Below, piece by piece: positions 1-64,000 of a stretch of DNA of 64,000 nucleotides (positions are counted from its first letter, which is position 1; every line of letters begins with the position of its first letter). The notes beneath the pieces are model-generated. The model saw only the letters and a program-made list of their open reading frames with translations. It did no database searches and was not told the DNA's origin. The translations under genes and the position numbers were made by a program. Origin of the DNA: Saprospiraceae bacterium (GTDB taxonomy: Bacteria > Bacteroidota > Bacteroidia > Chitinophagales > Saprospiraceae); NCBI GenBank assembly GCA_025056735.1, contig JANWVR010000059.1:1-64000 (forward strand), written 5' to 3'.

Positions 1-1053
1 CGTCAGCAGGCCCTCTTCGTCGGCGCCTGTGATGGTCAGGTAGCCCGTCTGGTACATGAGGGCCGACAGTTTCAGGTTGTCCAACTCGAAGGTGTCAAAG
101 CCGCTGGCGTCCACGTGCTGCGCGCCCACGTCGTACACGCCTTGCGTCCGCAGCAGATTGACCAAAAACGTCGGCGTGCCGGTGGCGAACCAGTAGTTTT
201 GGAATTTTTGGAAGAAGAAGAAACTGTTGATGGACACGGGGTTGTACAGTGTCTCGGCGCGTTCTTCAAAGCGGTAGCCGTTGTACCAGTGGCGCAGTTG
301 CTCGAGTAATTGCTCGCGCGTCAAGTGCAGGGTGGCCGCCGTTTGAGCAATCTCTTCCTCAAAATTGGCCTCCAGCTCCGCCTGGGTGTAGCCCAGCATG
401 GTGGCATACTGCGGGTGCATGGTGATGTCGCGCAGGTTGTTCAAGCCCGAAAAAATGCCTACCTTCGAGAACTTGCTCACGCCGGTAATGAAAACCAACT
501 CTAGCAGGGCATCAACGTCTTTGAGAACTGTGTAAAACTCCTTGAGCACCTCCCGATTTTGATGGGCGGTCTCCACATCCTTATCCAAATAGTGAATAAT
601 GGGAGCATCGTACTCATCTATCAGCACCACAACCTTCTCTTCCTGATGAGTAAGGACTGAAAGCAATTCTCTAAACATAGGGCCAATACCCTTCTGAGTC
701 AGGGCGAAGGCGTGGGCCTTAGCCAGCGCTTGCAGTTCTTGTTCTAACGCGGCTCGAAGGCCTAAACTTTGAAAACCAATACTTGTAAAAGAGATGCGGA
801 CTACGGGACGCCGTCGCGCCCAGTCCCATTTGTCTTCTATCCACAAACCTGCGAACAACTCCCGGTTGCCTGAGTACAACTCCCGGAGCGTCGAAATCGT
901 CAGCGACTTGCCGAAACGGCGTGGTCGCGACAAGAAGTAAGCCTTGCCCATCGTCGCCAACCGGTACACGTACGCCGTTTTGTCCACGTACTTGTATCCC
1001 TCGGTACGGAGCGTCCGAAAATCCTGAATCTCAATGGGCAACTTACTCGCCAT
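1..1053 (-). CDS. AAA-ATPase-like protein (PF09820 type), 3' end beyond window
   Basis: Reading the minus strand from the ATG at 1053 gives 351 open codons running off the left edge, so the C-terminus is missing. Near the N-terminus is a VDKT motif, then a modified P-loop reading FLSRPRRFGKSLT (about residues 39-51), and later VVVLIDEYDAPI as Walker B. This order is typical of the AAA-ATPase_like family, whose members usually end in a PD-(D/E)XK nuclease-like DUF1703 domain that would lie outside the window. Members are abundant in Bacteroidota genomes, often in many copies, and have no firmly established role; a mobile or defence-linked ATPase-nuclease is a common suggestion. The family call rests on the P-loop and IDEYD motifs. 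The function is unknown. Confidence 0.85.
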   Translation of the reverse strand, partial: MASKLPIEIQDFRTLRTEGYKYVDKTAYVYRLATMGKAYFLSRPRRFGKSLTISTLRELYSGNRELFAGLWIEDKWDWARRRPVVRISFTSIGFQSLGLRAALEQELQALAKAHAFALTQKGIGPMFRELLSVLTHQEEKVVVLIDEYDAPIIHYLDKDVETAHQNREVLKEFYTVLKDVDALLELVFITGVSKFSKVGIFSGLNNLRDITMHPQYATMLGYTQAELEANFEEEIAQTAATLHLTREQLLEQLRHWYNGYRFEERAETLYNPVSINSFFFFQKFQNYWFATGTPTFLVNLLRTQGVYDVGAQHVDASGFDTFELDNLKLSALMYQTGYLTITGADEEGLLT

Positions 1054-1407
1054 AGGCTTGCGTTTGAGGGCAAAGATAGCAGCTGCTTTCTCGATACCTT
1101 GCTTTCAAACAATAACACCACCTGTCCTCATCCGTTATAGGGCGCCTTACTTTGATACCCAAAAAGGGCTGGGATTTTACAATTTCATTTTCTGGCGCGC
1201 CCGGCATCGTTGCCCGGGTAGGGGCGTCGTTGTGGCAAGACCTGTCTGATATTTTTCTCCTAAAAACACCGTTAGATACCGCAAACATGGTCGAATGTCG
1301 GTCTTTCGGATGCAGTAGGACTCAGCTGCGTTTCTTTGCGCGCAAACAGAGGCCCGATAAGGCCTTTTAGCGCCAATCGGAACTACTCCCTTGAGGAATT
1401 CTCCATT
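1054..1407. other. Intergenic region between divergent genes
   Basis: This stretch of 354 bases separates the minus-strand ATPase gene from the plus-strand ABC operon. Short open frames occur on both strands, but none has recognisable motifs. A weak hairpin (AGGCC, six-base loop, GGCCT, then TTTT) lies at 1350-1368. It is too short to call a terminator, and no plus-strand gene ends upstream of it. The region presumably carries both promoters, but no clear TAnnTTTG box was identified. Confidence 0.4.
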
Positions 1408-2037
1408 ATGCTTCGCACACATCACTTGCGCTTTGCATACGACGGCGGTGCGTCGTTTGACTTCCCGGACTTCCGCTGCGAGGCGGGTCATGGATTGCTC
1501 ATTACCGGCCAGTCGGGCAAGGGCAAAACGACCTTGCTGCACCTGCTGGCTGGGCTGCTCACGCCAAATGAGGGCGAGATTTGGGTAGGTGACGCCAATC
1601 TGGCCGCCCTTCGAGGACGCGCCTTAGATCGCTTTCGCGGCCAGCACATTGGGCTAGTGTTTCAACAAGCTCATTTCATTGCATCCCTCACCCTGTTGGA
1701 GAATCTAATTGCTGCCAGCTGGTTTGCTACCGGCAAAAAAGACCGCGCGAAAGCGCAGCAACTGCTCGAGCGTTTGGATATCGGCCCGTACGCCCACCGT
1801 AAGCCTCACCAGCTCAGCGCTGGCCAGCAACAACGGGCTGCCATTGCCCGCGCCCTGATGAACAACCCTGCTGTGCTGTTGGCCGACGAGCCTACCTCCA
1901 GTTTAGATGATGAAAATGCGCGTACTGTGGCCGAATTGCTGCTGCAGCAGGCTCATCAGGCCGGCGCCAGCCTCGTTGTGGTGTCGCACGACCAGCGCCT
2001 CAAAGCCTTGTTTCATCAAAGTATTGGCCTGTCATGA
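1408..2037 (+). CDS. ABC transporter ATP-binding protein (LolD/MacB type)
   Basis: This 209-residue ATPase subunit powers the FtsX-type permease encoded next. All nucleotide-binding motifs are visible: Walker [10 protein letters not shown] near residue 35, signature LSAGQQQR, Walker [10 protein letters not shown] and the H-loop VVSHD. The size and the adjoining single FtsX permease match the LolD/MacB/FtsE class, which drives mechanical or lipoprotein and small-molecule transfer rather than classical import. The ATG at 1408 is preferred over an upstream in-frame start, because the homologous core begins with [13 protein letters not shown]. Its stop overlaps the next gene's start (ATGA at 2034), so the two are translationally coupled. 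Substrate is not readable from this gene; the neighbours suggest a metal-related role. Confidence 0.93.
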
Positions 2038-3215
2038 TTCACTACATCGCGCGTAAAAACCTGATGCATCGCCCGTTGAATGCTCTGCTGAGCTGGGTGC
2101 TGCTGAGCGCCGGCGTGGCCATTATTTCACTGCTTATCCTACTAAGCGAGCAGGTGCGCCGGCAGTTTGAGGCCAATATCGAGGGCATTGACATGGTCAT
2201 GGGCGCAAAAGGCAGCCCGCTGCAGCTCATCCTGTCGGCAGTCTATCAAATAGATGCCCCGACGGGCAACATTCGCTATACAGAAGCACAGCCCTGGATG
2301 CGCCAGCGCTTAGTGGAGAAGGCGATACCGTTGGCCTATGGCGACTCTTACAGCGGCTACCGCATCGTGGGCACTACGCCCGACTATTGGGAGCACTATG
2401 GCGCCGACCTTGCTCAGGGACGCGCGTATTCTGAGGATTTTGAGGCAGTTGTAGGCGCTAAAGCAGCGCAGCGGCTGGGCTTATCGCTGGGCAGTACGTT
2501 CTTTAGCGTGCACGGCACGGGCGGCGAAGGCGAGGCGCACGAGCATCCTTACCGGGTGGTGGGCATCCTATCGCCTACGGGCAAGGTGGTGGACAACCTC
2601 ATTCTGTGCTCATTAGAAAGTGTGTGGCACATGCACGAACACGCCGAGGCGGGCGCTGAAGCGGCAGCGCAGGAAATCACGGCTGTACTCTTCAAATTTC
2701 GCAGCCCAATGCCGGTGGTGCAGTGGCCGCGTCGGGTGGCTGAGAGCACCGATATGCAATTGGTATCGCCTGAAGTAGAGGTGAGTCGCCTATTGGGCTT
2801 GCTGGGTGTGGGCATTGAAGCCCTGACGTGGCTGGGCTGGGCTATCGTGGCCTTAGCAGCCTTGAGCGTATTTGTCGCCCTGTATCGCGCCTTAGAGGAG
2901 CGCCGCTACGAGCTAGCTCTCGTGCGCACGTTGGGCGCCAGCCGCGGGCAGGTGCTTTGGCTGTTGCTGTACGAAAGTCTGTGGCTGTGCCTGGCCGGCT
3001 TTGTGGCCGGTTTGCTCATCAGCCGGGTCGGGCTGTGGGCTATTTCGCAAGCGGCAGAACGCGAACTGCGCCTTTCGGCTGCAGAATACGGCTTCCGCTG
3101 GGCGCAAGAGGGCGGGCTGCTGCTCATTGTGCTGGCCATCGGCCTGCTCGCCGCCCTCCTTCCGGCCTGGAAAGCGTATCGTATTCACATTGCACAAACC
3201 CTTCAGTATGCATAA
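2034..3215 (+). CDS. FtsX-family ABC transporter permease
   Basis: This 393-residue inner-membrane permease has the MacB/FtsX layout: an N-terminal membrane segment (about residues 15-37, LNALLSWVLLSAGVAIISLL), a large periplasmic domain of roughly 200 residues, then three C-terminal membrane segments around a conserved ERRYELALVRTLGASRGQ loop. It starts inside the stop codon of the ATPase gene and ends overlapping the start of the CFFCGG gene, so the three form one coupled operon. The ATPase and permease would form a 2+2 complex. Known relatives export macrolides, peptides or lipoproteins, or transmit force. Here the following metal-motif protein and TonB receptor suggest envelope metal handling, which is an inference. 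Confidence 0.92.
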   Translation: MIHYIARKNLMHRPLNALLSWVLLSAGVAIISLLILLSEQVRRQFEANIEGIDMVMGAKGSPLQLILSAVYQIDAPTGNIRYTEAQPWMRQRLVEKAIPLAYGDSYSGYRIVGTTPDYWEHYGADLAQGRAYSEDFEAVVGAKAAQRLGLSLGSTFFSVHGTGGEGEAHEHPYRVVGILSPTGKVVDNLILCSLESVWHMHEHAEAGAEAAAQEITAVLFKFRSPMPVVQWPRRVAESTDMQLVSPEVEVSRLLGLLGVGIEALTWLGWAIVALAALSVFVALYRALEERRYELALVRTLGASRGQVLWLLLYESLWLCLAGFVAGLLISRVGLWAISQAAERELRLSAAEYGFRWAQEGGLLLIVLAIGLLAALLPAWKAYRIHIAQTLQYA

Positions 3216-3762
3216 AATACGCCCTGTTTTATTTTCTTCAATCCCTCTGCTAATGCTCTGCTGGACATCTCTTCAGCGTCTGCACAACGGCGTCTGGCCG
3301 CTACAAATGCGCGCTGCCGCTGCACCACCTCCTGCCTTCGAGGCGCTCCTGTTGCCGCAGCACGCGCCCTCCCGAAGCCTAAAAGACACCCTCCTGAAGT
3401 TGGATTGGCAAACCCTGCGCGATGTCCAGTATAAGCGCAAGTACCACGCCGAGTACGACGAGTATTTCGAGTATCCCATTTTTGGCACTAAAGTGAAAAC
3501 CTTAGACGGCAGGAAAGTGGAAGTGCAGGGCTACATCATCCCGCTGGGTGGAGGTGCTTATGCTTTGAGTAAAAACCCCTACGCTGCCTGTTTCTTCTGC
3601 GGCGGCGCCGGGCCGGAAACGGTCATTGGCCTCAATTTCACCAAAGCACCCAAACGGCTGAAAGTGGACGATTACCTGCGCATTCGAGGCGTGTTTCGGC
3701 TCAATGAGACGAACGTTGAGCAGTTCATGTACCAGCTCGATGCCGCTGAGGTGGCTCAATAA
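3208..3762 (+). CDS. DUF3299-like secreted protein with CFFCGG motif
   Basis: A protein of 184 residues with a hydrophobic N-terminus (VLFSSIPLLMLCWTSL) that could be a signal sequence. Its C-terminal half contains the pattern LDGRKVEVQGYIIPL, then AACFFCGGAGPETVIG, then a strand-rich stretch ending in YQLDAAE. I recognise this as a Bacteroidota family resembling DUF3299, in which a CxxC/PLxx core follows a GxxxxPL strand. The paired cysteines could bind a metal. From memory, DUF3299 genes in other phyla also sit beside ATPase/FtsX pairs in zinc-responsive operons. The ATG at 3208 overlaps the permease stop at 3213-3215, which fixes the start and places it in the same transcript. The biochemical function is not established. 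Confidence 0.72.
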   Translation: MHKIRPVLFSSIPLLMLCWTSLQRLHNGVWPLQMRAAAAPPPAFEALLLPQHAPSRSLKDTLLKLDWQTLRDVQYKRKYHAEYDEYFEYPIFGTKVKTLDGRKVEVQGYIIPLGGGAYALSKNPYAACFFCGGAGPETVIGLNFTKAPKRLKVDDYLRIRGVFRLNETNVEQFMYQLDAAEVAQ

Positions 3763-3871
3763 ATTTTTTAGCCAGGACTAAATTTTTAAACAAGGGCAGC
3801 CATCAATTGTTTTTTGGTTTTATGAAAAACTTTTCCTGTTTCATAGGTATCTGATAAGACGTCTCAGGCAT

Positions 3872-6127
3872 ATGCAAACCATTGGCCGTGTTTGGGTGAT
3901 ATTGGTATGCCTGTCCGCCTGCGAGGCACAAGCTCAGATGAACGGCCTATGCCGTGGGCGGGTATTGGACGCGCTTACGCGCGAGCCGGTAATAGCAGCT
4001 ACAGTCGCGGTAGAAGGCATGTCCGGCGGTACGTATACCGACACGCTGGGGTACTTCGTCGTGCCGGCGCGATACGTTGTTCGCAATGCCGTGCTGCGGG
4101 TGCGCTCGGTTGGTTATGCTTCGTGGTCGGGCGCCTGGAACGACCCTTCGCAGGATCTGTTGGTTTTGTTGGAGCCCGCTGAACACGCTCTGAGTACAGT
4201 CGTGGTGTCGGCCTCGATGAAAGATGTTTCCAAAGACGCTTCCCCCATTCCTATCGAGATTTATACGCCTCGATTTTTTCAAAAAAACCCGACACCCAAC
4301 CTGTTTGAAGCGCTTACGTTGGTCAATGGCGTACAGCCGCAATTGAACTGCGGCGTATGCGGTGCCGGCGATATCCATATCAATGGCTTGGAAGGCCCAT
4401 ACACTATGGTAACCATAGACGGCATGCCCATTGTCAGCGGCCTTTCCACGGTGTACGGCCTGAGCGGCATTCCCAACAGTCTCGTTGAACGCATTGAAGT
4501 GGTGAAAGGCCCGGCCGGCGCGCTCTACGGCTCGGAAGCCGTGGGTGGTCTTATTAACATCATCACTCGCGACGCGCTGACGGCGCCGCGCGCTTCGGTG
4601 GATGCCTTTGGCACGAGCATGGGCGAATGGAACCTCGACGGCTCGATAGCAGCGCGCGCAGGGCGCGCACATACCCTTCTGGGCGTCAATTACTTCCATT
4701 TTCGGCAGCGACACGATATCAACAGCGATAACTTTACGGATATTCCGCTGCAGCAGCGCCTATCGGTGTTTAATAAATGGCGCTTCGAGCGGCGCTCGGG
4801 CTACTTCGCTTCTTTAGCAGCCCGATACGTGTACGAAGACCGCTGGGGTGGCCAGCTGACCTGGGCGCCTCAATGGCGCGGCTCCGATAGCCTGTACGGT
4901 GAAAGTATTTACACCCACCGAATGGAAGTTATCGGCAAATACCAGTTGCCCATTGAGGGCCGCCGCGTTATGCTCGACGTGTCGTGGAATGTGCACGACC
5001 AGGATGCCGCCTACGGCAATACGCCCTACTTCGGTCGCCAGCAGGTGGCTTTTGCTCAGCTGACGGGCGACGCCTCCTTAGGCCCAAAACACGACCTGCT
5101 ATGGGGCGCTGCTTTGCGCTATACCGAATACGACGATAATACGCCCGCTACTGCCGCTGCTGACGGTTCGGGCCAAAACCGGCCCGCGCGCACGTGGTTG
5201 CCCGGAGTGTTCGTGCAAGACGAAATCGCCCTCAACGCCCGCAATCGCCTTTTGATGGGTCTGCGTTATGATTACCACTCGGCCCACCGCAGCATTCTGA
5301 CGCCGCGCCTTAGCTGGAAGTGGGCCGAAGACGCCCACCATATTCTGCGTCTCACTGCCGGCTCGGGCTTCCGCGTGGCCAACATCTTCACCGAAGAGCA
5401 TGCCGCCCTCACCGGCGCCCGTCAGGTCGTCATCGCCGAAGACCTGCGACCCGAACGCTCCTGGAACGCCAACCTCAACTACACGCGCAAGTTCTTCCCG
5501 CGAAAAGCCGGTTTTATCGGCATAGATGCCTCGCTGTTTTATACCTATTTCACCAACCGCATCCTGCCCGACTACGACTCCGACCCGGATAAAATCATTT
5601 ATCAAAACCTCAACGGCCACGCCGTCTCCTCGGGAGCATCGCTAAACGCCGACGTGAACCTGCTCAACGGTCTGAAAATCAATGCGGGCGTGACGGCTAT
5701 GCGCGTCTATCGCATCGAAGAGGGCAAGCGCCTGCCGATCTTCTTCGCCTCGCCGCTGTCGGGTACCTGGGCGCTTTCGTACCCTGTAACGCGCTGGAAG
5801 CTGACGATAGACTACACGGGCACATTCAATAGCCCGATGCCGCTGCCCGTCGTACCCAATGACTACCGGCCCGACCGGTCGCCGTGGTTCGCCATCCACA
5901 ACGCGCAGATTACCCGCGCGCTTTCGGGAGGCATCCAGTTGTATGTGGCGGTCAAGAACCTCTTTGGCTTCTATCCCCGCGAGGATGTGTTGCTGCGCGC
6001 CTTCGACCCCTTCGACCGCTTTGTGGAAGTGGACAACCCCAACGGCTACACCTTTGATACGGCCTATGGTTATGCGCCCGTGCAACGGCAGCGACTGTTG
6101 GTCGGCCTGCGCTGGACGGTGCGGTAA
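3872..6127 (+). CDS. TonB-dependent outer-membrane receptor with CGVCGAGD plug motif
   Basis: This 751-residue receptor begins with a signal peptide (cleavage likely after CEAQAQ, about residue 22). A carboxypeptidase-regulatory-like domain follows (about 25-110), then the plug. The plug carries CGVCGAGDIHINGLEGPYT and IERIEVVKGPAGALYGSEA-type signatures (about 155-230). The rest is a beta-barrel ending in the aromatic-terminal strand LLVGLRWTVR. The CGVCG motif in the plug is characteristic of a subset of receptors found beside metal-handling genes; two closely spaced cysteines at the mouth of the plug could coordinate a thiophilic ion. It lies 110 bp downstream of the ABC/FtsX/CFFCGG operon on the same strand, so co-function is likely though co-transcription is unproven. 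Energy would come from the ExbB/ExbD/TonB operon at 54-57 kb or another copy. Confidence 0.92.
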   Translation: MQTIGRVWVILVCLSACEAQAQMNGLCRGRVLDALTREPVIAATVAVEGMSGGTYTDTLGYFVVPARYVVRNAVLRVRSVGYASWSGAWNDPSQDLLVLLEPAEHALSTVVVSASMKDVSKDASPIPIEIYTPRFFQKNPTPNLFEALTLVNGVQPQLNCGVCGAGDIHINGLEGPYTMVTIDGMPIVSGLSTVYGLSGIPNSLVERIEVVKGPAGALYGSEAVGGLINIITRDALTAPRASVDAFGTSMGEWNLDGSIAARAGRAHTLLGVNYFHFRQRHDINSDNFTDIPLQQRLSVFNKWRFERRSGYFASLAARYVYEDRWGGQLTWAPQWRGSDSLYGESIYTHRMEVIGKYQLPIEGRRVMLDVSWNVHDQDAAYGNTPYFGRQQVAFAQLTGDASLGPKHDLLWGAALRYTEYDDNTPATAAADGSGQNRPARTWLPGVFVQDEIALNARNRLLMGLRYDYHSAHRSILTPRLSWKWAEDAHHILRLTAGSGFRVANIFTEEHAALTGARQVVIAEDLRPERSWNANLNYTRKFFPRKAGFIGIDASLFYTYFTNRILPDYDSDPDKIIYQNLNGHAVSSGASLNADVNLLNGLKINAGVTAMRVYRIEEGKRLPIFFASPLSGTWALSYPVTRWKLTIDYTGTFNSPMPLPVVPNDYRPDRSPWFAIHNAQITRALSGGIQLYVAVKNLFGFYPREDVLLRAFDPFDRFVEVDNPNGYTFDTAYGYAPVQRQRLLVGLRWTVR

Positions 6128-6565
6128 AGGGGTATGCGAGACTTAAGTAGGGCAATAACAACGCGGGAGTACTCTTAGCCCTAAGAAAGAGAAAACGCCA
6201 AAGGCGCCGAAAACTATGAAGGCCATTTTCACTGATGTCATGCGCGAGGGAGAAGGCTCTCCCTCGGGAAGCCCTGTGTATATTTCTCCGAATTCACCCT
6301 ATGAATCGGGCGCATGTAGGATGCTCGATGTGCTCGCCCCAATCGAGCAACAATCCCAAAGGAGAACGGCATTCCGCCTCATCTGCGTGAGGTCTGTCAT
6401 TAAAAAAAGGAAGACCCTGCAAGGCGCCGAGGGCTTCCTGTAAGTAAGCCATTATTTATAACCTCGCCTTCATCTTCAAGAAGAAGACCTCACGAACAGC
6501 GTAAAAATTTCGGTAATCAGGTGCTTGTAGCCCCAGCTCGCGCGAGTAATCGCAAGTACTAGCCG
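6128..6565. other. Intergenic region between convergent genes, mostly unexplained
   Basis: 438 bases separate the receptor from the glycosyltransferase. A hairpin with a perfect seven-base stem (GAGGGAG/CTCCCTC) lies at 6246-6265. The glycosyltransferase terminator is at 6402-6438. A plus-strand frame of 75 codons at 6216-6443 has no recognisable motif and is probably not a gene. On the minus strand a stop-to-stop segment at 6456-6572 has protein-like composition (ending NFYAVREVFFLKMKARL) but no ATG. It might be the tail of a lost gene. Confidence 0.35.
6402..6438 (-). terminator. Rho-independent terminator of the glycosyltransferase operon
   Basis: On the minus strand GGAAG-CCCT pairs with AGGG-(A)-CTTCC, and the hairpin is followed directly by TTTTTTT (the A-run at 6402-6408 on the plus strand). 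It lies about 130 bases past the glycosyltransferase stop at 6566, in the right orientation. Stem quality is good apart from one bulged base. Confidence 0.65.
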
Positions 6566-7327
6566 TCAGGGGTTAGTAAAGTGCTTACGCCGGTACATGG
6601 GTAGACTCACCAGTCCTAAACGCTGCAGGAAATGCCCTAAGGACACGCGCAAGACGCCCAGACCGTATTTGACACTGCGACGGAAGTTAATGCTGGACGC
6701 CTCTTCGAAGTACTTCGTTGGGCAGGTAACTTCGGCAATGTCGAAACCGGCGTAGATGATTTGCGACAACATTTCATTGTCGAAGACGAAGTCGTCCGAG
6801 TTTTGCTCGAAGGCAATGGTCTCCAGAACCTGACGGCTAAAGGCACGGTAGCCGGTATGGTATTCCGACAGTTTGTAGTGCACCAACAGGTTTTGGGCAA
6901 ACGTCAGGAATCGGTTAGCCACGTATTTGTAGAGCGGCATGCCTCCTCGGAGCGCACCCATGCCCAGAATGCGTGAGCCCAACACCACAGGATACAGCTC
7001 CTCGCCAATGATGTTTACCATAGCTGGGATGAGCTTAGGGGTGTACTGGTAATCTGGGTGCAGCATGATGACGATGTCGGCGCCGATTTCTAAGGCTTTA
7101 CGGTAGAGCGACTTCTGGTTGCCGCCGTAGCCTTTGTTGCGCTCGTGAACGATGACGTGTCGGATGCCCAGTTCTCGGGCCTTTTCGACGGTATTGTCTC
7201 GGCTGTGGTCGTCGCAGAGAATGACCTCATCTACAAGGTCAAAAGGTATTTCGCGATAGGTTTGCTCGAGTGTTTTAGCTGCATTATAGGCTGGCAGTAC
7301 GACGACGACTTTTTTTCCTTTATACAT
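6566..7327 (-). CDS. Family 2 glycosyltransferase (dolichyl-phosphate-mannose synthase-like)
   Basis: A cytoplasmic glycosyltransferase of 253 residues with the GT-A fold. KKVVVVLPAYNAAKTL opens the nucleotide-sugar-binding fold, LCDDHSRDNT follows, and MLHPDYQYTP sits where the metal/sugar-binding acidic motif is expected. No long C-terminal membrane segments are evident, so it resembles soluble DPM1-like enzymes that transfer a sugar from a nucleotide donor to a polyprenyl phosphate or other lipid. The acceptor is unknown. It begins 17 bases after the DUF5606 stop on the same strand, so the two are probably one operon. The nearby sugar-nucleotide transferase (13.5 kb) and rfbB (47-48 kb) show the cell makes surface glycans, but no direct link is visible. 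Confidence 0.88.
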   Translation of the reverse strand: MYKGKKVVVVLPAYNAAKTLEQTYREIPFDLVDEVILCDDHSRDNTVEKARELGIRHVIVHERNKGYGGNQKSLYRKALEIGADIVIMLHPDYQYTPKLIPAMVNIIGEELYPVVLGSRILGMGALRGGMPLYKYVANRFLTFAQNLLVHYKLSEYHTGYRAFSRQVLETIAFEQNSDDFVFDNEMLSQIIYAGFDIAEVTCPTKYFEEASSINFRRSVKYGLGVLRVSLGHFLQRLGLVSLPMYRRKHFTNP

Positions 7328-7344
7328 GGAATAGGGCTGGGCGT

Positions 7345-7836
7345 TCAGGCAATGGTTTCGTCCAATGACGGGGTGTCGGTGTTGTCAGCGGTTTCGGGCT
7401 TTTTTTCGGTTGCCTGGGTAGTTTCGGTTTCACGCAGCAGTTGGTCGAAAATGCCGTGCTCGAGCATGTAGTTAAACCACCGAATACATTTTTTGATATC
7501 GGCGATATGCACGCGGTCCTGGTCATGCTCGGGCAGCACTTGGGCAAAGTACTCGCGCAATGCCGCGCCAGGAGCATCGGTAGGCGGAGGGGGCGTCTGC
7601 TCGCGCGCGTCGAACATGCGTTGGAACACCTCTGCCAAAGGCACCGTTCCTTCTTCAGTGTCGGTGTACACAGAAATGGTGGCCAGCGGCATCACCTGAT
7701 TTTGCCGCACAGCTACAAAACGAGCGCGTTTTTCCTTAAAGTCTTCGACAAGTACGCCGTTGGTGCGTGCCGAAATGAGGCGGTGCACGCCCGGCACGCC
7801 TGAAATAACGAGGTATTTTTCTAAGTTCAGTGCCAT
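7345..7836 (-). CDS. DUF5606 family protein
   Basis: A small protein of 163 residues. The N-terminal half LEKYLVISGVPGVHRLIS through a short beta-rich core with ATISVYTDTEEGTVPLAEVF matches the Bacteroidota-restricted DUF5606 family, which has no assigned function. The C-terminal quarter is acidic and threonine-rich (ETETTQATEKKPETADNTDT) and probably disordered. The ATG at 7836 is chosen over a longer upstream frame because the conserved family sequence begins at MALNLEKYL, and because a TACCTTTG promoter box lies 8-16 bases before it, implying a very short leader. It is followed after 17 bases by the glycosyltransferase. The role is not known; conservation across the phylum suggests a housekeeping task. 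Confidence 0.8.
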   Translation of the reverse strand: MALNLEKYLVISGVPGVHRLISARTNGVLVEDFKEKRARFVAVRQNQVMPLATISVYTDTEEGTVPLAEVFQRMFDAREQTPPPPTDAPGAALREYFAQVLPEHDQDRVHIADIKKCIRWFNYMLEHGIFDQLLRETETTQATEKKPETADNTDTPSLDETIA

Positions 7837-7844
7837 TGCGGGCG

Positions 7845-7872
7845 CAAAGGTAGGTAGTTTTAAAGTTGCCAA
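7845..7872 (-). promoter_or_regulatory. Bacteroidota-type promoter for DUF5606
   Basis: The minus strand reads TTG (7872-7870), a 17-base spacer, then TACCTTTG (7852-7845), matching the TTTG / TAnnTTTG elements of the Bacteroidota primary sigma factor. The start codon follows at 7836, so the transcript would have almost no leader. Confidence 0.55.
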
Positions 7873-7968
7873 GGGCAACCCGTCAAATACGCGCTGCTGC
7901 GTTTGCAGGGAGCAAGGCGGCGGAAAAAGCCTTCCTTGTTTGCCTTCGGCGCACTGCCCGTGTTGTCG

Positions 7969-7976
7969 TATGTTTG
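7969..7976 (+). promoter_or_regulatory. Possible -7 box for ribonucleotide reductase
   Basis: TATGTTTG matches TAnnTTTG exactly and lies 84 bases before the reductase ATG. The nearest upstream TTTG (7939-7942) is 26 bases away, longer than usual, so only the -7 element is convincing. Confidence 0.35.
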
Positions 7977-8060
7977 CCAGGCATCTGGAGCGCACCGCCT
8001 CAGATGCCATATGCCCGCCTGAGGTATTGTTTCACCTCACCTCACGATCTCTTTTTTCGT

Positions 8061-10637
8061 ATGAGTATGGAGTTTGCCACAGCACCTGTTGCCTCGAGTG
8101 GCCAGGCGGCCCAACGCTCAACGTACACCGCAGAAGAAGCCCTTGCTGCTGCTACCGAATACTTTGAAGGCGACACTTTAGCCGCCAACGTCTGGCTCAA
8201 CAAATACGCCCTCAAAGACTCTTACGGCCGCATCTACGAGCGCTCGCCCGACGACATGCACCACCGCATTGCCGCCGAAATCGCGCGCATTGAACAGCGC
8301 TACCCCAACCCGCTGAGCGAGGCTGAGGTCTATGCCCTGCTGGAGCGCTTCCGTTATTTAGTTCCTCAGGGAAGCCCCATGGCCGGCATTGGCAATACTT
8401 TTCAGGTAGTTTCGCTGTCCAATTGCTTTGTTATCGGCATCGAAGGCCAGGCCGACTCTTATGGTGCTATCCTCAAGATAGATGAAGAACAGGTGCAGCT
8501 GATGAAACGCCGAGGAGGTGTTGGGCACGATCTGTCGCACCTGCGCCCAACGGGCACGCCAGTGATGAACAGCGCTCTGACCAGCACCGGCATTGTGCCG
8601 TTCATGGAGCGTTATTCCAACTCTACGCGCGAAGTAGCGCAAGACGGTCGCCGAGGCGCGCTCATGCTCACCCTCGCTATTCGACACCCCGATGCGCCCG
8701 CCTTCGCCGACGCCAAGCTGGACAACACCAAAGTTACCGGCGCCAACATCTCGCTGCGCGTGGACGATGCCTTCATGCAGGCCGTGCGCGACGGCAAACC
8801 CTATACCCTCCGCTTCCCGGTGGATGCTGAACGACCCATTGTGGAGCGAACTATTGACGCCCGCGAATTCTGGAAGAAAATCGTCCATAATGCCTGGAAA
8901 AGCGCCGAACCTGGCCTCATCTTCTGGGATACCGTCATTCGAGAGTCCGTGCCCGATTGCTATGCCGACCTCGGCTTCCGCACCATCTCAACCAACCCCT
9001 GCGGCGAAATACCGCTGTGCCCTTACGACAGCTGCCGCCTGCTGGCCATCAACTTGCTCAGCTATGTGAAAAACCCCTTCACGCCGCAGGCCGAATTTGA
9101 TTTTGATTTGCTGGAAAAACACGGCCAACTGGCCCAGCGCGTCATGGACGACATCATTGACTTAGAGCTGGAAAAAATCGAACAAATCCTGCAAAAAATC
9201 GAACGCGACCCTGAGCCAGAGTTTGTGAAGGCCACCGAACGCGACTTGTGGATCAAAATCCGCCACAAGTGCCAGCAAGGCCGGCGCACGGGCATCGGCA
9301 TCACCGCCGAAGGCGATATGCTGGCCGCCTTGGGCATCCGTTACGGCTCCGAGGAGTCGTTGGACTTTTGCGAGCGCGTCCACCGAACGCTGGCCTTAGC
9401 CGTCTATCGAGGTTCGGTGGCCCTGGCTCGAGAGCGCGGCCCATTCCCTATCTACGATACCGAGCGCGAGGCCAATAACCCATTCATCCAGCGCTTGCGT
9501 GAAGCCGACCCGGCCCTCTATGCCGACATGGCTCGCTATGGGCGTCGCAACATCGCCCTGCTCACCATCGCGCCCACGGGTACCACCAGCCTCATGACAC
9601 GCACCACCTCAGGTCTGGAACCCGTCTTCCGCATCGCTTACAAGCGCCGCCGTAAGGTAAATCCACACGACAAAAACGCCCGGGTCACGTTCGTAGATGA
9701 AGTCGGCGACAAGTGGGAAGACTACTACGTGGTGCACCCGCCTTTTCGCCTCTGGCTGAAGGCGCAGGGCATAGACAGCGATGTCGAGCGCATGAGCGAC
9801 GAGCAACTGCGCCACCTCATCGAGCGCTCGCCCTGGTATCGCGCCACCGCCGAAGATGTGGATTGGGTGCAAAAAGTTCGACTCCAGGGGCGCGTCCAAA
9901 AATGGGTAGACCACAGCATTAGCGTCACGGTCAACGTGCCCGAAGAGGCTACCGAAGAACTTATCGGTCAAATCTATTTCACCGGCTGGGAAGCGGGCTG
10001 CAAGGGCATCACTGTCTATCGCGAAGGCTCGCGCAGTGGCGTGCTCATCAGCGAAAAGAAAAAAAGCGATGCCGCTGCCGACATCTTCCGCGAAACCGCA
10101 GCGCCCAAACGCCCTCAGATACTCGACGCTGCTGTCATCAGCTTCCTCAACAACGACGAGCCGTGGGTAGCCGTCGTCGGCCTCTACCAGGGACGGCCCT
10201 ATGAAATTTTCACCGGCCGGGCTAAAGACTCTTTCTCCATCCTCACCCAGGTCTCGCAAGGCCGCGTTATCAAAGTTAAAGAAAACGGAAAAAATCGCTA
10301 CGACTTCCAATACACCGACAAGGACGGCTATAACGTGACCATCGAAGGTTTGTCGCGCACGTTCAACAAGGAGTACTGGAACTACGCGCGTCTCATCTCT
10401 GGCGTCCTCCGACACGGCATGCCGCTGCCCTATGTGGTGGACATGGTGGAGAATCTCCACTTAGAGTCCGACTCACTCAACAGTTGGAAAAACGGCGTCG
10501 TGCGCGCCCTACGCCGTTTCATCCCGGACGGTACCGTACCCTCGCACAATACTTGCCCATCGTGCCAGACGGACGGGCTGGTCTATCAAGAGGGCTGCCT
10601 GCACTGCAAAAATTGCGGGTATTCAGAGTGCAACTGA
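8061..10637 (+). CDS. nrdJ: Adenosylcobalamin-dependent (class II) ribonucleotide reductase
   Basis: This 858-residue enzyme reduces ribonucleotides to deoxyribonucleotides using a 5'-deoxyadenosyl radical from coenzyme B12, so it works with or without oxygen. The active-site cysteines are visible: SNCFVIG (C122), the thiyl-radical cysteine in NPCGEIPL (C314), and DSCRLLAINL (C325). RRGGVGHDLSHLRPTG and APTGTTSLMTRTTSGLEPVF are characteristic of the NrdJ family. The C-terminus ends in a four-cysteine zinc ribbon (CPSCQ...CLHCKNCGYSEC) that relays electrons from thioredoxin. The ATG at 8061 is chosen over a long upstream frame because homology begins near TAEEALAAATEYF. It converges on hisS with 54 bases between. 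No cobalamin riboswitch was recognised upstream. Dependence on B12 implies that the organism imports or makes it. Confidence 0.96.
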   Translation: MSMEFATAPVASSGQAAQRSTYTAEEALAAATEYFEGDTLAANVWLNKYALKDSYGRIYERSPDDMHHRIAAEIARIEQRYPNPLSEAEVYALLERFRYLVPQGSPMAGIGNTFQVVSLSNCFVIGIEGQADSYGAILKIDEEQVQLMKRRGGVGHDLSHLRPTGTPVMNSALTSTGIVPFMERYSNSTREVAQDGRRGALMLTLAIRHPDAPAFADAKLDNTKVTGANISLRVDDAFMQAVRDGKPYTLRFPVDAERPIVERTIDAREFWKKIVHNAWKSAEPGLIFWDTVIRESVPDCYADLGFRTISTNPCGEIPLCPYDSCRLLAINLLSYVKNPFTPQAEFDFDLLEKHGQLAQRVMDDIIDLELEKIEQILQKIERDPEPEFVKATERDLWIKIRHKCQQGRRTGIGITAEGDMLAALGIRYGSEESLDFCERVHRTLALAVYRGSVALARERGPFPIYDTEREANNPFIQRLREADPALYADMARYGRRNIALLTIAPTGTTSLMTRTTSGLEPVFRIAYKRRRKVNPHDKNARVTFVDEVGDKWEDYYVVHPPFRLWLKAQGIDSDVERMSDEQLRHLIERSPWYRATAEDVDWVQKVRLQGRVQKWVDHSISVTVNVPEEATEELIGQIYFTGWEAGCKGITVYREGSRSGVLISEKKKSDAAADIFRETAAPKRPQILDAAVISFLNNDEPWVAVVGLYQGRPYEIFTGRAKDSFSILTQVSQGRVIKVKENGKNRYDFQYTDKDGYNVTIEGLSRTFNKEYWNYARLISGVLRHGMPLPYVVDMVENLHLESDSLNSWKNGVVRALRRFIPDGTVPSHNTCPSCQTDGLVYQEGCLHCKNCGYSECN

Positions 10638-10691
10638 TAAAATCCGCCCCCTGTCGGGTGGCTGGCGCGCCAAAATCGGCGCCGATCAGTG

Positions 10692-12047
10692 TCAGCGCAG
10701 CGCCGGCCATGTCGCCAGCACATCAGCAGCTACAGTATGCTGCTCGCCGGTTTGTTGGTCTTTGAGCACAACGGTTTGGCTCTGGCGCTCCGACTCGCCT
10801 ACGACGGCTGCCCAGGCTACCTGGCGGCGGGCGGCGTACTCAAATTGCTTTTTCAGCTTGCCCGGCTCAGGGTATAGCTCGGCGCTAATACCCGCAGTAC
10901 GCAGGCGGCTGACTATTTGGAAGGCATAACGGTGCGACTCAGGGTCTAAGGCCATAAAGAGCACGCGCACGCTTTCGGAGAGCGCTTCAGGGAACGCATT
11001 CATTTGCTCCAGAACGTCGTAGATTCGGTCGGCGCCGAACGAAATACCTACGCCCGACAGCCCCGGTAGCCCGAAAACGCCCGTGAGGTCGGCATAGCGC
11101 CCGCCGCCGCCAATGCTGCCCATGCGCACCCCTTCGGCATTAGCGACCACCTCAAAGATGCAACCAGTATAATACGTAAGCCCGCGCGCCAATGTGATGT
11201 CGTGCCGCACCTCATTGCGCAGCGGCAGGCCATTCAGATAGGCCCACATCGCGTCGAGCTCGTCTAAGCCGCGCTGGCCGGCAGGGCTATTGCCAAGAGC
11301 GTTGCGCAGTTCACCGCGGTCGTTGAGGCTCAGGATGCGCTCGATTTGTGCTATTGCCTCCGGCGAAAAATCTCGCTGGGCCAGCTCCTGGCGCACGCCT
11401 TCAAAGCCGACTTTGTCTAACTTATCAATTGCTACCGTCATGTCCACAAAGCGGTCGGCCACGCCAGCAGCTTCAGCGATACCGTAAAGCACCTGGCGAT
11501 GATTGACTTTGATAATGACCGGTATGCCCAGGCGCGCAAAAGCGTCGTCGTATAGCTGGACGAGCTCGGCTTCGTAATGCAGGCTATCCGAGCCAATGAC
11601 GTCGGCGTCGCACTGGTAAAACTCGCGATAGCGCCCGCGTTGTGGCCGGTCGGCCCGCCACACAGGCTGTATCTGATAGCGCTTAAAGGGGAAAGTGAGA
11701 GCATGGCGATTCATGACTACGTAGCGGGCAAAAGGCACCGTTAGGTCGTAGCGCAACCCGCGTTTGGCGATGTGCGGTACCAGGCGGGCCGAGTCTCTGG
11801 CGGCCAGAAGAGCCGGATCTACGTCCTTGAGGTAGTCTCCGTTGTTCAGGATTTTAAAAAGTAACTTATCGCCCTCCTCGCCGTATTTGCCCGTCAGGGT
11901 GGAGAGGTTTTCCATGGCTGGCGTCTCCAACGGTTCGTACCCGAACCGCACGAAGGCGTCGCGCAGGGTATCAAAAATGAAAGCTCGGCGCCGTGCTTGC
12001 TCAGGGCCAAAGTCCCGAGTGCCTTCAGGAAGTGAGGGTTTTTGCAT
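10692..12047 (-). CDS. hisS: Histidyl-tRNA synthetase
   Basis: A class II aminoacyl-tRNA synthetase of 451 residues that charges tRNA-His in the cytoplasm. The N-terminus LPEGTRDFGPEQARRR is the conserved HisRS start. Motif 2 contains YREFYQCDADVIG, the histidine-specific loops RGLTYYTGCIFEV and GGGGRYADL follow, and motif 3 is GISFGADRIYDVL. The C-terminal anticodon-binding domain occupies roughly residues 355-451. The length is normal for a bacterial HisRS. It has its own promoter (12067-12096) and is monocistronic, with the next minus-strand gene far downstream. Confidence 0.97.
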   Translation of the reverse strand: MQKPSLPEGTRDFGPEQARRRAFIFDTLRDAFVRFGYEPLETPAMENLSTLTGKYGEEGDKLLFKILNNGDYLKDVDPALLAARDSARLVPHIAKRGLRYDLTVPFARYVVMNRHALTFPFKRYQIQPVWRADRPQRGRYREFYQCDADVIGSDSLHYEAELVQLYDDAFARLGIPVIIKVNHRQVLYGIAEAAGVADRFVDMTVAIDKLDKVGFEGVRQELAQRDFSPEAIAQIERILSLNDRGELRNALGNSPAGQRGLDELDAMWAYLNGLPLRNEVRHDITLARGLTYYTGCIFEVVANAEGVRMGSIGGGGRYADLTGVFGLPGLSGVGISFGADRIYDVLEQMNAFPEALSESVRVLFMALDPESHRYAFQIVSRLRTAGISAELYPEPGKLKKQFEYAARRQVAWAAVVGESERQSQTVVLKDQQTGEQHTVAADVLATWPALR

Positions 12048-12066
12048 GAAAAAACGATTTGAACGG

Positions 12067-12096
12067 CAAAGGTAGGGCGAAGGGCGCTTCGCTCAA
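12067..12096 (-). promoter_or_regulatory. Bacteroidota-type promoter for hisS
   Basis: On the minus strand CTTG (TTG at 12096-12094) is followed by a 19-base spacer and TACCTTTG (12074-12067). Spacing and both boxes fit the Bacteroidota consensus well. The hisS ATG is 20 bases further on. Confidence 0.6.
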
Positions 12097-12324
12097 GACA
12101 GCGCATATCCCGGTGCATCTGCCACGGATGGAAAAATATCCGCTATCTGCAAATGTCCACCGGCATTTAAACTCTGTTCGGCACAAAAATCTCCTACTTC
12201 AGGAGCGCTTCAATTACCTTTACATTTCTAAAGAGGTTTTCATAAACGTTTCAACGCCTACTCAACTAACCCTGCTGACGTGCAAGACTCTCCTGACGAG
12301 CGCCCGCTCTCCACTGCCATCTCG

Positions 12325-12702
12325 ATGACACAGGAATTAGCAGATTTCTTTGAGCGTTTCTCCCCCGAAGTTTCGAAAATTGCAAAGACAATTTTTGAAA
12401 TAACGGAAAAAATCCTGCTTCCCAGCAAGAAGATGTGGATAGACCAGGCAGATGGCATGATTTCTTTCGGAACAGAAAAGAATATGCGGGGAGAAATATG
12501 CTACATTAAACCCTTGAAAGACTCTGTAAACCTTGGATTTTTTCATGGCGCCAACCTGGAGGATCCTCAAAATCTACTTCGAGGAACCGGAAAATCGCTC
12601 AGGCATGTAAAATTCAAGAAGAGGGAAGAAATAGACTTGGATGCGGTGAAGCGACTGATAGAAGCAGCATTAAAAGAACACGACGAAAGACAGTCGAAAT
12701 AA
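12325..12702 (+). CDS. DUF1801-like small protein
   Basis: About 125 residues from the ATG at 12325; a GTG at 12280 in frame would add 15. The central GFFHGANLEDPQNLLRGTG followed by KSLRHVKFKKREEIDLDAV is the diagnostic stretch of the DUF1801 (YdhG-like) fold, a small alpha/beta domain of unknown biochemical function. The C-terminal helix (residues about 100-125) is highly charged. The gene and the DinB-like gene after it are noticeably richer in A and T than neighbouring genes, using codons such as AAA, ATA and GAA freely, which hints at later acquisition. Both lie on the plus strand 49 bases apart and may be co-transcribed. Confidence 0.7.
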   Translation: MTQELADFFERFSPEVSKIAKTIFEITEKILLPSKKMWIDQADGMISFGTEKNMRGEICYIKPLKDSVNLGFFHGANLEDPQNLLRGTGKSLRHVKFKKREEIDLDAVKRLIEAALKEHDERQSK

Positions 12703-12751
12703 AAAAAGGCTCTATCGAGTACATACTAAAAAATACACAGGCAATAACATC

Positions 12752-13252
12752 ATGTACAGAAAAATTCAAGATTTTTTAGAGGAATGGCAACAGGAGTTTG
12801 AGGCAACCAAAGATTTGGTAGCCTCGATTCGCGAGGAAGACCTCGACTTTTCGCCGGGAGACAAGATCAGACCCATAAGAGATTTGATATGGCACATTGT
12901 TGGGACCCCTGGCACGCTGATGACCGAGATGGGCGAGACAAACAACATGGTAAACTGGCACGGTAAACAGGTCGAGACTTTAGAGGGTCTTGTAAGCGCT
13001 TATGACCGTGCGAATGAGGAACTGGTAAGCATAGTTTCAAGATGGACGGACGAAGAGTTGAACACCTCGGTATCGGTTTTGGATGGAGAATACCGAAAAG
13101 GTTATGTGCTCAGTTCACTACTCATTGGGCACCAGGCGCATCATCGTGGGCAGCTCACAGTTTTGATGCGGATGAAAAACCGAAGGGTTACGGCGTTGTA
13201 TGGACCAACCTACGAAACCTGGTTGGATATGGGAGAGGAGCCTATGAAATAA
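12752..13252 (+). CDS. DinB-family (DUF664-like) putative metal-dependent protein
   Basis: A protein of 166 residues with the four-helix DinB fold. Three metal-binding histidines are at the expected places: one in RDLIWHIVGT (about residue 48) and two in LLIGHQAHHRGQL (about 126-130). Family members include bacillithiol and mycothiol transferases and stress-induced enzymes; the fold does not say which reaction this one carries out. Base composition is AT-shifted like the DUF1801 gene just upstream. A second, unrelated-looking DinB gene lies at 48.66 kb. Confidence 0.8.
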   Translation: MYRKIQDFLEEWQQEFEATKDLVASIREEDLDFSPGDKIRPIRDLIWHIVGTPGTLMTEMGETNNMVNWHGKQVETLEGLVSAYDRANEELVSIVSRWTDEELNTSVSVLDGEYRKGYVLSSLLIGHQAHHRGQLTVLMRMKNRRVTALYGPTYETWLDMGEEPMK

Positions 13253-13386
13253 GGAAAGGTGCTCATTCGTCAAGCGTTAGGCTCATGGTTGTACGGGTTG
13301 CATTACAGACCCGCTCTGCCTTCTTCCGGCATTTTGGTTTTTGCTCTTTGAAAAAGATAGATAAGTACTTGAAGCACCCTGACGCC

Positions 13387-13394
13387 TACTTTTG
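13387..13394 (+). promoter_or_regulatory. Possible -7 box for the sugar nucleotidyltransferase
   Basis: TACTTTTG is an exact TAnnTTTG match in the 283-base gap before the nucleotidyltransferase, with TTG 15 bases upstream. It would leave a leader of about 140 bases. No stable leader structure was recognised. Confidence 0.35.
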
Positions 13395-13535
13395 CCACCA
13401 AAAATGTTTTAAGCATACGCACCATGCAGCTGCCCAGACCTGCTTTTGCTGGTATGCGATGTTTTTGGCAGGTTGGGTAGGAGGGTGCCTGGCGCGTTTG
13501 CTCTCTTGTACGAACTTGGCTTTTTCACGCGACAC

Positions 13536-14543
13536 ATGAACATCATTATACCCATGGCTGGCAAGGGCACGCGCCTGCGTCCGCACACGCTGACTGTGCC
13601 AAAGCCGCTAATACCAGTGGCTGGCAAACCCATCATCCAGCGCTTAGTAGAAGAGTTGGCGCGTTCCTACAACGGCAAAATCCAGACCATTGCCTTTGTC
13701 GTGGGCGACTTCGGCCCCGAGGTGGAGCGGGAGCTGGTGGCTATCGCCCAGGGCTTGGGTGCCCAAGGGCGGATCTATTATCAGGAAAAAGCGCTGGGCG
13801 TAGGCCATGCCATTTACTGCGCGCGCGAGAGCCTGCACGGGCCCTGCATGATTGCCTTCGCCGATACTCTGTTCAAAGCCGACTTTACCTTCGATCCCCA
13901 GTCGGATGGCGTCATCTGGGTGCAGCGGGTGAAAGACCCTTCCTCCTTTGGTGTCGTGCGTCTGAGCCCAGAAGGCTACATCACTGAGCTGGTCGAGAAG
14001 CCATCAGTGTTTGTATCCGACTTAGCCATTGTAGGCATCTATTACTTTCGCGAAGGCGAGCGATTGGCCGATGCGCTCCAGTACGTCATCTCGAATGACA
14101 TCAAAGAGAAAAATGAGTATCAGCTCACTACGGCGCTGGAGCATCTCAAAAACCAGGGCTTGTGCTTTCGCACGGGCGAGGTGGAGGAATGGTTAGACTG
14201 TGGCAATAAGGAAGCCATCTTATTCTCGAACGCGCGCATGCTGGAGCTGCACGCGCATGAAGCCTTAGTTTCGCCGAAGGCAACGATCGAGCACAGCGTC
14301 GTTGTGCCGCCCTGCTTTGTGGGTGAGAGTGCTGTGGTGCGCCATTCGGTTATTGGGCCATTTGTCAGCGTAGGGCACCAGTCGGTGGTGGAAAGTTCCA
14401 TCATTACCAACAGCATCATCCAGAACAAATCGCAAATCCGAAATGCGCTGCTGGAAAATTCCATGGTAGGCAACGCCAGTAAGTACTTAGGGGCCAAAGA
14501 CGAGTTGAACCTCGGCGACTATTCGCACCTGTCAAAGCGATAA
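13536..14543 (+). CDS. Sugar-phosphate nucleotidyltransferase with C-terminal beta-helix
   Basis: A cytoplasmic enzyme of 335 residues that joins a sugar 1-phosphate to a nucleoside triphosphate. The N-terminus MNIIIPMAGKGTRLRPHT carries the pyrophosphorylase GxGTRLRPxT motif, followed by KPLIPVAGKPII. The last 90 residues contain hexapeptide-type turns (VVPPCFVGESAVVRHSVIGP, ESSIITNSIIQ), a left-handed beta-helix. The layout resembles RmlA2-like or GlcNAc-1-phosphate uridylyltransferases; the substrate cannot be decided here. The ATG at 13536 begins exactly at the conserved core, while an upstream frame adds no homology. Likely feeds surface polysaccharide synthesis along with rfbB at 47-48 kb. 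Confidence 0.88.
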   Translation: MNIIIPMAGKGTRLRPHTLTVPKPLIPVAGKPIIQRLVEELARSYNGKIQTIAFVVGDFGPEVERELVAIAQGLGAQGRIYYQEKALGVGHAIYCARESLHGPCMIAFADTLFKADFTFDPQSDGVIWVQRVKDPSSFGVVRLSPEGYITELVEKPSVFVSDLAIVGIYYFREGERLADALQYVISNDIKEKNEYQLTTALEHLKNQGLCFRTGEVEEWLDCGNKEAILFSNARMLELHAHEALVSPKATIEHSVVVPPCFVGESAVVRHSVIGPFVSVGHQSVVESSIITNSIIQNKSQIRNALLENSMVGNASKYLGAKDELNLGDYSHLSKR

Positions 14544-14551
14544 TGCGCGAC

Positions 14552-15385
14552 CTACCAGCTGCCCCCTGCGCCGCCGCCGCCGAAGGAGCCGCCGCCGAAG
14601 CCGCCACCGCCGCCTCCCCAGCCTCCGCCGCCGAAGGAGCCCCCGCTCCAACCGCCACCCCAGTACCTGCCGCCGCGGTAGGTGCGTACAGGGCCCCGGT
14701 GGATTGGGCCCGTGCCCGTGTACATGGTGCCGTGTTTGATCATGAAGCGGATAAACAGAAAAATCAGGACGAGGAAGAGGATGATCACCCACAGCGGAAT
14801 GTGTATCGCCTCTTCAAGTTGATCGGCCTGAAATTCGCCCGATAGGGCAGCCATTATGCCGTCAAGGCCAGCATTGATGCCCTCGAAGTAACGCCCCTCT
14901 TTGAAGCGCGGGATCATCAGGTAGCGCACAATCTGACCTGCGGTAATGTCGGGCAGCGCACCCTCGACGCCGTAGCCCGTAGCGATAAACGCGCCGCGCT
15001 GCGGCGGTTCACTGACAATCAGCACGACCACGCCGTTGTTTTTATCCTTACGTCCGATGCCCCAGCGGTTGCCCAACTCAAAGGCATAGGAAGCGCGGTC
15101 GTAGTCGCCAATGTCGGGCCGAATCATGACCACCACCTGGGTAGAAGTGGTATCGGCGTAGTGGCGCAGCTTATTTTCTAAGAAAGCCTTTTCCTGTTCG
15201 CTGAGCCAGCCCGAATAGTCGTGCACATACACGGCCGGGTATGGCTTGGGCGGAAACAACTCCGAGTCCTGCGCTTGGAGCGAAATCGCAGCCAGCATGG
15301 CGACCCACAGCAGCCCGGCCCAGCGCCTGAGCCAGCGGCACCAAGCATTAACGCCCCCCGTAAATGATGTCGTCGGGTAGTTCAT
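14552..15385 (-). CDS. TPM-domain membrane protein with glycine-rich tail
   Basis: About 277 residues. A signal peptide (hydrophobic stretch WAGLLWVAMLAAISLQAQ) is followed by a TPM domain (about residues 50-175: VHDYSGWLSEQEKAFLENKL, QVVVMIRPDIGDYD, GVVVLIVSEPP, GYGVEGALPD). One membrane segment (LWVIILFLVLIFLFIRFMI) comes next, then a tail rich in Gly, Ser and Trp. TPM-domain proteins are membrane-anchored and linked to photosystem repair in plants; in bacteria their role is unclear, and they are almost always next to LemA, as here. The ATG at 15385 is chosen because an upstream frame would overlap the preceding gene by a further 60 bases and begins without homology. It overlaps the upstream TPM gene by 38 bases. 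Confidence 0.88.
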   Translation of the reverse strand: MNYPTTSFTGGVNAWCRWLRRWAGLLWVAMLAAISLQAQDSELFPPKPYPAVYVHDYSGWLSEQEKAFLENKLRHYADTTSTQVVVMIRPDIGDYDRASYAFELGNRWGIGRKDKNNGVVVLIVSEPPQRGAFIATGYGVEGALPDITAGQIVRYLMIPRFKEGRYFEGINAGLDGIMAALSGEFQADQLEEAIHIPLWVIILFLVLIFLFIRFMIKHGTMYTGTGPIHRGPVRTYRGGRYWGGGWSGGSFGGGGWGGGGGGFGGGSFGGGGAGGSW

Positions 15386-15782
15386 TGTCGTTCTGGTGTG
15401 GGTCGGCAGGAAAGTGCTCCCGTAGTTTCTCGGCAATTTGACCAATCACAAGGCAGACACCCTCGCAAGCTTCGCCGCGCTGCAGGTATTGCTGCAAGAG
15501 CCGCTTCTCCGCTTCCCAAAAGGCGTAGCCCACGCGCTCATGGATGCCTACGTCGCCCCAAATGGCGAAGTGGTGCGACTTTTCGGCGATGTACAGCAAC
15601 ACAGCGTTGCGTTGGCGCGTGTTGTACATGCCAAAGAGCTGAAAAATTTCGGCGGCGCGCTCTACAGGGTGGTCGCGGTCACAGAAGTCCTCCACAAAAA
15701 GCCGCACTTCGCCACTGGTGCGCTGTTCAGCAGCGCGTATGGCCTCTGTAATACGGTTCTCCTGCTCGGGGGTGAACAGCAT
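15348..15782 (-). CDS. TPM-domain protein, soluble
   Basis: 144 residues, essentially one TPM domain without signal peptide or membrane segment. FTPEQENRITEAIRAAEQ, SGEVRLFVEDFC, RNAVLLYIAEKSHHFAIWGD and GIHERVG are the recognisable strands and turns, matching the small TPM paralogue usually encoded beside LemA. It sits 6 bases downstream of the lemA stop and overlaps the following TPM gene, so the three are one operon. The biochemical function is unproven. Confidence 0.88.
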   Translation of the reverse strand: MLFTPEQENRITEAIRAAEQRTSGEVRLFVEDFCDRDHPVERAAEIFQLFGMYNTRQRNAVLLYIAEKSHHFAIWGDVGIHERVGYAFWEAEKRLLQQYLQRGEACEGVCLVIGQIAEKLREHFPADPHQNDNELPDDIIYGGR

Positions 15783-15788
15783 CGGGCG

Positions 15789-16382
15789 TCAGAATTTGAC
15801 TTGAGGCGCTCGCTCGGCGCCCGGGGTGGACTGGAAATAAGCTTTTTGTGAAAAGCCCAACATGCCGGCATACAGGTTGGTCGGGAAGCGCCGAACATGG
15901 CTGTTGTACTGGCCCACGACCTCGTTGAAGTTCTTGCGCTCGACGGCGATGCGGTTTTCCGTGCCTTCCAGCTGGGTTTGCAAGCTAAGGAAGTTTTCGT
16001 TGGCCTTTAAGTTGGGATAGTTCTCCGCCACCGCCAGCAGGCGGCCCAAAGCCGAGCTAAGGGCGCCCTGAGCCTGTTCGTAGCGCTGCAGGTTTTCAGG
16101 CGTGAGTTCATCGGCCTGAATCGTTACGCGCGTAGCGTTGGCGCGGGCTTCTACAACGGCCTGCAGGGTGGATTTCTCAAAATCGGCGTAGCCCTTGACC
16201 GTCTCCACTAAGTTCGGAATGAGGTCTAAACGGCGCTGGTACTGGTTTTCGACCTGCGACCAGGCTTTTTTCACCTGCTCGTCCTTCTGTACTAAGGAAT
16301 TGTAGGTGTTGCACATGTTAAAGCCCAGGATGAGCACTAAGCCTATGAACACCAGCGGAAGCCATTTGCGAAAGGTTGCCAT
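15789..16382 (-). CDS. lemA: LemA family protein
   Basis: A 197-residue membrane-anchored protein. One N-terminal membrane segment (WLPLVFIGLVLILGFNMC) precedes a long helical LemA domain: NTYNSLVQKDEQVKKAWSQV, NQYQRRLDLIPNLVETVKGY, then the conserved NYPNLKANENFLSLQ, GTENRIAVERKNFNE and FPTNLYAGMLGF. The length and motif order are standard. It is the first gene of the lemA-TPM-TPM operon. LemA proteins are widespread, of unclear function, and in Bacteroidota are probably envelope-associated. The ATG at 16382 is preferred over a longer upstream frame because the conserved MATFRKWLPL begins there. A near-consensus TATCTTCG box lies at 16434-16427. Confidence 0.92.
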   Translation of the reverse strand: MATFRKWLPLVFIGLVLILGFNMCNTYNSLVQKDEQVKKAWSQVENQYQRRLDLIPNLVETVKGYADFEKSTLQAVVEARANATRVTIQADELTPENLQRYEQAQGALSSALGRLLAVAENYPNLKANENFLSLQTQLEGTENRIAVERKNFNEVVGQYNSHVRRFPTNLYAGMLGFSQKAYFQSTPGAERAPQVKF

Positions 16383-16589
16383 GTCTTGTTTTGAAGGTAA
16401 GTGGTTGAGGTGATGAAATGCAGCAGCGAAGATAGGGCGTTCAGGCGAACCGCTCGGTAGCGGTTTTATCGGACGACGCATGCGAAAAAACGAGGGAAAT
16501 GCCTCGTACGAGGATGCCGCGCTTTCGACTCTTCGTCTTTTGGGACGGGAGGATATTTTCGGCTGATTTTCAAGACCTTGCCGGCGCGC

Positions 16590-19310
16590 CTATTTTTTCT
16601 CTGCGATTTTGCGCAGTTCGTTCAGCTTCCACAGTGCGTCTATGGGCGTCATAGTGTTGAGGTCCAAGGCGAGCAGTTCCTCGCGTATTTTGCGGGTGTA
16701 TTCGTCAGCGTCGAAGATTTGCAACTGCAAGCGCGGTTGCACCTGCCGCACGCGCTCCTTGACGGCTTCGGCTTTAGGCAAGGGAGCGGGCTCGGCGCTC
16801 AGGCGGCTTCCATCGGCTTCGAGGGTTCGCAGGATTTCTTGCGAGCGCTCGACAATTTCGGCGGGCATGCCGGCCATGCGGGCCACGTGAATGCCAAAAG
16901 AGTGGTTGGTGCCGCCCGGGGCGAGCTTTCGCAGGAAAATAACCTTGTGGCCTACCTCGCGCGTGCTGATGTGGAAGTTGTGGATGCGTTCGTGGCGTTC
17001 GGCCAGTTCGTTAAGCTCGTGGTAGTGGGTGGCAAAGAGTGTCTTGGGGCGGGCGCGGCCGTTGTCGTGCAGGTATTCGGCGATGCTCCAGGCGATGGAA
17101 ATGCCGTCGTAGGTGCTGGTGCCGCGTCCGATTTCGTCGAGCAGGATAAGCGAGCGGTCGCTGATGTTGTTCATAATGAGCGCCGTTTCGTTCATCTCGA
17201 CCATGAAGGTGCTTTCGCCGCTGCTGATGTTGTCGCTGGCACCCACGCGCGTGAACACCTTGTCCACCAAGCCGATGCGCGCCGATTGGGCGGGCACGAA
17301 GCTGCCCATCTGGGCCATCAACACAATGAGCGCCGTCTGGCGCAAGAGGGCCGATTTGCCGGCCATGTTTGGGCCCGTGATGAGCAGGATTTGCATCGAG
17401 TCGCTGTCTAAAAAGACATCGTTGGGCACATACGTTTCGCCCAGAGGCAGTTGTGTCTCGATGACAGGGTGGCGTCCGGCTTTGATATCAATGACTAAGG
17501 AGTCGTCCAATTCAGGGCGCGCATAGCCGTATTTTTCGGCCACCTTAGCAAAGGAGAGAAGGCAGTCTAAGCGGGCGATGACCTGGGCGTTCTGCTGGAT
17601 AGGGCCGATGTAGTCGGCGGTTTCATGGATGACATCTCGAAAGATTTGCTCCTCGAGTTCGAGAATGCGTTCTTCAGCGCCCAGAATTTTGGTTTCTAAC
17701 TCTTTGAGTTCAGGGGTGATGTATCGCTCGCTGTTGGTGGTAGTTTGCTTGCGTATCCAGTCGGTAGGCACTTTGTCGGCCCATTTTGAAGTAACCTCTA
17801 AGTAGTAGCCGAAGACGCTGTTGAAGCCCACTTTGAGGCTGGGGATGCCGGTGCGTTCGGCTTCGCGTTGCTGGATGCCGATGAGCAGTTCGCGGATGTC
17901 GCGCACGATGTGGCGCAGTTCGTCCAATTGTGGGTGAGCACCGTCGGCGATGGCGCCGCCTTTTCGGACGTCCACGGGCGCTTCGGGGTGTATGGCAGTG
18001 CCGATGCGTTCGCGCAGGCCGGTACATGGGCTAAGGGCTTCGCCCAGACGCCGCAGTCCTGCGCCCATGGGTGAAGCCAGGGCCTGGTGCACGGCGGTGT
18101 CTTCGGCGACGCCTTCCTCTGCCGGTGTTCCGGTGGGTTGCAGCAGGCGTTTGACGGCGTCTAAAGCAATGAGTGCGCGCCGTAGTTGGAGCAGCTCGCG
18201 GGGGTTGATCTTGCCCACCGAAGCCTTTGCCACAAGGCGTTCGAGATCGCCCACGTGGCGCAAGTAGCCTTCCAGCTGCCGGGCCAGGGAGCGGTGTCGC
18301 AAAAGGAGCTCAACGGCATCCTGGCGCTCGCGGATTTGCTGCAGGTTGGTGAGCGGCAGCAGCACCCACTTTTTGAGCAGGCGCGCACCCATGGGGCTGA
18401 CGGTATGGTCGAGCACCTGCAAAAGCGATACGCCAGACTCGTGGTTGGGCTGCACGAGCTCTAAGTTGCGAATAGTAAAGCGATCGAGCCACACAAAGGC
18501 ATCCGTCTGCAGGCGGCTGATCTGGCGGATGTGCGCCAGACGGGTGTTTTCTGTGGCGGCTAAGTAGTGCAACGCCGCGCCCGCTGCGGCCTGGGCCAGC
18601 TCCAGCTCCTCAATGCCAAAGCCTTTCAGGCTGGTGCTCTGAAAATGAAGCAACAGCTTTTCGCGCCCGAAAGAGGTGGTGAAAATCCAATCCTCCAGCG
18701 TGTACGTGTAAAATCGGTCGCCGAAATAAGCCGTGAATTCCTTCAGCCGGCTTTTGGGCAGCACCACCTCAGCAGGTCGGAAGCTCTGAAGCAATTTGTC
18801 CACGACGGAGGCATTGCCCTCGCAGGCGAAAAACTCGCCCGTGCTGATGTCTAAAAAAGCCAGCCCGTAGTGTTCGTTTTTGCCAAAGGCCAGGACGGCC
18901 AGATAGTTATTCTGGCGATTTTCGAGCAGGGCATCGCTCAGCGTAACGCCGGGAGTAACGATTTCCGTAACGGAGCGGCGCACGACCTTGCCGGGTATGG
19001 GCTTTTCCATTTGCTCGCAGATGGCTACGCGGTAGCCAGCGCGCACCAAACGCGGCAGGTACATTTCCAAGGCATGATGCGGAAAGCCCGCCAGTTCGAT
19101 GTCGGAGCCTCCGTTGTTGCGATTGGTCAGGGTAATGCCCAGCGTGTTGGCTGTTTTAATGGCGTCTTCGCCGAACGTCTCGTAGAAGTCGCCTATTCGA
19201 AACAACAGAATGGCATCGGGATGCTGCGCCTTCACTGCCGCGTACTGGGCCATGAGCGGCGTGGTGGACGATGCTTTTGCCGGGTTCGCATTTTTGGAAG
19301 GACGAGCCAT
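16590..19310 (-). CDS. mutS: DNA mismatch repair protein MutS
   Basis: A 906-residue mismatch-recognition ATPase. The N-terminal mismatch wedge has FRIGDFYETFGEDA with the Phe-x-Glu pair that contacts the mispair. The ATPase domain has Walker A ITGPNMAGKSALLRQ, the stretch SSGESTFMVEMNE, and Walker B LILLDEIGRGTSTYDG. The C-terminal region contains a helix-turn-helix dimerisation domain and a clamp-like tail. The ATG at 19310 is selected because upstream in-frame sequence is low in homology and crosses the promoter box at 19352-19359. LigA lies 200 bases upstream on the same strand but is separated by that promoter. Confidence 0.97.
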   Translation of the reverse strand: MARPSKNANPAKASSTTPLMAQYAAVKAQHPDAILLFRIGDFYETFGEDAIKTANTLGITLTNRNNGGSDIELAGFPHHALEMYLPRLVRAGYRVAICEQMEKPIPGKVVRRSVTEIVTPGVTLSDALLENRQNNYLAVLAFGKNEHYGLAFLDISTGEFFACEGNASVVDKLLQSFRPAEVVLPKSRLKEFTAYFGDRFYTYTLEDWIFTTSFGREKLLLHFQSTSLKGFGIEELELAQAAAGAALHYLAATENTRLAHIRQISRLQTDAFVWLDRFTIRNLELVQPNHESGVSLLQVLDHTVSPMGARLLKKWVLLPLTNLQQIRERQDAVELLLRHRSLARQLEGYLRHVGDLERLVAKASVGKINPRELLQLRRALIALDAVKRLLQPTGTPAEEGVAEDTAVHQALASPMGAGLRRLGEALSPCTGLRERIGTAIHPEAPVDVRKGGAIADGAHPQLDELRHIVRDIRELLIGIQQREAERTGIPSLKVGFNSVFGYYLEVTSKWADKVPTDWIRKQTTTNSERYITPELKELETKILGAEERILELEEQIFRDVIHETADYIGPIQQNAQVIARLDCLLSFAKVAEKYGYARPELDDSLVIDIKAGRHPVIETQLPLGETYVPNDVFLDSDSMQILLITGPNMAGKSALLRQTALIVLMAQMGSFVPAQSARIGLVDKVFTRVGASDNISSGESTFMVEMNETALIMNNISDRSLILLDEIGRGTSTYDGISIAWSIAEYLHDNGRARPKTLFATHYHELNELAERHERIHNFHISTREVGHKVIFLRKLAPGGTNHSFGIHVARMAGMPAEIVERSQEILRTLEADGSRLSAEPAPLPKAEAVKERVRQVQPRLQLQIFDADEYTRKIREELLALDLNTMTPIDALWKLNELRKIAEKK

Positions 19311-19351
19311 ATGCGCAGCGCAGATACAGATAAGGTGAGCCGATTGCTCGG

Positions 19352-19359
19352 CAAAGTTA
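19352..19359 (-). promoter_or_regulatory. -7 promoter box for mutS
   Basis: The minus strand reads TAACTTTG, an exact TAnnTTTG match, 42 bases before the mutS ATG. No clear TTTG is present at the -33 position. Confidence 0.4.
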
Positions 19360-19510
19360 GCGCCCCGGCAGGTTCTGCGCTTGTTTGCATAGCGAGCGCA
19401 GGGGCTTGCACACGGCTTGCTCGCCAGTTGCTGACGGCCAATGGCCACAAGCGCAGCGAAGAGAGCCGTTTTGGGCCAATTTTTTGGGATAAAATGCCCT
19501 TGTAAGCGCC

Positions 19511-21661
19511 TCAGATGCGCTCCAGAAATTCGGCTTCCGTCCAGATTTCTACGGTGCCCAATTCTTGCGCCTTGCGCAGTTTGCTGCCGGCTTTCTCGCC
19601 CACGACGAGAATGTTGAGGTTTTTGCTCACACCGCTGGCGATGGTGGCGCCGGCGGCGGCGGCGCGCGCTTCGGCCTGTTCGCGCGTGAGGGTAGCGAGC
19701 GTGCCTGTGAAGAGGATGGTCTTGCCTACAAGCGGCCCTTCAGCAGCACTGGCCGGGCGTTGGTCCTCGGGCGTTTGGCGCAGGTTGACGCCCAAGGCTT
19801 CCATCGTCCGCAGCATTTCCAAGTTGCGTGGGTTATGGAAAAAATTATAAACGTTTTGCGCCAGCACAGGGCCAATGTCTTTGATCTGTTGGTAACGCTC
19901 TATATCCCATGCCGCCAGGTCAAGCACGTGCTCGACCTGAGCGGCCAACAGTTTGGAGGATTTCTGGCCCAAATGGTGAATGCTCAGGCTGTGCAACAGG
20001 CGGTGTATGGGATTTTGCTTGGCTTTTTCAATGGCTTTACGCAGGTTGGCGGCCGATTTTTCGCCGAAGCCCTCTAATTGGGCAATTCGATCGTAGTCTA
20101 AACGGTAAATGTCAGCGATGGAGCGCAGCCAGCCCAATTGATAAAAGCGCGTAATGGTGCTTTCGCCCATGCCCTCGATGTCCATGGCGTGTTTGGAAGC
20201 GTGAAAGATCATGCGTTGGAGCACCTGCGCTTCGCACTCGGCGTTTTCGCAGCGCCAGATGGCCTCATCTTCGGGTTTGACGAGTGGACTTTGGCAAACG
20301 GGGCAGTTTCGGGGGTACTTGATGGGGCGCTCGGAGCCATTGCGCAGGTGGTCGAGTGCCTTGACGATGTAAGGAATGACATCGCCGGCGCGCTCGACGA
20401 GCACATAGTCGCCGATGCGGATGTCTTTGCTGCGGATGAAATCTTCGTTGTGCAGGCTGACGTTTTGGATGGTTACGCCGGCCAGTTGCACGGGCTCTAA
20501 TTTGGCCACGGGTGTCACGGCGCCCGTTTTGCCTACCTGGAATTCGACGTCGCGTAGGCGCGTGGTAGCCTGTCTGGCTTTAAACTTGAAAGCTACCGCC
20601 CAGCGTGGATGATGGGTCGTATAGCCGCAGCGTTCCTGGAGGTCTAAAGCGTTGACTTTGACCACCATGCCATCAATCTCATAAGGGTAAGCGTCGCGCT
20701 GCTCCTGCCAGGCGTTGCAGAAGGCGATCACCTCTTCGATGCCGCGACACAGGCGGCGCTCTGGAAGCCCTCCGCTGGGGCTGGCTTGGGCGGATGGCGC
20801 TTTGAAGCCCAATTGCTCGAGCGTGTTCAATGCCTCAGTGTGTGTGGGGATGCGCTCCAAGACGCTCTGCCCCTGGGCGTCGGCGGCGTATGCGAGTTGA
20901 TAGACGAATGCCTCCAGCCCGCGCGCGGCGGCTTCTTTAGGGTCTTTCATGCGCAGGCCGCCGGTAGCGGCGTTGCGCGGGTTGGCGAAGAGGCTTTCGC
21001 CAGTGGCCTGACGGGCGGCGTTGATTTTTTCAAAAACATCTTTTCGGATGATGGCTTCGCCGCGCAGTTCGGCCTTAGCAATGCCGTATTGCGAGAAAGG
21101 CGCTTGGAGCGGCACGGAGCGCACGGTGCGGATGTTGGCGGTTATTTCATCGCCCACCAAGCCGTTGCCGCGGGTGGCGGCGCGCACGAGGCGGTCGTTT
21201 TCATAGACTAAGGCAATGGTGCCGCCATCGAATTTAGGCTCTACGGCATACTCGACAATTGCATCGGGCGGCAGGGCGGCCAGTTTTTTGACGGAAGTGT
21301 CGAAGTCCAGCAAGTCGCGCGCGTCATAGGAGTTGTCCAAAGACAGCATGGGCGTCAGGTGGGCCACCTGGTTGATTTCCTCCACGAGGTCGGACGACAC
21401 GCGCTGCGTGGGCGAGTCGGGGGTGATGAGTTCGGGGTGCTGTCGTTCTAAGGCTTCGAGTTGTTTGTATAATTGGTCGTACTCAAAGTCGCTTATGACG
21501 GGGTCGTTCAGCGCGTAGTAGCGCCATTCGTGGTATCGGATAACGCTGCGGAGGTTCTCGATGCGCTCGGCGGCGGTTTCGTCTGATGGGACGCCCTGCG
21601 GAGTATAGAGCAGGGTTTTGGAAAGTTCGTAGAGGGCGCGCTGGGCCTCGGGAGTGTACAT
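19511..21661 (-). CDS. ligA: NAD-dependent DNA ligase
   Basis: A 716-residue ligase that seals nicks in replication and repair using NAD+. The NAD-binding Ia domain contains SDFEYDQLYKQLEALE and SPTQRV. The adenylation motif EPKFDGG places the catalytic lysine at K143, with Phe where many ligases have Leu. The OB-fold, a four-cysteine zinc finger (CPVCQSP...CENAEC), helix-hairpin-helix repeats (LEGFGEKSAANL, DIGPVLAQNVYNFF) and a C-terminal BRCT domain (about residues 640-716, VGKTILFTGTLATLTR) follow in the canonical order. A lipoprotein gene ends 33 bases past its start on the upstream side. Confidence 0.97.
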   Translation of the reverse strand: MYTPEAQRALYELSKTLLYTPQGVPSDETAAERIENLRSVIRYHEWRYYALNDPVISDFEYDQLYKQLEALERQHPELITPDSPTQRVSSDLVEEINQVAHLTPMLSLDNSYDARDLLDFDTSVKKLAALPPDAIVEYAVEPKFDGGTIALVYENDRLVRAATRGNGLVGDEITANIRTVRSVPLQAPFSQYGIAKAELRGEAIIRKDVFEKINAARQATGESLFANPRNAATGGLRMKDPKEAAARGLEAFVYQLAYAADAQGQSVLERIPTHTEALNTLEQLGFKAPSAQASPSGGLPERRLCRGIEEVIAFCNAWQEQRDAYPYEIDGMVVKVNALDLQERCGYTTHHPRWAVAFKFKARQATTRLRDVEFQVGKTGAVTPVAKLEPVQLAGVTIQNVSLHNEDFIRSKDIRIGDYVLVERAGDVIPYIVKALDHLRNGSERPIKYPRNCPVCQSPLVKPEDEAIWRCENAECEAQVLQRMIFHASKHAMDIEGMGESTITRFYQLGWLRSIADIYRLDYDRIAQLEGFGEKSAANLRKAIEKAKQNPIHRLLHSLSIHHLGQKSSKLLAAQVEHVLDLAAWDIERYQQIKDIGPVLAQNVYNFFHNPRNLEMLRTMEALGVNLRQTPEDQRPASAAEGPLVGKTILFTGTLATLTREQAEARAAAAGATIASGVSKNLNILVVGEKAGSKLRKAQELGTVEIWTEAEFLERI

Positions 21662-21693
21662 ATCAGCAGTGCGGTTGGGCCAAATGTCTGGTT

Positions 21694-22317
21694 TTAGGGC
21701 ATTTTTTGAAGGGCCAGTTCGGCGATTTTCTTTGCATAGGGAAGGTTATTGCGAGGGTCGTCGGTGTAATCCAGCGTTATTTTAACCAAGAGGTGGCCTT
21801 TTTTGATGACGAGCGAGGTGGAGGAGGTGCTCCAGAGCGCGTCGTCGCCTAAGCCAGCGACATCGGTTTCGTAGGTCTGGCGCTGGCGGTTGCGCAGCAG
21901 GTCGAATTGCTGGCGGGCGATCAGTTGGCGTCCGTAGTCAATGACCTGTACGACTAAGGTGTTTTTGAATTCGCGGTATTCGGCGCCGGGCTGCTCGTTG
22001 GCGCGTTCGATCTCGCGCCAGTTGGGCTTCATCCAATATCGCAGGCAAAAGGCCTGGCCGGGCAGGCTGCGCGTGTTGAAGAGGTCTCGTTTGACGTCTA
22101 TTTGGAACAGAGCAATGACCTCCTGGTCGGTTACCAGGGCACAGCCGTTGTCTTTCCAAGGGTTGGGCGCTGGGGCCACGTCACCTGTCAGGGTGTCAAT
22201 AGTCATAGGCACTGGCGGTGGCGGCGGAGCGTCGTTGCCACAAGAACCACAGGCAAGGGCATACCAGAGGGCGCTCACACAAGCGCAGACCATCCGGGCC
22301 GATTTTGGGCGAAGCAT
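21694..22317 (-). CDS. Putative lipoprotein of unknown function
   Basis: 207 residues from the ATG at 22317. The N-terminus has a hydrophobic run ending in a lipobox-like ALAC (cysteine about residue 23), then a proline run (APPPPPPVP) before the folded part, which begins near DNGCALVTDQEVIALFQID. The folded part has a pattern (CALVTDQEV, DLFNTR, CLRYWMKPNW, VVQVIDYG, DVAGLGDDALWS, LLVKITLDY) that resembles the DUF3558-like or cystatin-like small extracellular domains seen in other lipoproteins; I cannot name a family with confidence. Probably anchored in the inner or outer membrane. A TATCTTTG promoter box lies 37 bases upstream. It may be co-transcribed with ligA, which starts 33 bases downstream. 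Confidence 0.65.
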   Translation of the reverse strand: MLRPKSARMVCACVSALWYALACGSCGNDAPPPPPVPMTIDTLTGDVAPAPNPWKDNGCALVTDQEVIALFQIDVKRDLFNTRSLPGQAFCLRYWMKPNWREIERANEQPGAEYREFKNTLVVQVIDYGRQLIARQQFDLLRNRQRQTYETDVAGLGDDALWSTSSTSLVIKKGHLLVKITLDYTDDPRNNLPYAKKIAELALQKMP

Positions 22318-22649
22318 GAAGAATTGCCGATTAAATGCACTGCTAAAGGGCAGCAAAGATAGCGGCCCCGCAACGACCAAACTCTTTTTGCCGGCCCAAC
22401 TACAGAAGCGCAAAGAGCAAAAAAGGATAGCCTAAACCGCAACTGCTAAATGGTGAACCGGCCTGAAAGCCTTGCTTCAACGCTCTCCTTCTATGTCGGA
22501 GTTCTCTTTACTTCTGCCCAAACGCGAAAAAAAGCGCGCTTCCGTTGAGCTATAACTTTTGGAAGGGGATAGCGCATGATGAAAAAATGTGCACTTTTGC
22601 CGCACATACCGAAAACTATTCTCAAACCTTTCAACAACACTGCTCTCTT
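22318..22649. promoter_or_regulatory. Divergent intergenic region with a minus-strand -7 box
   Basis: 332 bases between the lipoprotein and the divergent peptide transporter. On the minus strand TTTG (22381-22378), a 16-base gap and TATCTTTG (22361-22354) form a good Bacteroidota promoter for the lipoprotein. For the transporter, TTTG at 22558-22561 and CACTTTTG at 22592-22599 look similar, but their spacing is too long to be convincing. Confidence 0.45.
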
Positions 22650-24557
22650 ATGCATCCTGCGTACAAACTTATGCTGTTGGCCTGGGTTGGCGTTGCCATT
22701 TGGGTCGCTTTTGTAATTTTCTCTAATCGCAAGATTCACCCCAAAGTCCTCTTCGCCCTCTTTATGGTCGAACTCTGGGAGCGCTTTAGCTACTACGGCA
22801 TGCGCGCTATCTTGGTGCTCTACATGGTGGCTAAAGCCACCGAAGAGGTAAAAAATCGGGGCTTAGGTTTCGATGACGCTAAGGCCTACGGCATTTATGC
22901 CGCCTATGGCGCCCTGGTTTACCTGACACCCATTATTGGCGGCTATTTTGCCGATAAAATGATGGGTTATCGGCAGGCCATTATTTGGGGGGCCATCCTG
23001 ATGGCGGCAGGTCAGTTCACGTTGTTTTTGGACAACAAAGCCACCTTTTTCATTGGTCTGGCGCTCTTGGTGGTGGGCAATGGCTTCTTCAAGCCCAACA
23101 TTTCCTCGATGATTGGCAAGTTTTACGGCGCGGGCGACCCGCGGCGCGACGGGGCGTTCACCATTTTTTATATGGGCATCAACATTGGAGCATTTCTCAC
23201 TCCGCTCACCTGCGGCGCTATTGGCGAGATAGAGGGCTGGCGCTACGGTTTCCTCGCGGCCGGTATTGGCATGGTGATTGGCTTGCTCATCTTCCTGTGG
23301 GCGCAATCGAAGGGCTGGATCCTGACCGAATTTAACGAGGAGGGTCAGCCGCTCAACCAGGCGCGCCCCATTGGTCTGGCGCCCGAAAATGCCCCAGGTA
23401 TTGCGGGCATCAGCGGCAGATGGGTGCCCTATCTTAGCACCATTCTCTTGGTGCTGGCCTCGTGGGTGCTGGTGCGCAACGACGACGTGGTAGATATCCT
23501 GCTGGCTGTCATTGGCCTGGGTGTTATTGTGTACATGCTCTACGCCTCGGGTAAGTACGACCTCGTGCAGCGCCAGCGCATCTGGGTCATCCTGCTCCTG
23601 CTGCTGTTCACCACCGTGTTCTGGACCTTCTTCGAACTGGCCGGCTCAGCGCTCAACCTCTTTACTGACCGCAACGTGAACAAAACCATGCTGGGCACGG
23701 AACTGACCACCACCTTCTTCCAGTCCGTCAACCCGCTGTTTATCATGATCTTCGCGCCCATCTTTTCCTGGATGTGGATAAAGTTGGCGCGCGCCGATCG
23801 CGAGCCGTCGGCACCGTATAAATTTAGTGCTGGCCTGCTGCTGCTGGGCTTGGGTTTCCTGGCTCTCAACGTAGGCAAGGGTAGTGCCACGGCGGGCTTA
23901 GTACCGGCCATCTTTTTGGTAATTCTGTATTTACTGCATACGCTGGGCGAACTGACGCTCTCGCCCGTAGGTCTGTCGTTGGTCACCAAATTGGCGCCCG
24001 CTCAAATCGTGGGCTTCATGATGGGCATCTGGTTCCTCTCCTCCTCCATCGCGCATCAGGGCGGCAAGCATATCGCCAAACTGACGGCCGTAGATGAGGC
24101 GGGCATTATCGCCAGTGCCGAGTTTCAAGATTGCTATCCGGATAAGACTGTGCTTCAAGCGCTCGATAATGGCAACGGACTGAAAGATGACAAAGGCAAA
24201 GCCCTGCCCATCGAGAAGGCACTGGTGCGCTCCGAATTTGTGAGCAAGGCCAACAACTTAGCCGGCAGCGAGCGCTACTTCGTCGGTCGAGTAGTAACAG
24301 GAAAAGACACCCTTTCTTTCCTGACCGCTGACCCTGCCTACGCCTCTCCAGACAAAATAGTAACGGTGCCGAAGGACGATGTTAAGAAGATTTTCGATAA
24401 CAGTCTTACAGGGCAGGCCGTATCGTGCCTGCGCCAGCAGTCGCTGGGTCTTAGCCTGGGTATCTTCTGGTGGTTAGGCATTGTAGCTATCGGTTGCGCA
24501 GTACTGCTTTTCCTGCTGGGGCCGATAGTAACCCGCTGGATGCACGGTATCAAATAG
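22650..24557 (+). CDS. POT/PTR2-family proton-coupled peptide transporter
   Basis: A 635-residue major-facilitator protein of the inner membrane. The family signature FALFMVELWERFSYYGMRA (ExxER-type motif in helix 1) is present near residues 40-58, followed by PIIGGYFADKMMG and about 12-14 membrane segments. Like other Bacteroidota POT proteins it carries a long soluble insertion near the C-terminus (about residues 475-590, between the last membrane segments, beginning VDEAGIIASAEFQD). Substrates are di- and tripeptides, taken up with protons. The ATG at 22650 begins just before the first conserved helix; an upstream in-frame ATG would add 35 residues with no homology. It converges on the peroxiredoxin-like gene across a hairpin terminator. 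Confidence 0.93.
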   Translation: MHPAYKLMLLAWVGVAIWVAFVIFSNRKIHPKVLFALFMVELWERFSYYGMRAILVLYMVAKATEEVKNRGLGFDDAKAYGIYAAYGALVYLTPIIGGYFADKMMGYRQAIIWGAILMAAGQFTLFLDNKATFFIGLALLVVGNGFFKPNISSMIGKFYGAGDPRRDGAFTIFYMGINIGAFLTPLTCGAIGEIEGWRYGFLAAGIGMVIGLLIFLWAQSKGWILTEFNEEGQPLNQARPIGLAPENAPGIAGISGRWVPYLSTILLVLASWVLVRNDDVVDILLAVIGLGVIVYMLYASGKYDLVQRQRIWVILLLLLFTTVFWTFFELAGSALNLFTDRNVNKTMLGTELTTTFFQSVNPLFIMIFAPIFSWMWIKLARADREPSAPYKFSAGLLLLGLGFLALNVGKGSATAGLVPAIFLVILYLLHTLGELTLSPVGLSLVTKLAPAQIVGFMMGIWFLSSSIAHQGGKHIAKLTAVDEAGIIASAEFQDCYPDKTVLQALDNGNGLKDDKGKALPIEKALVRSEFVSKANNLAGSERYFVGRVVTGKDTLSFLTADPAYASPDKIVTVPKDDVKKIFDNSLTGQAVSCLRQQSLGLSLGIFWWLGIVAIGCAVLLFLLGPIVTRWMHGIK

Positions 24558-24603
24558 CGAACAAACACGCTGTAAGCGCAGATATTCGCATCCCCCCTGC
24601 TCA

Positions 24604-24647
24604 AAGTTTGTGCGCGTTCGGAATGACATCTGAACGCGCACAAACTT
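24604..24647. terminator. Long perfect hairpin between convergent genes
   Basis: AAGTTTGTGCGCGTTC (24604-24619) and its exact complement (24632-24647) form a 16-base-pair stem around a 12-base loop. It lies 47 bases after the transporter stop and 46 bases after the minus-strand gene's stop, so it can serve both directions. A strong U-run is absent on either strand, so it may be a folding barrier rather than a strictly intrinsic terminator. Confidence 0.6.
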
Positions 24648-24692
24648 AAAGGAGGTTACTCCTCGCCTCAGGGCACTGCCTTGTTATGAAAA

Positions 24693-25259
24693 TCAATCGA
24701 AATGGCACTCTTCCACCAATGCTTCGTAATCGGGCCGGTCCCAGGCGTGTTCGTGAATAAATGAGTGTTTGATTTCACCCTTGTGCAACAAAAATACCCC
24801 GGGCATCTGGAAGCCATCGCCCAGTTCGTCGCTGTGAAGCGCTACCCCATGGCCTTCCAATATAGCGGCCTGAAAGCCTCGTATCCAATTCATCAGGCCA
24901 AACAACTGGCCCGGCCTGCCGCGCCCTAGGCCGAAAGCGGCATAATAGCGTTTCTCTGGGTCGGAAATGTGCTCCGTCGGGAGCAACTTGTATTTGCGGA
25001 AAAACCGCTCCGCCGTCTCGCGACTGGGCGACATATGGACAAAAACGACTTGAACGCCCTTCTTCTCTAAGCGCTTTCGGATTTTGGAGATGTCAGAAAT
25101 TGCCTCTCGGCAGAAAGAGCAGCCAAAATGCCGTAAAAAGATGAGCAGCACAGGCGACTCTTCAGCCAGCTGGGCCAACGTCTTTCCAGAACATAGGCCC
25201 ACCATTTCTTGCCAAACCTGTGGCGCTACTTTCAATGGCGCAGATGCCTGTTCACTCAT
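24693..25259 (-). CDS. AhpC/TSA-family (PF13911-like) thioredoxin-fold protein
   Basis: A thioredoxin-fold protein of 188 residues. VLLIFLRHFGCSFCREAISDI carries a CxxC active site (about residues 46-49), placing it with the AhpC/TSA antioxidant or SelL-like group. HMSPSRETAERFFRKYKL and YYAAFGLGRG follow, then a C-terminal half (MPGVFLLHKGEIKHSF) typical of the group. Probably reduces peroxides or other thiol substrates in the cytoplasm; the exact electron donor is not evident. It is transcribed after mdh, which ends 10 bases upstream, so the two are likely an operon. Confidence 0.82.
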   Translation of the reverse strand: MSEQASAPLKVAPQVWQEMVGLCSGKTLAQLAEESPVLLIFLRHFGCSFCREAISDISKIRKRLEKKGVQVVFVHMSPSRETAERFFRKYKLLPTEHISDPEKRYYAAFGLGRGRPGQLFGLMNWIRGFQAAILEGHGVALHSDELGDGFQMPGVFLLHKGEIKHSFIHEHAWDRPDYEALVEECHFD

Positions 25260-25269
25260 AGGCTGTTGT

Positions 25270-26211
25270 TCAGAGAATATTCATGTTGTCTAATGCGGCT
25301 ACTACTTCGCGTACAGCAGCCGCAGACTGATGTAACAGCTTTTTTTCATCATCGTTCAGTTTCAGCTCAATGATTTGCTGAATGCCTTCGCGGCTTAATT
25401 TAACAGGTGCGCCGACGAAAAGGTCATCAATACCGTACTGCCCGGTCAGACGTACGCAGCAGGGGTAGATGCGGTTTTCGTTTTTGAGGATGGAAACCGC
25501 CATTTGGGCCGCAGCGGCGCCGGGAGCGTACCAGGCGGAGGTGCCCATGAGGTTGACTAATTCGCCGCCGCCAAATTTGGTGCGCTCAATGATGGCATTC
25601 AGCCGCTCGGGCGCTACCAGCTCGGTTACTGGAATGCCACTGACGGTGGTGTAACGCGGCAGTGGCACCATCGTATCACCGTGGCCACCCATCAGCATGG
25701 CAGAGATGTCCTTAGGCGAGCAGCCAATTTCTTCCGCCAAAAAAGCGCGGTAGCGGGCTGTATCGAGTACGCCAGCCATGCCAAACACGCGGCGCTCGCT
25801 CAAACCGGATGCCTTCCACGCGGCGTAGGTCATCACGTCCAAGGGGTTCGATACAACGATGACGATAGGGTTGGCCGAATGCTTGAGGATCTCGCGCGTT
25901 ACTCCCACCACAATGTTGGCGTTGGTGCTGATTAGATCGTCGCGGCTCATGCCCGGCTTGCGCGGAATACCCGCCGTGATGATGACGATGTCCGAGTTGG
26001 CCGTCAGCGGATAGGCATCGTTGCCGCCGCCCACGACGCGCGTCGAGTAGCCGTCAATCGGCGCCTGTTGCCAGGTGTCTAAGGCCTTGCCTTTAGCAAT
26101 GCCCTCCTGAATGTCAATGAGGACGATCTCGTTGCAGATGTCTTCATGCGCCAGCACATTGGCGCAGGTGGCGCCGACATTGCCAGCGCCAATTACGGTT
26201 ACTTTGCTCAT
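25270..26211 (-). CDS. mdh: Malate dehydrogenase
   Basis: A 313-residue lactate-dehydrogenase-like malate dehydrogenase of the citric acid cycle. The NAD fold starts VTVIGAGNVGATCANVLA, the specificity region has IPRKPGMSRDDL with the arginines that bind dicarboxylate, and the catalytic histidine is in MLMGGHGDTMVPL. The length is normal. A TACCTTTG promoter box lies 42 bases upstream. The AhpC/TSA-like gene follows after 10 bases. The same fold includes lactate dehydrogenases, but the IPRKPGMSR arginine pattern indicates malate. Confidence 0.95.
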   Translation of the reverse strand: MSKVTVIGAGNVGATCANVLAHEDICNEIVLIDIQEGIAKGKALDTWQQAPIDGYSTRVVGGGNDAYPLTANSDIVIITAGIPRKPGMSRDDLISTNANIVVGVTREILKHSANPIVIVVSNPLDVMTYAAWKASGLSERRVFGMAGVLDTARYRAFLAEEIGCSPKDISAMLMGGHGDTMVPLPRYTTVSGIPVTELVAPERLNAIIERTKFGGGELVNLMGTSAWYAPGAAAAQMAVSILKNENRIYPCCVRLTGQYGIDDLFVGAPVKLSREGIQQIIELKLNDDEKKLLHQSAAAVREVVAALDNMNIL

Positions 26212-26252
26212 TTTATAGGAATATCAGACAATGAATGACTTGCTTTTCGAGG

Positions 26253-26260
26253 CAAAGGTA
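26253..26260 (-). promoter_or_regulatory. -7 promoter box for mdh
   Basis: The minus strand reads TACCTTTG, an exact TAnnTTTG match, 42 bases before the mdh ATG. A correctly spaced TTTG is not evident. Confidence 0.45.
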
Positions 26261-26377
26261 TTTCGCCACCGGATTTTTTTAACCGCCGACAATGCTGGTG
26301 GGCACATAGAAGTCAGGCCATGAAAAATAAACCCAGGCCCAGCGGCTGCAGCGCGCTCCTGTCAGGCAAAAGACGGC

Positions 26378-27289
26378 TCATTCGGGCAGAGCCACTGCCA
26401 AGCGCAGACGAGCAAAACCGGAGAAGTTGCCATAGCCACCCTGGATGTTGTTGAAAAAGGCGTCGGGGTCGCTCAGGGGCGAGCCTTGCGTTGCCAGCGA
26501 GAGATGATAGCGGTAATAGGCTTCCGACAGGGTTCGCCACTCCAACAGCAGGCGCGTAGGCTCCTCCTCATTAGGGCGGTATGGGATGACGACTTCCAGT
26601 TCTATGGTTTTTCGCCCGTCGTTCCAGTAGTTTTCATTGAGCAAAAATACACCCTCTGGTGTGCCGTAGGTAAGGGCCAGCGTTCGCCCGTTAGCTAAAA
26701 AGCCGCTCACCTTAGTTTCACTGCTGTTGGGCGGCGTTGGGCCGCTTTTTCGCAGTTCGTGCTGAAGGCCAAAGGCAAAATACCGTCGCTGTGCAGGCAG
26801 GTCATTCACCGAAATGACGATAGGCACGCGCAGAATGCGCAGACCCGTAGTGTCTTCAACCGTCCGGATACTGTCTTTTTTTATTTTCATAGAAACGGCA
26901 GAAATGCCGGCGGGAATGGTGTCCGATGCTTGCACGGTGTCATAACCCGGAAAACGCGCCGTAATGGAGTATCGAACGCCGGGTTTCAGCAGGGCACGGC
27001 TTTTCCAGAAGAGACGACCGCCGGGCCCTTGCTCTGGGAATAGGCGATTGAGGAAAATACCGTCGGCAGCCAGCGTAACATCGCCTGCGGGCAAGACTTC
27101 CTGCGGGCTACCGATGCTCGTAATGGGCTGGCTTAGCGAGATATTGGCGCACAGAGGCTCGCCCGCTGTGAAGTGGCTCGTGATGACGATCCGCGGCTTC
27201 TCGGAAGCAGGGAGGTCAATATACTCCTCGCGAATACAGGCGGCCAAAAAGAGGAGCATCAGCAGTAGGCATAGGCGGTGTCGCTGCAT
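26378..27289 (-). CDS. DUF4249 outer-membrane-associated lipoprotein
   Basis: A 303-residue protein beginning with a lipoprotein signal (LLLMLLFLAACIREEYID; lipid-modified cysteine about residue 18). The body is beta-rich and matches DUF4249, a Bacteroidota-only family that is almost always encoded next to a TonB-dependent receptor. Features include PRIVITSHFTAGEPLC, AGDVTLAADGIFLNRLFP and SDPDAFFNNIQGGYGNFSGF near the end, the last typical of the family. It follows the receptor gene by 19 bases on the same strand. The pair probably acts together at the cell surface to capture a ligand that the receptor imports; the ligand is unknown. Confidence 0.9.
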   Translation of the reverse strand: MQRHRLCLLLMLLFLAACIREEYIDLPASEKPRIVITSHFTAGEPLCANISLSQPITSIGSPQEVLPAGDVTLAADGIFLNRLFPEQGPGGRLFWKSRALLKPGVRYSITARFPGYDTVQASDTIPAGISAVSMKIKKDSIRTVEDTTGLRILRVPIVISVNDLPAQRRYFAFGLQHELRKSGPTPPNSSETKVSGFLANGRTLALTYGTPEGVFLLNENYWNDGRKTIELEVVIPYRPNEEEPTRLLLEWRTLSEAYYRYHLSLATQGSPLSDPDAFFNNIQGGYGNFSGFARLRLAVALPE

Positions 27290-27308
27290 AGGGCTGCAAG
27301 GAAGAAGA

Positions 27309-30038
27309 TTAAAAACGCAAGGAATAGCGAAATTCGGGTAAAATAGGCAATAAGGTGTATTGTACAGCGCGCACCTGCCCTGACGCCGAAACGCTAGCGC
27401 CGTCTAAATACATAAAAAAGGGATTGGGACGGTTGTAGACGTTGTAAGCGCCGAGCAAGATTTCATGGTGCAAACTTCGCGTTTGGAAGTGAACGCGGCA
27501 AGAAACGTCTAAGCGATGATAGTTGGGCAAGCGATAATTATTGACGCTTCCATAGATGAGCACTTCGCGCACCTGGGCGTTGTCGTCATGGGTTTGATGC
27601 TGAAATTTTAGCGCGGTTAGCGTGATAGGGTTCCCGCTGGCATAGACCCACAAAACCCTCATGTCGAGCCAGCGCGCCAGCCGTTGCTGAGCGCTCAGGT
27701 TGAGCACATGCGGGCGATCGAACCGGAATGGAAACGGCTGCCCTGCATTCAGATCGGGAAATTGCCGAATAGCCTGCGACCAGGTATAGGTCGCTGAAAG
27801 GGCCGTATGCCGAAAGCGTTTTTCTACCGACAATTCGACGCCTCTGGCCCAGCCCGAACCCGCGATGATGCGGTCTTCCCAGCCGCTGGCGTCTTCGGCG
27901 CCGGCAATCAGCAGCGCAGTCGTGGATGCCTTGAGAGCTAGCACTCGACTCAAACGCCGATAATAACCCTCTGCGGACACAGACCAGCCGTCGCCGACAA
28001 AGCCCAGACCCGCGGTGTACTGCCAGGTCTCCTCCGGCAACACGCGCGGCGTGGTGGGTACCCACAACTCGAAGGGAAAACTGAGGTTGAACGTCCCCAC
28101 CTGATGCAAAAACTGCCCCATGCGATGGTAGCCCGCCCATACCTGCCCATGCTTTAGCAAACGCTGAGACACGCGCAAACGCGGCTGAAAAAGCCTGAAC
28201 ACACGGTTGCGTATCTTAAAAGAACTCACGTGCAAACCAGCCTCTAAGCGCCCATTCCTGCTAAACTCCCAGGCTGCGTCCGCATACAGACTCGACTCAT
28301 CGGCTTTTACCCGCTCGCGATTGAACAGTGCCTTCGTCAAGGAGTCGGCTAATAACGGCGACTGGCCCGGCAGCAAGAAGTTGACCGTCAGGGCCCCCGG
28401 CTCGAAGGTATGAAAGGCGTAAGAGCCGCCGGCGTGTATTGTCAGCGCGTTAAGCGGCTTGAACTCCCAATCGGTCTGCAGCGAGGCATCTTCAATGAAA
28501 GTCTGGTAGCGCTGAGCATAATTGGCCAGCACTTTTCGCTTTGCCGAAGCAAGACTAAACGACTCCGACAGCAGGTCTTGCTGGCTTTGATAGTAAAAGC
28601 GGCTATATCGGAGAATGGTCTTGGCAAAAATGCCCGAGCGAAGCGTTCGACTCCAGCGCAAGGCCACTATATTATTGCCCCATATGGCGCCCAGTGCGTA
28701 TCGTTCGTTGAGCAGCGCCGTGGCCGAAGAAAACGTCTGCAAAAACTGGTTCCGAAACAGATCGCCGCCCGAGTAAAGGCTGAAATGCACCTGGTCGCGC
28801 TCCGAGAATTGATAATTAGCCTTGATAGTCAGGTCATAAAAGCGATACCGGGCTGCATCACCGGCCAAAAACAACGCGCCGCGGTACTGGCTGCGAAACA
28901 AACCTTGCCACAACTCCAAGGGCGTACGGCGCACACTTACTAAGAAGGCATTCTTAGGCATGCTCGCGCCCTCCGAAGAGCGCTCGCTCCGCCGAAGCTT
29001 GCGCAAAAAAGGGCCCTCAAATGAAAGCGAAGCCGCCAGCAACCCTACGGAAACCTCCCCGCCATACCGGTGCGGATTGCCGTCGCGCAGGCGAACATCT
29101 AATACCGAAGACGCTCGCCCTCCGTAACGGGCCGGAAAATCACCCTTCCACAACTGAGCATGATGAATCGCAGCCGATGGAAAAATAGAGATGATGCCCA
29201 GCGCATGACTGGGATTGTACACCGGCACGTCGTCCAGCAAGAACAAATTTTGGTCGGCGTTTCCGCCGCGCACATGCAGGCCACCCAATCCATCTACGCC
29301 GGCCACTACACCCGGAAGCAATGCTGCATAGCGCATCGGGTCGGCCTCTCCGCCCAGCATTGGCGCTTGACGCATATCGTCCGGCGATATGCGTCGCCCA
29401 CTCTCCAAAAGCACGGCTGAACCAGGAACAATCGCCGGTACATTCCGAATCGTTATTTCCGGCAGCGTAGCATCGGGCACCAAGCGAAAGGCAAAAAAAC
29501 GGTCGGCCTGCACCTCTAAAGTCGCGCTTTGAGGACGATGCCCTACATAATGAGCCGACATCCGCAGACGACCCTCGTATGCTTTAAAACTAAAAAAGCC
29601 GTACTCGTTGGTCGTCGTGCTTCCACCTACCCCGTTGCTTCCGCTCCACCTGACCGTGGCACCAATCAGCCATTCGCCGCTCTCGACATCGAGCACTCGA
29701 CCGCTCACAACGTACTCGCGCAACGCCCGTATGACCACCTGGTCATCGTGCCATTCCACCTTCACACGTGCGCATTCCGTCAGCCGTTCTAAAACACTCT
29801 TTAGCGCCTCTTCTTGAATGTCTACAGTTATTCGCGGACATGCTGAAAAAAAATTGGGTTGATAGCTGATGTTAACATGATGGCGCACTGCAATATCCTG
29901 AATAACCGTTTGCACTTCGCAATTAAAACACCGGGCGCTTACCCGTCGCTCCGCCACCTCGGTCTGAGCACACGCCAGCCCTAGTGGCAACGCCCACGCC
30001 AGGCAAACCCTCAAAAACGATAGAACACGGATGCGCAT
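27309..30038 (-). CDS. TonB-dependent receptor with STN and carboxypeptidase-regulatory domains
   Basis: 909 residues. A signal peptide (LSFLRVCLAWALPLGLACAQ) is followed by a secretin/TonB short N-terminal (STN) domain (about residues 35-105, CEVQTVIQDIAVRHHVNISY). A carboxypeptidase-regulatory-like domain (VVSGRVLDVESGEWLIGATV) comes next. The plug has MRYAALLPGVVAGVDGLG, LHVRGGNADQNLFLLDDVPV and SRASSVLDV-type sequence, and a 22-strand-type barrel completes the protein. The STN domain allows surface-signal transduction in FecA-like receptors, but no sigma or anti-sigma gene is adjacent here. The downstream DUF4249 lipoprotein is its partner. The substrate is not identifiable. Confidence 0.93.
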   Translation of the reverse strand: MRIRVLSFLRVCLAWALPLGLACAQTEVAERRVSARCFNCEVQTVIQDIAVRHHVNISYQPNFFSACPRITVDIQEEALKSVLERLTECARVKVEWHDDQVVIRALREYVVSGRVLDVESGEWLIGATVRWSGSNGVGGSTTTNEYGFFSFKAYEGRLRMSAHYVGHRPQSATLEVQADRFFAFRLVPDATLPEITIRNVPAIVPGSAVLLESGRRISPDDMRQAPMLGGEADPMRYAALLPGVVAGVDGLGGLHVRGGNADQNLFLLDDVPVYNPSHALGIISIFPSAAIHHAQLWKGDFPARYGGRASSVLDVRLRDGNPHRYGGEVSVGLLAASLSFEGPFLRKLRRSERSSEGASMPKNAFLVSVRRTPLELWQGLFRSQYRGALFLAGDAARYRFYDLTIKANYQFSERDQVHFSLYSGGDLFRNQFLQTFSSATALLNERYALGAIWGNNIVALRWSRTLRSGIFAKTILRYSRFYYQSQQDLLSESFSLASAKRKVLANYAQRYQTFIEDASLQTDWEFKPLNALTIHAGGSYAFHTFEPGALTVNFLLPGQSPLLADSLTKALFNRERVKADESSLYADAAWEFSRNGRLEAGLHVSSFKIRNRVFRLFQPRLRVSQRLLKHGQVWAGYHRMGQFLHQVGTFNLSFPFELWVPTTPRVLPEETWQYTAGLGFVGDGWSVSAEGYYRRLSRVLALKASTTALLIAGAEDASGWEDRIIAGSGWARGVELSVEKRFRHTALSATYTWSQAIRQFPDLNAGQPFPFRFDRPHVLNLSAQQRLARWLDMRVLWVYASGNPITLTALKFQHQTHDDNAQVREVLIYGSVNNYRLPNYHRLDVSCRVHFQTRSLHHEILLGAYNVYNRPNPFFMYLDGASVSASGQVRAVQYTLLPILPEFRYSLRF

Positions 30039-30206
30039 GCAATAGGATTACAAGCGCTAAAATTAAAACGGCGATCGCTTCTACAAGGCAGAAATTTAGA
30101 CGCCAGCGGTTTGGAGGCCATAAACGCACCGCGACACACACCTGTAGCCTATGGGCCAGGCATGTTCTATGCGCGCTTATGGGCTACCCTGCAACAGGCT
30201 TCGCAT

Positions 30207-30569
30207 CTACGCCCGCTCGCTCTCCGAGAGCAGCGGAGGCGGCGGTTCTTGCGTGTAGTCTATCAAAAGGCTGTATAACCCGCGCTGATAAATTATGTCC
30301 AACGCATGACGCAGCATCAGCGCCACGTCGGCCTCTGGGCGCTTGAGCAGCACCGGCAACAACGGCAACATCGGGATAAATAATGCCTATTTCAGCCTCA
30401 GTCTCTGTGTCTTCTGCCAAATACGTATCCACTCGAGCAACATATTTGGGCGCAATTTTAGTGGCCAGGAGCGCTCACTGATAGCACTGGCAAAACTATG
30501 ATGTACATCAGGCAACAAATAGCCCTCTAAGTAAGGATCCATGCCAGGAAAGGGAGACGTCGTGCGCAT
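30207..30569 (-). pseudogene. Decayed DUF4058 gene (frameshift plus internal deletion)
   Basis: Three pieces of one DUF4058 protein lie in order on the minus strand but in different frames. The first is MRTTSPFPGMDPYLEGYLLP...VHHSFASAISER (from the ATG at 30569). Near 30475 the frame must shift to continue as LATKIAPKYVARVDTYLAED...IGIIYPDV. Near 30370 it shifts again to LPLLPVLLKRPEADVALMLR...YSLLIDYTQEPPPPLL, ending at TAG 30207. Intact DUF4058 proteins are roughly 250 residues or more; here the middle is missing. The second junction lies in TTGCCGTTGTTGCCG, a short direct repeat that could have mediated the deletion. Function of the family is unknown. Not expected to make a working protein. 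Confidence 0.82.
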
Positions 30570-30807
30570 GCGCCGAATTGCATATAGAATACAAAAAATA
30601 AAAGTAAACCAAAAGTCGCGCTGTGTTAGACGCCCCAAAGCAGCCAGATGCAAAAATGCCCTGCAATGCTATGCACTCGCTTTCTTGCCCTCTGCTTTCC
30701 CTTTGTTCGAGGCCTTATTGACGGTATTTTTTAGAAAAGAATGCGCAGTACTGTTCAACCAATCCATCAAAGGCGTGTTCTCTGGCTGCACAAAAAACAC
30801 TGCCGTC

Positions 30808-31416
30808 ATGTCTCAATTTCTTATGCTCTTTTCTTTTTTGTTTCTCTTCTCTGGCGCTTTCTTGAGCGGTTGTTTCGATGCCAATCAAATGGTTGCACGT
30901 CCGTCTGCTGCACATACGCAGAAGGCTTCGCTACCGTCGTCCACTTCCTTTTACCAGTTCACCGTCAACTCCTTGGATGGCCAACCGGTCTCCATGGAGC
31001 GCTTCCGTGGTAAGAAAATCGTCGTACTCAACGTTGCCTCCAAGTGCGGCTATACGCCACAATACGCCGATTGGGAAAAATTCTACCGCGAGCATCAGGA
31101 ACGCGTGGTGGTGTTGGGATTCCCTTGCAACGATTTCATGGGTCAAGAGCCGGGTTCCGCCAAGGAGATCGCCGAATTTTGTCAGAAGAACTACGGCGTT
31201 ACTTTCCCTATGTTCGAGAAAGTGCATGTTCGGGGCGACGCTAAGGCGCCCATCTACCGCTGGCTGACCGACCCGCAGCAGAACGGCTGGAACAGCCAGG
31301 AGCCAACATGGAACTTTTGCAAGTACTTGCTCAACGAAAAGGGAGAACTGACGCACTTCTTCGGGCCTAAGGTGAAGCCAGAGAGTGCGGAGTTTCGGGA
31401 GGCTTTGGGACTTTGA
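30808..31416 (+). CDS. Glutathione peroxidase family lipoprotein
   Basis: 202 residues. An N-terminal hydrophobic segment ends in the lipobox LSGC (Cys22), so the protein is probably lipid-anchored to an envelope membrane. The thioredoxin fold has the peroxidatic cysteine in NVASKCGYT (C80), the second signature LGFPCNDFMGQEPGS with the resolving cysteine, and the Trp/Asn of WNFCKYLL. It therefore has the Cys-type catalytic tetrad rather than selenocysteine. Such enzymes generally use thioredoxin rather than glutathione as reductant. The ATG at 30808 is chosen because the signal peptide begins there; a longer upstream frame lacks a signal. It converges on the glycerophosphodiesterase gene, with one repeat palindrome between them. 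Confidence 0.9.
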   Translation: MSQFLMLFSFLFLFSGAFLSGCFDANQMVARPSAAHTQKASLPSSTSFYQFTVNSLDGQPVSMERFRGKKIVVLNVASKCGYTPQYADWEKFYREHQERVVVLGFPCNDFMGQEPGSAKEIAEFCQKNYGVTFPMFEKVHVRGDAKAPIYRWLTDPQQNGWNSQEPTWNFCKYLLNEKGELTHFFGPKVKPESAEFREALGL

Positions 31417-31432
31417 GGGCGGATAACGAGTC

Positions 31433-31449
31433 GGCTAAACAAGTTTGGC
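31433..31449 (-). repeat. Single inverted copy of the AAACTTGTTT palindromic repeat
   Basis: Read on the minus strand, CCCAGTAACCGCCAAACTTG... continues to TTTAGCCG (31459-31432). The palindromic core is GCCAAAC-TT-GTTTAGC with one mismatched pair. Its TAA (31454-31452) is the stop codon of the glycerophosphodiesterase gene. The 23 bases from 31459 to 31437 are identical to 32407-32429, in inverted orientation. Confidence 0.85.
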
Positions 31450-31451
31450 GG

Positions 31452-32360
31452 TTACTGGGGGGTTCGATTAGGGTAGTCGGTGATGATGCCGTCCACACCA
31501 ATTTGAATAAGTCGGCGCATGGTTTCGGTGTCGTTGACCGTCCAGGGGATGAGTTTCATGCCCTTTTGGCGGCAGAAGCGCACCGTGGAAGGCTTGACGA
31601 GCGCGTGGTAGGGGCTGTAAATCGCTGGAGTAAAGCCCAATCGCTCGAGGTTTTTGGCCGGGCCGAGGAAGTTTTCTACCAATAAAGCCAGGGTTAATTG
31701 TGGGTTGAGCGCGCGCACGGCGCGCAGGGCGCGTGGGTCAAAGGACTGCACGGTGCAGGTACTCTGCAGTCCGAGGGCTGCGATTTCCTCCACCACTAAG
31801 CGAGCAAAAGTGTCTATTGGTGGCGTGCGGATGCCGTCCCATTCGGGTCGGCTCTTGATTTCAATGTTCCAACGCACAGCCCGGTTCGGGTAGGCGGCAC
31901 GCACGGCCTCCACTACTTCGCGCAGCGTAGGTTTATGTGCGGGCTGTGGTGTCTGCTCCGGGAAGCGTGGGTGGCGCAGGCTGCCACAGTCGTAAGCGCG
32001 TATTTCGGCAGCGGTGAGCTGGTACAGAAAGACCTTTTCGGCCTCAGCGGCAGGTATGCGGCTACCGTCGGGCCGCCGGCAGATGTCGGCGTTGAACCAC
32101 GGCTCATGGCTCACAATCAGATGACGGTCTTTCGACACCGCCAGATCGAGCTCCAGCGTCGTTATCTGCGGGAACTCCAGCGCGCGCAAAAAGCCCGGCA
32201 CGCTGTTCTCTGGCGCCAGACCGCGCGCACCGCGGTGTCCCTGCCAGTCAAAGCCGGGCGGTATCGTTACGGGCTTGTTTTCCAACGATTTACATGCAAC
32301 AAAAAAAAGCAGCAGCCAGGCAAAATGCCCGCCTATGAAATGCAAATTTGGCACAGTCAT
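31452..32360 (-). CDS. Glycerophosphodiester phosphodiesterase, lipoprotein
   Basis: 302 residues. The N-terminus LHFIGGHFAWLLLFFVACKS is a lipoprotein signal (lipid cysteine about residue 23). The TIM-barrel GDPD domain has the catalytic pair of histidines in GHRGARGLAPENSV and IVSHEPWF, metal-binding acidic residues in TTLELDLAVSKD, and the later EIKSRPEW. The enzyme splits glycerophosphodiesters into glycerol 3-phosphate and an alcohol at the cell envelope, salvaging phospholipid head groups. The gene is bracketed by inverted copies of the palindromic repeat: its stop codon lies inside one, and the four-copy array begins 57 bases upstream of its start. Confidence 0.93.
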   Translation of the reverse strand: MTVPNLHFIGGHFAWLLLFFVACKSLENKPVTIPPGFDWQGHRGARGLAPENSVPGFLRALEFPQITTLELDLAVSKDRHLIVSHEPWFNADICRRPDGSRIPAAEAEKVFLYQLTAAEIRAYDCGSLRHPRFPEQTPQPAHKPTLREVVEAVRAAYPNRAVRWNIEIKSRPEWDGIRTPPIDTFARLVVEEIAALGLQSTCTVQSFDPRALRAVRALNPQLTLALLVENFLGPAKNLERLGFTPAIYSPYHALVKPSTVRFCRQKGMKLIPWTVNDTETMRRLIQIGVDGIITDYPNRTPQ

Positions 32361-32406
32361 TTACAACGCCTTTTCTTTGAGCGCCTTTTTGGCACGCCCA
32401 AAGGTA

Positions 32407-32510
32407 CCCAGTAACCGCCAAACTTGTTTGGCCCGGTACCGGCTAAACTTGTTTAGCCCAATAACCGCCAAACTTGTTTGGCCCAGTACCGGTTAAACTT
32501 GTTTAGCCAT
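32407..32510 (+). repeat. Four palindromes at exact 25-bp spacing
   Basis: Two tandem 50-bp units each hold two related palindromes: GCCAAACTTGTTTGGC at 32417-32432 and 32467-32482, and GG(C/T)TAAACTTGTTTAGCC at 32441-32458 and 32491-32508. Their centres are exactly 25 bases apart throughout. Linkers read CCGGTACC or CCCAATAACC. The array fills most of the gap between the divergent glycerophosphodiesterase and SCP2 genes, so it would lie in both promoter regions. Each palindrome could fold as a hairpin with a CTTG tetraloop. Confidence 0.9.
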
Positions 32511-32532
32511 CCAACCGGAAAAAACACGCCAC

Positions 32533-32847
32533 ATGCTCGACGTTAAACAATTCCTTCTTGACCTTCCCAACCGCGTTAACCCCGAAGATATTCAGGGCGA
32601 ACAGGCTACCTTCCACTTTGACATTGCTGACGCTGGCCAGTTCACCGTCCGCATCGAAAACGACCAGGTGAGCGTTAGCGAGGGGCTCACCGGTGAGGCT
32701 ACTTCATCGGTAAAAACTTCTGCCGAGGCTTTTTCTAAAATCCTGGCCGGCGATCTGAATCCTATGATGGCCATGATGACGGGTAAACTCTCTGTACGCA
32801 ATCCGGGCGGAATACTCAAATATGCGAAAATGTTCGGGCTGATGTAA
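32533..32847 (+). CDS. SCP2 sterol-binding domain protein
   Basis: 104 residues covering a single SCP2 domain: ATFHFDIADAGQFTVRIEND, SSVKTSAEAFSKILAGDLNP, MMAMMTGKLSVRNPGGILKY. Members bind lipids or acyl-CoA in a hydrophobic tunnel. Bacterial stand-alone SCP2 proteins have no firmly assigned ligand. Cytoplasmic, no signal sequence. The gene starts 25 bases after the four-palindrome array, which therefore occupies its promoter or leader. Confidence 0.9.
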   Translation: MLDVKQFLLDLPNRVNPEDIQGEQATFHFDIADAGQFTVRIENDQVSVSEGLTGEATSSVKTSAEAFSKILAGDLNPMMAMMTGKLSVRNPGGILKYAKMFGLM

Positions 32848-32930
32848 TTGTGCTTCTTTAACGCAAATCAGCAGCGGAAGGACGGGGCGCTCGCTTGTGC
32901 GGTGGATAACTCGTGTTATCTGACCAGTCG

Positions 32931-33341
32931 TTACTCTTCATCGAGGTCCCATTCAAAAGCGCTTTCTTTGAACTCATCGAGTTCGCGGCGCTCTTTTTTA
33001 GTAGGGCGTCCTGCGCCTTTTTCGCGCTTTTCGGCGCCGCCGGCGGCGTTGAGGAACCAGGCGTTGTATTTATTTCGTTCTTCAGCAGGTGTAATGTCTT
33101 CGTAGCAGGTGGCGGCAATGGGCGCTCCGACGCGCTTTTCGAGGACTTGCAGCACGCGGTACTGGAAATTGAAGCCCGCTTTGCGCACGGTGAGAATGTC
33201 GCCCAAACCAATGAGGTGCGAGGGCTTGAGCGGCTCGCCTTCTATCCGCACGCGGCCGGCTTTGCAGGCTTCTGTAGCCAGCGTACGGCTTTTAAAAATG
33301 CGCACGCTCCACAGCCACTTATCCACGCGGACTTTTGTCAT
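32931..33341 (-). CDS. S4-domain RNA-binding protein, Hsp15-like
   Basis: 136 residues. The S4 RNA-binding domain starts at MTKVRVDKWLWSVRIFKSRT and continues CKAGRVRIEGEPLKPSH (about residues 3-60), a match to the Hsp15/YrfH group that binds 50S subunits carrying stalled nascent chains. The C-terminus is charged and helical (GRPTKKERRELDEFKES), also usual for the group. The ATG at 33341 is selected because upstream in-frame sequence has no homology and covers the TATCTTTG promoter box. Confidence 0.88.
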   Translation of the reverse strand: MTKVRVDKWLWSVRIFKSRTLATEACKAGRVRIEGEPLKPSHLIGLGDILTVRKAGFNFQYRVLQVLEKRVGAPIAATCYEDITPAEERNKYNAWFLNAAGGAEKREKGAGRPTKKERRELDEFKESAFEWDLDEE

Positions 33342-33370
33342 AAAGCGCTGAAATTCTAATTTTAAGACGA

Positions 33371-33378
33371 CAAAGATA
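33371..33378 (-). promoter_or_regulatory. -7 promoter box for the S4-domain gene
   Basis: The minus strand reads TATCTTTG, an exact TAnnTTTG match, 30 bases before the ATG. No good -33 box at normal spacing. Confidence 0.4.
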
Positions 33379-33481
33379 GACGCGCCCAAGCCGTTTTTCC
33401 ACGCCAAAAGGGCGCCTTTTCCCCAGCTAAAGGTGGATAACTTAACATACTTCAAGCAACGGCATTTCTCCCTTGCTCACC

Positions 33482-33489
33482 TATCTTTG
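33482..33489 (+). promoter_or_regulatory. -7 promoter box for the UPF0173 gene
   Basis: TATCTTTG, followed by the ATG 33 bases later, is one of the best TAnnTTTG matches on the plus strand. The -33 region holds only TTTC, a weak match. Confidence 0.5.
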
Positions 33490-33521
33490 CCTGGTTTTTT
33501 GGGTAAAAAAGGACTTTTTCC

Positions 33522-34208
33522 ATGAAAATCACCTACTTTGGGCATTCATGTTTCCTGCTGGAGGCCGGCGGCAAGCGCTTGCTGTTCGATCCCTTTGTAT
33601 CGGGCAATCCGCTGGCCACAGGCGTCCGCGTGGAAAATATCCGCTGCGACTACGTGCTGATCACGCACGCGCACAGCGACCATGTCGCCGATGTGGAAAC
33701 GGTGATGAAGCATAACCCGGAGGCTACGATTATCGGCATTTGGGAAATCTACGCCCATTACAGCGCCAAAGGCTACAAGGCGCACCCCATGAATAAGGGC
33801 GGCTGGTGGACCTTCGATTTTGGGCGCGTGAAAATGGTCAATGCCGTGCACAGCAGTAGCTTCTCTGACGGCTCTTACGGCGGCGACCCCGTGGGCTTCG
33901 TACTCGACACGCCCGATGGCGTCCTTTACGTGGCCGGAGATACAGCACTTACCACCGACATGCAGCTTATCCCGCGCACCTGCCCGCCGCTGACAGCAGC
34001 CATACTGCCCATCGGCTCCAACTTCACCATGGACTACCACGACGCCGTGCTGGCCAGCGACTTCATTTCCTGCAACCACATCATTGGCTGCCACTTCGAT
34101 ACCTTCGGCTTCATCAAAATTGACCACGAACAGGCTCGGGCGGCATTCGCCGAAAAAGGCAAACACCTCCACCTCCCCGCTATTGGCGAAACTTTTAACG
34201 TCTCGTAA
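33522..34208 (+). CDS. UPF0173-type metal-dependent hydrolase (metallo-beta-lactamase fold)
   Basis: 228 residues with the metallo-beta-lactamase fold. MKITYFGHSCFLLEAGGKRL opens the fold, and the zinc ligands are THAHSDH (His49, His51, Asp53, His54), with later histidines in VNAVHSSSF and IIGCHFDTFGF and an aspartate in VAGDTALTTD. The length and motif order match the UPF0173/YtkL family of cytoplasmic hydrolases, whose substrate is not established. The stop codon TAA at 34206-34208 is the first element of the 77-bp repeat array, so the 3' end of the transcript begins inside the repeat. Confidence 0.92.
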   Translation: MKITYFGHSCFLLEAGGKRLLFDPFVSGNPLATGVRVENIRCDYVLITHAHSDHVADVETVMKHNPEATIIGIWEIYAHYSAKGYKAHPMNKGGWWTFDFGRVKMVNAVHSSSFSDGSYGGDPVGFVLDTPDGVLYVAGDTALTTDMQLIPRTCPPLTAAILPIGSNFTMDYHDAVLASDFISCNHIIGCHFDTFGFIKIDHEQARAAFAEKGKHLHLPAIGETFNVS

Positions 34209-34542
34209 CGGCCAAACTTGTTTGGCCCAAATCTTAGCAATAAAAAACGCCGTATCAAAAGCAAAATAATTGCCATGCCTCGTAACGGCCAAACTTGTTT
34301 GGCCCAAATGTTAGCAATAAAAAGCGCCGTATCGCAAGCAAAATCATCGCCAGGTCTCGTAACGGCCAAACTTGTTTGGCCCAAATGTTAGCAATAAAAA
34401 GCGCCGTATCGCAAGCAAAATCATTGCCAGGTCTCGTAACGGCCAAACTTGTTTGGCCCAAATGTTAGCAATAAAAAACGCCGTATCGCAAGCAAAATCA
34501 TCACCAAGCCTCGTAACGGCCAAACTTGTTTGGCCCAAATGT
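34204..34542 (+). repeat. Tandem 77-bp repeat, four units plus a partial fifth, each with an 18-bp palindrome
   Basis: CGTAACGG starts at 34204, 34281, 34358, 34435 and 34512, exactly 77 bases apart. Every unit opens with the palindrome GGCCAAACTTGTTTGGCC (34210-34227, 34287-34304, 34364-34381, 34441-34458, 34518-34535), followed in the four full units by a conserved AT-rich stretch including TTAGCAATAAAAA and CGCCGTATC. Copies 2-4 differ by only a few bases; copy 1 has diverged more. The fifth stops after the palindrome and CAAATGTT, 24 bases before parA. 77 is not a multiple of three, so the array is not coding. It fills the gap between the UPF0173 gene and parA. Confidence 0.95.
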
Positions 34543-34566
34543 TTTTTCAATAAAAAACACTCCATC

Positions 34567-35337
34567 ATGGGTAAAATTATCACGATAGCCAACCAGAAAG
34601 GCGGCGTAGGCAAAACGACCACCGCCATCAACTTAGCAGCCTCGTTAGCGATTTTGGAAAAGCGTGTGCTGCTCATTGACGCCGACCCACAAGCCAATGC
34701 CTCATCGGGCGTAGGCGTCATCACCGACGAAAACTCCGTAGGTCTTTACGACTGCATTGTTGGCGGCGCCGACCCGCGTGAAGTCATTGTGGCTACCGAA
34801 ACGCCTAATCTGTGGCTGCTGCCGTCGAGCATCAACTTGGTGGGCGCCGATGTGGAATTGGTCAGCCGGCCCAGACGCGAGTATATCCTGCGCGACATCG
34901 TTCAACAGGTGCGCGACGACTACGATTTCATCTTTATTGATTGCCTGCCTTCGCTGGGTCTTATCACTGTGAATGCCCTAGTGGCTGCCGACACGGTGCT
35001 CATCCCGGTGCAATGCGAAATGTTCTCCTTCGAGGGTCTGGCCAAGCTGAAAAACACCATCGCTTTGGTGAAGCAGGGATACAACCCCAACCTTAAGGTG
35101 GAAGGGCTGCTGATTTCGATGTACGACAGCCGCCTGCGCTTAGCCAACGCCATCGTGGAGGAGGTGCGCAACAGCAGCAGCGACTACGTGTTCGAGACCA
35201 TCATCCACCGCAACGCCCGCGTAGCCGAAGCGCCCATGCAGCACGTGCCTGTGGCCATGTACGACGTGAACAGCAAGGGAGCAGTGAATTTCTTCAACTT
35301 AGCCAACGAATTCCTGCAGCGCAACGCCGCGAATTAA
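34567..35337 (+). CDS. parA: Chromosome partitioning ATPase ParA (Soj)
   Basis: A 256-residue Walker-type partition ATPase. The deviant Walker A motif KGGVGKTT is at residues 11-18, switch regions [12 protein letters not shown] and [12 protein letters not shown] follow, and [15 protein letters not shown] is characteristic of chromosomal Soj proteins. It lacks the N-terminal helix-turn-helix of plasmid type Ia ParA. Binds nucleoid DNA with ATP and helps ParB-DNA complexes separate. The ATG at 34567 is selected because [13 protein letters not shown] is the conserved start; frames that extend upstream only read through the 77-bp repeats. Followed by parB after 8 bases. Confidence 0.96.
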
Positions 35338-35345
35338 CTGTCAGC

Positions 35346-36257
35346 ATGTCGAAAAAACTAAACAAAGCCGATTTTGGCAAAGGCATCCGCGCCCTGTTGG
35401 CTAATCCAGTCGAACTGGAACAGGCCGTCCAGGAAAACCCGCAAGCCGTTGTGCGCGAACTGACGCACACGGTAGCCATGCTGCCCATTGAACAGATCGA
35501 GGCCAATCCCTTCCAACCGCGCACCGAATTTGACCAGGAGGCGCTGCAAGAACTGGCCGACAGCATTCGCGTGCACGGTCTCATCCAACCCGTTACGGTG
35601 CGCCGGTTGCACGATCGCGCTTACCAGCTCATCTCCGGTGAACGCCGCTTCCGCGCCTGCCAGATGGCCGGCCTCACCGAAATACCTGCTTACGTCCGCT
35701 TAGCCGACGATCAGCAAATGCTGGAAATGGCGCTCATTGAAAATATCCAGCGCCAGGACCTCAACGCCATCGAAATCGCCATCTCGTACCAGCGCCTTAA
35801 AGAAGAGTGCAGCCTGACCGACGAGCAACTCTCCGAGCGCGTAGGCAAACAACGCAGCACCATTACCAACTACCTGCGCCTGCTCAAATTGCCCGTAGAC
35901 ATCCAGCAGGCCATCAAAAACGGCTCCATTACCATGGGCCATGCCCGCGCTTTAGCCGGCGTGAGCGACATCGCCTTCCAGATCTCGCTTCTGCGCCAAA
36001 TCCTCAAAGACGACCTCTCCGTGCGCGCCGTCGAGGACATTATCGCCCGACACCAGGCCGAACGTCTGGGCAAAAAAGCCCGCCCCGACAAACGCCTGCC
36101 CGACGCCCTGCGCGACGTGCAAGACCGTTTCAGCGCCTTCTTCGGCGCCAAAGTAGACCTCAAACGCAACGACCGCGGCAAAGGACAAATCGTTATCAAA
36201 TTCGACAACGACGCAGAACTAAACCGCATCTTAGACATCATTGCAGAAAAAGACTAA
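35346..36257 (+). CDS. parB: Chromosome partitioning protein ParB (Spo0J)
   Basis: A 303-residue DNA-binding CTPase. The N-terminal KGIRALL resembles the ParA-contact peptide. The ParB/Srx domain has IEANPFQPRTEFD, the CTP-binding GERRFRA (98-104) and ENIQRQDLN (132-140). The central helix-turn-helix (about 157-183, TDEQLSERVGKQRSTITNYL) recognises parS in relatives. The C-terminal dimerisation segment ends KIDNDAEL-like sequence (FDNDAELNRILDIIAEKD). It is co-transcribed with parA. No canonical parS (TGTTTCACGTGAAACA) was found nearby by eye, which makes the adjacent palindrome array worth testing as a target. Confidence 0.96.
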   Translation: MSKKLNKADFGKGIRALLANPVELEQAVQENPQAVVRELTHTVAMLPIEQIEANPFQPRTEFDQEALQELADSIRVHGLIQPVTVRRLHDRAYQLISGERRFRACQMAGLTEIPAYVRLADDQQMLEMALIENIQRQDLNAIEIAISYQRLKEECSLTDEQLSERVGKQRSTITNYLRLLKLPVDIQQAIKNGSITMGHARALAGVSDIAFQISLLRQILKDDLSVRAVEDIIARHQAERLGKKARPDKRLPDALRDVQDRFSAFFGAKVDLKRNDRGKGQIVIKFDNDAELNRILDIIAEKD

Positions 36258-36314
36258 GGCTGCCCAAACTACCTTCTGAGCATTTCGTCCGCTTATTCCA
36301 GGCGCTTTCTACCA

Positions 36315-36731
36315 CTAAAGCTGGCTTAAGACACACGCCTCAGGCCGTGCTACATCCGCCGGTAGCCACCCGTGCACGAGTGCACTTCGGAACAGGATCA
36401 GGTTATTGACGTAATGCTGAGAGCCCGACAGAATGTATTCGCCGGGCATGTTCCGCTGGTCGGTGTAGTACTGGAGGTAGGGAAACAGCTCCGGCATATT
36501 TTGTACCTCGTCCAGAATAACGCCGCCCTGATGGCGTTGCAGAAAACGATGAGGGTCTTCTCGCGCATATTGCTGACTTTCAGGCAACTTCACGTTAAGG
36601 TACTCATATCCGGGCCAAAGCTGCCGACAAAAAGCAGTCTTTCCCAACTACCGCGGGCCAGTAACGGCAATCATTGGGTACTTCGACAGCAGAGAGTTTG
36701 CCCGATCGTAGAGTTTTCGCTGAAGGAGCAT
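36315..36731 (-). pseudogene. Decayed AAA_14/DUF4143-type ATPase with amber codon in Walker A
   Basis: From the ATG at 36731 the minus strand encodes LLQRKLYDRANSLLSKYPMI, then AVTGPR, a TAG at 36650-36648, and LGKTAFCRQLWPGYEYLNV. In the family this position is glutamine or a similar residue of GPRQVGKT, so CAG has become TAG. Past it the sequence is normal (GGVILDEVQNMPELF, YILSGSQH), but it breaks off after about 110 codons. The rest of the ATPase and the DUF4143 nuclease-like domain, which bring the usual length to around 380-400 residues, are missing. Such ATPases are common accessory genes in Bacteroidota. Both lesions argue against function. Confidence 0.85.
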
Positions 36732-36842
36732 GCGGACAAAGTTATGCAAACCTTGCCGCCGAGTGCAGCTGTCTGAATAGACAAAGGCGCTTCGCTTTCG
36801 AGCGCAGCATGTCATCCGCTCACCCAATCCGTTCTTTCAGCC

Positions 36843-37217
36843 ATGCGATTTACCTATCTCCTCCTCGCCGGTGCAATCCTGTCCAGCGCCGCCCTGACGC
36901 TCACAGGCTGCCTGCGCGACGAATGCCGGAGCACGCTCACGTACGTGCGTTTTGAGCCTATTTTTATAATACCTGACGACTTCCGCAACACGACTGCCGT
37001 GGCAGAAGCGCCCCGCCCACTCCGAAAACCGGGCAAGCTGTACGCCATGGGACACTACCTGCTCATCAACGAGCGACACGAAGGCATCCACGTCTTCGAC
37101 AACAGCGATCCCAACCGCCCGCCAGTCAGCTCCATACCTGGCCACCTCCCATTACCCGGCACTAAAAAAAGCGACCAGTGGCTGCTGCAAGTCTCCATTT
37201 TCCGAAAGGTTTATTGA
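36843..37217 (+). pseudogene. Truncated LVIVD-type lipoprotein gene
   Basis: 124 codons. A lipoprotein signal (LLLAGAILSSAALTLTGC, lipid cysteine about residue 23) is followed by LRDECRSTLTYVRFEPIF, PRPLRKPGKLYAMGHYLLIN and EGIHVFDNSDPNRPPVS. This is the N-terminal start of the Bacteroidota LVIVD-repeat lipoproteins, where a seven-bladed propeller of repeated LLIN...GIHVFDN units should follow. Here homology stops after the first unit and a short unrelated tail (about 28 codons) ends the frame. Intact relatives are around 400 residues. It could still make a short lipoprotein, but it is more likely a remnant. Confidence 0.7.
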
Positions 37218-37238
37218 ATACCAGGGCATTACAGCCCC

Positions 37239-37289
37239 ATTTTTCACTTTTCACTTTTCACTTTCCATTTTTCACTTTTCACTTTTCAT
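37239..37289. repeat. Short tandem TTTTCAC repeat
   Basis: Two blocks of ACTTTTC-type heptamers (TTTTTCACTTTTCAC... and again TTTTTCACTTTTC...) separated by TTTCCA fill the gap between the lipoprotein remnant and the RNA methylase stop. The last few bases overlap the 3' end of the methylase gene. Similar pyrimidine-rich repeats are scattered in some Bacteroidota; no function is known. Confidence 0.75.
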
Positions 37290-38665
37290 TCCACCGACAT
37301 GCGGATACGCCGTTCCGGTGGCAGGTAGTTGTTCCAGCGGTTGGGCAGCATTTTGAGCCAGCCTAAGGGCAGCCCGTCGTAACGGCCGACGACCCAGCCG
37401 CGGGTTTTGGAGGAGATGCCGTTGAGCGGGAATTGCCCTTTTTTTAGAAACAGCAGTGCCTGCTCGTGGTCAAAGTCCACCGCCGGTGTCTGGGGCGAGA
37501 GTGCTGTGCTGAGGGCCAGCGCGTGGTCGGGCACGAAGTCGCGGCCTTTGAACTGGCCCATACGGATGCCCAACCACTTATTGGTCAGGGCGTTGTCCAA
37601 CAGGCGCAGGTCGGGCAGCAGGGTTTCGGGCATGGCCAGGATGTCGCCCTTTGGTGCGGTGAAAAACGCCCATTCGCGCTCGCTGTCTAACCACGGGCGC
37701 ACGGCGGCTACTGAAGCGCGCTCTAACGGCTGCAGGCGTCGAAAGCCTGAAGGCGAGCGCGGCGCCGACAGTGCCGGTGCGTCGGCCCTTTTGCGGAAAG
37801 CAGCCAGGAAGAAGCCTTCGCCTGCCAGACGATGCGGATAGAAGCGGTAGCAGCCGGGAGCCGTTTGCAGGATACCCCACTCTGTGGGCAGATCAAACAC
37901 AAGGGCTTCTAAATCAAAGGCCTGTGCTAACCAGGCCGCGTTTTCCTCGTTTTCTATTCGGTTGAAGGTGCAGGTGGAATACACGAGCGTGCCCCCTGGC
38001 CGGAGGGTCTTTACGGAGGAGGTGAGGATGGCGCGCTGTCGGAGAGCGCACGAGGTTACATGGGAGGGCGACCATTCGCGCATAGCCTCGGGCGTTTTTC
38101 GGAACAACCCTTCGCCACTGCACGGCGCATCCACGACGACGACGTCGAACCACGCCCCCAGCATTTCCAGCTCGTCGCCCTGAGCCGACGTCATGACGGC
38201 GTGCGGGTGTCCCCACTTTTCTATGTTTTCGCGCAGCGCGCTCAAGCGCGAGCGGACAACTTCGTTGGCCACGACTATGCTGTCGGGGTGCAGGACAGCT
38301 TGCAGCAGCGTCGTTTTGCCGCCCGGAGCAGCGCACGCATCCAGAGCGCGCAAAGGCCGGCTGAGGTCTACGCAACGGCGCAGCACCTCGCACAGAAACA
38401 TCGAGGATGCTTCCTGCACGTAGTAAGCCCCGGCATGAAAGCGCGGGTCGAGGGTGAAGCTGGGGCGCTCAGCTAAGTACCGCCCTTCGGCGCACCAGGG
38501 CACGGGCGTTGCCGTAGCCGCAAGGTCGGCGCTATGGCCATCCCATTTTAGCGGATTCAGGCGGATGCTGACAGGCGGCTCTTCGGCTAAAGCCGCGGTA
38601 AATGCTTCGTACGCCTCGCCCAAAAGGGCGCGCATTTGCCGGACAAACGGCGGCGGCAGTTCCAT
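37286..38665 (-). CDS. RsmF/NOL1-type rRNA cytosine-5 methyltransferase
   Basis: 459 residues. The SAM-binding core shows DACAAPGGKTTLLQAV (motif I), ANEVVRSRLSALRENIEKWG (motif II), VDAPCSGEGLFRK (motif IV, with a catalytic cysteine) and LVYSTCTFNRIENEE (motif VI, second cysteine). The C-terminal third (MGQFKGRDFVPDHALAL onwards, with GISSKTRGWVVGRYDGLPLG) is the PUA-like RsmF C-terminal domain. It methylates a cytosine of 16S rRNA using S-adenosylmethionine; which nucleotide is uncertain. The SpoIIM-like gene ends 27 bases upstream on the same strand. Confidence 0.93.
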   Translation of the reverse strand: MELPPPFVRQMRALLGEAYEAFTAALAEEPPVSIRLNPLKWDGHSADLAATATPVPWCAEGRYLAERPSFTLDPRFHAGAYYVQEASSMFLCEVLRRCVDLSRPLRALDACAAPGGKTTLLQAVLHPDSIVVANEVVRSRLSALRENIEKWGHPHAVMTSAQGDELEMLGAWFDVVVVDAPCSGEGLFRKTPEAMREWSPSHVTSCALRQRAILTSSVKTLRPGGTLVYSTCTFNRIENEENAAWLAQAFDLEALVFDLPTEWGILQTAPGCYRFYPHRLAGEGFFLAAFRKRADAPALSAPRSPSGFRRLQPLERASVAAVRPWLDSEREWAFFTAPKGDILAMPETLLPDLRLLDNALTNKWLGIRMGQFKGRDFVPDHALALSTALSPQTPAVDFDHEQALLFLKKGQFPLNGISSKTRGWVVGRYDGLPLGWLKMLPNRWNNYLPPERRIRMSVE

Positions 38666-38692
38666 GGTGTGCAGGTATTGAAAAGAAAATAC

Positions 38693-40540
38693 TCACTCGC
38701 GGGCCAGGCCTCGAATGCGCGGGCGAGCGCCGAGGCGCTCAATGCTTTCGCGAAGATGCAGGGCCTCTTCCAACTCTACGTCCGAAAAGTAATAAAACGC
38801 TCCCGCCAGGATGGCCAACACCCAATGCACATGGAGGGCAAAGCTGCTCAGCAGCAACTCTATACTTCGATAATAGACGTGTAACGACTTCGCATCGCCC
38901 GGCGCCAGCCAGCTGAAGAAATCAATCACATTGCCCATCAAGTAGGAGTCGAAAAACGCTAACGACAGCCTATAAAGACAGACCACTAAAGTACCTATCA
39001 AGATAAAACGCCACAAAGAACGAACCGATACCGCGTACAGCAGGCCGCCCAGACTCTCCTCCCCAAAGTACAGCTGGGCCAGCCAGTACCCTATGAAAAC
39101 CGGCAGCGGGATCAGGAGAAAACGCGACGGGCCAAACGAGTCGCTAAACCACAGAGCCGCCGTGCAAAGGCCCAAAAGGCCAAGGGCAAAAGACAGGCTC
39201 CAGCGCCCTCCGCGCGCCATGCGGAGCGACTCGGGCATCTCGCGGCGAAGCGCCGAAAAGGCTACCAGCACCAGACCCATCAGCAGCAATACTCCAGTAC
39301 TAAAGACAAGCGGTAACTTAGAAAAGCTCAACGTTTCAAGCCAGGACTGTCCGTATGTTCCGTCGCTCCCGACGTCGGACTGAAGACGGTCCCACCACTC
39401 CCTCTCTGCCGTCCAATATGCGCCCACGGCTACACAGGACGCCAACAGAGCGTATCCAACCAGGCGAGCCGGCTGCCGGAAAGGCATCCGAAGCATATCT
39501 GCCAACACCGCGCCGTGATACTTGATGACCGTAAACGCAATCGGCTCTGCCGCCATCGGCGCCGGCTCGCGAAGTTCAGACGCCTCGTAGTGCCCGCGCC
39601 GCGCCTTGTACCATGGAAATACGACGAAATAACCCACCACTACTATGAGCGACAGCAAGATGAAGCCCAACCGCAGCCCGTCGGGCGCCTCCGTGTGGCG
39701 CGTCAGATAGCCCTCAAAAAAAGCAGCCAACAGAAACACCGGCACCAATCCCAAAAAGATAGAAAAGCCCTGGCGCGCCGAGCGCTGAAACGCCTGCCGT
39801 CGCGTGTACGTACCAGGAAACAACCACCCGGAGCCCGCCACAATGCCGGCTGCTCCTGCCACAATAATGGCGCTAATCTCCAGCGTGCCGTGTATCCAGA
39901 TGGTCAGGAAAGAGGGCCAGAACAGGTCGCGCTCGATAAAAAAGTACTGAAAAACACCCACCATGATGCCGTTGCGCATCAAGATGAATACCGTGCCGAT
40001 GGAGGTGAGCACCCCTGAAAGCACCGTCATGAGCGCTACCAGCACGTTGTTGGCTGCAATGCCGACCGACATGCCCAGCGGCGGCGAGTCCTTATAGACG
40101 GCCATAGGGTCGCCCGACTCGATGTTGGCAATGGTCATGGCGACGTATTCTTCCCCCAGGATGTAGCGGGCAAAGTCAGGGTCTATTCGGCTGGATACGA
40201 CGCCGATGGCGAAGGCCAACGCAAAAATGCCGAACGACAGCCACAGCGCGTGCCGCGTTTCCCACAAGATGCGCGGTAAATCGTTCGTCCAGAAAGACAG
40301 CGCCTGCCCCAGCGGCTGGCGGCGGCCGCGGCGAAGGCGGTTAAAGACGCGCTGCGCCAGGCCGTTGAGATAAAAATGCACCGATCGGTTGCGGTAGAAC
40401 GTGCGCGCGTAGGCTAAGTCATCCGTGATGTGGACGAACATTTCCCGCAGGCGGTCGGGGTCTATGCTGGGCTGGCTCAGATATGCCTCGTATTCTGCCC
40501 ATTTGTCCTGGTTTTGCCGAATGAAAGCCGTTTCGCGCAT
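38693..40540 (-). CDS. SpoIIM/DUF95-type multi-pass membrane protein
   Basis: 615 residues. The N-terminus MRETAFIRQNQDKWAEYEAYL is the conserved start of the stage II sporulation protein M (DUF95) family. The first membrane domain (about residues 100-290) has ILMRNGIMVGVFQYFFIERD and IWIHGTLEISAIIVAGAAG, the family signature. The C-terminal half adds several further membrane helices not found in Bacillus SpoIIM, as is usual in Bacteroidota homologues. These organisms do not sporulate. Their SpoIIM relatives are commonly next to RDD-family and MoxR/DUF58 genes, which are absent here. Function is unknown, but a role in envelope stress or peptidoglycan handling is often proposed. Confidence 0.88.
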   Translation of the reverse strand: MRETAFIRQNQDKWAEYEAYLSQPSIDPDRLREMFVHITDDLAYARTFYRNRSVHFYLNGLAQRVFNRLRRGRRQPLGQALSFWTNDLPRILWETRHALWLSFGIFALAFAIGVVSSRIDPDFARYILGEEYVAMTIANIESGDPMAVYKDSPPLGMSVGIAANNVLVALMTVLSGVLTSIGTVFILMRNGIMVGVFQYFFIERDLFWPSFLTIWIHGTLEISAIIVAGAAGIVAGSGWLFPGTYTRRQAFQRSARQGFSIFLGLVPVFLLAAFFEGYLTRHTEAPDGLRLGFILLSLIVVVGYFVVFPWYKARRGHYEASELREPAPMAAEPIAFTVIKYHGAVLADMLRMPFRQPARLVGYALLASCVAVGAYWTAEREWWDRLQSDVGSDGTYGQSWLETLSFSKLPLVFSTGVLLLMGLVLVAFSALRREMPESLRMARGGRWSLSFALGLLGLCTAALWFSDSFGPSRFLLIPLPVFIGYWLAQLYFGEESLGGLLYAVSVRSLWRFILIGTLVVCLYRLSLAFFDSYLMGNVIDFFSWLAPGDAKSLHVYYRSIELLLSSFALHVHWVLAILAGAFYYFSDVELEEALHLRESIERLGARPRIRGLARE

Positions 40541-40740
40541 GACGGGTCTTGCATAGCGCCTCGTCGGAGGCGGGTTTCAGAAGCAAACATCCATAAAAAT
40601 CCGCTCACTCAGTGCAGGTGGCGCAAAACTTTGCCGTTTAATGCCGGTATGGCGGCAGCAAGCCTCGGCAATGCCCTTTAGTGGCGAACGATTGGCCGGT
40701 TTTCTTGTTGAGGCATGCTGTGTCAGACACACTCAGACCC

Positions 40741-43308
40741 ATGTCTTTTGTTTGGAAAATGGCCTGGCGCGACAGCCGTCGGAGTCGCGCCCGTTTGCTG
40801 CTCTTTGTCTCGGCCATTGTGGCCGGCGTGGCGGCCCTGACGGCGGTGCGCACCCTGAGCGAAAACCTGAGGGCCGACGTCAAACGCGAAGCGCGCAATT
40901 TGCTGGGCGCGGATTTTGTCATCCAGGGCAATTTCCCTTTGCCCGACACACTGTTGGAGCGCTTGAAGGCTGCTCCCGGCGTCAAGGTGGCGCGCGTGTT
41001 CAACCTGTTGAGCATGGCCTATTTCCCCAAAAGCAACGGCACCCGCTTGGTCAATGTGCGCGCCACCGACCCCGCCTATCCTTTTTATGGAACCTGGAAA
41101 AGCGCTCCGGCAGATGCCTGGCAAACGTATCAGCAGAGCAGCCAGGCTCAGGCATTGCTGGAACACAGCCTGTTGTTGCAATTTGGGCTGCAGCCCGGCG
41201 ATACCGTGCGTCTGGGCGCCCAGGCTTTTGTCTTAGCGGGAGACCTGCTGTCGCGCCCAGGGCGCGCTGGTATTGGCTCGGCGTTGGCGCCCACGGCGTT
41301 CATTCCCTTCGACTATTTAGATGAAACCGAGCTGGTGCAAAAAGGGAGCCGCGTGTGGTATCAGTACTATGCTCGCGTGCCCGACCCGACGGTGCTGAAG
41401 CGTTTAGTCGAAACTTTAGATAAACCGCTGCGGCAGGCGGGCTTAGACTGGGAGACCGTGGAGAGCAACCAGGAGACGTTGGACCGGGTGTTCGACCGCT
41501 TTGCAGGCTTCCTCAATCTGGTGGCGTTTGTGGCGCTTTTGCTGGGCGCCTTGGGCGTAGCGAGCGCTGTGCAGCTGTATTTGCGCGAGAAGCAGCCGTT
41601 GGTGGCCACCCTGCGCTGTTTGGGCGCGCGCGGGATGCAGGCATTTCTGGTGTTTTTTGTCCAGATTGCCGGCATTTCGCTGCTGAGTTCCCTGCTCGGG
41701 GCGTTGCTGGGCGCCTTGCTGCAGAAGGCGCTTCCCTGGTTGGTGCGCGACCTGCTGCCGGTAGAGGAGTTGAGTACGGACGTTTCCGGGTTAGCCATCG
41801 GGCAGGGCGTGTCGCTGGGTTTGCTTATGGCCGTGTTGTTTTCGCTGCGCCCGCTGGCGGAGGTCTTGTCGGTGTCGCCTTTGCGGGCTTTGCGCGCTTC
41901 GGTGGAGGGGTCGGCCCGGCAACCGGGTCGCTTCCTTTTGGGCATTTACGCGCTCATTGGCCTGGCGTTGGCGGGCCTGACCGCCTGGATGCTTCAAGAC
42001 AGCCTCCAGACACTGGGCTTTTTGGGCGGCATGGCGGCGGCGCTGGGGCTGTTGTGGGGCGCTGCGCGCTTGCTGATGTGGCTTTTGCGGCGTTTTTTCC
42101 CAAAAAAATGGTCATATGTGTGGCGACAGGGCATTGCTAACCTGTTTCGGCCCAACAACCAGACGGTGCTTTTGGTAGTAACCATCGGCGCTGGCGTAAT
42201 GCTGCTGAGCACGCTGTTCCTGACCCAGCGCCTGCTGTTGCAGCGGCTCGAGCTGGCCGGCAGCGAGCACCAGCCCAATTTAATTCTCTTTGACATTCAG
42301 CCCGAACAAAAGGACGCCGTAGAGCAGTTTGTGCTCGAGCGCGGCATGCCGCTGCTCCAGCGCGCGCCCATTGTGGGCGTCCGCATTGAGCGCATTGGCG
42401 GGCGCGGGCCGCAGGCGCCGGCGTCGAGCGAGCGCGTGGCGGCGTCTGTCTGGCCCTGGCGTTCGCGGCCCGACAGTGTAGCGCGCTGGGTGTGGGACCG
42501 GGAGTTCCGCGTTACGTTTCGCGACACGCTGGCCGATAGCGAGCGCATCGTAGAGGGCACTTGGGTGGGCCGTCACGTGCCGGGCCAGCCCGTGCGAGTC
42601 TCGATTTCGGAGGGTTTGCAGCGCGCCATGAATGCCCGTGTGGGCACACGCCTCACCTTCAACGTGCAGGGCCTGCGCTTAGAGGCCGAAGTGGGCAGCG
42701 TGCGCCGCGTGGATTTCAACCGCATGCAGACCAATTTCATGATTGTTTTTCCAACGGGTGTCCTGGAGGCCGCACCGCAGATACACGTCGTGGTGTCGCG
42801 CGTGGAAGATGCGGCGCAAAGTGCTGCGTTTCAGTCTGAACTGGTCAAGCGCTTCCCGAACGTGTCGGCCATTGACCTGACGCAAATCCTGCAGGCCGCC
42901 GACGAGACTCTGGGCAAAGTGTCGTTTATCGTGCGTTTTATGGCGCTTTTCAGCCTACTGACGGGCTTTTTGGTGTTGCTGAGTTCCATCTATCAGAGCC
43001 GCTATGCCCGCTTGCGCGAGAGCGTACTGCTGCGCACGCTGGGGGCCAGCCGGCGCACGGTGCTGCAGATTGCCGCCGTGGAATACGCGCTTGTGGGCCT
43101 GTTGGCTTGCGCGGTGGGCGCTGGTCTTTCGCTGCTGAGCAGCTGGGCACTGGCGCATTGGGTCTTTCAGATGCCGTTCTACCCGCACGCTGGGCCGCTG
43201 TTGCTGACAGCGGGCGCCGTAGTGGCGGCCACCCTGCTCATTGGCTTGTTGGGCAGCCGCAGCGCCCTGCAAAAGCCGCCGCTGGAGGTGCTGCGCGAGG
43301 AAGCGTGA
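40741..43308 (+). CDS. Large FtsX-type ABC transporter permease
   Basis: 855 residues containing two FtsX modules. The N-terminal membrane segment (RARLLLFVSAIVAGVAALTA) and a periplasmic domain lead to a first membrane bundle (about 255-460) with LREKQPLVATLRCLGARGMQ. A second bundle lies at the end (about 740-850) with ARLRESVLLRTLGASRRT. This layout is that of YbbP-like permeases, normally paired with a YbbA/LolD-type ATPase and an esterase or lysophospholipase. No ATPase gene is adjacent, so the partner must be elsewhere. The ATG at 40741 is chosen because the conserved WKMAWRDSRRSRARLLLF begins there. Confidence 0.9.
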   Translation: MSFVWKMAWRDSRRSRARLLLFVSAIVAGVAALTAVRTLSENLRADVKREARNLLGADFVIQGNFPLPDTLLERLKAAPGVKVARVFNLLSMAYFPKSNGTRLVNVRATDPAYPFYGTWKSAPADAWQTYQQSSQAQALLEHSLLLQFGLQPGDTVRLGAQAFVLAGDLLSRPGRAGIGSALAPTAFIPFDYLDETELVQKGSRVWYQYYARVPDPTVLKRLVETLDKPLRQAGLDWETVESNQETLDRVFDRFAGFLNLVAFVALLLGALGVASAVQLYLREKQPLVATLRCLGARGMQAFLVFFVQIAGISLLSSLLGALLGALLQKALPWLVRDLLPVEELSTDVSGLAIGQGVSLGLLMAVLFSLRPLAEVLSVSPLRALRASVEGSARQPGRFLLGIYALIGLALAGLTAWMLQDSLQTLGFLGGMAAALGLLWGAARLLMWLLRRFFPKKWSYVWRQGIANLFRPNNQTVLLVVTIGAGVMLLSTLFLTQRLLLQRLELAGSEHQPNLILFDIQPEQKDAVEQFVLERGMPLLQRAPIVGVRIERIGGRGPQAPASSERVAASVWPWRSRPDSVARWVWDREFRVTFRDTLADSERIVEGTWVGRHVPGQPVRVSISEGLQRAMNARVGTRLTFNVQGLRLEAEVGSVRRVDFNRMQTNFMIVFPTGVLEAAPQIHVVVSRVEDAAQSAAFQSELVKRFPNVSAIDLTQILQAADETLGKVSFIVRFMALFSLLTGFLVLLSSIYQSRYARLRESVLLRTLGASRRTVLQIAAVEYALVGLLACAVGAGLSLLSSWALAHWVFQMPFYPHAGPLLLTAGAVVAATLLIGLLGSRSALQKPPLEVLREEA

Positions 43309-43328
43309 AACGCCGTTTTTTTGCGCTC

Positions 43329-43967
43329 ATGCTGATGTGGCAAGACATAGCAGGCCAATTTATTGAAGGGCTGCGCCAAACCTCTGCGCTGGAGTTCGTC
43401 GCCGTGGTTTTTGGCATCGCCAGCGTGCTTTTTTCCCGAAAGGAAAACATACTGGTCTATCCCACGGGGTTGGTCAACACGACGCTTTACATTTATCTGA
43501 GCGTGGTGGCCGGGCTGTATGCCGAGGCGGGCGTTAATGTTTACTACACGGTGATGAGCCTTGTCGGCTGGGCGAATTGGGCGCGCAAGAAGCCGGATGG
43601 CCGCCCGCAATTGCGCATTGCGCGCTCAAGTGCGCGCGAGTGGGCAGGCGCGCTGCTCTTTTTTGGCGCCTGTTGGGGCGTGCTTTATTTTATTTTATAT
43701 CAATGGACAGACAGCACTGTGCCCGCCGCCGACGGTTTTGCCGCCGCAACGGCGTACACCGGCATGTGGCTCATGACGCGCAAAAAATTGGAAAATTGGC
43801 TGTGGTGGATGGTTACCAACCTCGCGGCCATTCCGCTGTATTTCGTCAAAGGCTTTGTGTTCACTTCGTTTCAATACGTAGTCTTTTTGGTATTGGCCAT
43901 TTCGGGTTACCTCGAGTGGCGTCGGCGCCTGCAGCAGGATGGAACTCGAACGGCTGAGTTGATATAA
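43329..43967 (+). CDS. pnuC: Nicotinamide riboside transporter PnuC
   Basis: 212 residues (a second ATG at 43335 would give 210). Seven-helix membrane protein with PnuC hallmarks: EFVAVVFGIASVLFSRKENIL, YPTGLVNTTLYIYLSVVAGL, YYTVMSLVGWANWARKK and the late WLWWMVTNLAAIPLYFVKGF. It brings nicotinamide riboside into the cell by facilitated diffusion, with capture by phosphorylation. It follows the large permease by 20 bases on the same strand and is followed by a strong terminator, so the two could be an operon, though their functions are unrelated. No NiaR or NrtR site was identified. Confidence 0.92.
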   Translation: MLMWQDIAGQFIEGLRQTSALEFVAVVFGIASVLFSRKENILVYPTGLVNTTLYIYLSVVAGLYAEAGVNVYYTVMSLVGWANWARKKPDGRPQLRIARSSAREWAGALLFFGACWGVLYFILYQWTDSTVPAADGFAAATAYTGMWLMTRKKLENWLWWMVTNLAAIPLYFVKGFVFTSFQYVVFLVLAISGYLEWRRRLQQDGTRTAELI

Positions 43968-43973
43968 AAAAAG

Positions 43974-44008
43974 AGCCCGGTAACGCTTTTGCTACCGGGC
44001 TTCTCTTT
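43974..44008 (+). terminator. Rho-independent terminator after pnuC
   Basis: AGCCCGGTA (43974-43982) and TACCGGGCT (43993-44001) form a nine-base-pair stem with a 10-base loop, then TCTCTTT. It begins 7 bases after the pnuC stop. A-rich sequence before the stem makes it look bidirectional, but no minus-strand gene ends there. Confidence 0.75.
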
Positions 44009-44271
44009 CACTAAACCGTTTCTATCGTATGAAGTAACAAATACTAAGCCAAACTCGTGCCAAACCTCCCTTTCAAATGTTAAATAGCCACAAAAAAATT
44101 AGCACCATAGGTAGGCCCGGGTTCTTATCGGCATTTAGCCGCCCCTAACGGGCAACCAGGCGCGCCCTGGCTTGTTGGGGGGTATTCAAAATGCGCTTCT
44201 GCGGTTTATTCTCCGAAAAAACCGCGCCTAAGCGCAGCGCTTTTGCACTTTTGCAGGGATAGTCGTTTTTC
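44009..44271. other. Rest of the 304-base intergenic region
   Basis: Between the pnuC terminator and the sorbosone-dehydrogenase-like gene. Contains a short stem CCAGG/CCTGG near 44157-44171 and a CACTTTTG sequence near 44250, one mismatch from the -7 consensus. No gene or strong signal was recognised. Confidence 0.35.
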
Positions 44272-45486
44272 ATGCAAATACGTCAACCGATGAGGAGAGT
44301 TGTTTTTTCATTTATCATAACAGGTGTAGCGCTATCGGGCGCTATCTGGCTGGGCTGCGCCGGTTCTTCGGGGTCAAATGGGCGTCAGACGGCTGCCCCG
44401 GCGGCTGCCCCGGCGGATGAATACCGCGGGGCGTTGCCGCTCCATCGAGTGCGGCTGCCCGAAGGGTTTCGCATAGGCGTCTATGCCGAAGGATTGCTAA
44501 AAGCACGTTCGCTATGTCTTTCACCCGGCGGCACGCTGTTCGTGGGCACGCGTGACGTGGGCAACGTGTACGCCCTGCGCGACACCAATGGCGACGGGGT
44601 GGCCGACCTGCGTTACACATTAGCCACGGGTCTGCGCATGCCTAACGGGGTGGCCTTTCGCAACGGCAGCCTGTACGTAGCCGAAGTGAGCCGCATTTTG
44701 CGCTTCGACGACATTGAAAACCGCCTCTCAAACCCACCCCAGCCCGTGGTGGTGTACGACCGTTACCCTACTGATGCGCACCACGGCTGGAAGTACATCG
44801 CTTTTGGCCCCGACGGCCTGCTCTACGTGCCCGTAGGCGCGCCGTGCAACATCTGCGAGCGCTTAGATAACCCGCTGTATGCCAGCATTACGCGCATAGA
44901 CGTAGACAATCCCGGTAAAGGCCCTGAGGTCGTGCAGCACGGCGTGCGCAACACGGTGGGCTTCACTTGGCACCCGACGACGAAGCACCTGTGGTTCACC
45001 GACAACGGCCGCGACATGATGGGCGACGACATGCCCGCCTGCGAACTCAACCACGCCCCGCGCGACGGCATGCACTTCGGATACCCGTATTGCCACCAGG
45101 GCGATACGCCCGACCCTAAATTCGGCCACAAACGCCCCTGCAGCGACTTCACGCCGCCGGCCCAAAACCTCGGCCCGCACGTCGCCCCGCTGGGCGTGGA
45201 GTTCGTTTTGAGCAAAAACTGGCCTGAGTCCTATCGCAACCAGATTCTCATTGCCGAACACGGCTCCTGGAACCGCTCGCGCAAAATCGGCTACCGCCTC
45301 ACGCTGGTGCGCCTCAACGACGAGGGCAAATGCGTTCGCTACGAACCCTTCGCCGAAGGCTGGCTGCAGCCCGGCGACGACGTGTGGGGCCGACCGGTGG
45401 ACTTAGAGTGGATGCCCGACGGCTCGCTGTTGGTGTCGGACGACTTTGCCGACGCCATCTACCGCATCTATTACGCGCCAAAATAG
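44272..45486 (+). CDS. PQQ-type sugar/sorbosone dehydrogenase-like lipoprotein
   Basis: 404 residues; a second ATG at 44290 would give 398. Lipoprotein signal (VVFSFIITGVALSGAIWLGC, cysteine about residue 29), a proline/alanine linker, then a six-bladed propeller of the soluble aldose/L-sorbosone dehydrogenase type: LPEGFRIGVYAEGLLKARSL, SRDVGNVYALRDTNGDGVADL-like repeat, GLRMPNGVAFRNGSLYVAEV, HHGWKYIAFGPDGLLYVPVG and HGVRNTVGFTWHP. Known relatives bind pyrroloquinoline quinone, but no PQQ biosynthesis genes are in the window, so the cofactor is uncertain. The presumed active site faces the periplasm. A sodium/organic anion transporter begins 17 bases downstream. Confidence 0.87.
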   Translation: MQIRQPMRRVVFSFIITGVALSGAIWLGCAGSSGSNGRQTAAPAAAPADEYRGALPLHRVRLPEGFRIGVYAEGLLKARSLCLSPGGTLFVGTRDVGNVYALRDTNGDGVADLRYTLATGLRMPNGVAFRNGSLYVAEVSRILRFDDIENRLSNPPQPVVVYDRYPTDAHHGWKYIAFGPDGLLYVPVGAPCNICERLDNPLYASITRIDVDNPGKGPEVVQHGVRNTVGFTWHPTTKHLWFTDNGRDMMGDDMPACELNHAPRDGMHFGYPYCHQGDTPDPKFGHKRPCSDFTPPAQNLGPHVAPLGVEFVLSKNWPESYRNQILIAEHGSWNRSRKIGYRLTLVRLNDEGKCVRYEPFAEGWLQPGDDVWGRPVDLEWMPDGSLLVSDDFADAIYRIYYAPK

Positions 45487-45502
45487 CCCACTCCGCTCGC
45501 CT

Positions 45503-46432
45503 ATGCACCCTGTTGACACGCTGCGTATTCGCTTCGACGCTGACCAGCTGGCCCTGCTCAATGTGGTGATGGCCTTCCTGATGTTCAGCGTCGCCTTGGA
45601 CATTCGGATAGCCGATTTTCGGCAGGTTTTTCGCTTTCCGCGCGCCATCGGCGTGGGATTGGTGGCACAGTACCTGCTTTTCCCGCTCATGACGCTGGGG
45701 CTGATTGCGCTCTTCCGCCCGCCGGTGAGTATGGCGCTGGGCATGGTGCTCGTGGGCATGTGCCCTTCGGGTAACATGACCAACTTCTTGGTGCACTTTG
45801 CCCGCGGCAACACGGCATTGTCGGTAACGTTCAACGCCATCGTCATCTTGCTGGCCTCGGTGGTAACGCCGTTGGGTTTCTTGCTGTGGTCGAAAGCCGT
45901 GCCGGGGGCTGCTGCCTTGCGGCGCGACTTTGACATCGGCTTTGGCGATATGGCGCTGATCATCGTGCAGCTCATTCTGTTGCCGCTATTGGCAGGCATG
46001 GCGCTGACACACTATCGTCCGCAGCTCGTGGCGCGCATTCGCGGTTGGGTGCAGCGTATCTCGCTCATCCTCTTTTTCGGCATCATCCTGGCCGCGTTGT
46101 GGGGCAATCGCGATCACGTGGTTACGTACGTAGGCTACGCTTTCGTGTTGGTGCTGCTGCACAACGGCTTAGGTCTGGGCATTGGCTACGCGCTGGGCCG
46201 CGCCGCTCGCCTGCCGGAGGCCGATAGCCGGGCACTGGCCTTCGAGACGGGCATCCACAACACAGCGCTGGGGCTGTTGCTCATCTTTCGCTTCTTCAAT
46301 GGCTTAGGGGGCATGGCGCTCATCGCCGCCTGGTGGGGCATCTGGGATCTGGTAACGGGCATCTCCTTGGCCTGGTGGTGGCGGCGCTCTACCCGGCAGG
46401 CGCTGGCGCTTCAGGAACACACATCTCCTTAG
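45503..46432 (+). CDS. Bile acid:sodium symporter (BASS) family transporter
   Basis: 309 residues with about ten membrane segments. Two family signatures are visible: MCPSGNMTNFLVHFARGNTA followed by VTFNAIVILLASVVTP in helices 4-5, and AFETGIHNTALGLLLI in helix 9, whose Glu and Asn bind sodium in structural homologues. Bacterial members carry organic anions such as pantoate or pyruvate; the substrate is not evident. The ATG at 45503 is preferred because an earlier in-frame ATG would overlap the preceding gene by 41 bases without homology. The phosphorylase gene starts 6 bases after its stop. Confidence 0.9.
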   Translation: MHPVDTLRIRFDADQLALLNVVMAFLMFSVALDIRIADFRQVFRFPRAIGVGLVAQYLLFPLMTLGLIALFRPPVSMALGMVLVGMCPSGNMTNFLVHFARGNTALSVTFNAIVILLASVVTPLGFLLWSKAVPGAAALRRDFDIGFGDMALIIVQLILLPLLAGMALTHYRPQLVARIRGWVQRISLILFFGIILAALWGNRDHVVTYVGYAFVLVLLHNGLGLGIGYALGRAARLPEADSRALAFETGIHNTALGLLLIFRFFNGLGGMALIAAWWGIWDLVTGISLAWWWRRSTRQALALQEHTSP

Positions 46433-46437
46433 CATTC

Positions 46438-47553
46438 ATGGCTTTATACGAAGAAATACAAGAGGCCGTCGCCGCTATTCGGCAGACAACGGATTTTCAG
46501 CCCAGGACGGGCATCGTTCTGGGCACGGGCCTGGGCAGCCTGACCAACGAGGTTGCCCAGGCGGCTACGGTGGCCTACAGCCGCATCCCGCACTTTGCCC
46601 ATAGCACGGCGCCGAGCCACCGGGGCGAGCTGGTCTTTGGACATTTAGACGGGCATCCGGTGGTGGTGATGTCGGGTCGTTTGCACTACTACGAAGGCTG
46701 GACGATGCAGCAGGTTACGTTCCCGGTGCGCGTGTTGGGCGCGTTGGGTATCGAGCGGCTGGTCATCACAAACGCTTCGGGCGGCGTCAATCCGCACCTG
46801 CGCAGCGGCGACATTGTCGTGGTGCGCGACCACCTCAACCTGCTGCCTGAAAACCCGCTGCGCGGCCCTAACGACGAACGCCTCGGCCCGCGCTTTCCCG
46901 ATATGTCGCAGCCCTACGACCCGGTACTGCGCCGAGTGGCACTCGAGGTCGCTCGCCAGCAGGGCATCCGCGCCTTTGAAGGCGTTTACTGCGCTCTGCA
47001 AGGCCCAAACTTAGAAACTCCCGCTGAATACGCCATGTTGCGGCGACTGGGCGGCGACTGCACGGGCATGTCTTCCGTGCCCGAAGTCCTCGTCGCTCGC
47101 CATCAGGGCATTCCGGTGCTCATGCTTTCGTTAGTAACGAATGTGGCGTTTCCGCCCAGCGTCATCCGCGAGACGACGGCCGAGGACGTCATTGCCTTAG
47201 CCAACGAAGCCCAGCCGCGCCTGACGCTGTTGGTGCGCGAAGTGTTGCGCCAGCTCCAGGCATATGCCCGTTCAGTGCTGCTCGTAGTGCTTTTCGTAGT
47301 AAGCGCGGTATTCGCCCGACACGACTTGCTGCAGCCATTCGGTGTTGTCCAGATACCACTGGATGGTCTTGCGCAGCCCTTCTTCAAACGCAATGGAGGG
47401 CTGCCAGCCCAGCTCGCGGCGGATTTTGGAGGCATCAATGGCATAGCGCCGGTCGTGGCCAGGGCGGTCTTTGACAAAGGTGATGAGCTGGCGCGCCGTT
47501 CCCGCCGGGCGCCCGAGGAGCTCATCGGCCAGGTCGCAGAGCAAATAAACTAA
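46438..47553 (+). CDS. Purine nucleoside phosphorylase with antisense read-through extension
   Basis: The first 270 or so codons form a normal class I purine nucleoside phosphorylase. [17 protein letters not shown] and [13 protein letters not shown] bind phosphate, ITNASGGVN and [11 protein letters not shown] are family signatures, and [19 protein letters not shown] and [11 protein letters not shown] contribute to the purine site. The enzyme cleaves inosine and guanosine to base and ribose 1-phosphate. The expected stop near 47250 is missing: the frame stays open another 100 codons to 47553, antisense to the last 282 bases of rfbB. The extra sequence has no independent homology. The true protein could end up about 371 residues long. 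Confidence 0.9.
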
Positions 47554-48321
47554 GTCTATGTTGGCCCACTCGTTGTGGCCGCCGATGTTGTACGTCTCGC
47601 CAACGCGCCCGCGGTGGAGGATGGCGTCCATGGCCTCGGCGTGGTCTATGACCCACAACCAGTCGCGTACGTTGCGCCCGTCGCCGTACACAGGAAGGGG
47701 GCGTCCTTCGCGGATGTTGTTGATCATCAGCGGGATGAGCTTCTCTGGAAACTGGTAAGGGCCGTAATTATTGCTACAATTCGAGAGCACCACCGGCAGC
47801 CCATAGGTATGAAAATAGGCGCGCACGAAGTGGTCGCTGGCTGCCTTCGAGGCCGAATAGGGCGAGCGCGGGTCGTAGGGCGTCTCTTCGGTGAAGTACC
47901 CTTCTGACCCTAAGGAGCCATAGACCTCGTCGGTGGAGATGTGATAAAATCGCCGACCCTCGAAGCGTCCTGCCCAGTGCTTCCGGGCGGCGTTGAGCAG
48001 GTTGACCGTACCCAACACGTTGGTTTCCACAAAGGCCAGCGGGTTGTCAATGGAGCGATCGACGTGGCTTTCCGCCGCCAGGTGGATGACGGCATCGAAG
48101 CGATACTCTTCAAACAGGCGATCTAAGAGCGCTGCGTCGCGAATGTCGCCGCGCACAAAGGTGTAGTTAGGCGCTTGCTCCACATCGCGCAGGTTGGCCA
48201 GATTGCCCGCATACGTCAGGGCGTCGAGGTTGATAATTCGATACTGCGGATAGCGCTGCACAAAGAGGCGCACGGCGTGGGAGCCGATAAAACCTGCGCC
48301 GCCGGTGATGAGGATGGTCAT
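47272..48321 (-). CDS. rfbB: dTDP-glucose 4,6-dehydratase
   Basis: A 349-residue extended short-chain dehydrogenase that converts dTDP-glucose to dTDP-4-keto-6-deoxyglucose, the branch point to rhamnose and other deoxysugars of surface glycans. [17 protein letters not shown] binds [16 protein letters not shown] and [12 protein letters not shown] are substrate and catalytic signatures, and [15 protein letters not shown] holds the Tyr/Lys pair. [18 protein letters not shown] and [14 protein letters not shown] complete the family match. The ATG at 48321 is preferred because [10 protein letters not shown] is the conserved start. The 3' end is overlapped by the antisense phosphorylase frame, but this protein itself looks complete. 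Confidence 0.96.
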
Positions 48322-48655
48322 GGTTAAATATGGAAGGTTCAACGCCGCAATTATCAACGCTCCAGCATTCGCAGAACATAGCAGGTAATAGATTGCAGGC
48401 GATTTTTCTATTTTTTTAAGGACTCGGCAATTTCTTGTATTTTTTCTATTGAAAGCCCAGTTATTTGCGCGCCAACATCGAAGGGCAGGCCGACACCTAT
48501 GGCGTTCTTAGCGACCTACCCAATAGCACCGGCGTCGCTGCGCCGGTTTTGACCGGCAAAAATAGCGCTTGGACAAAGCATCACCCTGACCTTTGACTTC
48601 GGTCATCAAAAGACCGTTGTTTCTTTATGTATTTTTGAAAAATAAAAAACGAGAT
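48322..48655. other. Divergent intergenic region with an unexplained nrdJ-like patch
   Basis: 334 bases between rfbB and the second DinB gene. At 48477-48504 the plus strand matches nrdJ codons for IEGQADSYG (8439-8466) at 24 of 28 bases, with flanking sequence unrelated. A hairpin ACCGGCG/CGCCGGT with TTTT lies at 48528-48550 but no gene ends nearby. No clear promoter boxes were found. Confidence 0.3.
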
Positions 48656-49189
48656 ATGCAAGACCTTCAGCAAAAAAGAAAGCCCAAGGAGGGCGATTAC
48701 GCGCCTTTTTACGCTGCTTATGTGCAGGAAATAGAAACGGACGACATTGTGCGCTTTTTGGAGGAACAAAAAGCGGCAGCGCTGGCTTTTTTTAAACACA
48801 TTCCATGGGAAAAGTGGGAGGTCTCCTATGCCGAAGGCAAATGGACGCTGGCGCAGCTGGTTCTGCATTTGATAGACTCGGAACGCATCTTTGCCTATCG
48901 GGCCTTGTGCATTGCTCGTGGCGATCAGACGCCGCTGCCGGGCTTCGACCAGGAGGCTTATGTGGAGACAGGTGAAGCCAACAGCCGAACGCCCGTTTCT
49001 TTAGCCGATGAATTCGCCACCGTGCGCGAAGCCACCGTCCACCTCTTCCGCAACTTCAGCCCGGCAATGTGGGAACGGCGCGGCACGGCTGCCGACAGCG
49101 AGATTACGCCTTCGGCGCTGGCATGGATCATTGCCGGTCACCTGCAGCACCACTTGCGCGTTATCCAGGAGCGCTACTTGAATGCGTGA
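48656..49189 (+). CDS. DinB-family protein (second copy)
   Basis: 177 residues, one DinB domain. The three metal-binding histidines are in TLAQLVLHLIDSER (about residue 68) and AWIIAGHLQHHLRVIQ (about 159 and 163). VSYAEGKWTLAQL and RGDQTPLPGFDQEAYV are typical of the yfiT-like branch, hydrolases or thiol transferases of unknown substrate. Shares little sequence with the DinB gene at 12.75 kb. The ATG at 48656 is chosen because an upstream in-frame ATG adds a hydrophobic leader without homology. It converges on the acetyltransferase gene with 5 bases between. Confidence 0.85.
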   Translation: MQDLQQKRKPKEGDYAPFYAAYVQEIETDDIVRFLEEQKAAALAFFKHIPWEKWEVSYAEGKWTLAQLVLHLIDSERIFAYRALCIARGDQTPLPGFDQEAYVETGEANSRTPVSLADEFATVREATVHLFRNFSPAMWERRGTAADSEITPSALAWIIAGHLQHHLRVIQERYLNA

Positions 49190-49194
49190 GCCAG

Positions 49195-49641
49195 TCAGAG
49201 GAAAATTTTACCGTTCCACCAGTCTGTCTCGATGATGGCGTCGTATTTGCGATAAAAGGCCAGTGCAGGTTCGTTCCAATCAAGCACCTGCCACTTGACC
49301 AATCGGCAACGGCGACGGCGGCCCTCCTCCAGCACTGCCTCAAACAACCGGCTGCCCACGCCACTTCGACGGCAGGACTCGGTAACAACGAGGTCGTCTA
49401 AGTACAGCATATTACCCTTCCAGGTCGAATACGCCATATAAAACAGCGCCATGCCCACGATGCCCTCTGGCCCTTCAGCGACTATGCAGTCAAATCGGCC
49501 ATCGCGAAAATCGCGGGCATATTCCGCTGGCGTGGTGATGACCGCATCGGGCGCCCGCTCGTAAACCGCCAACTCGTACACCAGTGCGTGCACCGCTGGC
49601 ATATCGGCCTCCGTGGCAGGTCGTATCTGTATCTCACTCAT
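49195..49641 (-). CDS. GNAT-family N-acetyltransferase
   Basis: A 148-residue GCN5-related acetyltransferase. IQIRPATEADMPAVHALVYE is the standard start, LYLDDLVVTESCRRSGVGSR is the acetyl-CoA-binding motif A (RRxGxGSRL), and LDWNEPALAFYRKYDA is motif B. The closest familiar type is the diamine/spermidine acetyltransferase-like branch (KWQVLDWN, YRKYDAIIE), so it may acetylate a polyamine or similar amine. Gene order with dihydroorotase on the opposite strand gives no clue to the substrate. Confidence 0.85.
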   Translation of the reverse strand: MSEIQIRPATEADMPAVHALVYELAVYERAPDAVITTPAEYARDFRDGRFDCIVAEGPEGIVGMALFYMAYSTWKGNMLYLDDLVVTESCRRSGVGSRLFEAVLEEGRRRRCRLVKWQVLDWNEPALAFYRKYDAIIETDWWNGKIFL

Positions 49642-49683
49642 TTTCAGCGCAATTTTTGCAAAATCAGGCCATCAAACAAAAAA

Positions 49684-49711
49684 TCCCTCCCCGTTATGCA
49701 ACGGGGAAGGA
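49684..49711. other. Hairpin between divergent acetyltransferase and dihydroorotase genes
   Basis: TCCCTCCCCGTT and AACGGGGAAGGA pair over 12 bases with one mismatch around an ATGC loop. It lies 43 bases upstream of the acetyltransferase start and 124 upstream of dihydroorotase, so it cannot be the end of either gene. It could be an operator or a leader structure in either transcript. Confidence 0.45.
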
Positions 49712-49834
49712 CATCATCAAAACACGCTTCTTTTTTAAACTTAAATCGTCGTAAACACGAACAACGGCAAAATTAGGTTTACTCGATGCCAACCACCAAC
49801 TTTTTTGCCGTTCTTTCGACGAAATTTTTTTCGC

Positions 49835-51178
49835 ATGGAAAAGAGCATCCTCATCCGCAACGCGCTCCTCGTCAACCAGGGCCTCATTCGAGAGCGCGAC
49901 GTGTACATCCGCCGCGGGCGCATCGAACGCATTGACCGCGCTATCGTGGCCTCTGCCGATATTGAAATAGATGCGCAAGGGCGCCACCTCATTCCGGGTG
50001 TCATTGACGACCAGGTACACTTCCGCGAGCCCGGGCTGACACACAAGGCTACCATTGCCACCGAAAGCCGGGCGGCAGTGGCAGGCGGCGTTACTTCGTT
50101 TATGGAAATGCCCAACGTGCAGCCGCCCGCGGTAACGCAAGAACTGTTGGAGGCCAAGTATCAGATTGCCGCCCGCACGTCGCTGGCCAATTACTCTTTT
50201 TTCATGGGCACGACCAACGATAATTTAGACGAAGTGCTGCGCACCGATCCCAGGCGCGTGTGCGGTATCAAAATCTTCATGGGCAGCAGCACGGGCAACA
50301 TGCTGGTGGACGACCCGCGCACGCTGGAGCGCCTGTTCGCCGAAGCGCCCACGCTCATCGCCACCCATTGCGAAGACGAAACCACCGTGCGCGCAAACAC
50401 AGAGCGCTACCGGCAACGCTATGGCGACCGCCTTCACGCCTCGCACCACCCGCGCATCCGCAGCGTAAAAGCCTGCCTGCTTTCTTCGTCTTTAGCTGTA
50501 AACTTAGCCAAACGCTTAGGCACGCGCCTGCATGTGCTCCACATCACTACGCGCGATGAACTCAAACTATTCGACAATCGCCTGCCCTTAGACAAAAAGC
50601 GCATCACAGCAGAAGTGTGCGTACACCACCTGTACTTCCATTCCGAACACTACGCCCGCTGGGGAAACCTCATTAAATGCAACCCGGCCATCAAAAATAA
50701 AATACACCGCGACGCCCTACTACCCGCCCTGCTCAACGACGTCATTGACGTGGTGGCCACCGACCACGCACCGCACACCCTCGAAGAGAAAAAACAACCC
50801 TACCTGCAAGCGCCCTCTGGATTGCCACTCGTCCAGCACGGCCTCAACGTCATGCTGGACCTGTACCATGCTGGCAAAATTTCCTTAGAAAAAATCGTGG
50901 AGAAGATGTGTCATGCGCCCGCGATTGCCTTCCGCCTGCGCGAACGCGGGTTCATCGAGGAAGGTTATTGGGCCGACTTAGCAATAGTGGACGTCAAGCA
51001 TCGCTGGACGGTGAGGCCTGAAAACATTTTGTATAAATGCGGCTGGTCGCCCTTCGAGGGCCACACCTTCCATGGCCGGGTGCTTTCGACCATCGTCAGC
51101 GGCCACTTAGCCTGGCATGAGGGACGATTTAATGAAGAAAAAATGGGAGAAAGATTAGAATTTGAAGGGTGGTCATAA
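49835..51178 (+). CDS. pyrC: Dihydroorotase (class I-like, Bacteroidota type)
   Basis: A 447-residue amidohydrolase that cyclises carbamoyl aspartate to dihydroorotate in pyrimidine synthesis. PGVIDDQVHFREPG is the metal-binding start; the family's HxH is QxH here (Gln60, His62), as in other Bacteroidota enzymes. The bridging lysine is in GIKIFMGSSTG, other metal ligands in ATHCEDE and LHVLHITTRDE, and the catalytic aspartate in VVATDHAPHT. The ATG at 49835 is chosen because upstream frame codons have no homology. Its TAA stop begins a decayed copy of the palindromic repeat. The Nudix gene follows after 75 bases. Confidence 0.94.
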   Translation: MEKSILIRNALLVNQGLIRERDVYIRRGRIERIDRAIVASADIEIDAQGRHLIPGVIDDQVHFREPGLTHKATIATESRAAVAGGVTSFMEMPNVQPPAVTQELLEAKYQIAARTSLANYSFFMGTTNDNLDEVLRTDPRRVCGIKIFMGSSTGNMLVDDPRTLERLFAEAPTLIATHCEDETTVRANTERYRQRYGDRLHASHHPRIRSVKACLLSSSLAVNLAKRLGTRLHVLHITTRDELKLFDNRLPLDKKRITAEVCVHHLYFHSEHYARWGNLIKCNPAIKNKIHRDALLPALLNDVIDVVATDHAPHTLEEKKQPYLQAPSGLPLVQHGLNVMLDLYHAGKISLEKIVEKMCHAPAIAFRLRERGFIEEGYWADLAIVDVKHRWTVRPENILYKCGWSPFEGHTFHGRVLSTIVSGHLAWHEGRFNEEKMGERLEFEGWS

Positions 51179-51206
51179 CGGCGACCTTGCTAAACTTTTT
51201 TGGCCT
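51176..51206 (+). repeat. Decayed copy of the palindromic repeat
   Basis: After the dihydroorotase stop TAA (51176-51178), CGGCGACCTTGCTAAACTTT-type sequence continues to TTTGGCC. The core GCTAAACTTTTTTGGC at 51189-51204 differs from GCCAAACTTGTTTGGC at two positions. The stop-codon context (TCATAACGG here, TCGTAACGG at 34203) supports shared origin. Confidence 0.5.
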
Positions 51207-51253
51207 TTTTCCACTTTTTAAGATGGGTCGTAATCTCCTCGTTTATTCCGCCC

Positions 51254-51922
51254 ATGTCTGTTGTTGATCCTTGGCTCGACCACCTTCGTGCTCGCCTGCG
51301 CGCGCCTCTACCGGGGCGAGCGGCCCAATACCGCATGGCCCATGTGCGCCGCGTGGAGGATTTGCAGCGCCTGCCTGCGCCGCCACCCGATGCGCGCGTT
51401 GCATGTGTGCTCAACCTGTTGCACCGGCACGACGACGGTGTCTGGCGCACAGTACTTATCCGCCGCACGGTGAACCCGCGCGACCAGCACAGCGGTCAAG
51501 TAAGCTTTCCAGGCGGCCGGTGGGAGGAGGCCGATGGCGCTTTGGTCAACGTGGCGCTGCGCGAAGCAGAGGAAGAGGTCGGTGTGCCTGCAGACGCCGT
51601 GGAAATTATCGGTCGGCTGACGGAATTGTACATCCCTGTCAGTCATTTTTTGGTGCATCCGTTCGTGGGAGTCCTGCGCGAACCGGTAGATTTCCGTCCT
51701 CAGGCAGGAGAGGTAGAGATCATTCTGACGCCGTCACTGGCGCTGTTGAGTGCTCCGGAAAGTCGTAAAATAATAGACATCCCCGTAGGGCGAGGGCTGA
51801 CGCTGCGCAATACGCCTTATTTCGACGTAGAGGGTCACGTTGTGTGGGGCGCGACAGCCATGATTTTGAGCGAATTTTTGGAAGTGGCCTTCGCCGCTGA
51901 AGAGAACGTCAGTTGTTGTTGA
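51254..51922 (+). CDS. Nudix hydrolase, CoA-pyrophosphatase-like
   Basis: 222 residues. The UPF0035 motif [17 protein letters not shown] and the Nudix box [11 protein letters not shown] sit together at about residues 77-115, the arrangement of NudL-type coenzyme A pyrophosphatases that cut CoA to 4'-phosphopantetheine and 3',5'-[23 protein letters not shown] precedes the motif. The ATG at 51254 starts just before the conserved helix. Its last 14 bases overlap the 3' end of lepA on the other strand. Confidence 0.88.
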
Positions 51923-53708
51923 TCTGAAGCACTTTGAGGAAGGCTTCTTGCGGTACCTCTACGGTGCCAAACTGGCGCATGCGCTTTTTGCCCTCTTTCT
52001 GCTTTTCCAACAGTTTGCGTTTTCGCGTGATATCGCCGCCGTAGCATTTGGCGGTTACGTCTTTGCGTAGGGCGCTGATGGTTTCGCGAGCAATAGGCTT
52101 ATTCCCGATGCAGGCCTGGATGGGTATCTGGAACTGCTGGCGCGGAATGAGTTCCTTGAGTTTTTCGCACATGCGGCGGCCCAGATATTCGGCTTTTGAG
52201 CGGTGCACCAAGGAGCTAAAAGCATCCACTACTTCGCCATTGAGGCGAATTTCCAGTTTTACGACATCCGTTTCCCGGTAGTCCAGCAAGTGGTAGTCGA
52301 AGGACGCATAGCCTCGCGTCATGGACTTGAGCTTGTCATAAAAGTCGAAGACAATTTCAGCCAGCGGCATGTGGAAGATGATTTCCACGCGCGTAGGAGT
52401 CAGGTAGTTTTGCCGTTGCAGGATGCCTCGCTTGTCCATGCACAGGCTCATGATGTTGCCGATGTACTCGGGCTTGGTGATGATCTGGGCGTAGATGTAC
52501 GGCTCTTCCACAGACTTCAAATGGTTTGGCTCGGGGAGTTCGGACGGCTGTCGCACTTCAAACCGTCGCCCTTTGACGTCGGTGGCGAAGTAAGGTACAT
52601 TAGGCACGGTAGTGATGATGTCCTGGTTAAACTCGCGTTGGAGGCGCTCCTGGACGATTTCCATGTGGAGCATGCCCAGGAAGCCGCAGCGGAAGCCGAA
52701 GCCCAAGGCGGCGGAGGTTACGGGCTCGAAAACGAGCGAGGCGTCGTTGAGCTGGAGTTTTTCTAAGGAGTCGCGCAAGTCTTCGAAGTCGTCGTTGTCT
52801 AAGGGGAAGACGCCGGCGAAGACCATAGGCTTCACCTCTTCAAACCCTTTGACGGGAGCGTCGCAGGGGCGAGCCACATGGGTTACGGTATCGCCCACTT
52901 TGATTTCGCGGCTGGTTTTGATGCCGGTAATGATATAGCCGACGTTGCCGGCAGCAAGCTCGCTGGTTTCATGCAGGCCCATGCGCAGGATGCCTACTTC
53001 CTCGGCGACGACTTCTTTGCCCGTGGCCATGAAGCGGATTTTGTCGCCCTTGCGCAGCGTGCCGTTGACAACGCGCACATAGGTGATTACGCCCCGGTAG
53101 CTGTTGAACATCGAGTCGAAGATCATGGCTTGCAGCGGTGCTTCTGGGTCGCCTTTGGGCGGTGGGATGCGGTTGACGACGGCAGCCATAATTTCTTCGA
53201 TGCCCTGGCCCGTTCGGCCCGAGGCACTGATAATGTCTTCGCGTTGGCAGCCAATGAGGTCAATAATTTGGTCTTGCGTACCCTCGATGTCGGCGCTTTC
53301 CATGTCCACTTTATTGACGATGGGGATGATCTCCAAGTCGTGGTCAATGGCTAAGTACAGGTTGCTAATGGTCTGGGCTTGAATGCCTTGTGTGGCATCC
53401 ACCAGCAGCAAAGCGCCTTCGCAGGCGGCGATAGCGCGGCTGACTTCGTAGGAGAAGTCCACATGGCCGGGTGTATCAATGAGGTTGAAGATGTACTCCT
53501 GTACGTCGGCGGGATGCGTGTAGCGCATCTGGATAGCGTGGCTTTTGATGGTGATGCCGCGCTCGCGCTCTAAGTCCATGTTGTCTAAGGCCTGGTCTTG
53601 CATATCCCGCTGGCTGATGGTTTTGGTGTACTCTAGCAGGCGGTCGGCCAGCGTGCTTTTGCCGTGATCAATGTGGGCTATGATGCAGAAGTTGCGGATG
53701 TGCTTCAT
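51909..53708 (-). CDS. lepA: Elongation factor 4 (LepA)
   Basis: A 599-residue ribosomal GTPase that back-translocates or remodels stalled ribosomes. [19 protein letters not shown] holds the P-loop, [17 protein letters not shown] the switch region, [18 protein letters not shown] the G3 motif and [12 protein letters not shown] the G4 motif. Domains II-V and the lepA-specific C-terminal domain ([20 protein letters not shown]) follow. Length and motif order are standard. A TACCTTTG box at 53805-53812 lies about 100 bases upstream. The terminator of the TonB operon lies just beyond that. Confidence 0.97.
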
Positions 53709-53804
53709 GATGAAGAAGGAGCGGTGCGGACGCCATTTTCGGGCTTAAAACGATGTGATTAGCGCGCAAGTTTAAAACCCGCAGTGGAATAGTTTTATGA
53801 GCTG

Positions 53805-53812
53805 CAAAGGTA
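53805..53812 (-). promoter_or_regulatory. -7 promoter box for lepA
   Basis: The minus strand reads TACCTTTG, an exact TAnnTTTG match, about 97 bases before the lepA ATG, directly after the terminator of the upstream operon. No -33 TTTG is obvious. Confidence 0.45.
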
Positions 53813-53860
53813 GGGCTTGGCGTCTATAAGCGGAGAGGTCAGATAGACGTAGGAGTCTCT

Positions 53861-53904
53861 AAAAGCATACAGCCGGCCCGTTGAAACTACGGGTCGGCTG
53901 TATG
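53861..53904 (-). terminator. Terminator of the exbB-exbD-exbD-tonB operon
   Basis: The minus strand forms CATACAGCCG(A)CCCGT paired with ACGGG(C)CGGCTGTATG, about 15 base pairs with one mismatch, then CTTTTAG. It lies 24 bases after the tonB stop at 53928, in the right direction. Confidence 0.75.
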
Positions 53905-53927
53905 AAAGAGAAAACGTTCTTGATGAT

Positions 53928-54767
53928 TTACTCGAGTCGGAAGCGCACGGGCAGGGTAAAGCGCACTTTCACCGGGTTACCGTTGGCTTCGCCAGGTATC
54001 CAGCGTGGCATGCTTTCGACGACGCGGACGGCTTCTTTACCGCAGCCGCCGCCAATGTCTTTGATGATTTGCACGTCGGTGATTTCACCTTTTTTACCCA
54101 CGACGAAGGAGAGCACAACCTGCCCTTGGATGTTGTTCTCGCGGGCTAATGGTGGGTATTTGATATTTTCCGACAGATACTTAAGCAGCTCTGTTTCGCC
54201 TCCCGGGAAACTGGGCGGCTTTTGAATGTCGAAGATCTCAAACGTTTTTTCTTCTTGACGCGGTGGCGCCTCGACCACTTTCGCCACGACCGGGTTATCT
54301 ATGATTTCCGGTGGCGCATCATCGGTACCCTTTTTGGTTTCCTTACCAACGTCGGCCTTTGTCTCGATGACTTCTTCCACCGTTGGCGGCTCCTGGTCGG
54401 CCACCTGCTCATCTTTTTTAATGACAGGCGGGACGAACTGAATGGTTGAGCGCGTGGGCGGTGGCGGTGTGGGCGGTGGCGGCGGTGGTGGCGGTGGCGG
54501 GTTGTTAGGGTCAATATCTGGTGGTGGGCCAAGCTCGGCAGTTACTTCGATCATCTGATCTTCTTTTTTGAACACGTCCGTCATCTTGGAAAGGATGAAC
54601 GGCAGAGAGAAGAACAGGATGATTAGCCCTGTGCCATAGGCCAGTGCCCGCCCCATGTATTTTGGATATGCTCGGCGCAGCTGATACGCTCCGTATTCGC
54701 GGTTGCGCGAAGCGAATATGATATCCAGCATATCGCGATAAGCGGAAGCGCCATTTTGTTCTGCCAT
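53928..54767 (-). CDS. tonB: TonB energy transducer
   Basis: 279 residues. A single membrane anchor (about residues 43-62, LAYGTGLIILFFSLPFIL) is preceded by a basic cytoplasmic segment typical of Bacteroidota TonB (NREYGAYQLRRAYPKYMGRA). The periplasmic stretch has an uninterrupted proline block (about residues 88-104) and a long acidic linker. The C-terminal TonB domain (about residues 195-279) has FPGGETELLKYLSENIKYPP and GQVVLSFVVGKKGEITDVQI. It transmits proton-motive force from ExbB/ExbD to outer-membrane receptors such as those at 3.9 and 27.3 kb. Last gene of the operon, followed by a terminator. Confidence 0.95.
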   Translation of the reverse strand: MAEQNGASAYRDMLDIIFASRNREYGAYQLRRAYPKYMGRALAYGTGLIILFFSLPFILSKMTDVFKKEDQMIEVTAELGPPPDIDPNNPPPPPPPPPPTPPPPTRSTIQFVPPVIKKDEQVADQEPPTVEEVIETKADVGKETKKGTDDAPPEIIDNPVVAKVVEAPPRQEEKTFEIFDIQKPPSFPGGETELLKYLSENIKYPPLARENNIQGQVVLSFVVGKKGEITDVQIIKDIGGGCGKEAVRVVESMPRWIPGEANGNPVKVRFTLPVRFRLE

Positions 54768-54824
54768 GATGAGTCCTTTTTTTAGTTGTGCATCAGATGG
54801 GTGTTGTCCTATGCGGAGAGAGGG

Positions 54825-55469
54825 CTATTGTGCTTTTTTGGTGGCTTTTTGGATGGCTTCGATTTGTTCTTCCACCGAGAACTTCAGGCCGCCTGCCGGG
54901 TTTCGGATGAATTCCTCTTCCTGCTCGGATATGTCGAGCAACACATACATGGCGACGTTTGTGATTTTCATCTCATCGAAGGCATCCACCAAGTTTTTGT
55001 AGCGCGCGTCTTTGGTAGGCTTAATCAAGACGTTCAAGCGCGAAATCATTTTTTTCTGCCCGGGATTTTTCGGGTCTTCGCGCTCCATGTCGCCCCATTC
55101 TTCTTTGACGCGGCGCTTTTTGTCTAAGATCACTTTGCGAAGCCCTTCTGCCGAATAGTCGGTAGAGTCCAGTTTGGCATCCGTGATGCCTTCGTAGTAA
55201 TAGACTTTGTCGTTAGCGCCCAAAAGAAGTGTAAGCACCTGGGACTCTTTGGTTTCCACCACATCTTCTTCCGTAATCTTCTTTTCAGGCATGACCACGG
55301 GCATGATTTGTGGCTTGGCCAACGTCGTGGTCAACATGAAGAACGTGATGAGCAAGAAAGCCAGGTCTACCATGGGAGTAAGGTCCACCCGGGTAGAAAG
55401 TTTTTTAGCCCGGACTTTGCCTTCGCCTTTCTTTCGGGCGCCACTATCAGCGGTTTGAATTTCAGCCAT
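54825..55469 (-). CDS. exbD: ExbD-family biopolymer transport protein (second copy)
   Basis: 214 residues. The single N-terminal membrane helix carries the proton-conducting aspartate in STRVDLTPMVDLAFLLITFF. The periplasmic part is longer than in E. coli ExbD (214 versus about 140 residues) and ends KPTKDARYKNLVDAFDEMKI, then VAMYVLLDISEQEEEF. It lies 57 bases upstream of tonB and 65 bases downstream of the first exbD. Pairs of unequal ExbD proteins are common in Bacteroidota and may form a mixed complex with ExbB. Confidence 0.92.
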   Translation of the reverse strand: MAEIQTADSGARKKGEGKVRAKKLSTRVDLTPMVDLAFLLITFFMLTTTLAKPQIMPVVMPEKKITEEDVVETKESQVLTLLLGANDKVYYYEGITDAKLDSTDYSAEGLRKVILDKKRRVKEEWGDMEREDPKNPGQKKMISRLNVLIKPTKDARYKNLVDAFDEMKITNVAMYVLLDISEQEEEFIRNPAGGLKFSVEEQIEAIQKATKKAQ

Positions 55470-55534
55470 GGGTATGCGCTGTTAAAAGTGTTCAATGAAA
55501 AAGGTGTGCACGGTACCTCACATGCAGGAGAGCA

Positions 55535-56182
55535 CTACAGACCCTGAGTTTTGTTCGGGTCTGCTTCTAAGTTGGTGATGAGGTTGAATTTGTTGACGTT
55601 GATGTCCGAAAGCGTGTTCAAAACTTTCTGTATTGCCGAGTAAGGCGTGTCTTTGTCAGCCTTCAGGACGATGACGTACTCTTCCGGCACGATGCCTTCC
55701 TGTTTCAGGCGGAATTGGGCCAATCGGGCATTATGTATCCACGGGCCGAGCTCATTGCCCACCGTATCGGCGGGTATGCCTGGGAAATTGGCAGCGTTTT
55801 GTCGCTCTGACGAGTTCATAGCCAGCCATTTCCGGAGGTCTTTCCGCGGTACGCCGAAAGCGCCGAAGATGGAGAATTTTTTCATCTCTTCTTCCGTCAG
55901 GCCCATCTGGTACTGTGAGTTCATGTCCGAAATGAGCGCATAACGGGTATGCTGACCCGTCATATCTAAGAAGATCTTTCCCTCTTTGTCCACCAAGATC
56001 GTCAGCGTACCTGACTCAGGCAGCTTGGTCTCGGATATAGACGAAGGCGTATCCACCACGACGGGTTCCTGCGGTTTGGCCTTAGCAGTAAGCATGAAAA
56101 AGGTTAGCAACAGGAACGACACGTCGCACATGGCGGTCATGTCAATCGAGGGCGTGTGACGGGGTGGCTTGTGCTTAGGCAT
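55535..56182 (-). CDS. exbD: ExbD-family biopolymer transport protein (first copy)
   Basis: 215 residues. PSIDMTAMCDVSFLLLTFFM is the membrane helix, with aspartates at the usual proton site. The periplasmic part has TLTILVDKEGKIFLDMTGQH and ends VIVLKADKDTPYSAIQKVL, then TLSDINVNKFNLITNL, a pattern typical of ExbD/TolR folds. It is preceded by exbB (94-base gap) and followed by the second exbD. The two ExbD proteins share the fold but have clearly diverged in sequence, so they may have different partners. Confidence 0.92.
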   Translation of the reverse strand: MPKHKPPRHTPSIDMTAMCDVSFLLLTFFMLTAKAKPQEPVVVDTPSSISETKLPESGTLTILVDKEGKIFLDMTGQHTRYALISDMNSQYQMGLTEEEMKKFSIFGAFGVPRKDLRKWLAMNSSERQNAANFPGIPADTVGNELGPWIHNARLAQFRLKQEGIVPEEYVIVLKADKDTPYSAIQKVLNTLSDINVNKFNLITNLEADPNKTQGL

Positions 56183-56276
56183 AGTCCTGTTTTCGGTTAG
56201 AATCTGCCCGACTTACTGAAGGCGCAGCCGGGATAAGCCGGGCAGATTTCGTTTTTATGAGTGATGATACAGAAAA

Positions 56277-57101
56277 TTAATGCTGCGTAGCGGCGAACGT
56301 TTGGGTGAGGCTGTAGCCGGCCTCGTCAATCCGGTACGTCATGCCGTCAATACGCGAGGTGAAGAAGTTATACATGATGATGGCGATAGCAGAGGTGCCG
56401 ATACCGAGAGCGGTGTTAATGAGGGCCTCTGAGATACCCATGGCCAGCTGCGTCGAGTCGGGCGCACCGGCTGTCGAAAGGGCCGCGAAGGCGCGAATCA
56501 TCCCGAGCACTGTACCAAACAGACCGATAAGCGTGGCTACCGAAGCCAGCGTGGCCAGGATGTTCAGGTTGCGCTCCAACATGGGGAGTTCCAGCGTCGT
56601 GGCTTCTTCAATTTCTTTTTGGATGGCAACGATCTTCTCGTCTTTTTCCATGCCCGTTACGCGCGTCATTTCGTCATACTTGACCAAACCTGCGCGCACA
56701 ACATTGGCCACCGAACCTTTTTGCTTATCGCAAGCAGCGATGGCGCCTTGAATGTCGCCGCGGTCTAAGGCGCTCTTCACAGCCCGCACAAAATCGTCCA
56801 CCCTGCCTTTACCGGCAGCCTTGTTAAGCGTAATGAAACGCTCCAACACGAAGACGATCGCCATGAAGGCCATACCCAGCAGGATCGGCACTACCCAACC
56901 ACCCTTATAAATGGTACCGAAGTAGTCGCCGGGCAGCGGGTCTTTGTTCGGATCGCCATCCACGAAGTGCGATGGATCGCCAAACACGAACTTGTAGATG
57001 ATCGTGGACAGGATGAAGCACAGCGGAATCGCGATGAACGGGAAGATCGCGCTAAATTCCATTTGCTGTTTTTTGGCAGGAGTGTTTTTTGCTGCTGTCA
57101 T
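56277..57101 (-). CDS. exbB: ExbB/TolQ/MotA-family proton channel protein
   Basis: 274 residues. Three membrane segments: near residue 25 (FIAIPLCFILSTIIYKFVF), near 70 (GGWVVPILLGMAFMAIVFVL) and a C-terminal pair around 185-245. The family signature is LNILATLASVATLIGLFGTV followed by LGMIRAFAALSTAG. With ExbD it forms the inner-membrane motor that energises TonB. First gene of the operon; the 305-base upstream gap holds a candidate promoter at 57321-57350. Confidence 0.94.
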   Translation of the reverse strand: MTAAKNTPAKKQQMEFSAIFPFIAIPLCFILSTIIYKFVFGDPSHFVDGDPNKDPLPGDYFGTIYKGGWVVPILLGMAFMAIVFVLERFITLNKAAGKGRVDDFVRAVKSALDRGDIQGAIAACDKQKGSVANVVRAGLVKYDEMTRVTGMEKDEKIVAIQKEIEEATTLELPMLERNLNILATLASVATLIGLFGTVLGMIRAFAALSTAGAPDSTQLAMGISEALINTALGIGTSAIAIIMYNFFTSRIDGMTYRIDEAGYSLTQTFAATQH

Positions 57102-57406
57102 GCTGCGGTTTAGTTTTTAGTTAAAGAATGGTTTAAAATGCAGTGCCAAAAACAACTCCTTTAGAAAACAAACTCTGAAACTCCGCCGGGTTTTTCCGTT
57201 CTGTTTCGACCCGTTTCGATAATTAAGATGCAGCAAGACGATGTTGTGGTGGGCGTGGTTTGGAAAAAAATCCACGGGAGCAATAAGAGTTGTCTTCCTC
57301 GGAAGTGCTTTTTTCGGCGGTAAAAATAGTGTGCGTATTACAATTTCAAAGAAGCGCTCTTTTAAATTCACGATTTAGACACATCAGCCGCTTTTTTAAT
57401 GGCCTT
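57102..57406 (-). promoter_or_regulatory. Upstream region of the TonB operon with candidate promoter
   Basis: 305 bases with no gene. On the minus strand TTTG (57350-57347), an 18-base spacer and TATTTTTA (57328-57321) fit the Bacteroidota promoter except for the last base. The leader before exbB would be about 210 bases, AT-rich and without a recognised fold. Confidence 0.4.
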
Positions 57407-58243
57407 TTAATGGGCTAAACGGCGGATAGTCTGGCGAATTTCCACTAACTGCTCCAACAGTGGGCGCAGTTGCGCCAGAGGCAGCATGTTGGCGCCATCG
57501 GATTTGGCTTCGGCAGGCTTAGGGTGGGTTTCGATGAAGAGCCCGTCGGCGCCGACAGCCACAGCAGCGCGGGCGATAGTGGCAATAAGGGCTGGGCGTC
57601 CTCCGGTAATGCCGCTGCTCTGGTTGGGCTGCTGAAGCGAGTGCGTGCAATCCACCACTACCGGGCTGCCCGAGGCTTGCATGATGGGCACGCTCCGAAA
57701 GTCCACAATCAGGTCGGAGTAGCCGAACATCGTGCCGCGCTCGGTGAGCCACACGCGCTCATTGCCGGCGTCCACCACTTTCTGGCGGGCGAAGTGCATG
57801 GCCTCCGGGCTGACAAACTGCCCCTTCTTGATGTTGACCACCTTGCCCGTGTGCGCTGCTGCGACCAACAGGCTGGTCTGGCGGCACAGAAAAGCCGGAA
57901 TCTGGAGCACGTCCACGCTTTGAGCAGCAAGGGCAGCCTCCGGCTCGCTGTGGATATCGGTTGTTACCGGCACGTCGAGGGCGTCGCCCACGGCTTTCAG
58001 GATGTCGAGCGCTTTTTCATCGCCGATGCCCGTAAACGAGTCGCCCCGGCTACGGTTGGCTTTGCGGTAGCTGCCTTTAAATATGTAGGGTATGGCCAGC
58101 TGTGTGCACATCTCGTGCACCTGGCCGGCGATATCGAAGGCCATTTGCTCGCCCTCGATGGCGCACGGCCCAGCAATAAGGAAAAAGTTGCCTGCTTCGG
58201 TGTGCTTAAGTCGAGAGAGACCGTAGTCTGCGTGCATGAGCAT
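57407..58243 (-). CDS. kdsA: 3-deoxy-D-manno-octulosonate 8-phosphate synthase
   Basis: 278 residues (276 if translation starts at the second ATG, 58237). It condenses phosphoenolpyruvate and arabinose 5-phosphate to Kdo-8-phosphate, an essential step of lipopolysaccharide inner-core synthesis. FLIAGPCAIEGEQMAFDIA, FKGSYRKANRSRGDSF, TTDIHSEPEAALAAQSVDVLQ and VVVDCTHSLQQPN are family signatures. The cysteine in AGPCAIEG (C27) with a histidine and acidic residues in FIETHPKPAEAKSDG points to the metal-dependent class of KdsA rather than the E. coli type. The gene for release factor 3 lies 27 bases upstream on the same strand. Confidence 0.95.
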   Translation of the reverse strand: MLMHADYGLSRLKHTEAGNFFLIAGPCAIEGEQMAFDIAGQVHEMCTQLAIPYIFKGSYRKANRSRGDSFTGIGDEKALDILKAVGDALDVPVTTDIHSEPEAALAAQSVDVLQIPAFLCRQTSLLVAAAHTGKVVNIKKGQFVSPEAMHFARQKVVDAGNERVWLTERGTMFGYSDLIVDFRSVPIMQASGSPVVVDCTHSLQQPNQSSGITGGRPALIATIARAAVAVGADGLFIETHPKPAEAKSDGANMLPLAQLRPLLEQLVEIRQTIRRLAH

Positions 58244-58270
58244 AGTTGGGCAACAAAGGTGATGGAGTCA

Positions 58271-59860
58271 TTAGGCTTCAGAGGTGAAGCGAAAGCGAAT
58301 TTTCGGAAAATTTTCCTGCACAGTCTGCAGTATCCAGGCTGTTTCAGCTAAGAAGACCCAATCGCCGTGGCGATCGCGGGCGATGTCGCGTTTGCGGCGT
58401 TCCAAAAATTCTTGAAGCGCTTTAGGATCGTCGCTGCTGATCCAGCAGGCTTTGTGCAGCTGAATGGGTTCGTATCGGCACTTGGCGCCGTACTCTGCCT
58501 CCAATCGGTATTGAAGGACTTCAAACTGGAGCAGGCCCACTGTGCCCACAATCCGGCGGCCGTCGCTTTGGTGCACGAACAGCTGGGCCACCCCCTCGTC
58601 CATGAGCTGTTCCAGGCCTTTGGCAAATTGCTTTTGCTTGAGCGGGTCTGCGTTCTCCACGTAGCGGAATTGCTCGGGGCTAAACGACGGGATGCCTTTG
58701 AAGTGCAATACTTCGCCTTCGGTGAGCGTATCGCCAATTTTAAAATTGCCAGAGTCGTATAGGCCCACTACATCACCTGGATAGGCCTCTTCGAGCAGGG
58801 TTTTTTTGCTGGCCATGAACATGGTAGGCGACGGGAACTTCAGGTCGCGCTCCAGCCGAACATGGCGGTAGTTCTTGTTGCGTTCAAAGCGGCCCGAACA
58901 CACGCGCAAGAAGGCGATGCGATCGCGGTGGCGCGGGTCCATGTTGGCAAAAATCTTGAACACAAAGCCGCTGAACTTTTCCTCTTCGGGCCGTACAAGA
59001 CGCTCCTCCGTCTGGCGAGGCAGTGGCAGAGGGGCAATGTCCACAAAGCAATCGAGCAGCTCGCGCACGCCAAAGTTGTTGACCGCCGAGCCAAAGAAAA
59101 CTGGGCAGATGTCGCCGCGCAAATACGCCTCGCGGTCAAAGGGCGGATACACGACCTCGATGGTTTCCACGTCCTCTCGCAGCTGGCGGGCGGCGCTTTC
59201 GCCAATATACCGTTCCAGTGTCGGGTCTTGCACGTCCTCAAAGACGATGCTTTCCTCCTCTTGTTGTTTGCCGTGCGGTTGGAAAAGCACCAAGCGCCTC
59301 TCGTAAAGGCTGTACACCCCCTGGAAGCGCTGCCCCATGCCAATGGGCCATGATAAGGGGCGCACCTTGACGGAGAGTTTTTTTTCAATCTCGTCCAGGA
59401 GGTCAAACGGGTCTAAGCCCTCGCGGTCGAGTTTATTTACAAAGAATATAATAGGTGTGGCCCGCATGCGGCACACCTGGGTCAGTTTCTCCGTCTGCGT
59501 CTCTACGCCCTTGGCTGCATCCACAACCACTACCGCCGAGTCCACTGCCGTCAGGGTGCGGTAGGTGTCTTCGGCAAAGTCCTCGTGGCCCGGAGTGTCT
59601 AAGATGTTGATCTGCAAATCGCGATACTCAAAACCCATGACCGAGGTGCTCACCGAGATACCGCGCTGACGCTCGATCTCCATAAAGTCAGACACAGTGG
59701 CCTTTTTGATCTTGTTGCTCTTCACTGCGCCAGCCGTCTGGATAGCGCCGCCAAAGAGCAGCAGTTTTTCGGTGAGAGTCGTTTTTCCGGCATCGGGGTG
59801 GGCTATAATGGCAAACGTGCGGCGTCGCCGCAATTCGTGCAGAAAATCGGACACGGACAA
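58271..59860 (-). CDS. prfC: Peptide chain release factor 3
   Basis: 529 residues if translation begins at the TTG at 59860 (a GTG at 59854 is close). RF3 is the GTPase that ejects RF1/RF2 after termination. [20 protein letters not shown] is the P-loop, [14 protein letters not shown] the switch, [21 protein letters not shown]3 and [16 protein letters not shown]4. Domain III ends [20 protein letters not shown]. No ATG is available at the conserved start; a longer upstream ATG frame (60007) would cross the promoter and the upstream gene's terminator. The TTG start is inferred from family alignment. Confidence 0.94.
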
Positions 59861-59887
59861 CGTGTTTTTATGGCTTGAAAACGCGCG

Positions 59888-59895
59888 CAAAGGTA
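59888..59895 (-). promoter_or_regulatory. -7 promoter box for prfC
   Basis: The minus strand reads TACCTTTG, an exact TAnnTTTG match, 28 bases before the TTG start. It supports the short prfC start. Confidence 0.45.
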
Positions 59896-59896
59896 A

Positions 59897-59932
59897 GGGG
59901 CATCGCTGCTCTCTCGTCTGCAGCAATGCCCC
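59897..59932 (-). terminator. Hairpin terminator after the YeeE pair
   Basis: GGGGCATTGCTGC pairs with GCAGCGATGCCCC (13 pairs, one G-U-type mismatch) around a 10-base loop, followed by TTACCTTT. It lies 20 bases after the stop of the second YeeE gene on the same strand. The weak U-run makes termination efficiency uncertain. Confidence 0.55.
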
Positions 59933-59951
59933 CTTTGCGTTGCCCGCCGCC

Positions 59952-60473
59952 TCAATGCGGCAGGCGCTCGCGCAAATAGCCGTAGAACCACGTACCGGCA
60001 ATGGCACTTGCCAACGTTACGACAGTAACCGTAGCACCCGTGCCGATCTGGGCAAACAACGGCCCGGGGCAGGCGCCCGTCATTGCCCAGCCCAGACCAA
60101 AAATCAAACCGCCGATGACCTGGCCTTTGTTAAAGGTCTTATTGCCAAACGTGATTGGCTCGCCGTAGAGCGTGCGGGCTTTCAAGGTCTTAATAAGAAA
60201 TACCGATAGCGCACCCACTACGACGGCCGTCCCAATGACGCCATACATGTGGAACGACTTTAAACGAAACATTTCCTGAATGCGAAACCAAGAGATGATC
60301 TCGGCCTTTACCAGGACTATGCCGAATAAAACGCCCACCGCCAGATAGGCCAGATTGTGATACCAGGGGTGCTCTATTTCAGACTCGTTGATGCACATCG
60401 CGTGCAGCGAACGCACTTCGGCGTCCGCTTCAGCGGGAAGGGTTTGCCGGTATGTTGTGATGGTATTTTCCAT
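59952..60473 (-). CDS. YeeE/YedE-family sulfur transporter, half-length (DUF6691 type)
   Basis: 173 residues, about four membrane segments. [20 protein letters not shown] and [16 protein letters not shown] carry the conserved cysteine of the family, which contacts thiosulfate or a related sulfur compound in structures of YeeE. It forms a pair with the next upstream gene, each half of a full YeeE. They lie 25 bases apart on the same strand. Likely imports a sulfur compound, working with the sulfur-dioxygenase/rhodanese protein at the right edge of the window. Confidence 0.88.
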
Positions 60474-60498
60474 AGTTGTTGTTTTTTGATAAAAGAAC

Positions 60499-61059
60499 TT
60501 ACAAAGCCAGGATGTAGGGTAATAGAAGGTGCGTCATCAGAAAGCCGCCGGCCATGAAGCTGATGGTCGCCACCAACGACGGCCATTGCAGGGTAGATAG
60601 ACCCATAATGGCGTGGCCTGAAGTGCAGCCGCCGGCATATCGGGTACCAAAACCGACTAAAAAGCCGCCAATAACCATGAGAATGAAACCGCGCAGCGTG
60701 AGCAGGGTATCCCAACTAAAGAGGTCCCGAGGCACTAAATGCTCCGTGTTGGTAACGCCCACAGCCGCTAAATCGCGCGCTAAGTCGGGATGTATCTGAA
60801 CCGGATTAGGGTCTTTAAGCCAGACCGTAGCGATTACAGCACCGAGGAAAACACCGGCTACAAAAAAGAGGTTCCATGCCTCTTTGTGCCAGTTGTACTG
60901 AAAAAAACGAATGTTGGCTGGAAAACATGCTGCGCAAATGTGGCGCAGGTTGCCCGAAATGCCGAAGTGCTTGTTGCCCACCAAGAGCAAAATGGGTACC
61001 GTCAGGCCGATGAGAATGCCTGCCGCCCACCAGGGCCAGGGTTGTTGTAATGTGTCCAT
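60499..61059 (-). CDS. YeeE/YedE-family sulfur transporter, half-length
   Basis: 186 residues with about four membrane segments. [40 protein letters not shown] is the family signature with the sulfur-binding cysteine. The ATG at 61059 is chosen because [14 protein letters not shown] starts the first helix. It is followed closely by the other half. Both lie downstream of the methyltransferase gene, 73 bases away, on the same strand. Confidence 0.88.
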
Positions 61060-61132
61060 ACGAGAGCAGTCGTTGTTTTTGTTATGAAATAGAAAAGTAA
61101 AGCCATATCTGTCTTTGCTTGCCACTGCTCAA

Positions 61133-62056
61133 TTACAGGGCTTTTTGTAGCGCCCTGAGGCGTTCCTCTGCAGTGGCAAAAACACCTTTTTCAATTTCAA
61201 TACCGATGAAATGCCGCCGATGCAGCAAACAAGCTGCTCCTGTGGCGCCGCCGCCCATGAAAGGGTCGAGGATGGTTTCCCCCACATACGATACCTTTTG
61301 CAACAGGTCGGTCATGCCTGACACCGACTGGCCCCAAAAATGGTACGTTTTGTCGTTGTCGTTCACATCGCTCTTGACCACGTCGCCTATCCAGCGCTTG
61401 TTTTCACCTTTGCTAAACCATAGAACGGGCTTCCAAAACGTATTCACCTTGCGCTGCCACAGCTGCGGCGATTGGCCACCCGGCGTCAGGTAGCACAACG
61501 TCCAGTTGTACTTCAACCCTTCCACCGACATCAGCTGGAAAATCTCCGGCAGGTAAGACTGCCCCACCATGGCCAACAGCCCGCCGCCAGGGCGCAACAC
61601 GCGCCGCGCAAAAAGCGCCAGATCGCGATAAAGCGGCAGATATTTCTGCGGGTAAGGCGGATCGGTAATAATCCAGTCAATTGAATTTTCCGGCAAATCC
61701 ACCTCTCGGAAGTCCTGGCAGTACAGGTCTATGCGGCTGCCGTTTTCTATGTAATGCAGCATCCGCTCAAAGGGATAGGCGTTGCCTTTCAAATACTCTT
61801 CAGCGTATCGGCCCTGCTGCAGGCTTTGCTCGATGTAGGTCATGCACGATGAGCCAATCCTCCGCGCCCGTGCATGGGCCTGCGCAAGCAGGTATTGCTT
61901 TGCTTTGTCCAGCCGGGCGTCCTGTTTCACTCTCTCGATGTAAGCCTCCACATCCCGGCTTGGGTAGCGCTTGCGATAGCGCTCAATGCGCTGCAAAAGG
62001 TCAGGGCGCTCTTCCAGCACAATATCTGCCGTCCAGGAGTGTTCGCCGTGCGTCAT
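61133..62056 (-). CDS. DNA methyltransferase, beta-class (N4/N6 amino)
   Basis: 307 residues from the ATG at 62056. Catalytic motif IV TDPPYP (residues 131-136) comes before the S-adenosylmethionine motif ILDPFMGGGATG (about 262-273), the beta-class order that includes N4-cytosine and N6-adenine methylases. The region before motif IV has a charged helical part (residues 15-90) with no similarity I recognise, possibly the target-recognition part. A four-base ATGA overlap at 62053-62056 couples it to the upstream gene, which may encode the matching restriction enzyme. Sequence specificity cannot be inferred. Confidence 0.88.
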   Translation of the reverse strand: MTHGEHSWTADIVLEERPDLLQRIERYRKRYPSRDVEAYIERVKQDARLDKAKQYLLAQAHARARRIGSSCMTYIEQSLQQGRYAEEYLKGNAYPFERMLHYIENGSRIDLYCQDFREVDLPENSIDWIITDPPYPQKYLPLYRDLALFARRVLRPGGGLLAMVGQSYLPEIFQLMSVEGLKYNWTLCYLTPGGQSPQLWQRKVNTFWKPVLWFSKGENKRWIGDVVKSDVNDNDKTYHFWGQSVSGMTDLLQKVSYVGETILDPFMGGGATGAACLLHRRHFIGIEIEKGVFATAEERLRALQKAL

Positions 62057-62550
62057 AAACCGATATTTTTTAGCCAGGTATGAAATGGGAGGATGTGGCC
62101 AGGAAAAACCGTATGCTGAAAATGTCTCGCCTCGACTACGCCCAGTATCTCGAAGCCTTTGTAGTAATCGCAATCGTCCCACCGAATGAAGCCCATTGGC
62201 CGGCACAAGATATGGTAATCCACCCCGCTCCGAGGCTTGTAGTCATAAGTGCCGAAAGAGCCGTCCTTGCGAGGGCCCGACACGTCTATGCACAGCAGGC
62301 CAGCGGGCGTTTTTAGTTTAAAATCGTGGCTGCACACGGCCGTCCAACGCTGGTAATTGTCCGGTTCGACGTAGCACGCCGGGTAATGCTCACGAAACCA
62401 CCCGCTGACGTGGTGCTCAATAACTAAGCCGCGAATCTGGCCGGCCACACGGACGTCGTTTTGGGCAAACTTCGTCATCATGTGCGGCGCCCGAAGGCGT
62501 TGCTCCTCTAATGCGCGCGCATACCAGTGCGGGTTGAAGGCAATGTACAT
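62053..62550 (-). CDS. Uncharacterised protein coupled to DNA methyltransferase, possible restriction endonuclease
   Basis: 165 residues, no membrane segments. I do not recognise the family. Acidic residues at spacing compatible with a PD-(D/E)XK nuclease are present: Glu45 in LVIEHHVSGWF, Asp76 in SHDFKLKT and Asp89 in LLCIDVSGPRK, with Ser where the catalytic Lys is usual. Histidine-rich turns (VVEARHFQHTVFPGH) near the end could bind metal. Its last codons overlap the methyltransferase start (ATGA), a common layout of compact type II restriction-modification loci. A small nuclease is therefore likely, but this is inference from position and spacing, not from homology. Confidence 0.55.
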   Translation of the reverse strand: MYIAFNPHWYARALEEQRLRAPHMMTKFAQNDVRVAGQIRGLVIEHHVSGWFREHYPACYVEPDNYQRWTAVCSHDFKLKTPAGLLCIDVSGPRKDGSFGTYDYKPRSGVDYHILCRPMGFIRWDDCDYYKGFEILGVVEARHFQHTVFPGHILPFHTWLKNIGL

Positions 62551-62575
62551 CCTACCATCGGTTCGTAAAGCCGGC

Positions 62576-62583
62576 TAAAGGTA
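62576..62583 (-). promoter_or_regulatory. -7 box for the methyltransferase operon
   Basis: The minus strand reads TACCTTTA, one mismatch from TAnnTTTG, 26 bases before the ATG of the putative nuclease. No -33 box was identified. Confidence 0.3.
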
Positions 62584-62590
62584 GGAAGAA

Positions 62591-62645
62591 GCCCGGAAAA
62601 CGTAGATGCTCGGAGCGCCTTGCCCCCTTTCCACGTTATCCGGGC
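62591..62645 (-). terminator. Imperfect inverted repeat after the rhodanese gene
   Basis: GCCCGGATAACGT (minus) pairs with ACGTTTTCCGGGC, 13 positions with one mismatch, around a 29-base loop, followed by TTCTTCC. It lies 26 bases past the stop of the metallo-beta-lactamase/rhodanese gene. The long loop makes it a doubtful terminator. Confidence 0.4.
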
Positions 62646-62670
62646 ACTGCCTTTGGGCTTACGCCGATGC

Positions 62671-64000
62671 TCACAACAACGTGGATGGACAAACGTAGTC
62701 CGTTGTCTTGAACAGACCGCTTTCTTTGATGGCCTTAAAGCCGCCTTTTACATCCACTAAGTTGTCGTAGCCGCGGGCGCGCAGGATACTGGCAAAGATC
62801 ATGGAACGGTAGCCGCCGGCGCAATGTACATAGGCCGGGCGGTTTTTGGGAATCTCGGCCATGTGCTGGTTGATGTAATCCAACGGTGTGTTCTCGGCGT
62901 TCTCGATGTGCTCGCTATCATACTCGCTCTTACGACGCACGTCAAAGATGGGAGCACTCGGGTCGGCCTTCAGGCGCTCGGCCAGCTCTTGAGCAGTGAT
63001 GCTCTCGATACTATCCACTTCTCTGCCGGCCGCTTTCCAGGCTTCAAAGCCGCCCTCTAAGTAGCCTAAACAGTAGTCGTAGCCCACCCGTGCCAGACGC
63101 ATGACGGCCTCTTCCTCGCGGCCCGGCTCAGCAATAATCAGAATTTGCTGCTTCACATCTGGGATAAGCGCGCCCACCCAGGGAGCAAACTGGCCGTCCA
63201 GACCGATGTTGATGGAATTCGGCACAAAGCCTTTGGCAAAGGTTTGCGGGTCGCGCGTATCCAGAATGAGCGCGCCGGTTTCGTTGGCTACCGCCTCAAA
63301 CGCCGCCGGCGACAGCGCGCGCGTGCCGCGTTGCATCACTTCGTCAATGCTGTCGTAGCCGTGCTTATTGAGCGCCACATTAAGTGGAAAATATGCCGGC
63401 GGAGGCGTCAGGCCTGTCGTTACCTCCTTAATGAATTCTTCCTTCGTCATGTTAGCGCGCAGCGCGTAGTTGGTCTGCTTCTGGTGGCCCAGCGTGTCAA
63501 AGGTCTCCTTCGACATGTTCTTGCCACAAGCCGAGCCAGCGCCGTGTGCCGGATAGACGATGACATCGTCGGGCAGCGTCATAATCTTAGTGCGCAGCGA
63601 GTCGTACAGCGTACCTGCCAGCTGCTCCTGCGTCATGTTAGCTGCCTTTTGGGCTAAGTCAGGACGCCCCACATCGCCAATGAACAGCGTGTCGCCTGAG
63701 AACAGGGCGCGCTCCTTGCCGTTTTCATCTATCAGCAGATAGCACGTGCTCTCCATCGTGTGACCCGGCGTGTGCAGGACGCGGAAGGTCAGCTTGCCCA
63801 CCTTGAATTCCTCCCCGTCTTTAGCAATGTAAGCCTCGAACGTCGGGTTGGCATTCGGGCCGTAAACAATGGGCGCGCCAGTCTTTTTGCTCAAATCCAC
63901 GTGGCCGCTCACGAAATCGGCGTGGAAATGCGTCTCGAAGACGTACTTAATTCTAGCGCCATCCTTTTCGGCGCGCTCTAAGTAGGGCGTTACCTCGCGC
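62671..64000 (-). CDS. Metallo-beta-lactamase/rhodanese fusion (persulfide dioxygenase-like), 5' end beyond window
   Basis: At least 443 codons remain open to the right edge, so the N-terminus is missing. The visible part starts in the zinc-binding region (ETHFHADFVSGH), continues through LHTPGHTMES and LFSGDTLFIGDVGR of a persulfide-dioxygenase-like fold, then has two rhodanese domains. In the first the active-site region is degenerate (LILDTRDPQTF without cysteine); the second has AYVHCAGGYRSMIFA, with a catalytic cysteine. Such fusions oxidise glutathione or other persulfides and transfer sulfur. Adjacent YeeE genes, separated by the methyltransferase operon, fit a sulfur-processing module. 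Confidence 0.92.
   Translation of the reverse strand, partial: REVTPYLERAEKDGARIKYVFETHFHADFVSGHVDLSKKTGAPIVYGPNANPTFEAYIAKDGEEFKVGKLTFRVLHTPGHTMESTCYLLIDENGKERALFSGDTLFIGDVGRPDLAQKAANMTQEQLAGTLYDSLRTKIMTLPDDVIVYPAHGAGSACGKNMSKETFDTLGHQKQTNYALRANMTKEEFIKEVTTGLTPPPAYFPLNVALNKHGYDSIDEVMQRGTRALSPAAFEAVANETGALILDTRDPQTFAKGFVPNSINIGLDGQFAPWVGALIPDVKQQILIIAEPGREEEAVMRLARVGYDYCLGYLEGGFEAWKAAGREVDSIESITAQELAERLKADPSAPIFDVRRKSEYDSEHIENAENTPLDYINQHMAEIPKNRPAYVHCAGGYRSMIFASILRARGYDNLVDVKGGFKAIKESGLFKTTDYVCPSTLL

Follow-up and report, generated by a model that had tools for sequence, protein, structure and literature searches.

The closest described counterparts of the repeat studied here are the GTAG REPs, such as SMAG of Stenotrophomonas maltophilia, in which an unpaired 5' tetranucleotide directly precedes a short perfect hairpin (PMC3733652, PMC8266576). 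According to the portions of PMC3733652 drawn on here, GTAG REPs have stems of 6-13 bp and, in many families, loops of 2-3 nt, many of them TY; they lie near gene 3' ends, where they often provide TAG stops, and inverted (head-head/tail-tail) pairs predominate among their dimers in most genomes, without being a defining condition. The same portions of this 2013 survey assign GTAG repeats to Proteobacteria, Cyanobacteria, Chloroflexi, and the PVC group, and list Bacteroidetes only under CGTC repeats (PMC3733652).

The window analyzed in this study is a 64-kb stretch of the source genome (G000, a draft of 152 contigs; its relatives are coded G002, G011, G035, and G061). Ten palindromes lie within 3.1 kb of parAB, where an earlier sequence-only reading had placed them, with cores at 31433, at 32416/32441/32466/32491, and at 34210/34287/34364/34441/34518. 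A search of both strands at up to 3 mismatches yielded 21 16-mer matches, whereas 100 shuffles gave 0.93 on average and never more than 5. The four central copies form a 25-bp tandem, and the five copies beside parA form a 77-bp tandem, each period of which carries the final bases of the hydrolase gene again, together with the spacer. The features, in window positions, are as follows.

22370..22392, + strand: decayed copy, scoring 16.0 in the profile against 42.9 for an intact unit
31433..31455, - strand: single unit, foot GTAAC plus hairpin CGCCAAACTTGTTTAGCC, directly where the gene 31452-32360(-) has its 3' end; it gives this gene the stop TAA
31452..32360, - strand: glycerophosphodiester-phosphodiesterase-like (GDPD-like) gene, named by eye
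32411..32433, + strand: first unit of the 25-bp array, which is flanked by divergent genes
32436..32458, + strand: second unit of this array, with the foot GTACC, GGCTAAACTTGTTTAGCC, C-G to T-A on both sides
32461..32483, + strand: third unit of this array, with the foot ATAAC
32486..32508, + strand: fourth unit of this array, with the foot GTACC
32533..32847, + strand: SCP-2 sterol-transfer-family protein, PF02036
33522..34208, + strand: metallo-beta-lactamase-fold hydrolase, PF12706/PF13483, ending at a unit
34202..34543, + strand: 77-bp tandem array with five units (Tandem Repeats Finder)
34205..34227, + strand: unit 1 of the 77-bp period array ahead of parA; the GTAA of this unit gives the hydrolase gene its stop (34206-34208)
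34282..34304, + strand: unit 2 of the 77-bp period array
34359..34381, + strand: unit 3 of the 77-bp period array
34436..34458, + strand: unit 4 of the 77-bp period array
34513..34535, + strand: unit 5 of the 77-bp period array, with the parA start codon (34567) 31 bp further on
34567..35337, + strand: parA, AAA_31/CbiA
35346..36257, + strand: parB, ParB_N, HTH_ParB, and ParB_C
51183..51205, + strand: decayed copy, scoring 12.6 in the profile against 42.9 for an intact unit

With the parA start taken at 34567, the point where the match to its relatives begins, all ten 18-bp cores lie outside genes as read. The sequence-only reading had called every copy intergenic. The GTAA of the foot is itself the stop codon of the gene ending there, both at 34206-34208 and at 31452-31454. 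Outside the cluster, the one decayed copy reported by that reading is confirmed at 51183-51205, and a second, at 22370-22392, had been missed.

The unit consists of an unpaired foot, mostly GTAAC or GTAGC, and an 8-bp hairpin with a TT loop. More generally, the foot GTA(A/G/C)C, usually with C-rich bases before it, is followed by the hairpin (G/C)GCCAAAC-TT-GTTTGGCC. Of the 151 copies tabulated in G000, 132 have the GTA 5' of the TT strand, as do 37 of 47 in G035, and a mirror foot on the other side occurs in 2/151 and 3/47, respectively; the unit thus has a degenerate tag at one end only. Overall, GTAA is more common than GTAG, and it is the commonest foot in array copies; in single copies the commonest foot is GTAG (6/15 in G000, 8/20 in G035). 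Double changes preserving the stem occur at positions 2-17 (G-C to A-T, 5/151) and 4-15 (C-G to T-A, 3/151), copies within one array being not independent in these counts. Arrays have a period of 25/26 bp and contain up to 12 units. Like BIMEs and REPINs, the G000 repeat forms clusters of units, but BIMEs and REPINs alternate or invert their REP units, whereas here 106 of 109 neighboring pairs point in the same direction (head-to-tail) and 3 are inverted. This array layout is unusual for REPs.

As far as GTAG REPs and SMAG are described in the portions of PMC3733652 and PMC8266576 used here, the repeat shares with them the unpaired foot (GTAG or a degenerate form of it) immediately ahead of a perfect hairpin, an 8-bp stem, a 2-nt TY-type loop, more than 100 copies, and a dispersed intergenic location close to gene 3' ends, with the foot often serving as the stop codon. 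It differs from GTAG REPs in the prevalence of GTAA in arrays, in the head-to-tail 25/26-bp arrays with few inverted pairs, and in its host, a Saprospiraceae-like lineage; moreover, its cognate RAYT is only a candidate. The palindromes are probably REP-type units of the GTAG super-family type, spread by copying of the REP kind, with parAB holding one ordinary cluster.

In G000, 63 exact copies and 158 copies at up to 1 mismatch were found (control 0). Among the 163 copies listed (63 exact and 100 of the 106 from the second class), 58 clusters on 45 contigs were distinguished, and parAB accounts for 7 copies in 2 clusters. Contig C87 is denser: a 3.2-kb stretch of it has 11 of the listed copies, in 2 clusters. 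Counting parAB, six places have 2 clusters of listed copies within 3.2 kb. Contigs C10/C61 and C11/C110 end in apparently one locus each; single G035 loci align across both. The concentration around parAB seen in the sequence-only reading is thus a property of the window and not of the genome; many copies spread genome-wide were the outcome that it had named as pointing to a REP-like role, and more than 150 dispersed copies, often at gene ends, bear this out. The parAB palindromes are one ordinary cluster of a genome-wide hairpin repeat family, and no feature sets them apart as a special chromosome-partition site. Two exact matches to the repeat were also observed in viral contigs.

The location of the units relative to genes was tabulated in 53 cluster rows, that is, loci chosen for holding exact or near-exact copies, together with the window. 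The gene calls came from a home-made codon model that had been trained on the window and that placed the parA start too early. On the foot side, 24/49 rows have a stop codon no more than 15 nt away, versus 5/48 on the other side (Fisher P = 4e-5); owing to the overlap of loci L008 and L009, two clusters of contig C26 are entered twice, and one of these counts double in the 24/49. The foot itself is the stop codon in 12 of the 53 rows, and one of the 53 clusters falls inside a weakly called ORF. There are 28 same-direction rows in which both genes were called; 11 of them have the stop ending exactly 1 bp before the core and six have it ending 9 bp before, compared to 1.07 expected at either distance. 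Of these six, two are decayed and lack a proper foot. Judging from these gene calls, foot-first placement against gene 3' ends is far above chance.

Among the 59 relatives searched at up to 1 mismatch, only G035 contains many copies (72), and the repeat was not found in G002 and G011 at this threshold. We consider G035 the closest relative because its parAB DNA is 87.3% identical to that of G000, versus 82.5% for G002; the ParA proteins of both are 95% identical to that of G000, and 36 other genus genomes gave best ParA matches of 79-95% identity. Next to parAB, the three places hold 1, 4, and 5 units in G000 versus 1, 2, and 2 in G035, and no unit was found in the 12-14 kb around parAB of G002, G011, and G061. 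For instance, the place of the 31433..31455 unit is occupied in G035 and has no unit in G002. The GDPD-like protein ends with ...NRTPQ in G000 and with ...NRTP in G035, and in G002, where there is no intact unit, it runs ...NRIPQQMPTSPGRS; as predicted from these reading frames, gene ends change along with unit presence.

All 14 orthologous places compared carry units in G035, in other numbers than in G000; the pairs were picked by eye, both sides were chosen for holding copies, and one copy is not the first of its array. Identity over the paired copies, which is biased upward, is 236/252 in the core, 574/831 in the 55 nt upstream, and 430/922 in the 60 nt downstream. Several of the 23 CALJPQ loci, having no or a weak counterpart among the G000 loci examined, were left out of scoring. 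Direct evidence of movement is thin, because 14/14 compared places are common to both genomes. One clear occupancy difference was found (L024 in G000 vs L071 in G035), the unoccupied G035 allele having CAGTAAG at the junction. A second difference (L052 vs L086) is doubtful: the G000 stretch of L086 opposite the G035 unit at L052:7322 begins GTAATTGCAAAG, has GTAA too, scores 3.1, and may be a decayed unit instead of an empty site. In the G002 sample, nothing scored above 8 with the first profile weights; with softer weights the best hit (11.1, reversed-sequence control 10.3) is at L150:1466-1488, which corresponds by orthology to the 32416-32508 array, and is possibly a relic of a unit. In a check for other hairpin families in the samples of G002 (151.6 kb) and G011 (175.8 kb, partly N), a dozen hairpins were listed for each, and every one of these with a 7-bp stem occurred once.

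The location beside parAB had suggested a centromere-like ParB target, that is, a second parS. Inside the window the repeat does resemble a parS/ParB centromere, with ten palindromic sites within 3.1 kb of parAB, and the three places are also occupied in G035. It differs from such a centromere in sequence, in the asymmetry of the foot, and in the genome-wide spread, often at gene ends, over 58 clusters of listed copies with one stretch denser than parAB. Furthermore, the G000 ParB matches ordinary ParB families, a canonical-type parS pair (two sites one mismatch from TGTTCCACGTGGAACA, 997 bp start to start) is present on contig C41, and no unit was found in the 12-14 kb around parAB of G002, G011, and G061, despite ParA identities of 79-95% among the matching genus genomes. 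The sequence TGTTNCACGTGNAACA, which we take to be the parS consensus, has no match in the window with 2 mismatches. A centromere role is extremely improbable, and the tempting reading of a new centromere beside parAB is removed. Another role proposed for the palindromes, an operator, would agree with their symmetry and their location in spacers, including divergent ones such as 32416-32508. A specific parAB operator conflicts with the presence of the same unit beside many other genes, often just after the stop codon; as to a regulator that acts on parAB along with further genes, the foot-side neighbors are gene 3' ends in 31/49 rows, the 25/26-bp arrays vary in number between species, and the foot is asymmetric, all of which makes such an operator highly improbable.

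Non-mobile elements maintained by selection, either transcription terminators or 3'-end mRNA elements, would account for sense-oriented units right after stop codons, for the double stem changes, for a core better conserved between species than its flanks (by the biased comparison above), and for strong hairpins (z-score -2.88 for the parA array). Yet only 3 of 52 clusters have TTTT in the 10 nt that follow, and intrinsic terminators were set aside given the lack of a T run in the other 49. A scan of the window gave 9 terminator-like sites versus 5.9 expected, among them one unit (34518) and two sites spanning neighboring half-units (32426 and 32476). Also at odds with such elements are the 18/49 rows in which the foot-side neighbor is a gene 5' end, the arrays of up to 12 units, and the restriction to one lineage (no match at up to 1 mismatch in 57/60 genomes); no Rfam family scored above its gathering score in window positions 30000-37000. 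We regard this explanation as unlikely. Tandem repeats born by slippage without transposition, seeded once and spread among spacers by recombination or conversion, would explain the head-to-tail 25/26-bp arrays with copy numbers differing between species, and the PF01797 and NF047646 searches identified no cognate RAYT. But tandem slippage by itself does not disperse copies, and the 58 clusters of listed copies, singles included, share one unit. We consider this explanation quite unlikely.

The REP-type units would have spread by single-strand copying, with a TnpA_REP/RAYT HUH enzyme reading the foot and the hairpin, followed by local tandem duplication through slippage or recombination; the surviving copies would be mainly those inserted in spacers, at stop codons, or after them. 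In E. coli, REPs located up to 15 nt from a stop codon lower translation of the upstream gene, and the transcribed hairpin might conceivably act in a similar way. A narrower scheme, in which a REP lineage homes to stop codons, the unit is set 3' of GTAR, an xGTAA/xGTAG at the gene end is kept as the foot, and head-to-tail 3'-end arrays of changing length then form, appears doubtful. If the REP assignment is correct, GTAG-type REPs gain a family in a Saprospiraceae-like lineage that forms head-to-tail arrays and often supplies stop codons. Being present in two close species, with two near relatives lacking it at up to 1 mismatch, the repeat provides a good setting for questions about REP origin, the spreading enzyme, and possible tuning of upstream-gene translation.

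A search for PF01797 (Y1_Tnp) gave no match in G000, G035, G002, and G011, while 34 of 42 genus genomes do match. The search with NCBIfam NF047646 identified one divergent REP-transposase-like (REP_Tyr_transpos) gene each in G000 and G035 (58.4 and 65.3 bits, cut-off 80) and none in G002 and G011; the match is formed by two stretches flanking a repeat-rich insert. The product matched no Pfam family. The G035 protein aligns with TnpA_REP 4er8 over 40 residues (E = 2.8e-4), its better-scoring PDB matches falling on the low-complexity tract. The earlier statement that no mobile gene is linked to the palindromes is correct for physical linkage in the regions examined, but a divergent REP-transposase-like gene is present in both repeat-bearing genomes. 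Whereas in a REPtron the repeat itself flanks its cognate RAYT gene, no unit at up to 4 mismatches lies within about 1 to 1.5 kb of this gene. Inside the gene is a GTAG...CTAC double-foot palindrome, GTAGAGACGTTGCATGCAACGTCTCTAC, which differs from the parAB-type unit and at up to 3 mismatches has 3 places in G000 and 4 in G035. Homologues of the gene were found in 17/42 genus genomes, some without the parAB-type repeat, and some homologues from such genomes likewise carry a palindrome other than the parAB-type unit. Because the palindrome differs and homologues occur without the repeat, the gene is only a candidate, and it was not kept as the cognate enzyme. It has the motifs NHVH and WQ and the tyrosine motif YILTNP, and the double-foot palindrome inside the gene resembles the double-foot REPs of TnpA_REP (RAYT) subclass 2.4, a placing made by motif and not by tree; the residues W, Q, D, H, and R are retained at the GTAG-contact spacing given in the portions of PMC6006769 consulted.

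The sequence-only reading described ten palindromes beside the partition genes parAB, and they are present: ten near-identical copies lie at 31433-34535 of the window, the central four repeated in tandem with a 25-bp period and the last five with a 77-bp period. Over both strands, 21 matches at up to three mismatches occur in the window, where shuffled sequence gives 0.93 on average. The decayed copy reported outside this stretch was recovered at 51183, but it is not single, as a second one lies at 22370.

The repeat extends over the whole genome under study (G000). The 18-bp palindromic core has 63 exact copies and 158 at up to one mismatch (control, 0), the strict form GSYNAAACTTGTTTNRSC has 68 and the class with the other first base 106 (control, 0 for each). 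Allowing up to three mismatches gives 212 matches on the forward and 211 on the reverse strand (control, 4 and 2), near-palindromes scoring on both strands. With copies within 400 bp joined, the 163 matches listed, including 100 of the 106 copies with the other first base, fall into 58 clusters on 45 contigs. Among these listed matches, the parAB stretch holds seven copies in two clusters, contig C87 is denser with 11 copies in two clusters within 3.2 kb, and such pairs within 3.2 kb occur at six places; neighbouring clusters slightly exceed random expectation (6 pairs versus 2.8, P about 0.05). Thus the palindromes are not concentrated at parAB. The copies are spread over the whole genome, the outcome that the earlier reading had itself named as favoring its REP-like alternative. 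Repeat arrays sit at the ends of contigs C10, C11, C61, C110, and C142; therefore the assembly is probably broken there, and copy numbers may be off.

The partition system itself is of a usual type, ParA and ParB matching ordinary Pfam families. Two sites one mismatch from TGTTCCACGTGGAACA, which we take to be the parS consensus, were found on contig C41, at 44131 and 45128, one of the two sites being in a spacer and the other in a gene. At up to three mismatches this pattern is no commoner than its control (9 and 9 versus 14 and 14), therefore weight is placed on the two C41 sites only. The hydrolase-parA-parB order is conserved in the relatives G002, G011, and G061, with the SCP2 gene adjoining in G002 and G011 and the GDPD-like gene only in G002; a search of the 12-14 kb surrounding parAB in these three genomes found no unit. 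In G035, the three parAB places shared with G000 carry 1, 2, and 2 units versus 1, 4, and 5. The link of the repeat to parAB looks accidental. At L150:1466-1488 of G002, orthologous to the 32416-32508 array, a stretch whose score barely exceeds the reversed-sequence control is a possible decayed unit.

The anatomy of the unit was derived from 151 copies in G000 and 47 in G035. A C-rich stretch is followed by a foot, GTA(A/G/C)C, and the hairpin (G/C)GCCAAAC-TT-GTTTGGCC. GTA is found 5' of the TT strand in 132/151 and 37/47 copies, respectively, and a mirror foot on the opposite side in 2/151 and 3/47; the remaining copies have an altered foot (e.g., GTGC, GCAA, ATAA) or none. Such a foot would be superfluous for a symmetric dimer site. 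GTAG is preferred in single copies and GTAA in array copies. Paired stem changes occur in G000, with pair 2-17 being A-T in 5/151 copies and 4-15 being T-A in 3/151. Neighboring copies share orientation in 106 of 109 cases. Within arrays, the spacing is mostly 25 bp (n=51) or 26 bp (n=24), and the longest array has 12 units. At L024:1150-1500, one unit adjoins a long run of ~13-bp half-palindromes (TGCTTGTTTGGCC and similar), as though one half of the unit had multiplied on its own.

Positions relative to genes were tabulated for 53 groups of copies, one of which lies inside a weakly called ORF. A foot-side gene is called in 49 of the remaining rows, and its 3' end faces the unit in 31 of them. 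The distance to a gene has a median of 12 bp at the foot and 70 bp at the opposite side. On the foot side, 24/49 rows have a stop codon within 15 nt, a count from selected loci, versus 5/48 on the other side (P = 4e-5); by comparison, 446 of 4,072 predicted E. coli REPs lie that close to a stop, where they can reduce translation, according to PMC12306157. Of the same-direction rows, 28 have both genes called; in these, the stop-to-core gap is exactly 1 bp in 11 and 9 bp in six, about one being expected for each. At the 1-bp gap (12 rows overall) the foot's own TAA or TAG is the stop; at 9 bp, four rows have the stop directly against the C-rich start and two are decayed copies. Gene ends vary along with the unit: the hydrolase ends in ...ETFNVS in G000, ...ETFNISNG in G035 (stop within the palindrome), and ...ETLHIS in G002, without a unit; the GDPD-like protein ends in ...NRTPQ, ...NRTP, and ...NRIPQQMPTSPGRS, respectively.

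Among 60 genomes searched, including G000, copies at up to one mismatch were found, besides those of G000, in G035 (72) and G007 (one). Scanning species genomes for exact matches yielded 38 stretches; one uncultured Saprospiraceae MAG, CALJPQ (taken as G035), accounts for 23, and the others, from Planctomycetota and elsewhere, number one, or two to three, per genome. In 14 paired G000/G035 copies, a biased comparison, identity is 236/252 in the core, 574/831 upstream, and 430/922 downstream. Occupancy clearly differs at L024, where G000 has a unit and the G035 place is empty, the gene ending CAGTAAG; a doubtful case is the G035 unit at L052:7322 versus GTAATTGCAAAG and a TTTTCAC tract in G000. 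Short arrays of TTTTCAC or close 7-bp units also occur in spacers (window 37241-37288; L086, about 2010-2110; L147) and upstream of parA in G012, and one G000 array fills a spacer where G035 carries a palindromic unit. The G011 stretches (L151, L163-L172) contain a different, CRISPR-like repeat, 12-mers of CTCGTAATCGAACCAGTTGGAATTGAAA occurring 50 times in the sample.

In parts and position, the unit resembles the GTAG REPs of PMC3733652, whose tag can supply a stop codon; PMC8266576 assigns GTAG a role in ssDNA cleavage. On sequence grounds, we consider the repeat a GTAG-type REP-like family of an ordinary kind that is restricted to a lineage and forms unusual head-to-tail arrays. No paper with the palindrome as text was found in open-licence PMC, and none of the 12 titles listed, out of 699 papers matched on extragenic palindromes in Saprospiraceae, concerns this repeat; the family was not found reported in the literature covered by these text and title searches.

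PF01797 had no matches in G000, G035, G002, and G011; it is matched in 34/42 genomes of the genus, and at least six of 20 such loci examined there have plainly repeated hairpins of other sequences. Hairpins repeated near Y1 transposase genes of other species in the genus, in several of the loci L099-L118 (e.g., L099, L103, L107, L110, L112, L116), differ in sequence between species. NF047646 yielded one gene each in G000 and G035, both below the cut-off, and none in G002 and G011. The candidate is located as follows.

G000 C145:12679-13311: divergent REP-transposase-like gene, NF047646 match below cut-off

The G000 and G035 proteins are 85% identical and share their gene neighborhood; the latter matches TnpA_REP 4er8 across 40 residues. 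The residues include NHVH, W176, Q177, D182, H183, R186, and Y197; in TnpA_REP, the catalytic tyrosine is number 115. The W/Q/D/H/R spacings equal those of W94, Q95, E/D100, H101, and R104 in PMC6006769, where in-gene REP insertions mark subclass 2.4. The coding region contains GTAGAGACGTTGCATGCAACGTCTCTAC, a GTAG...CTAC palindrome (GTAGAGAC...GTCTCTAC) present at three places in G000 and four in G035, with none in five other genomes of the genus. The gene is present in both genomes with the repeat and in neither of two near ones without it; a homologue occurs in 17/42 genus genomes. This co-occurrence is no more than suggestive of a tie between gene and repeat. Among L174:1054-1686 and its homologues L173 and L178, the palindrome of the G025 homologue stands at the corresponding position but has another sequence, and the Pro-Asn-Ala repeat tract of the gene is not equally long in G000 and G035.
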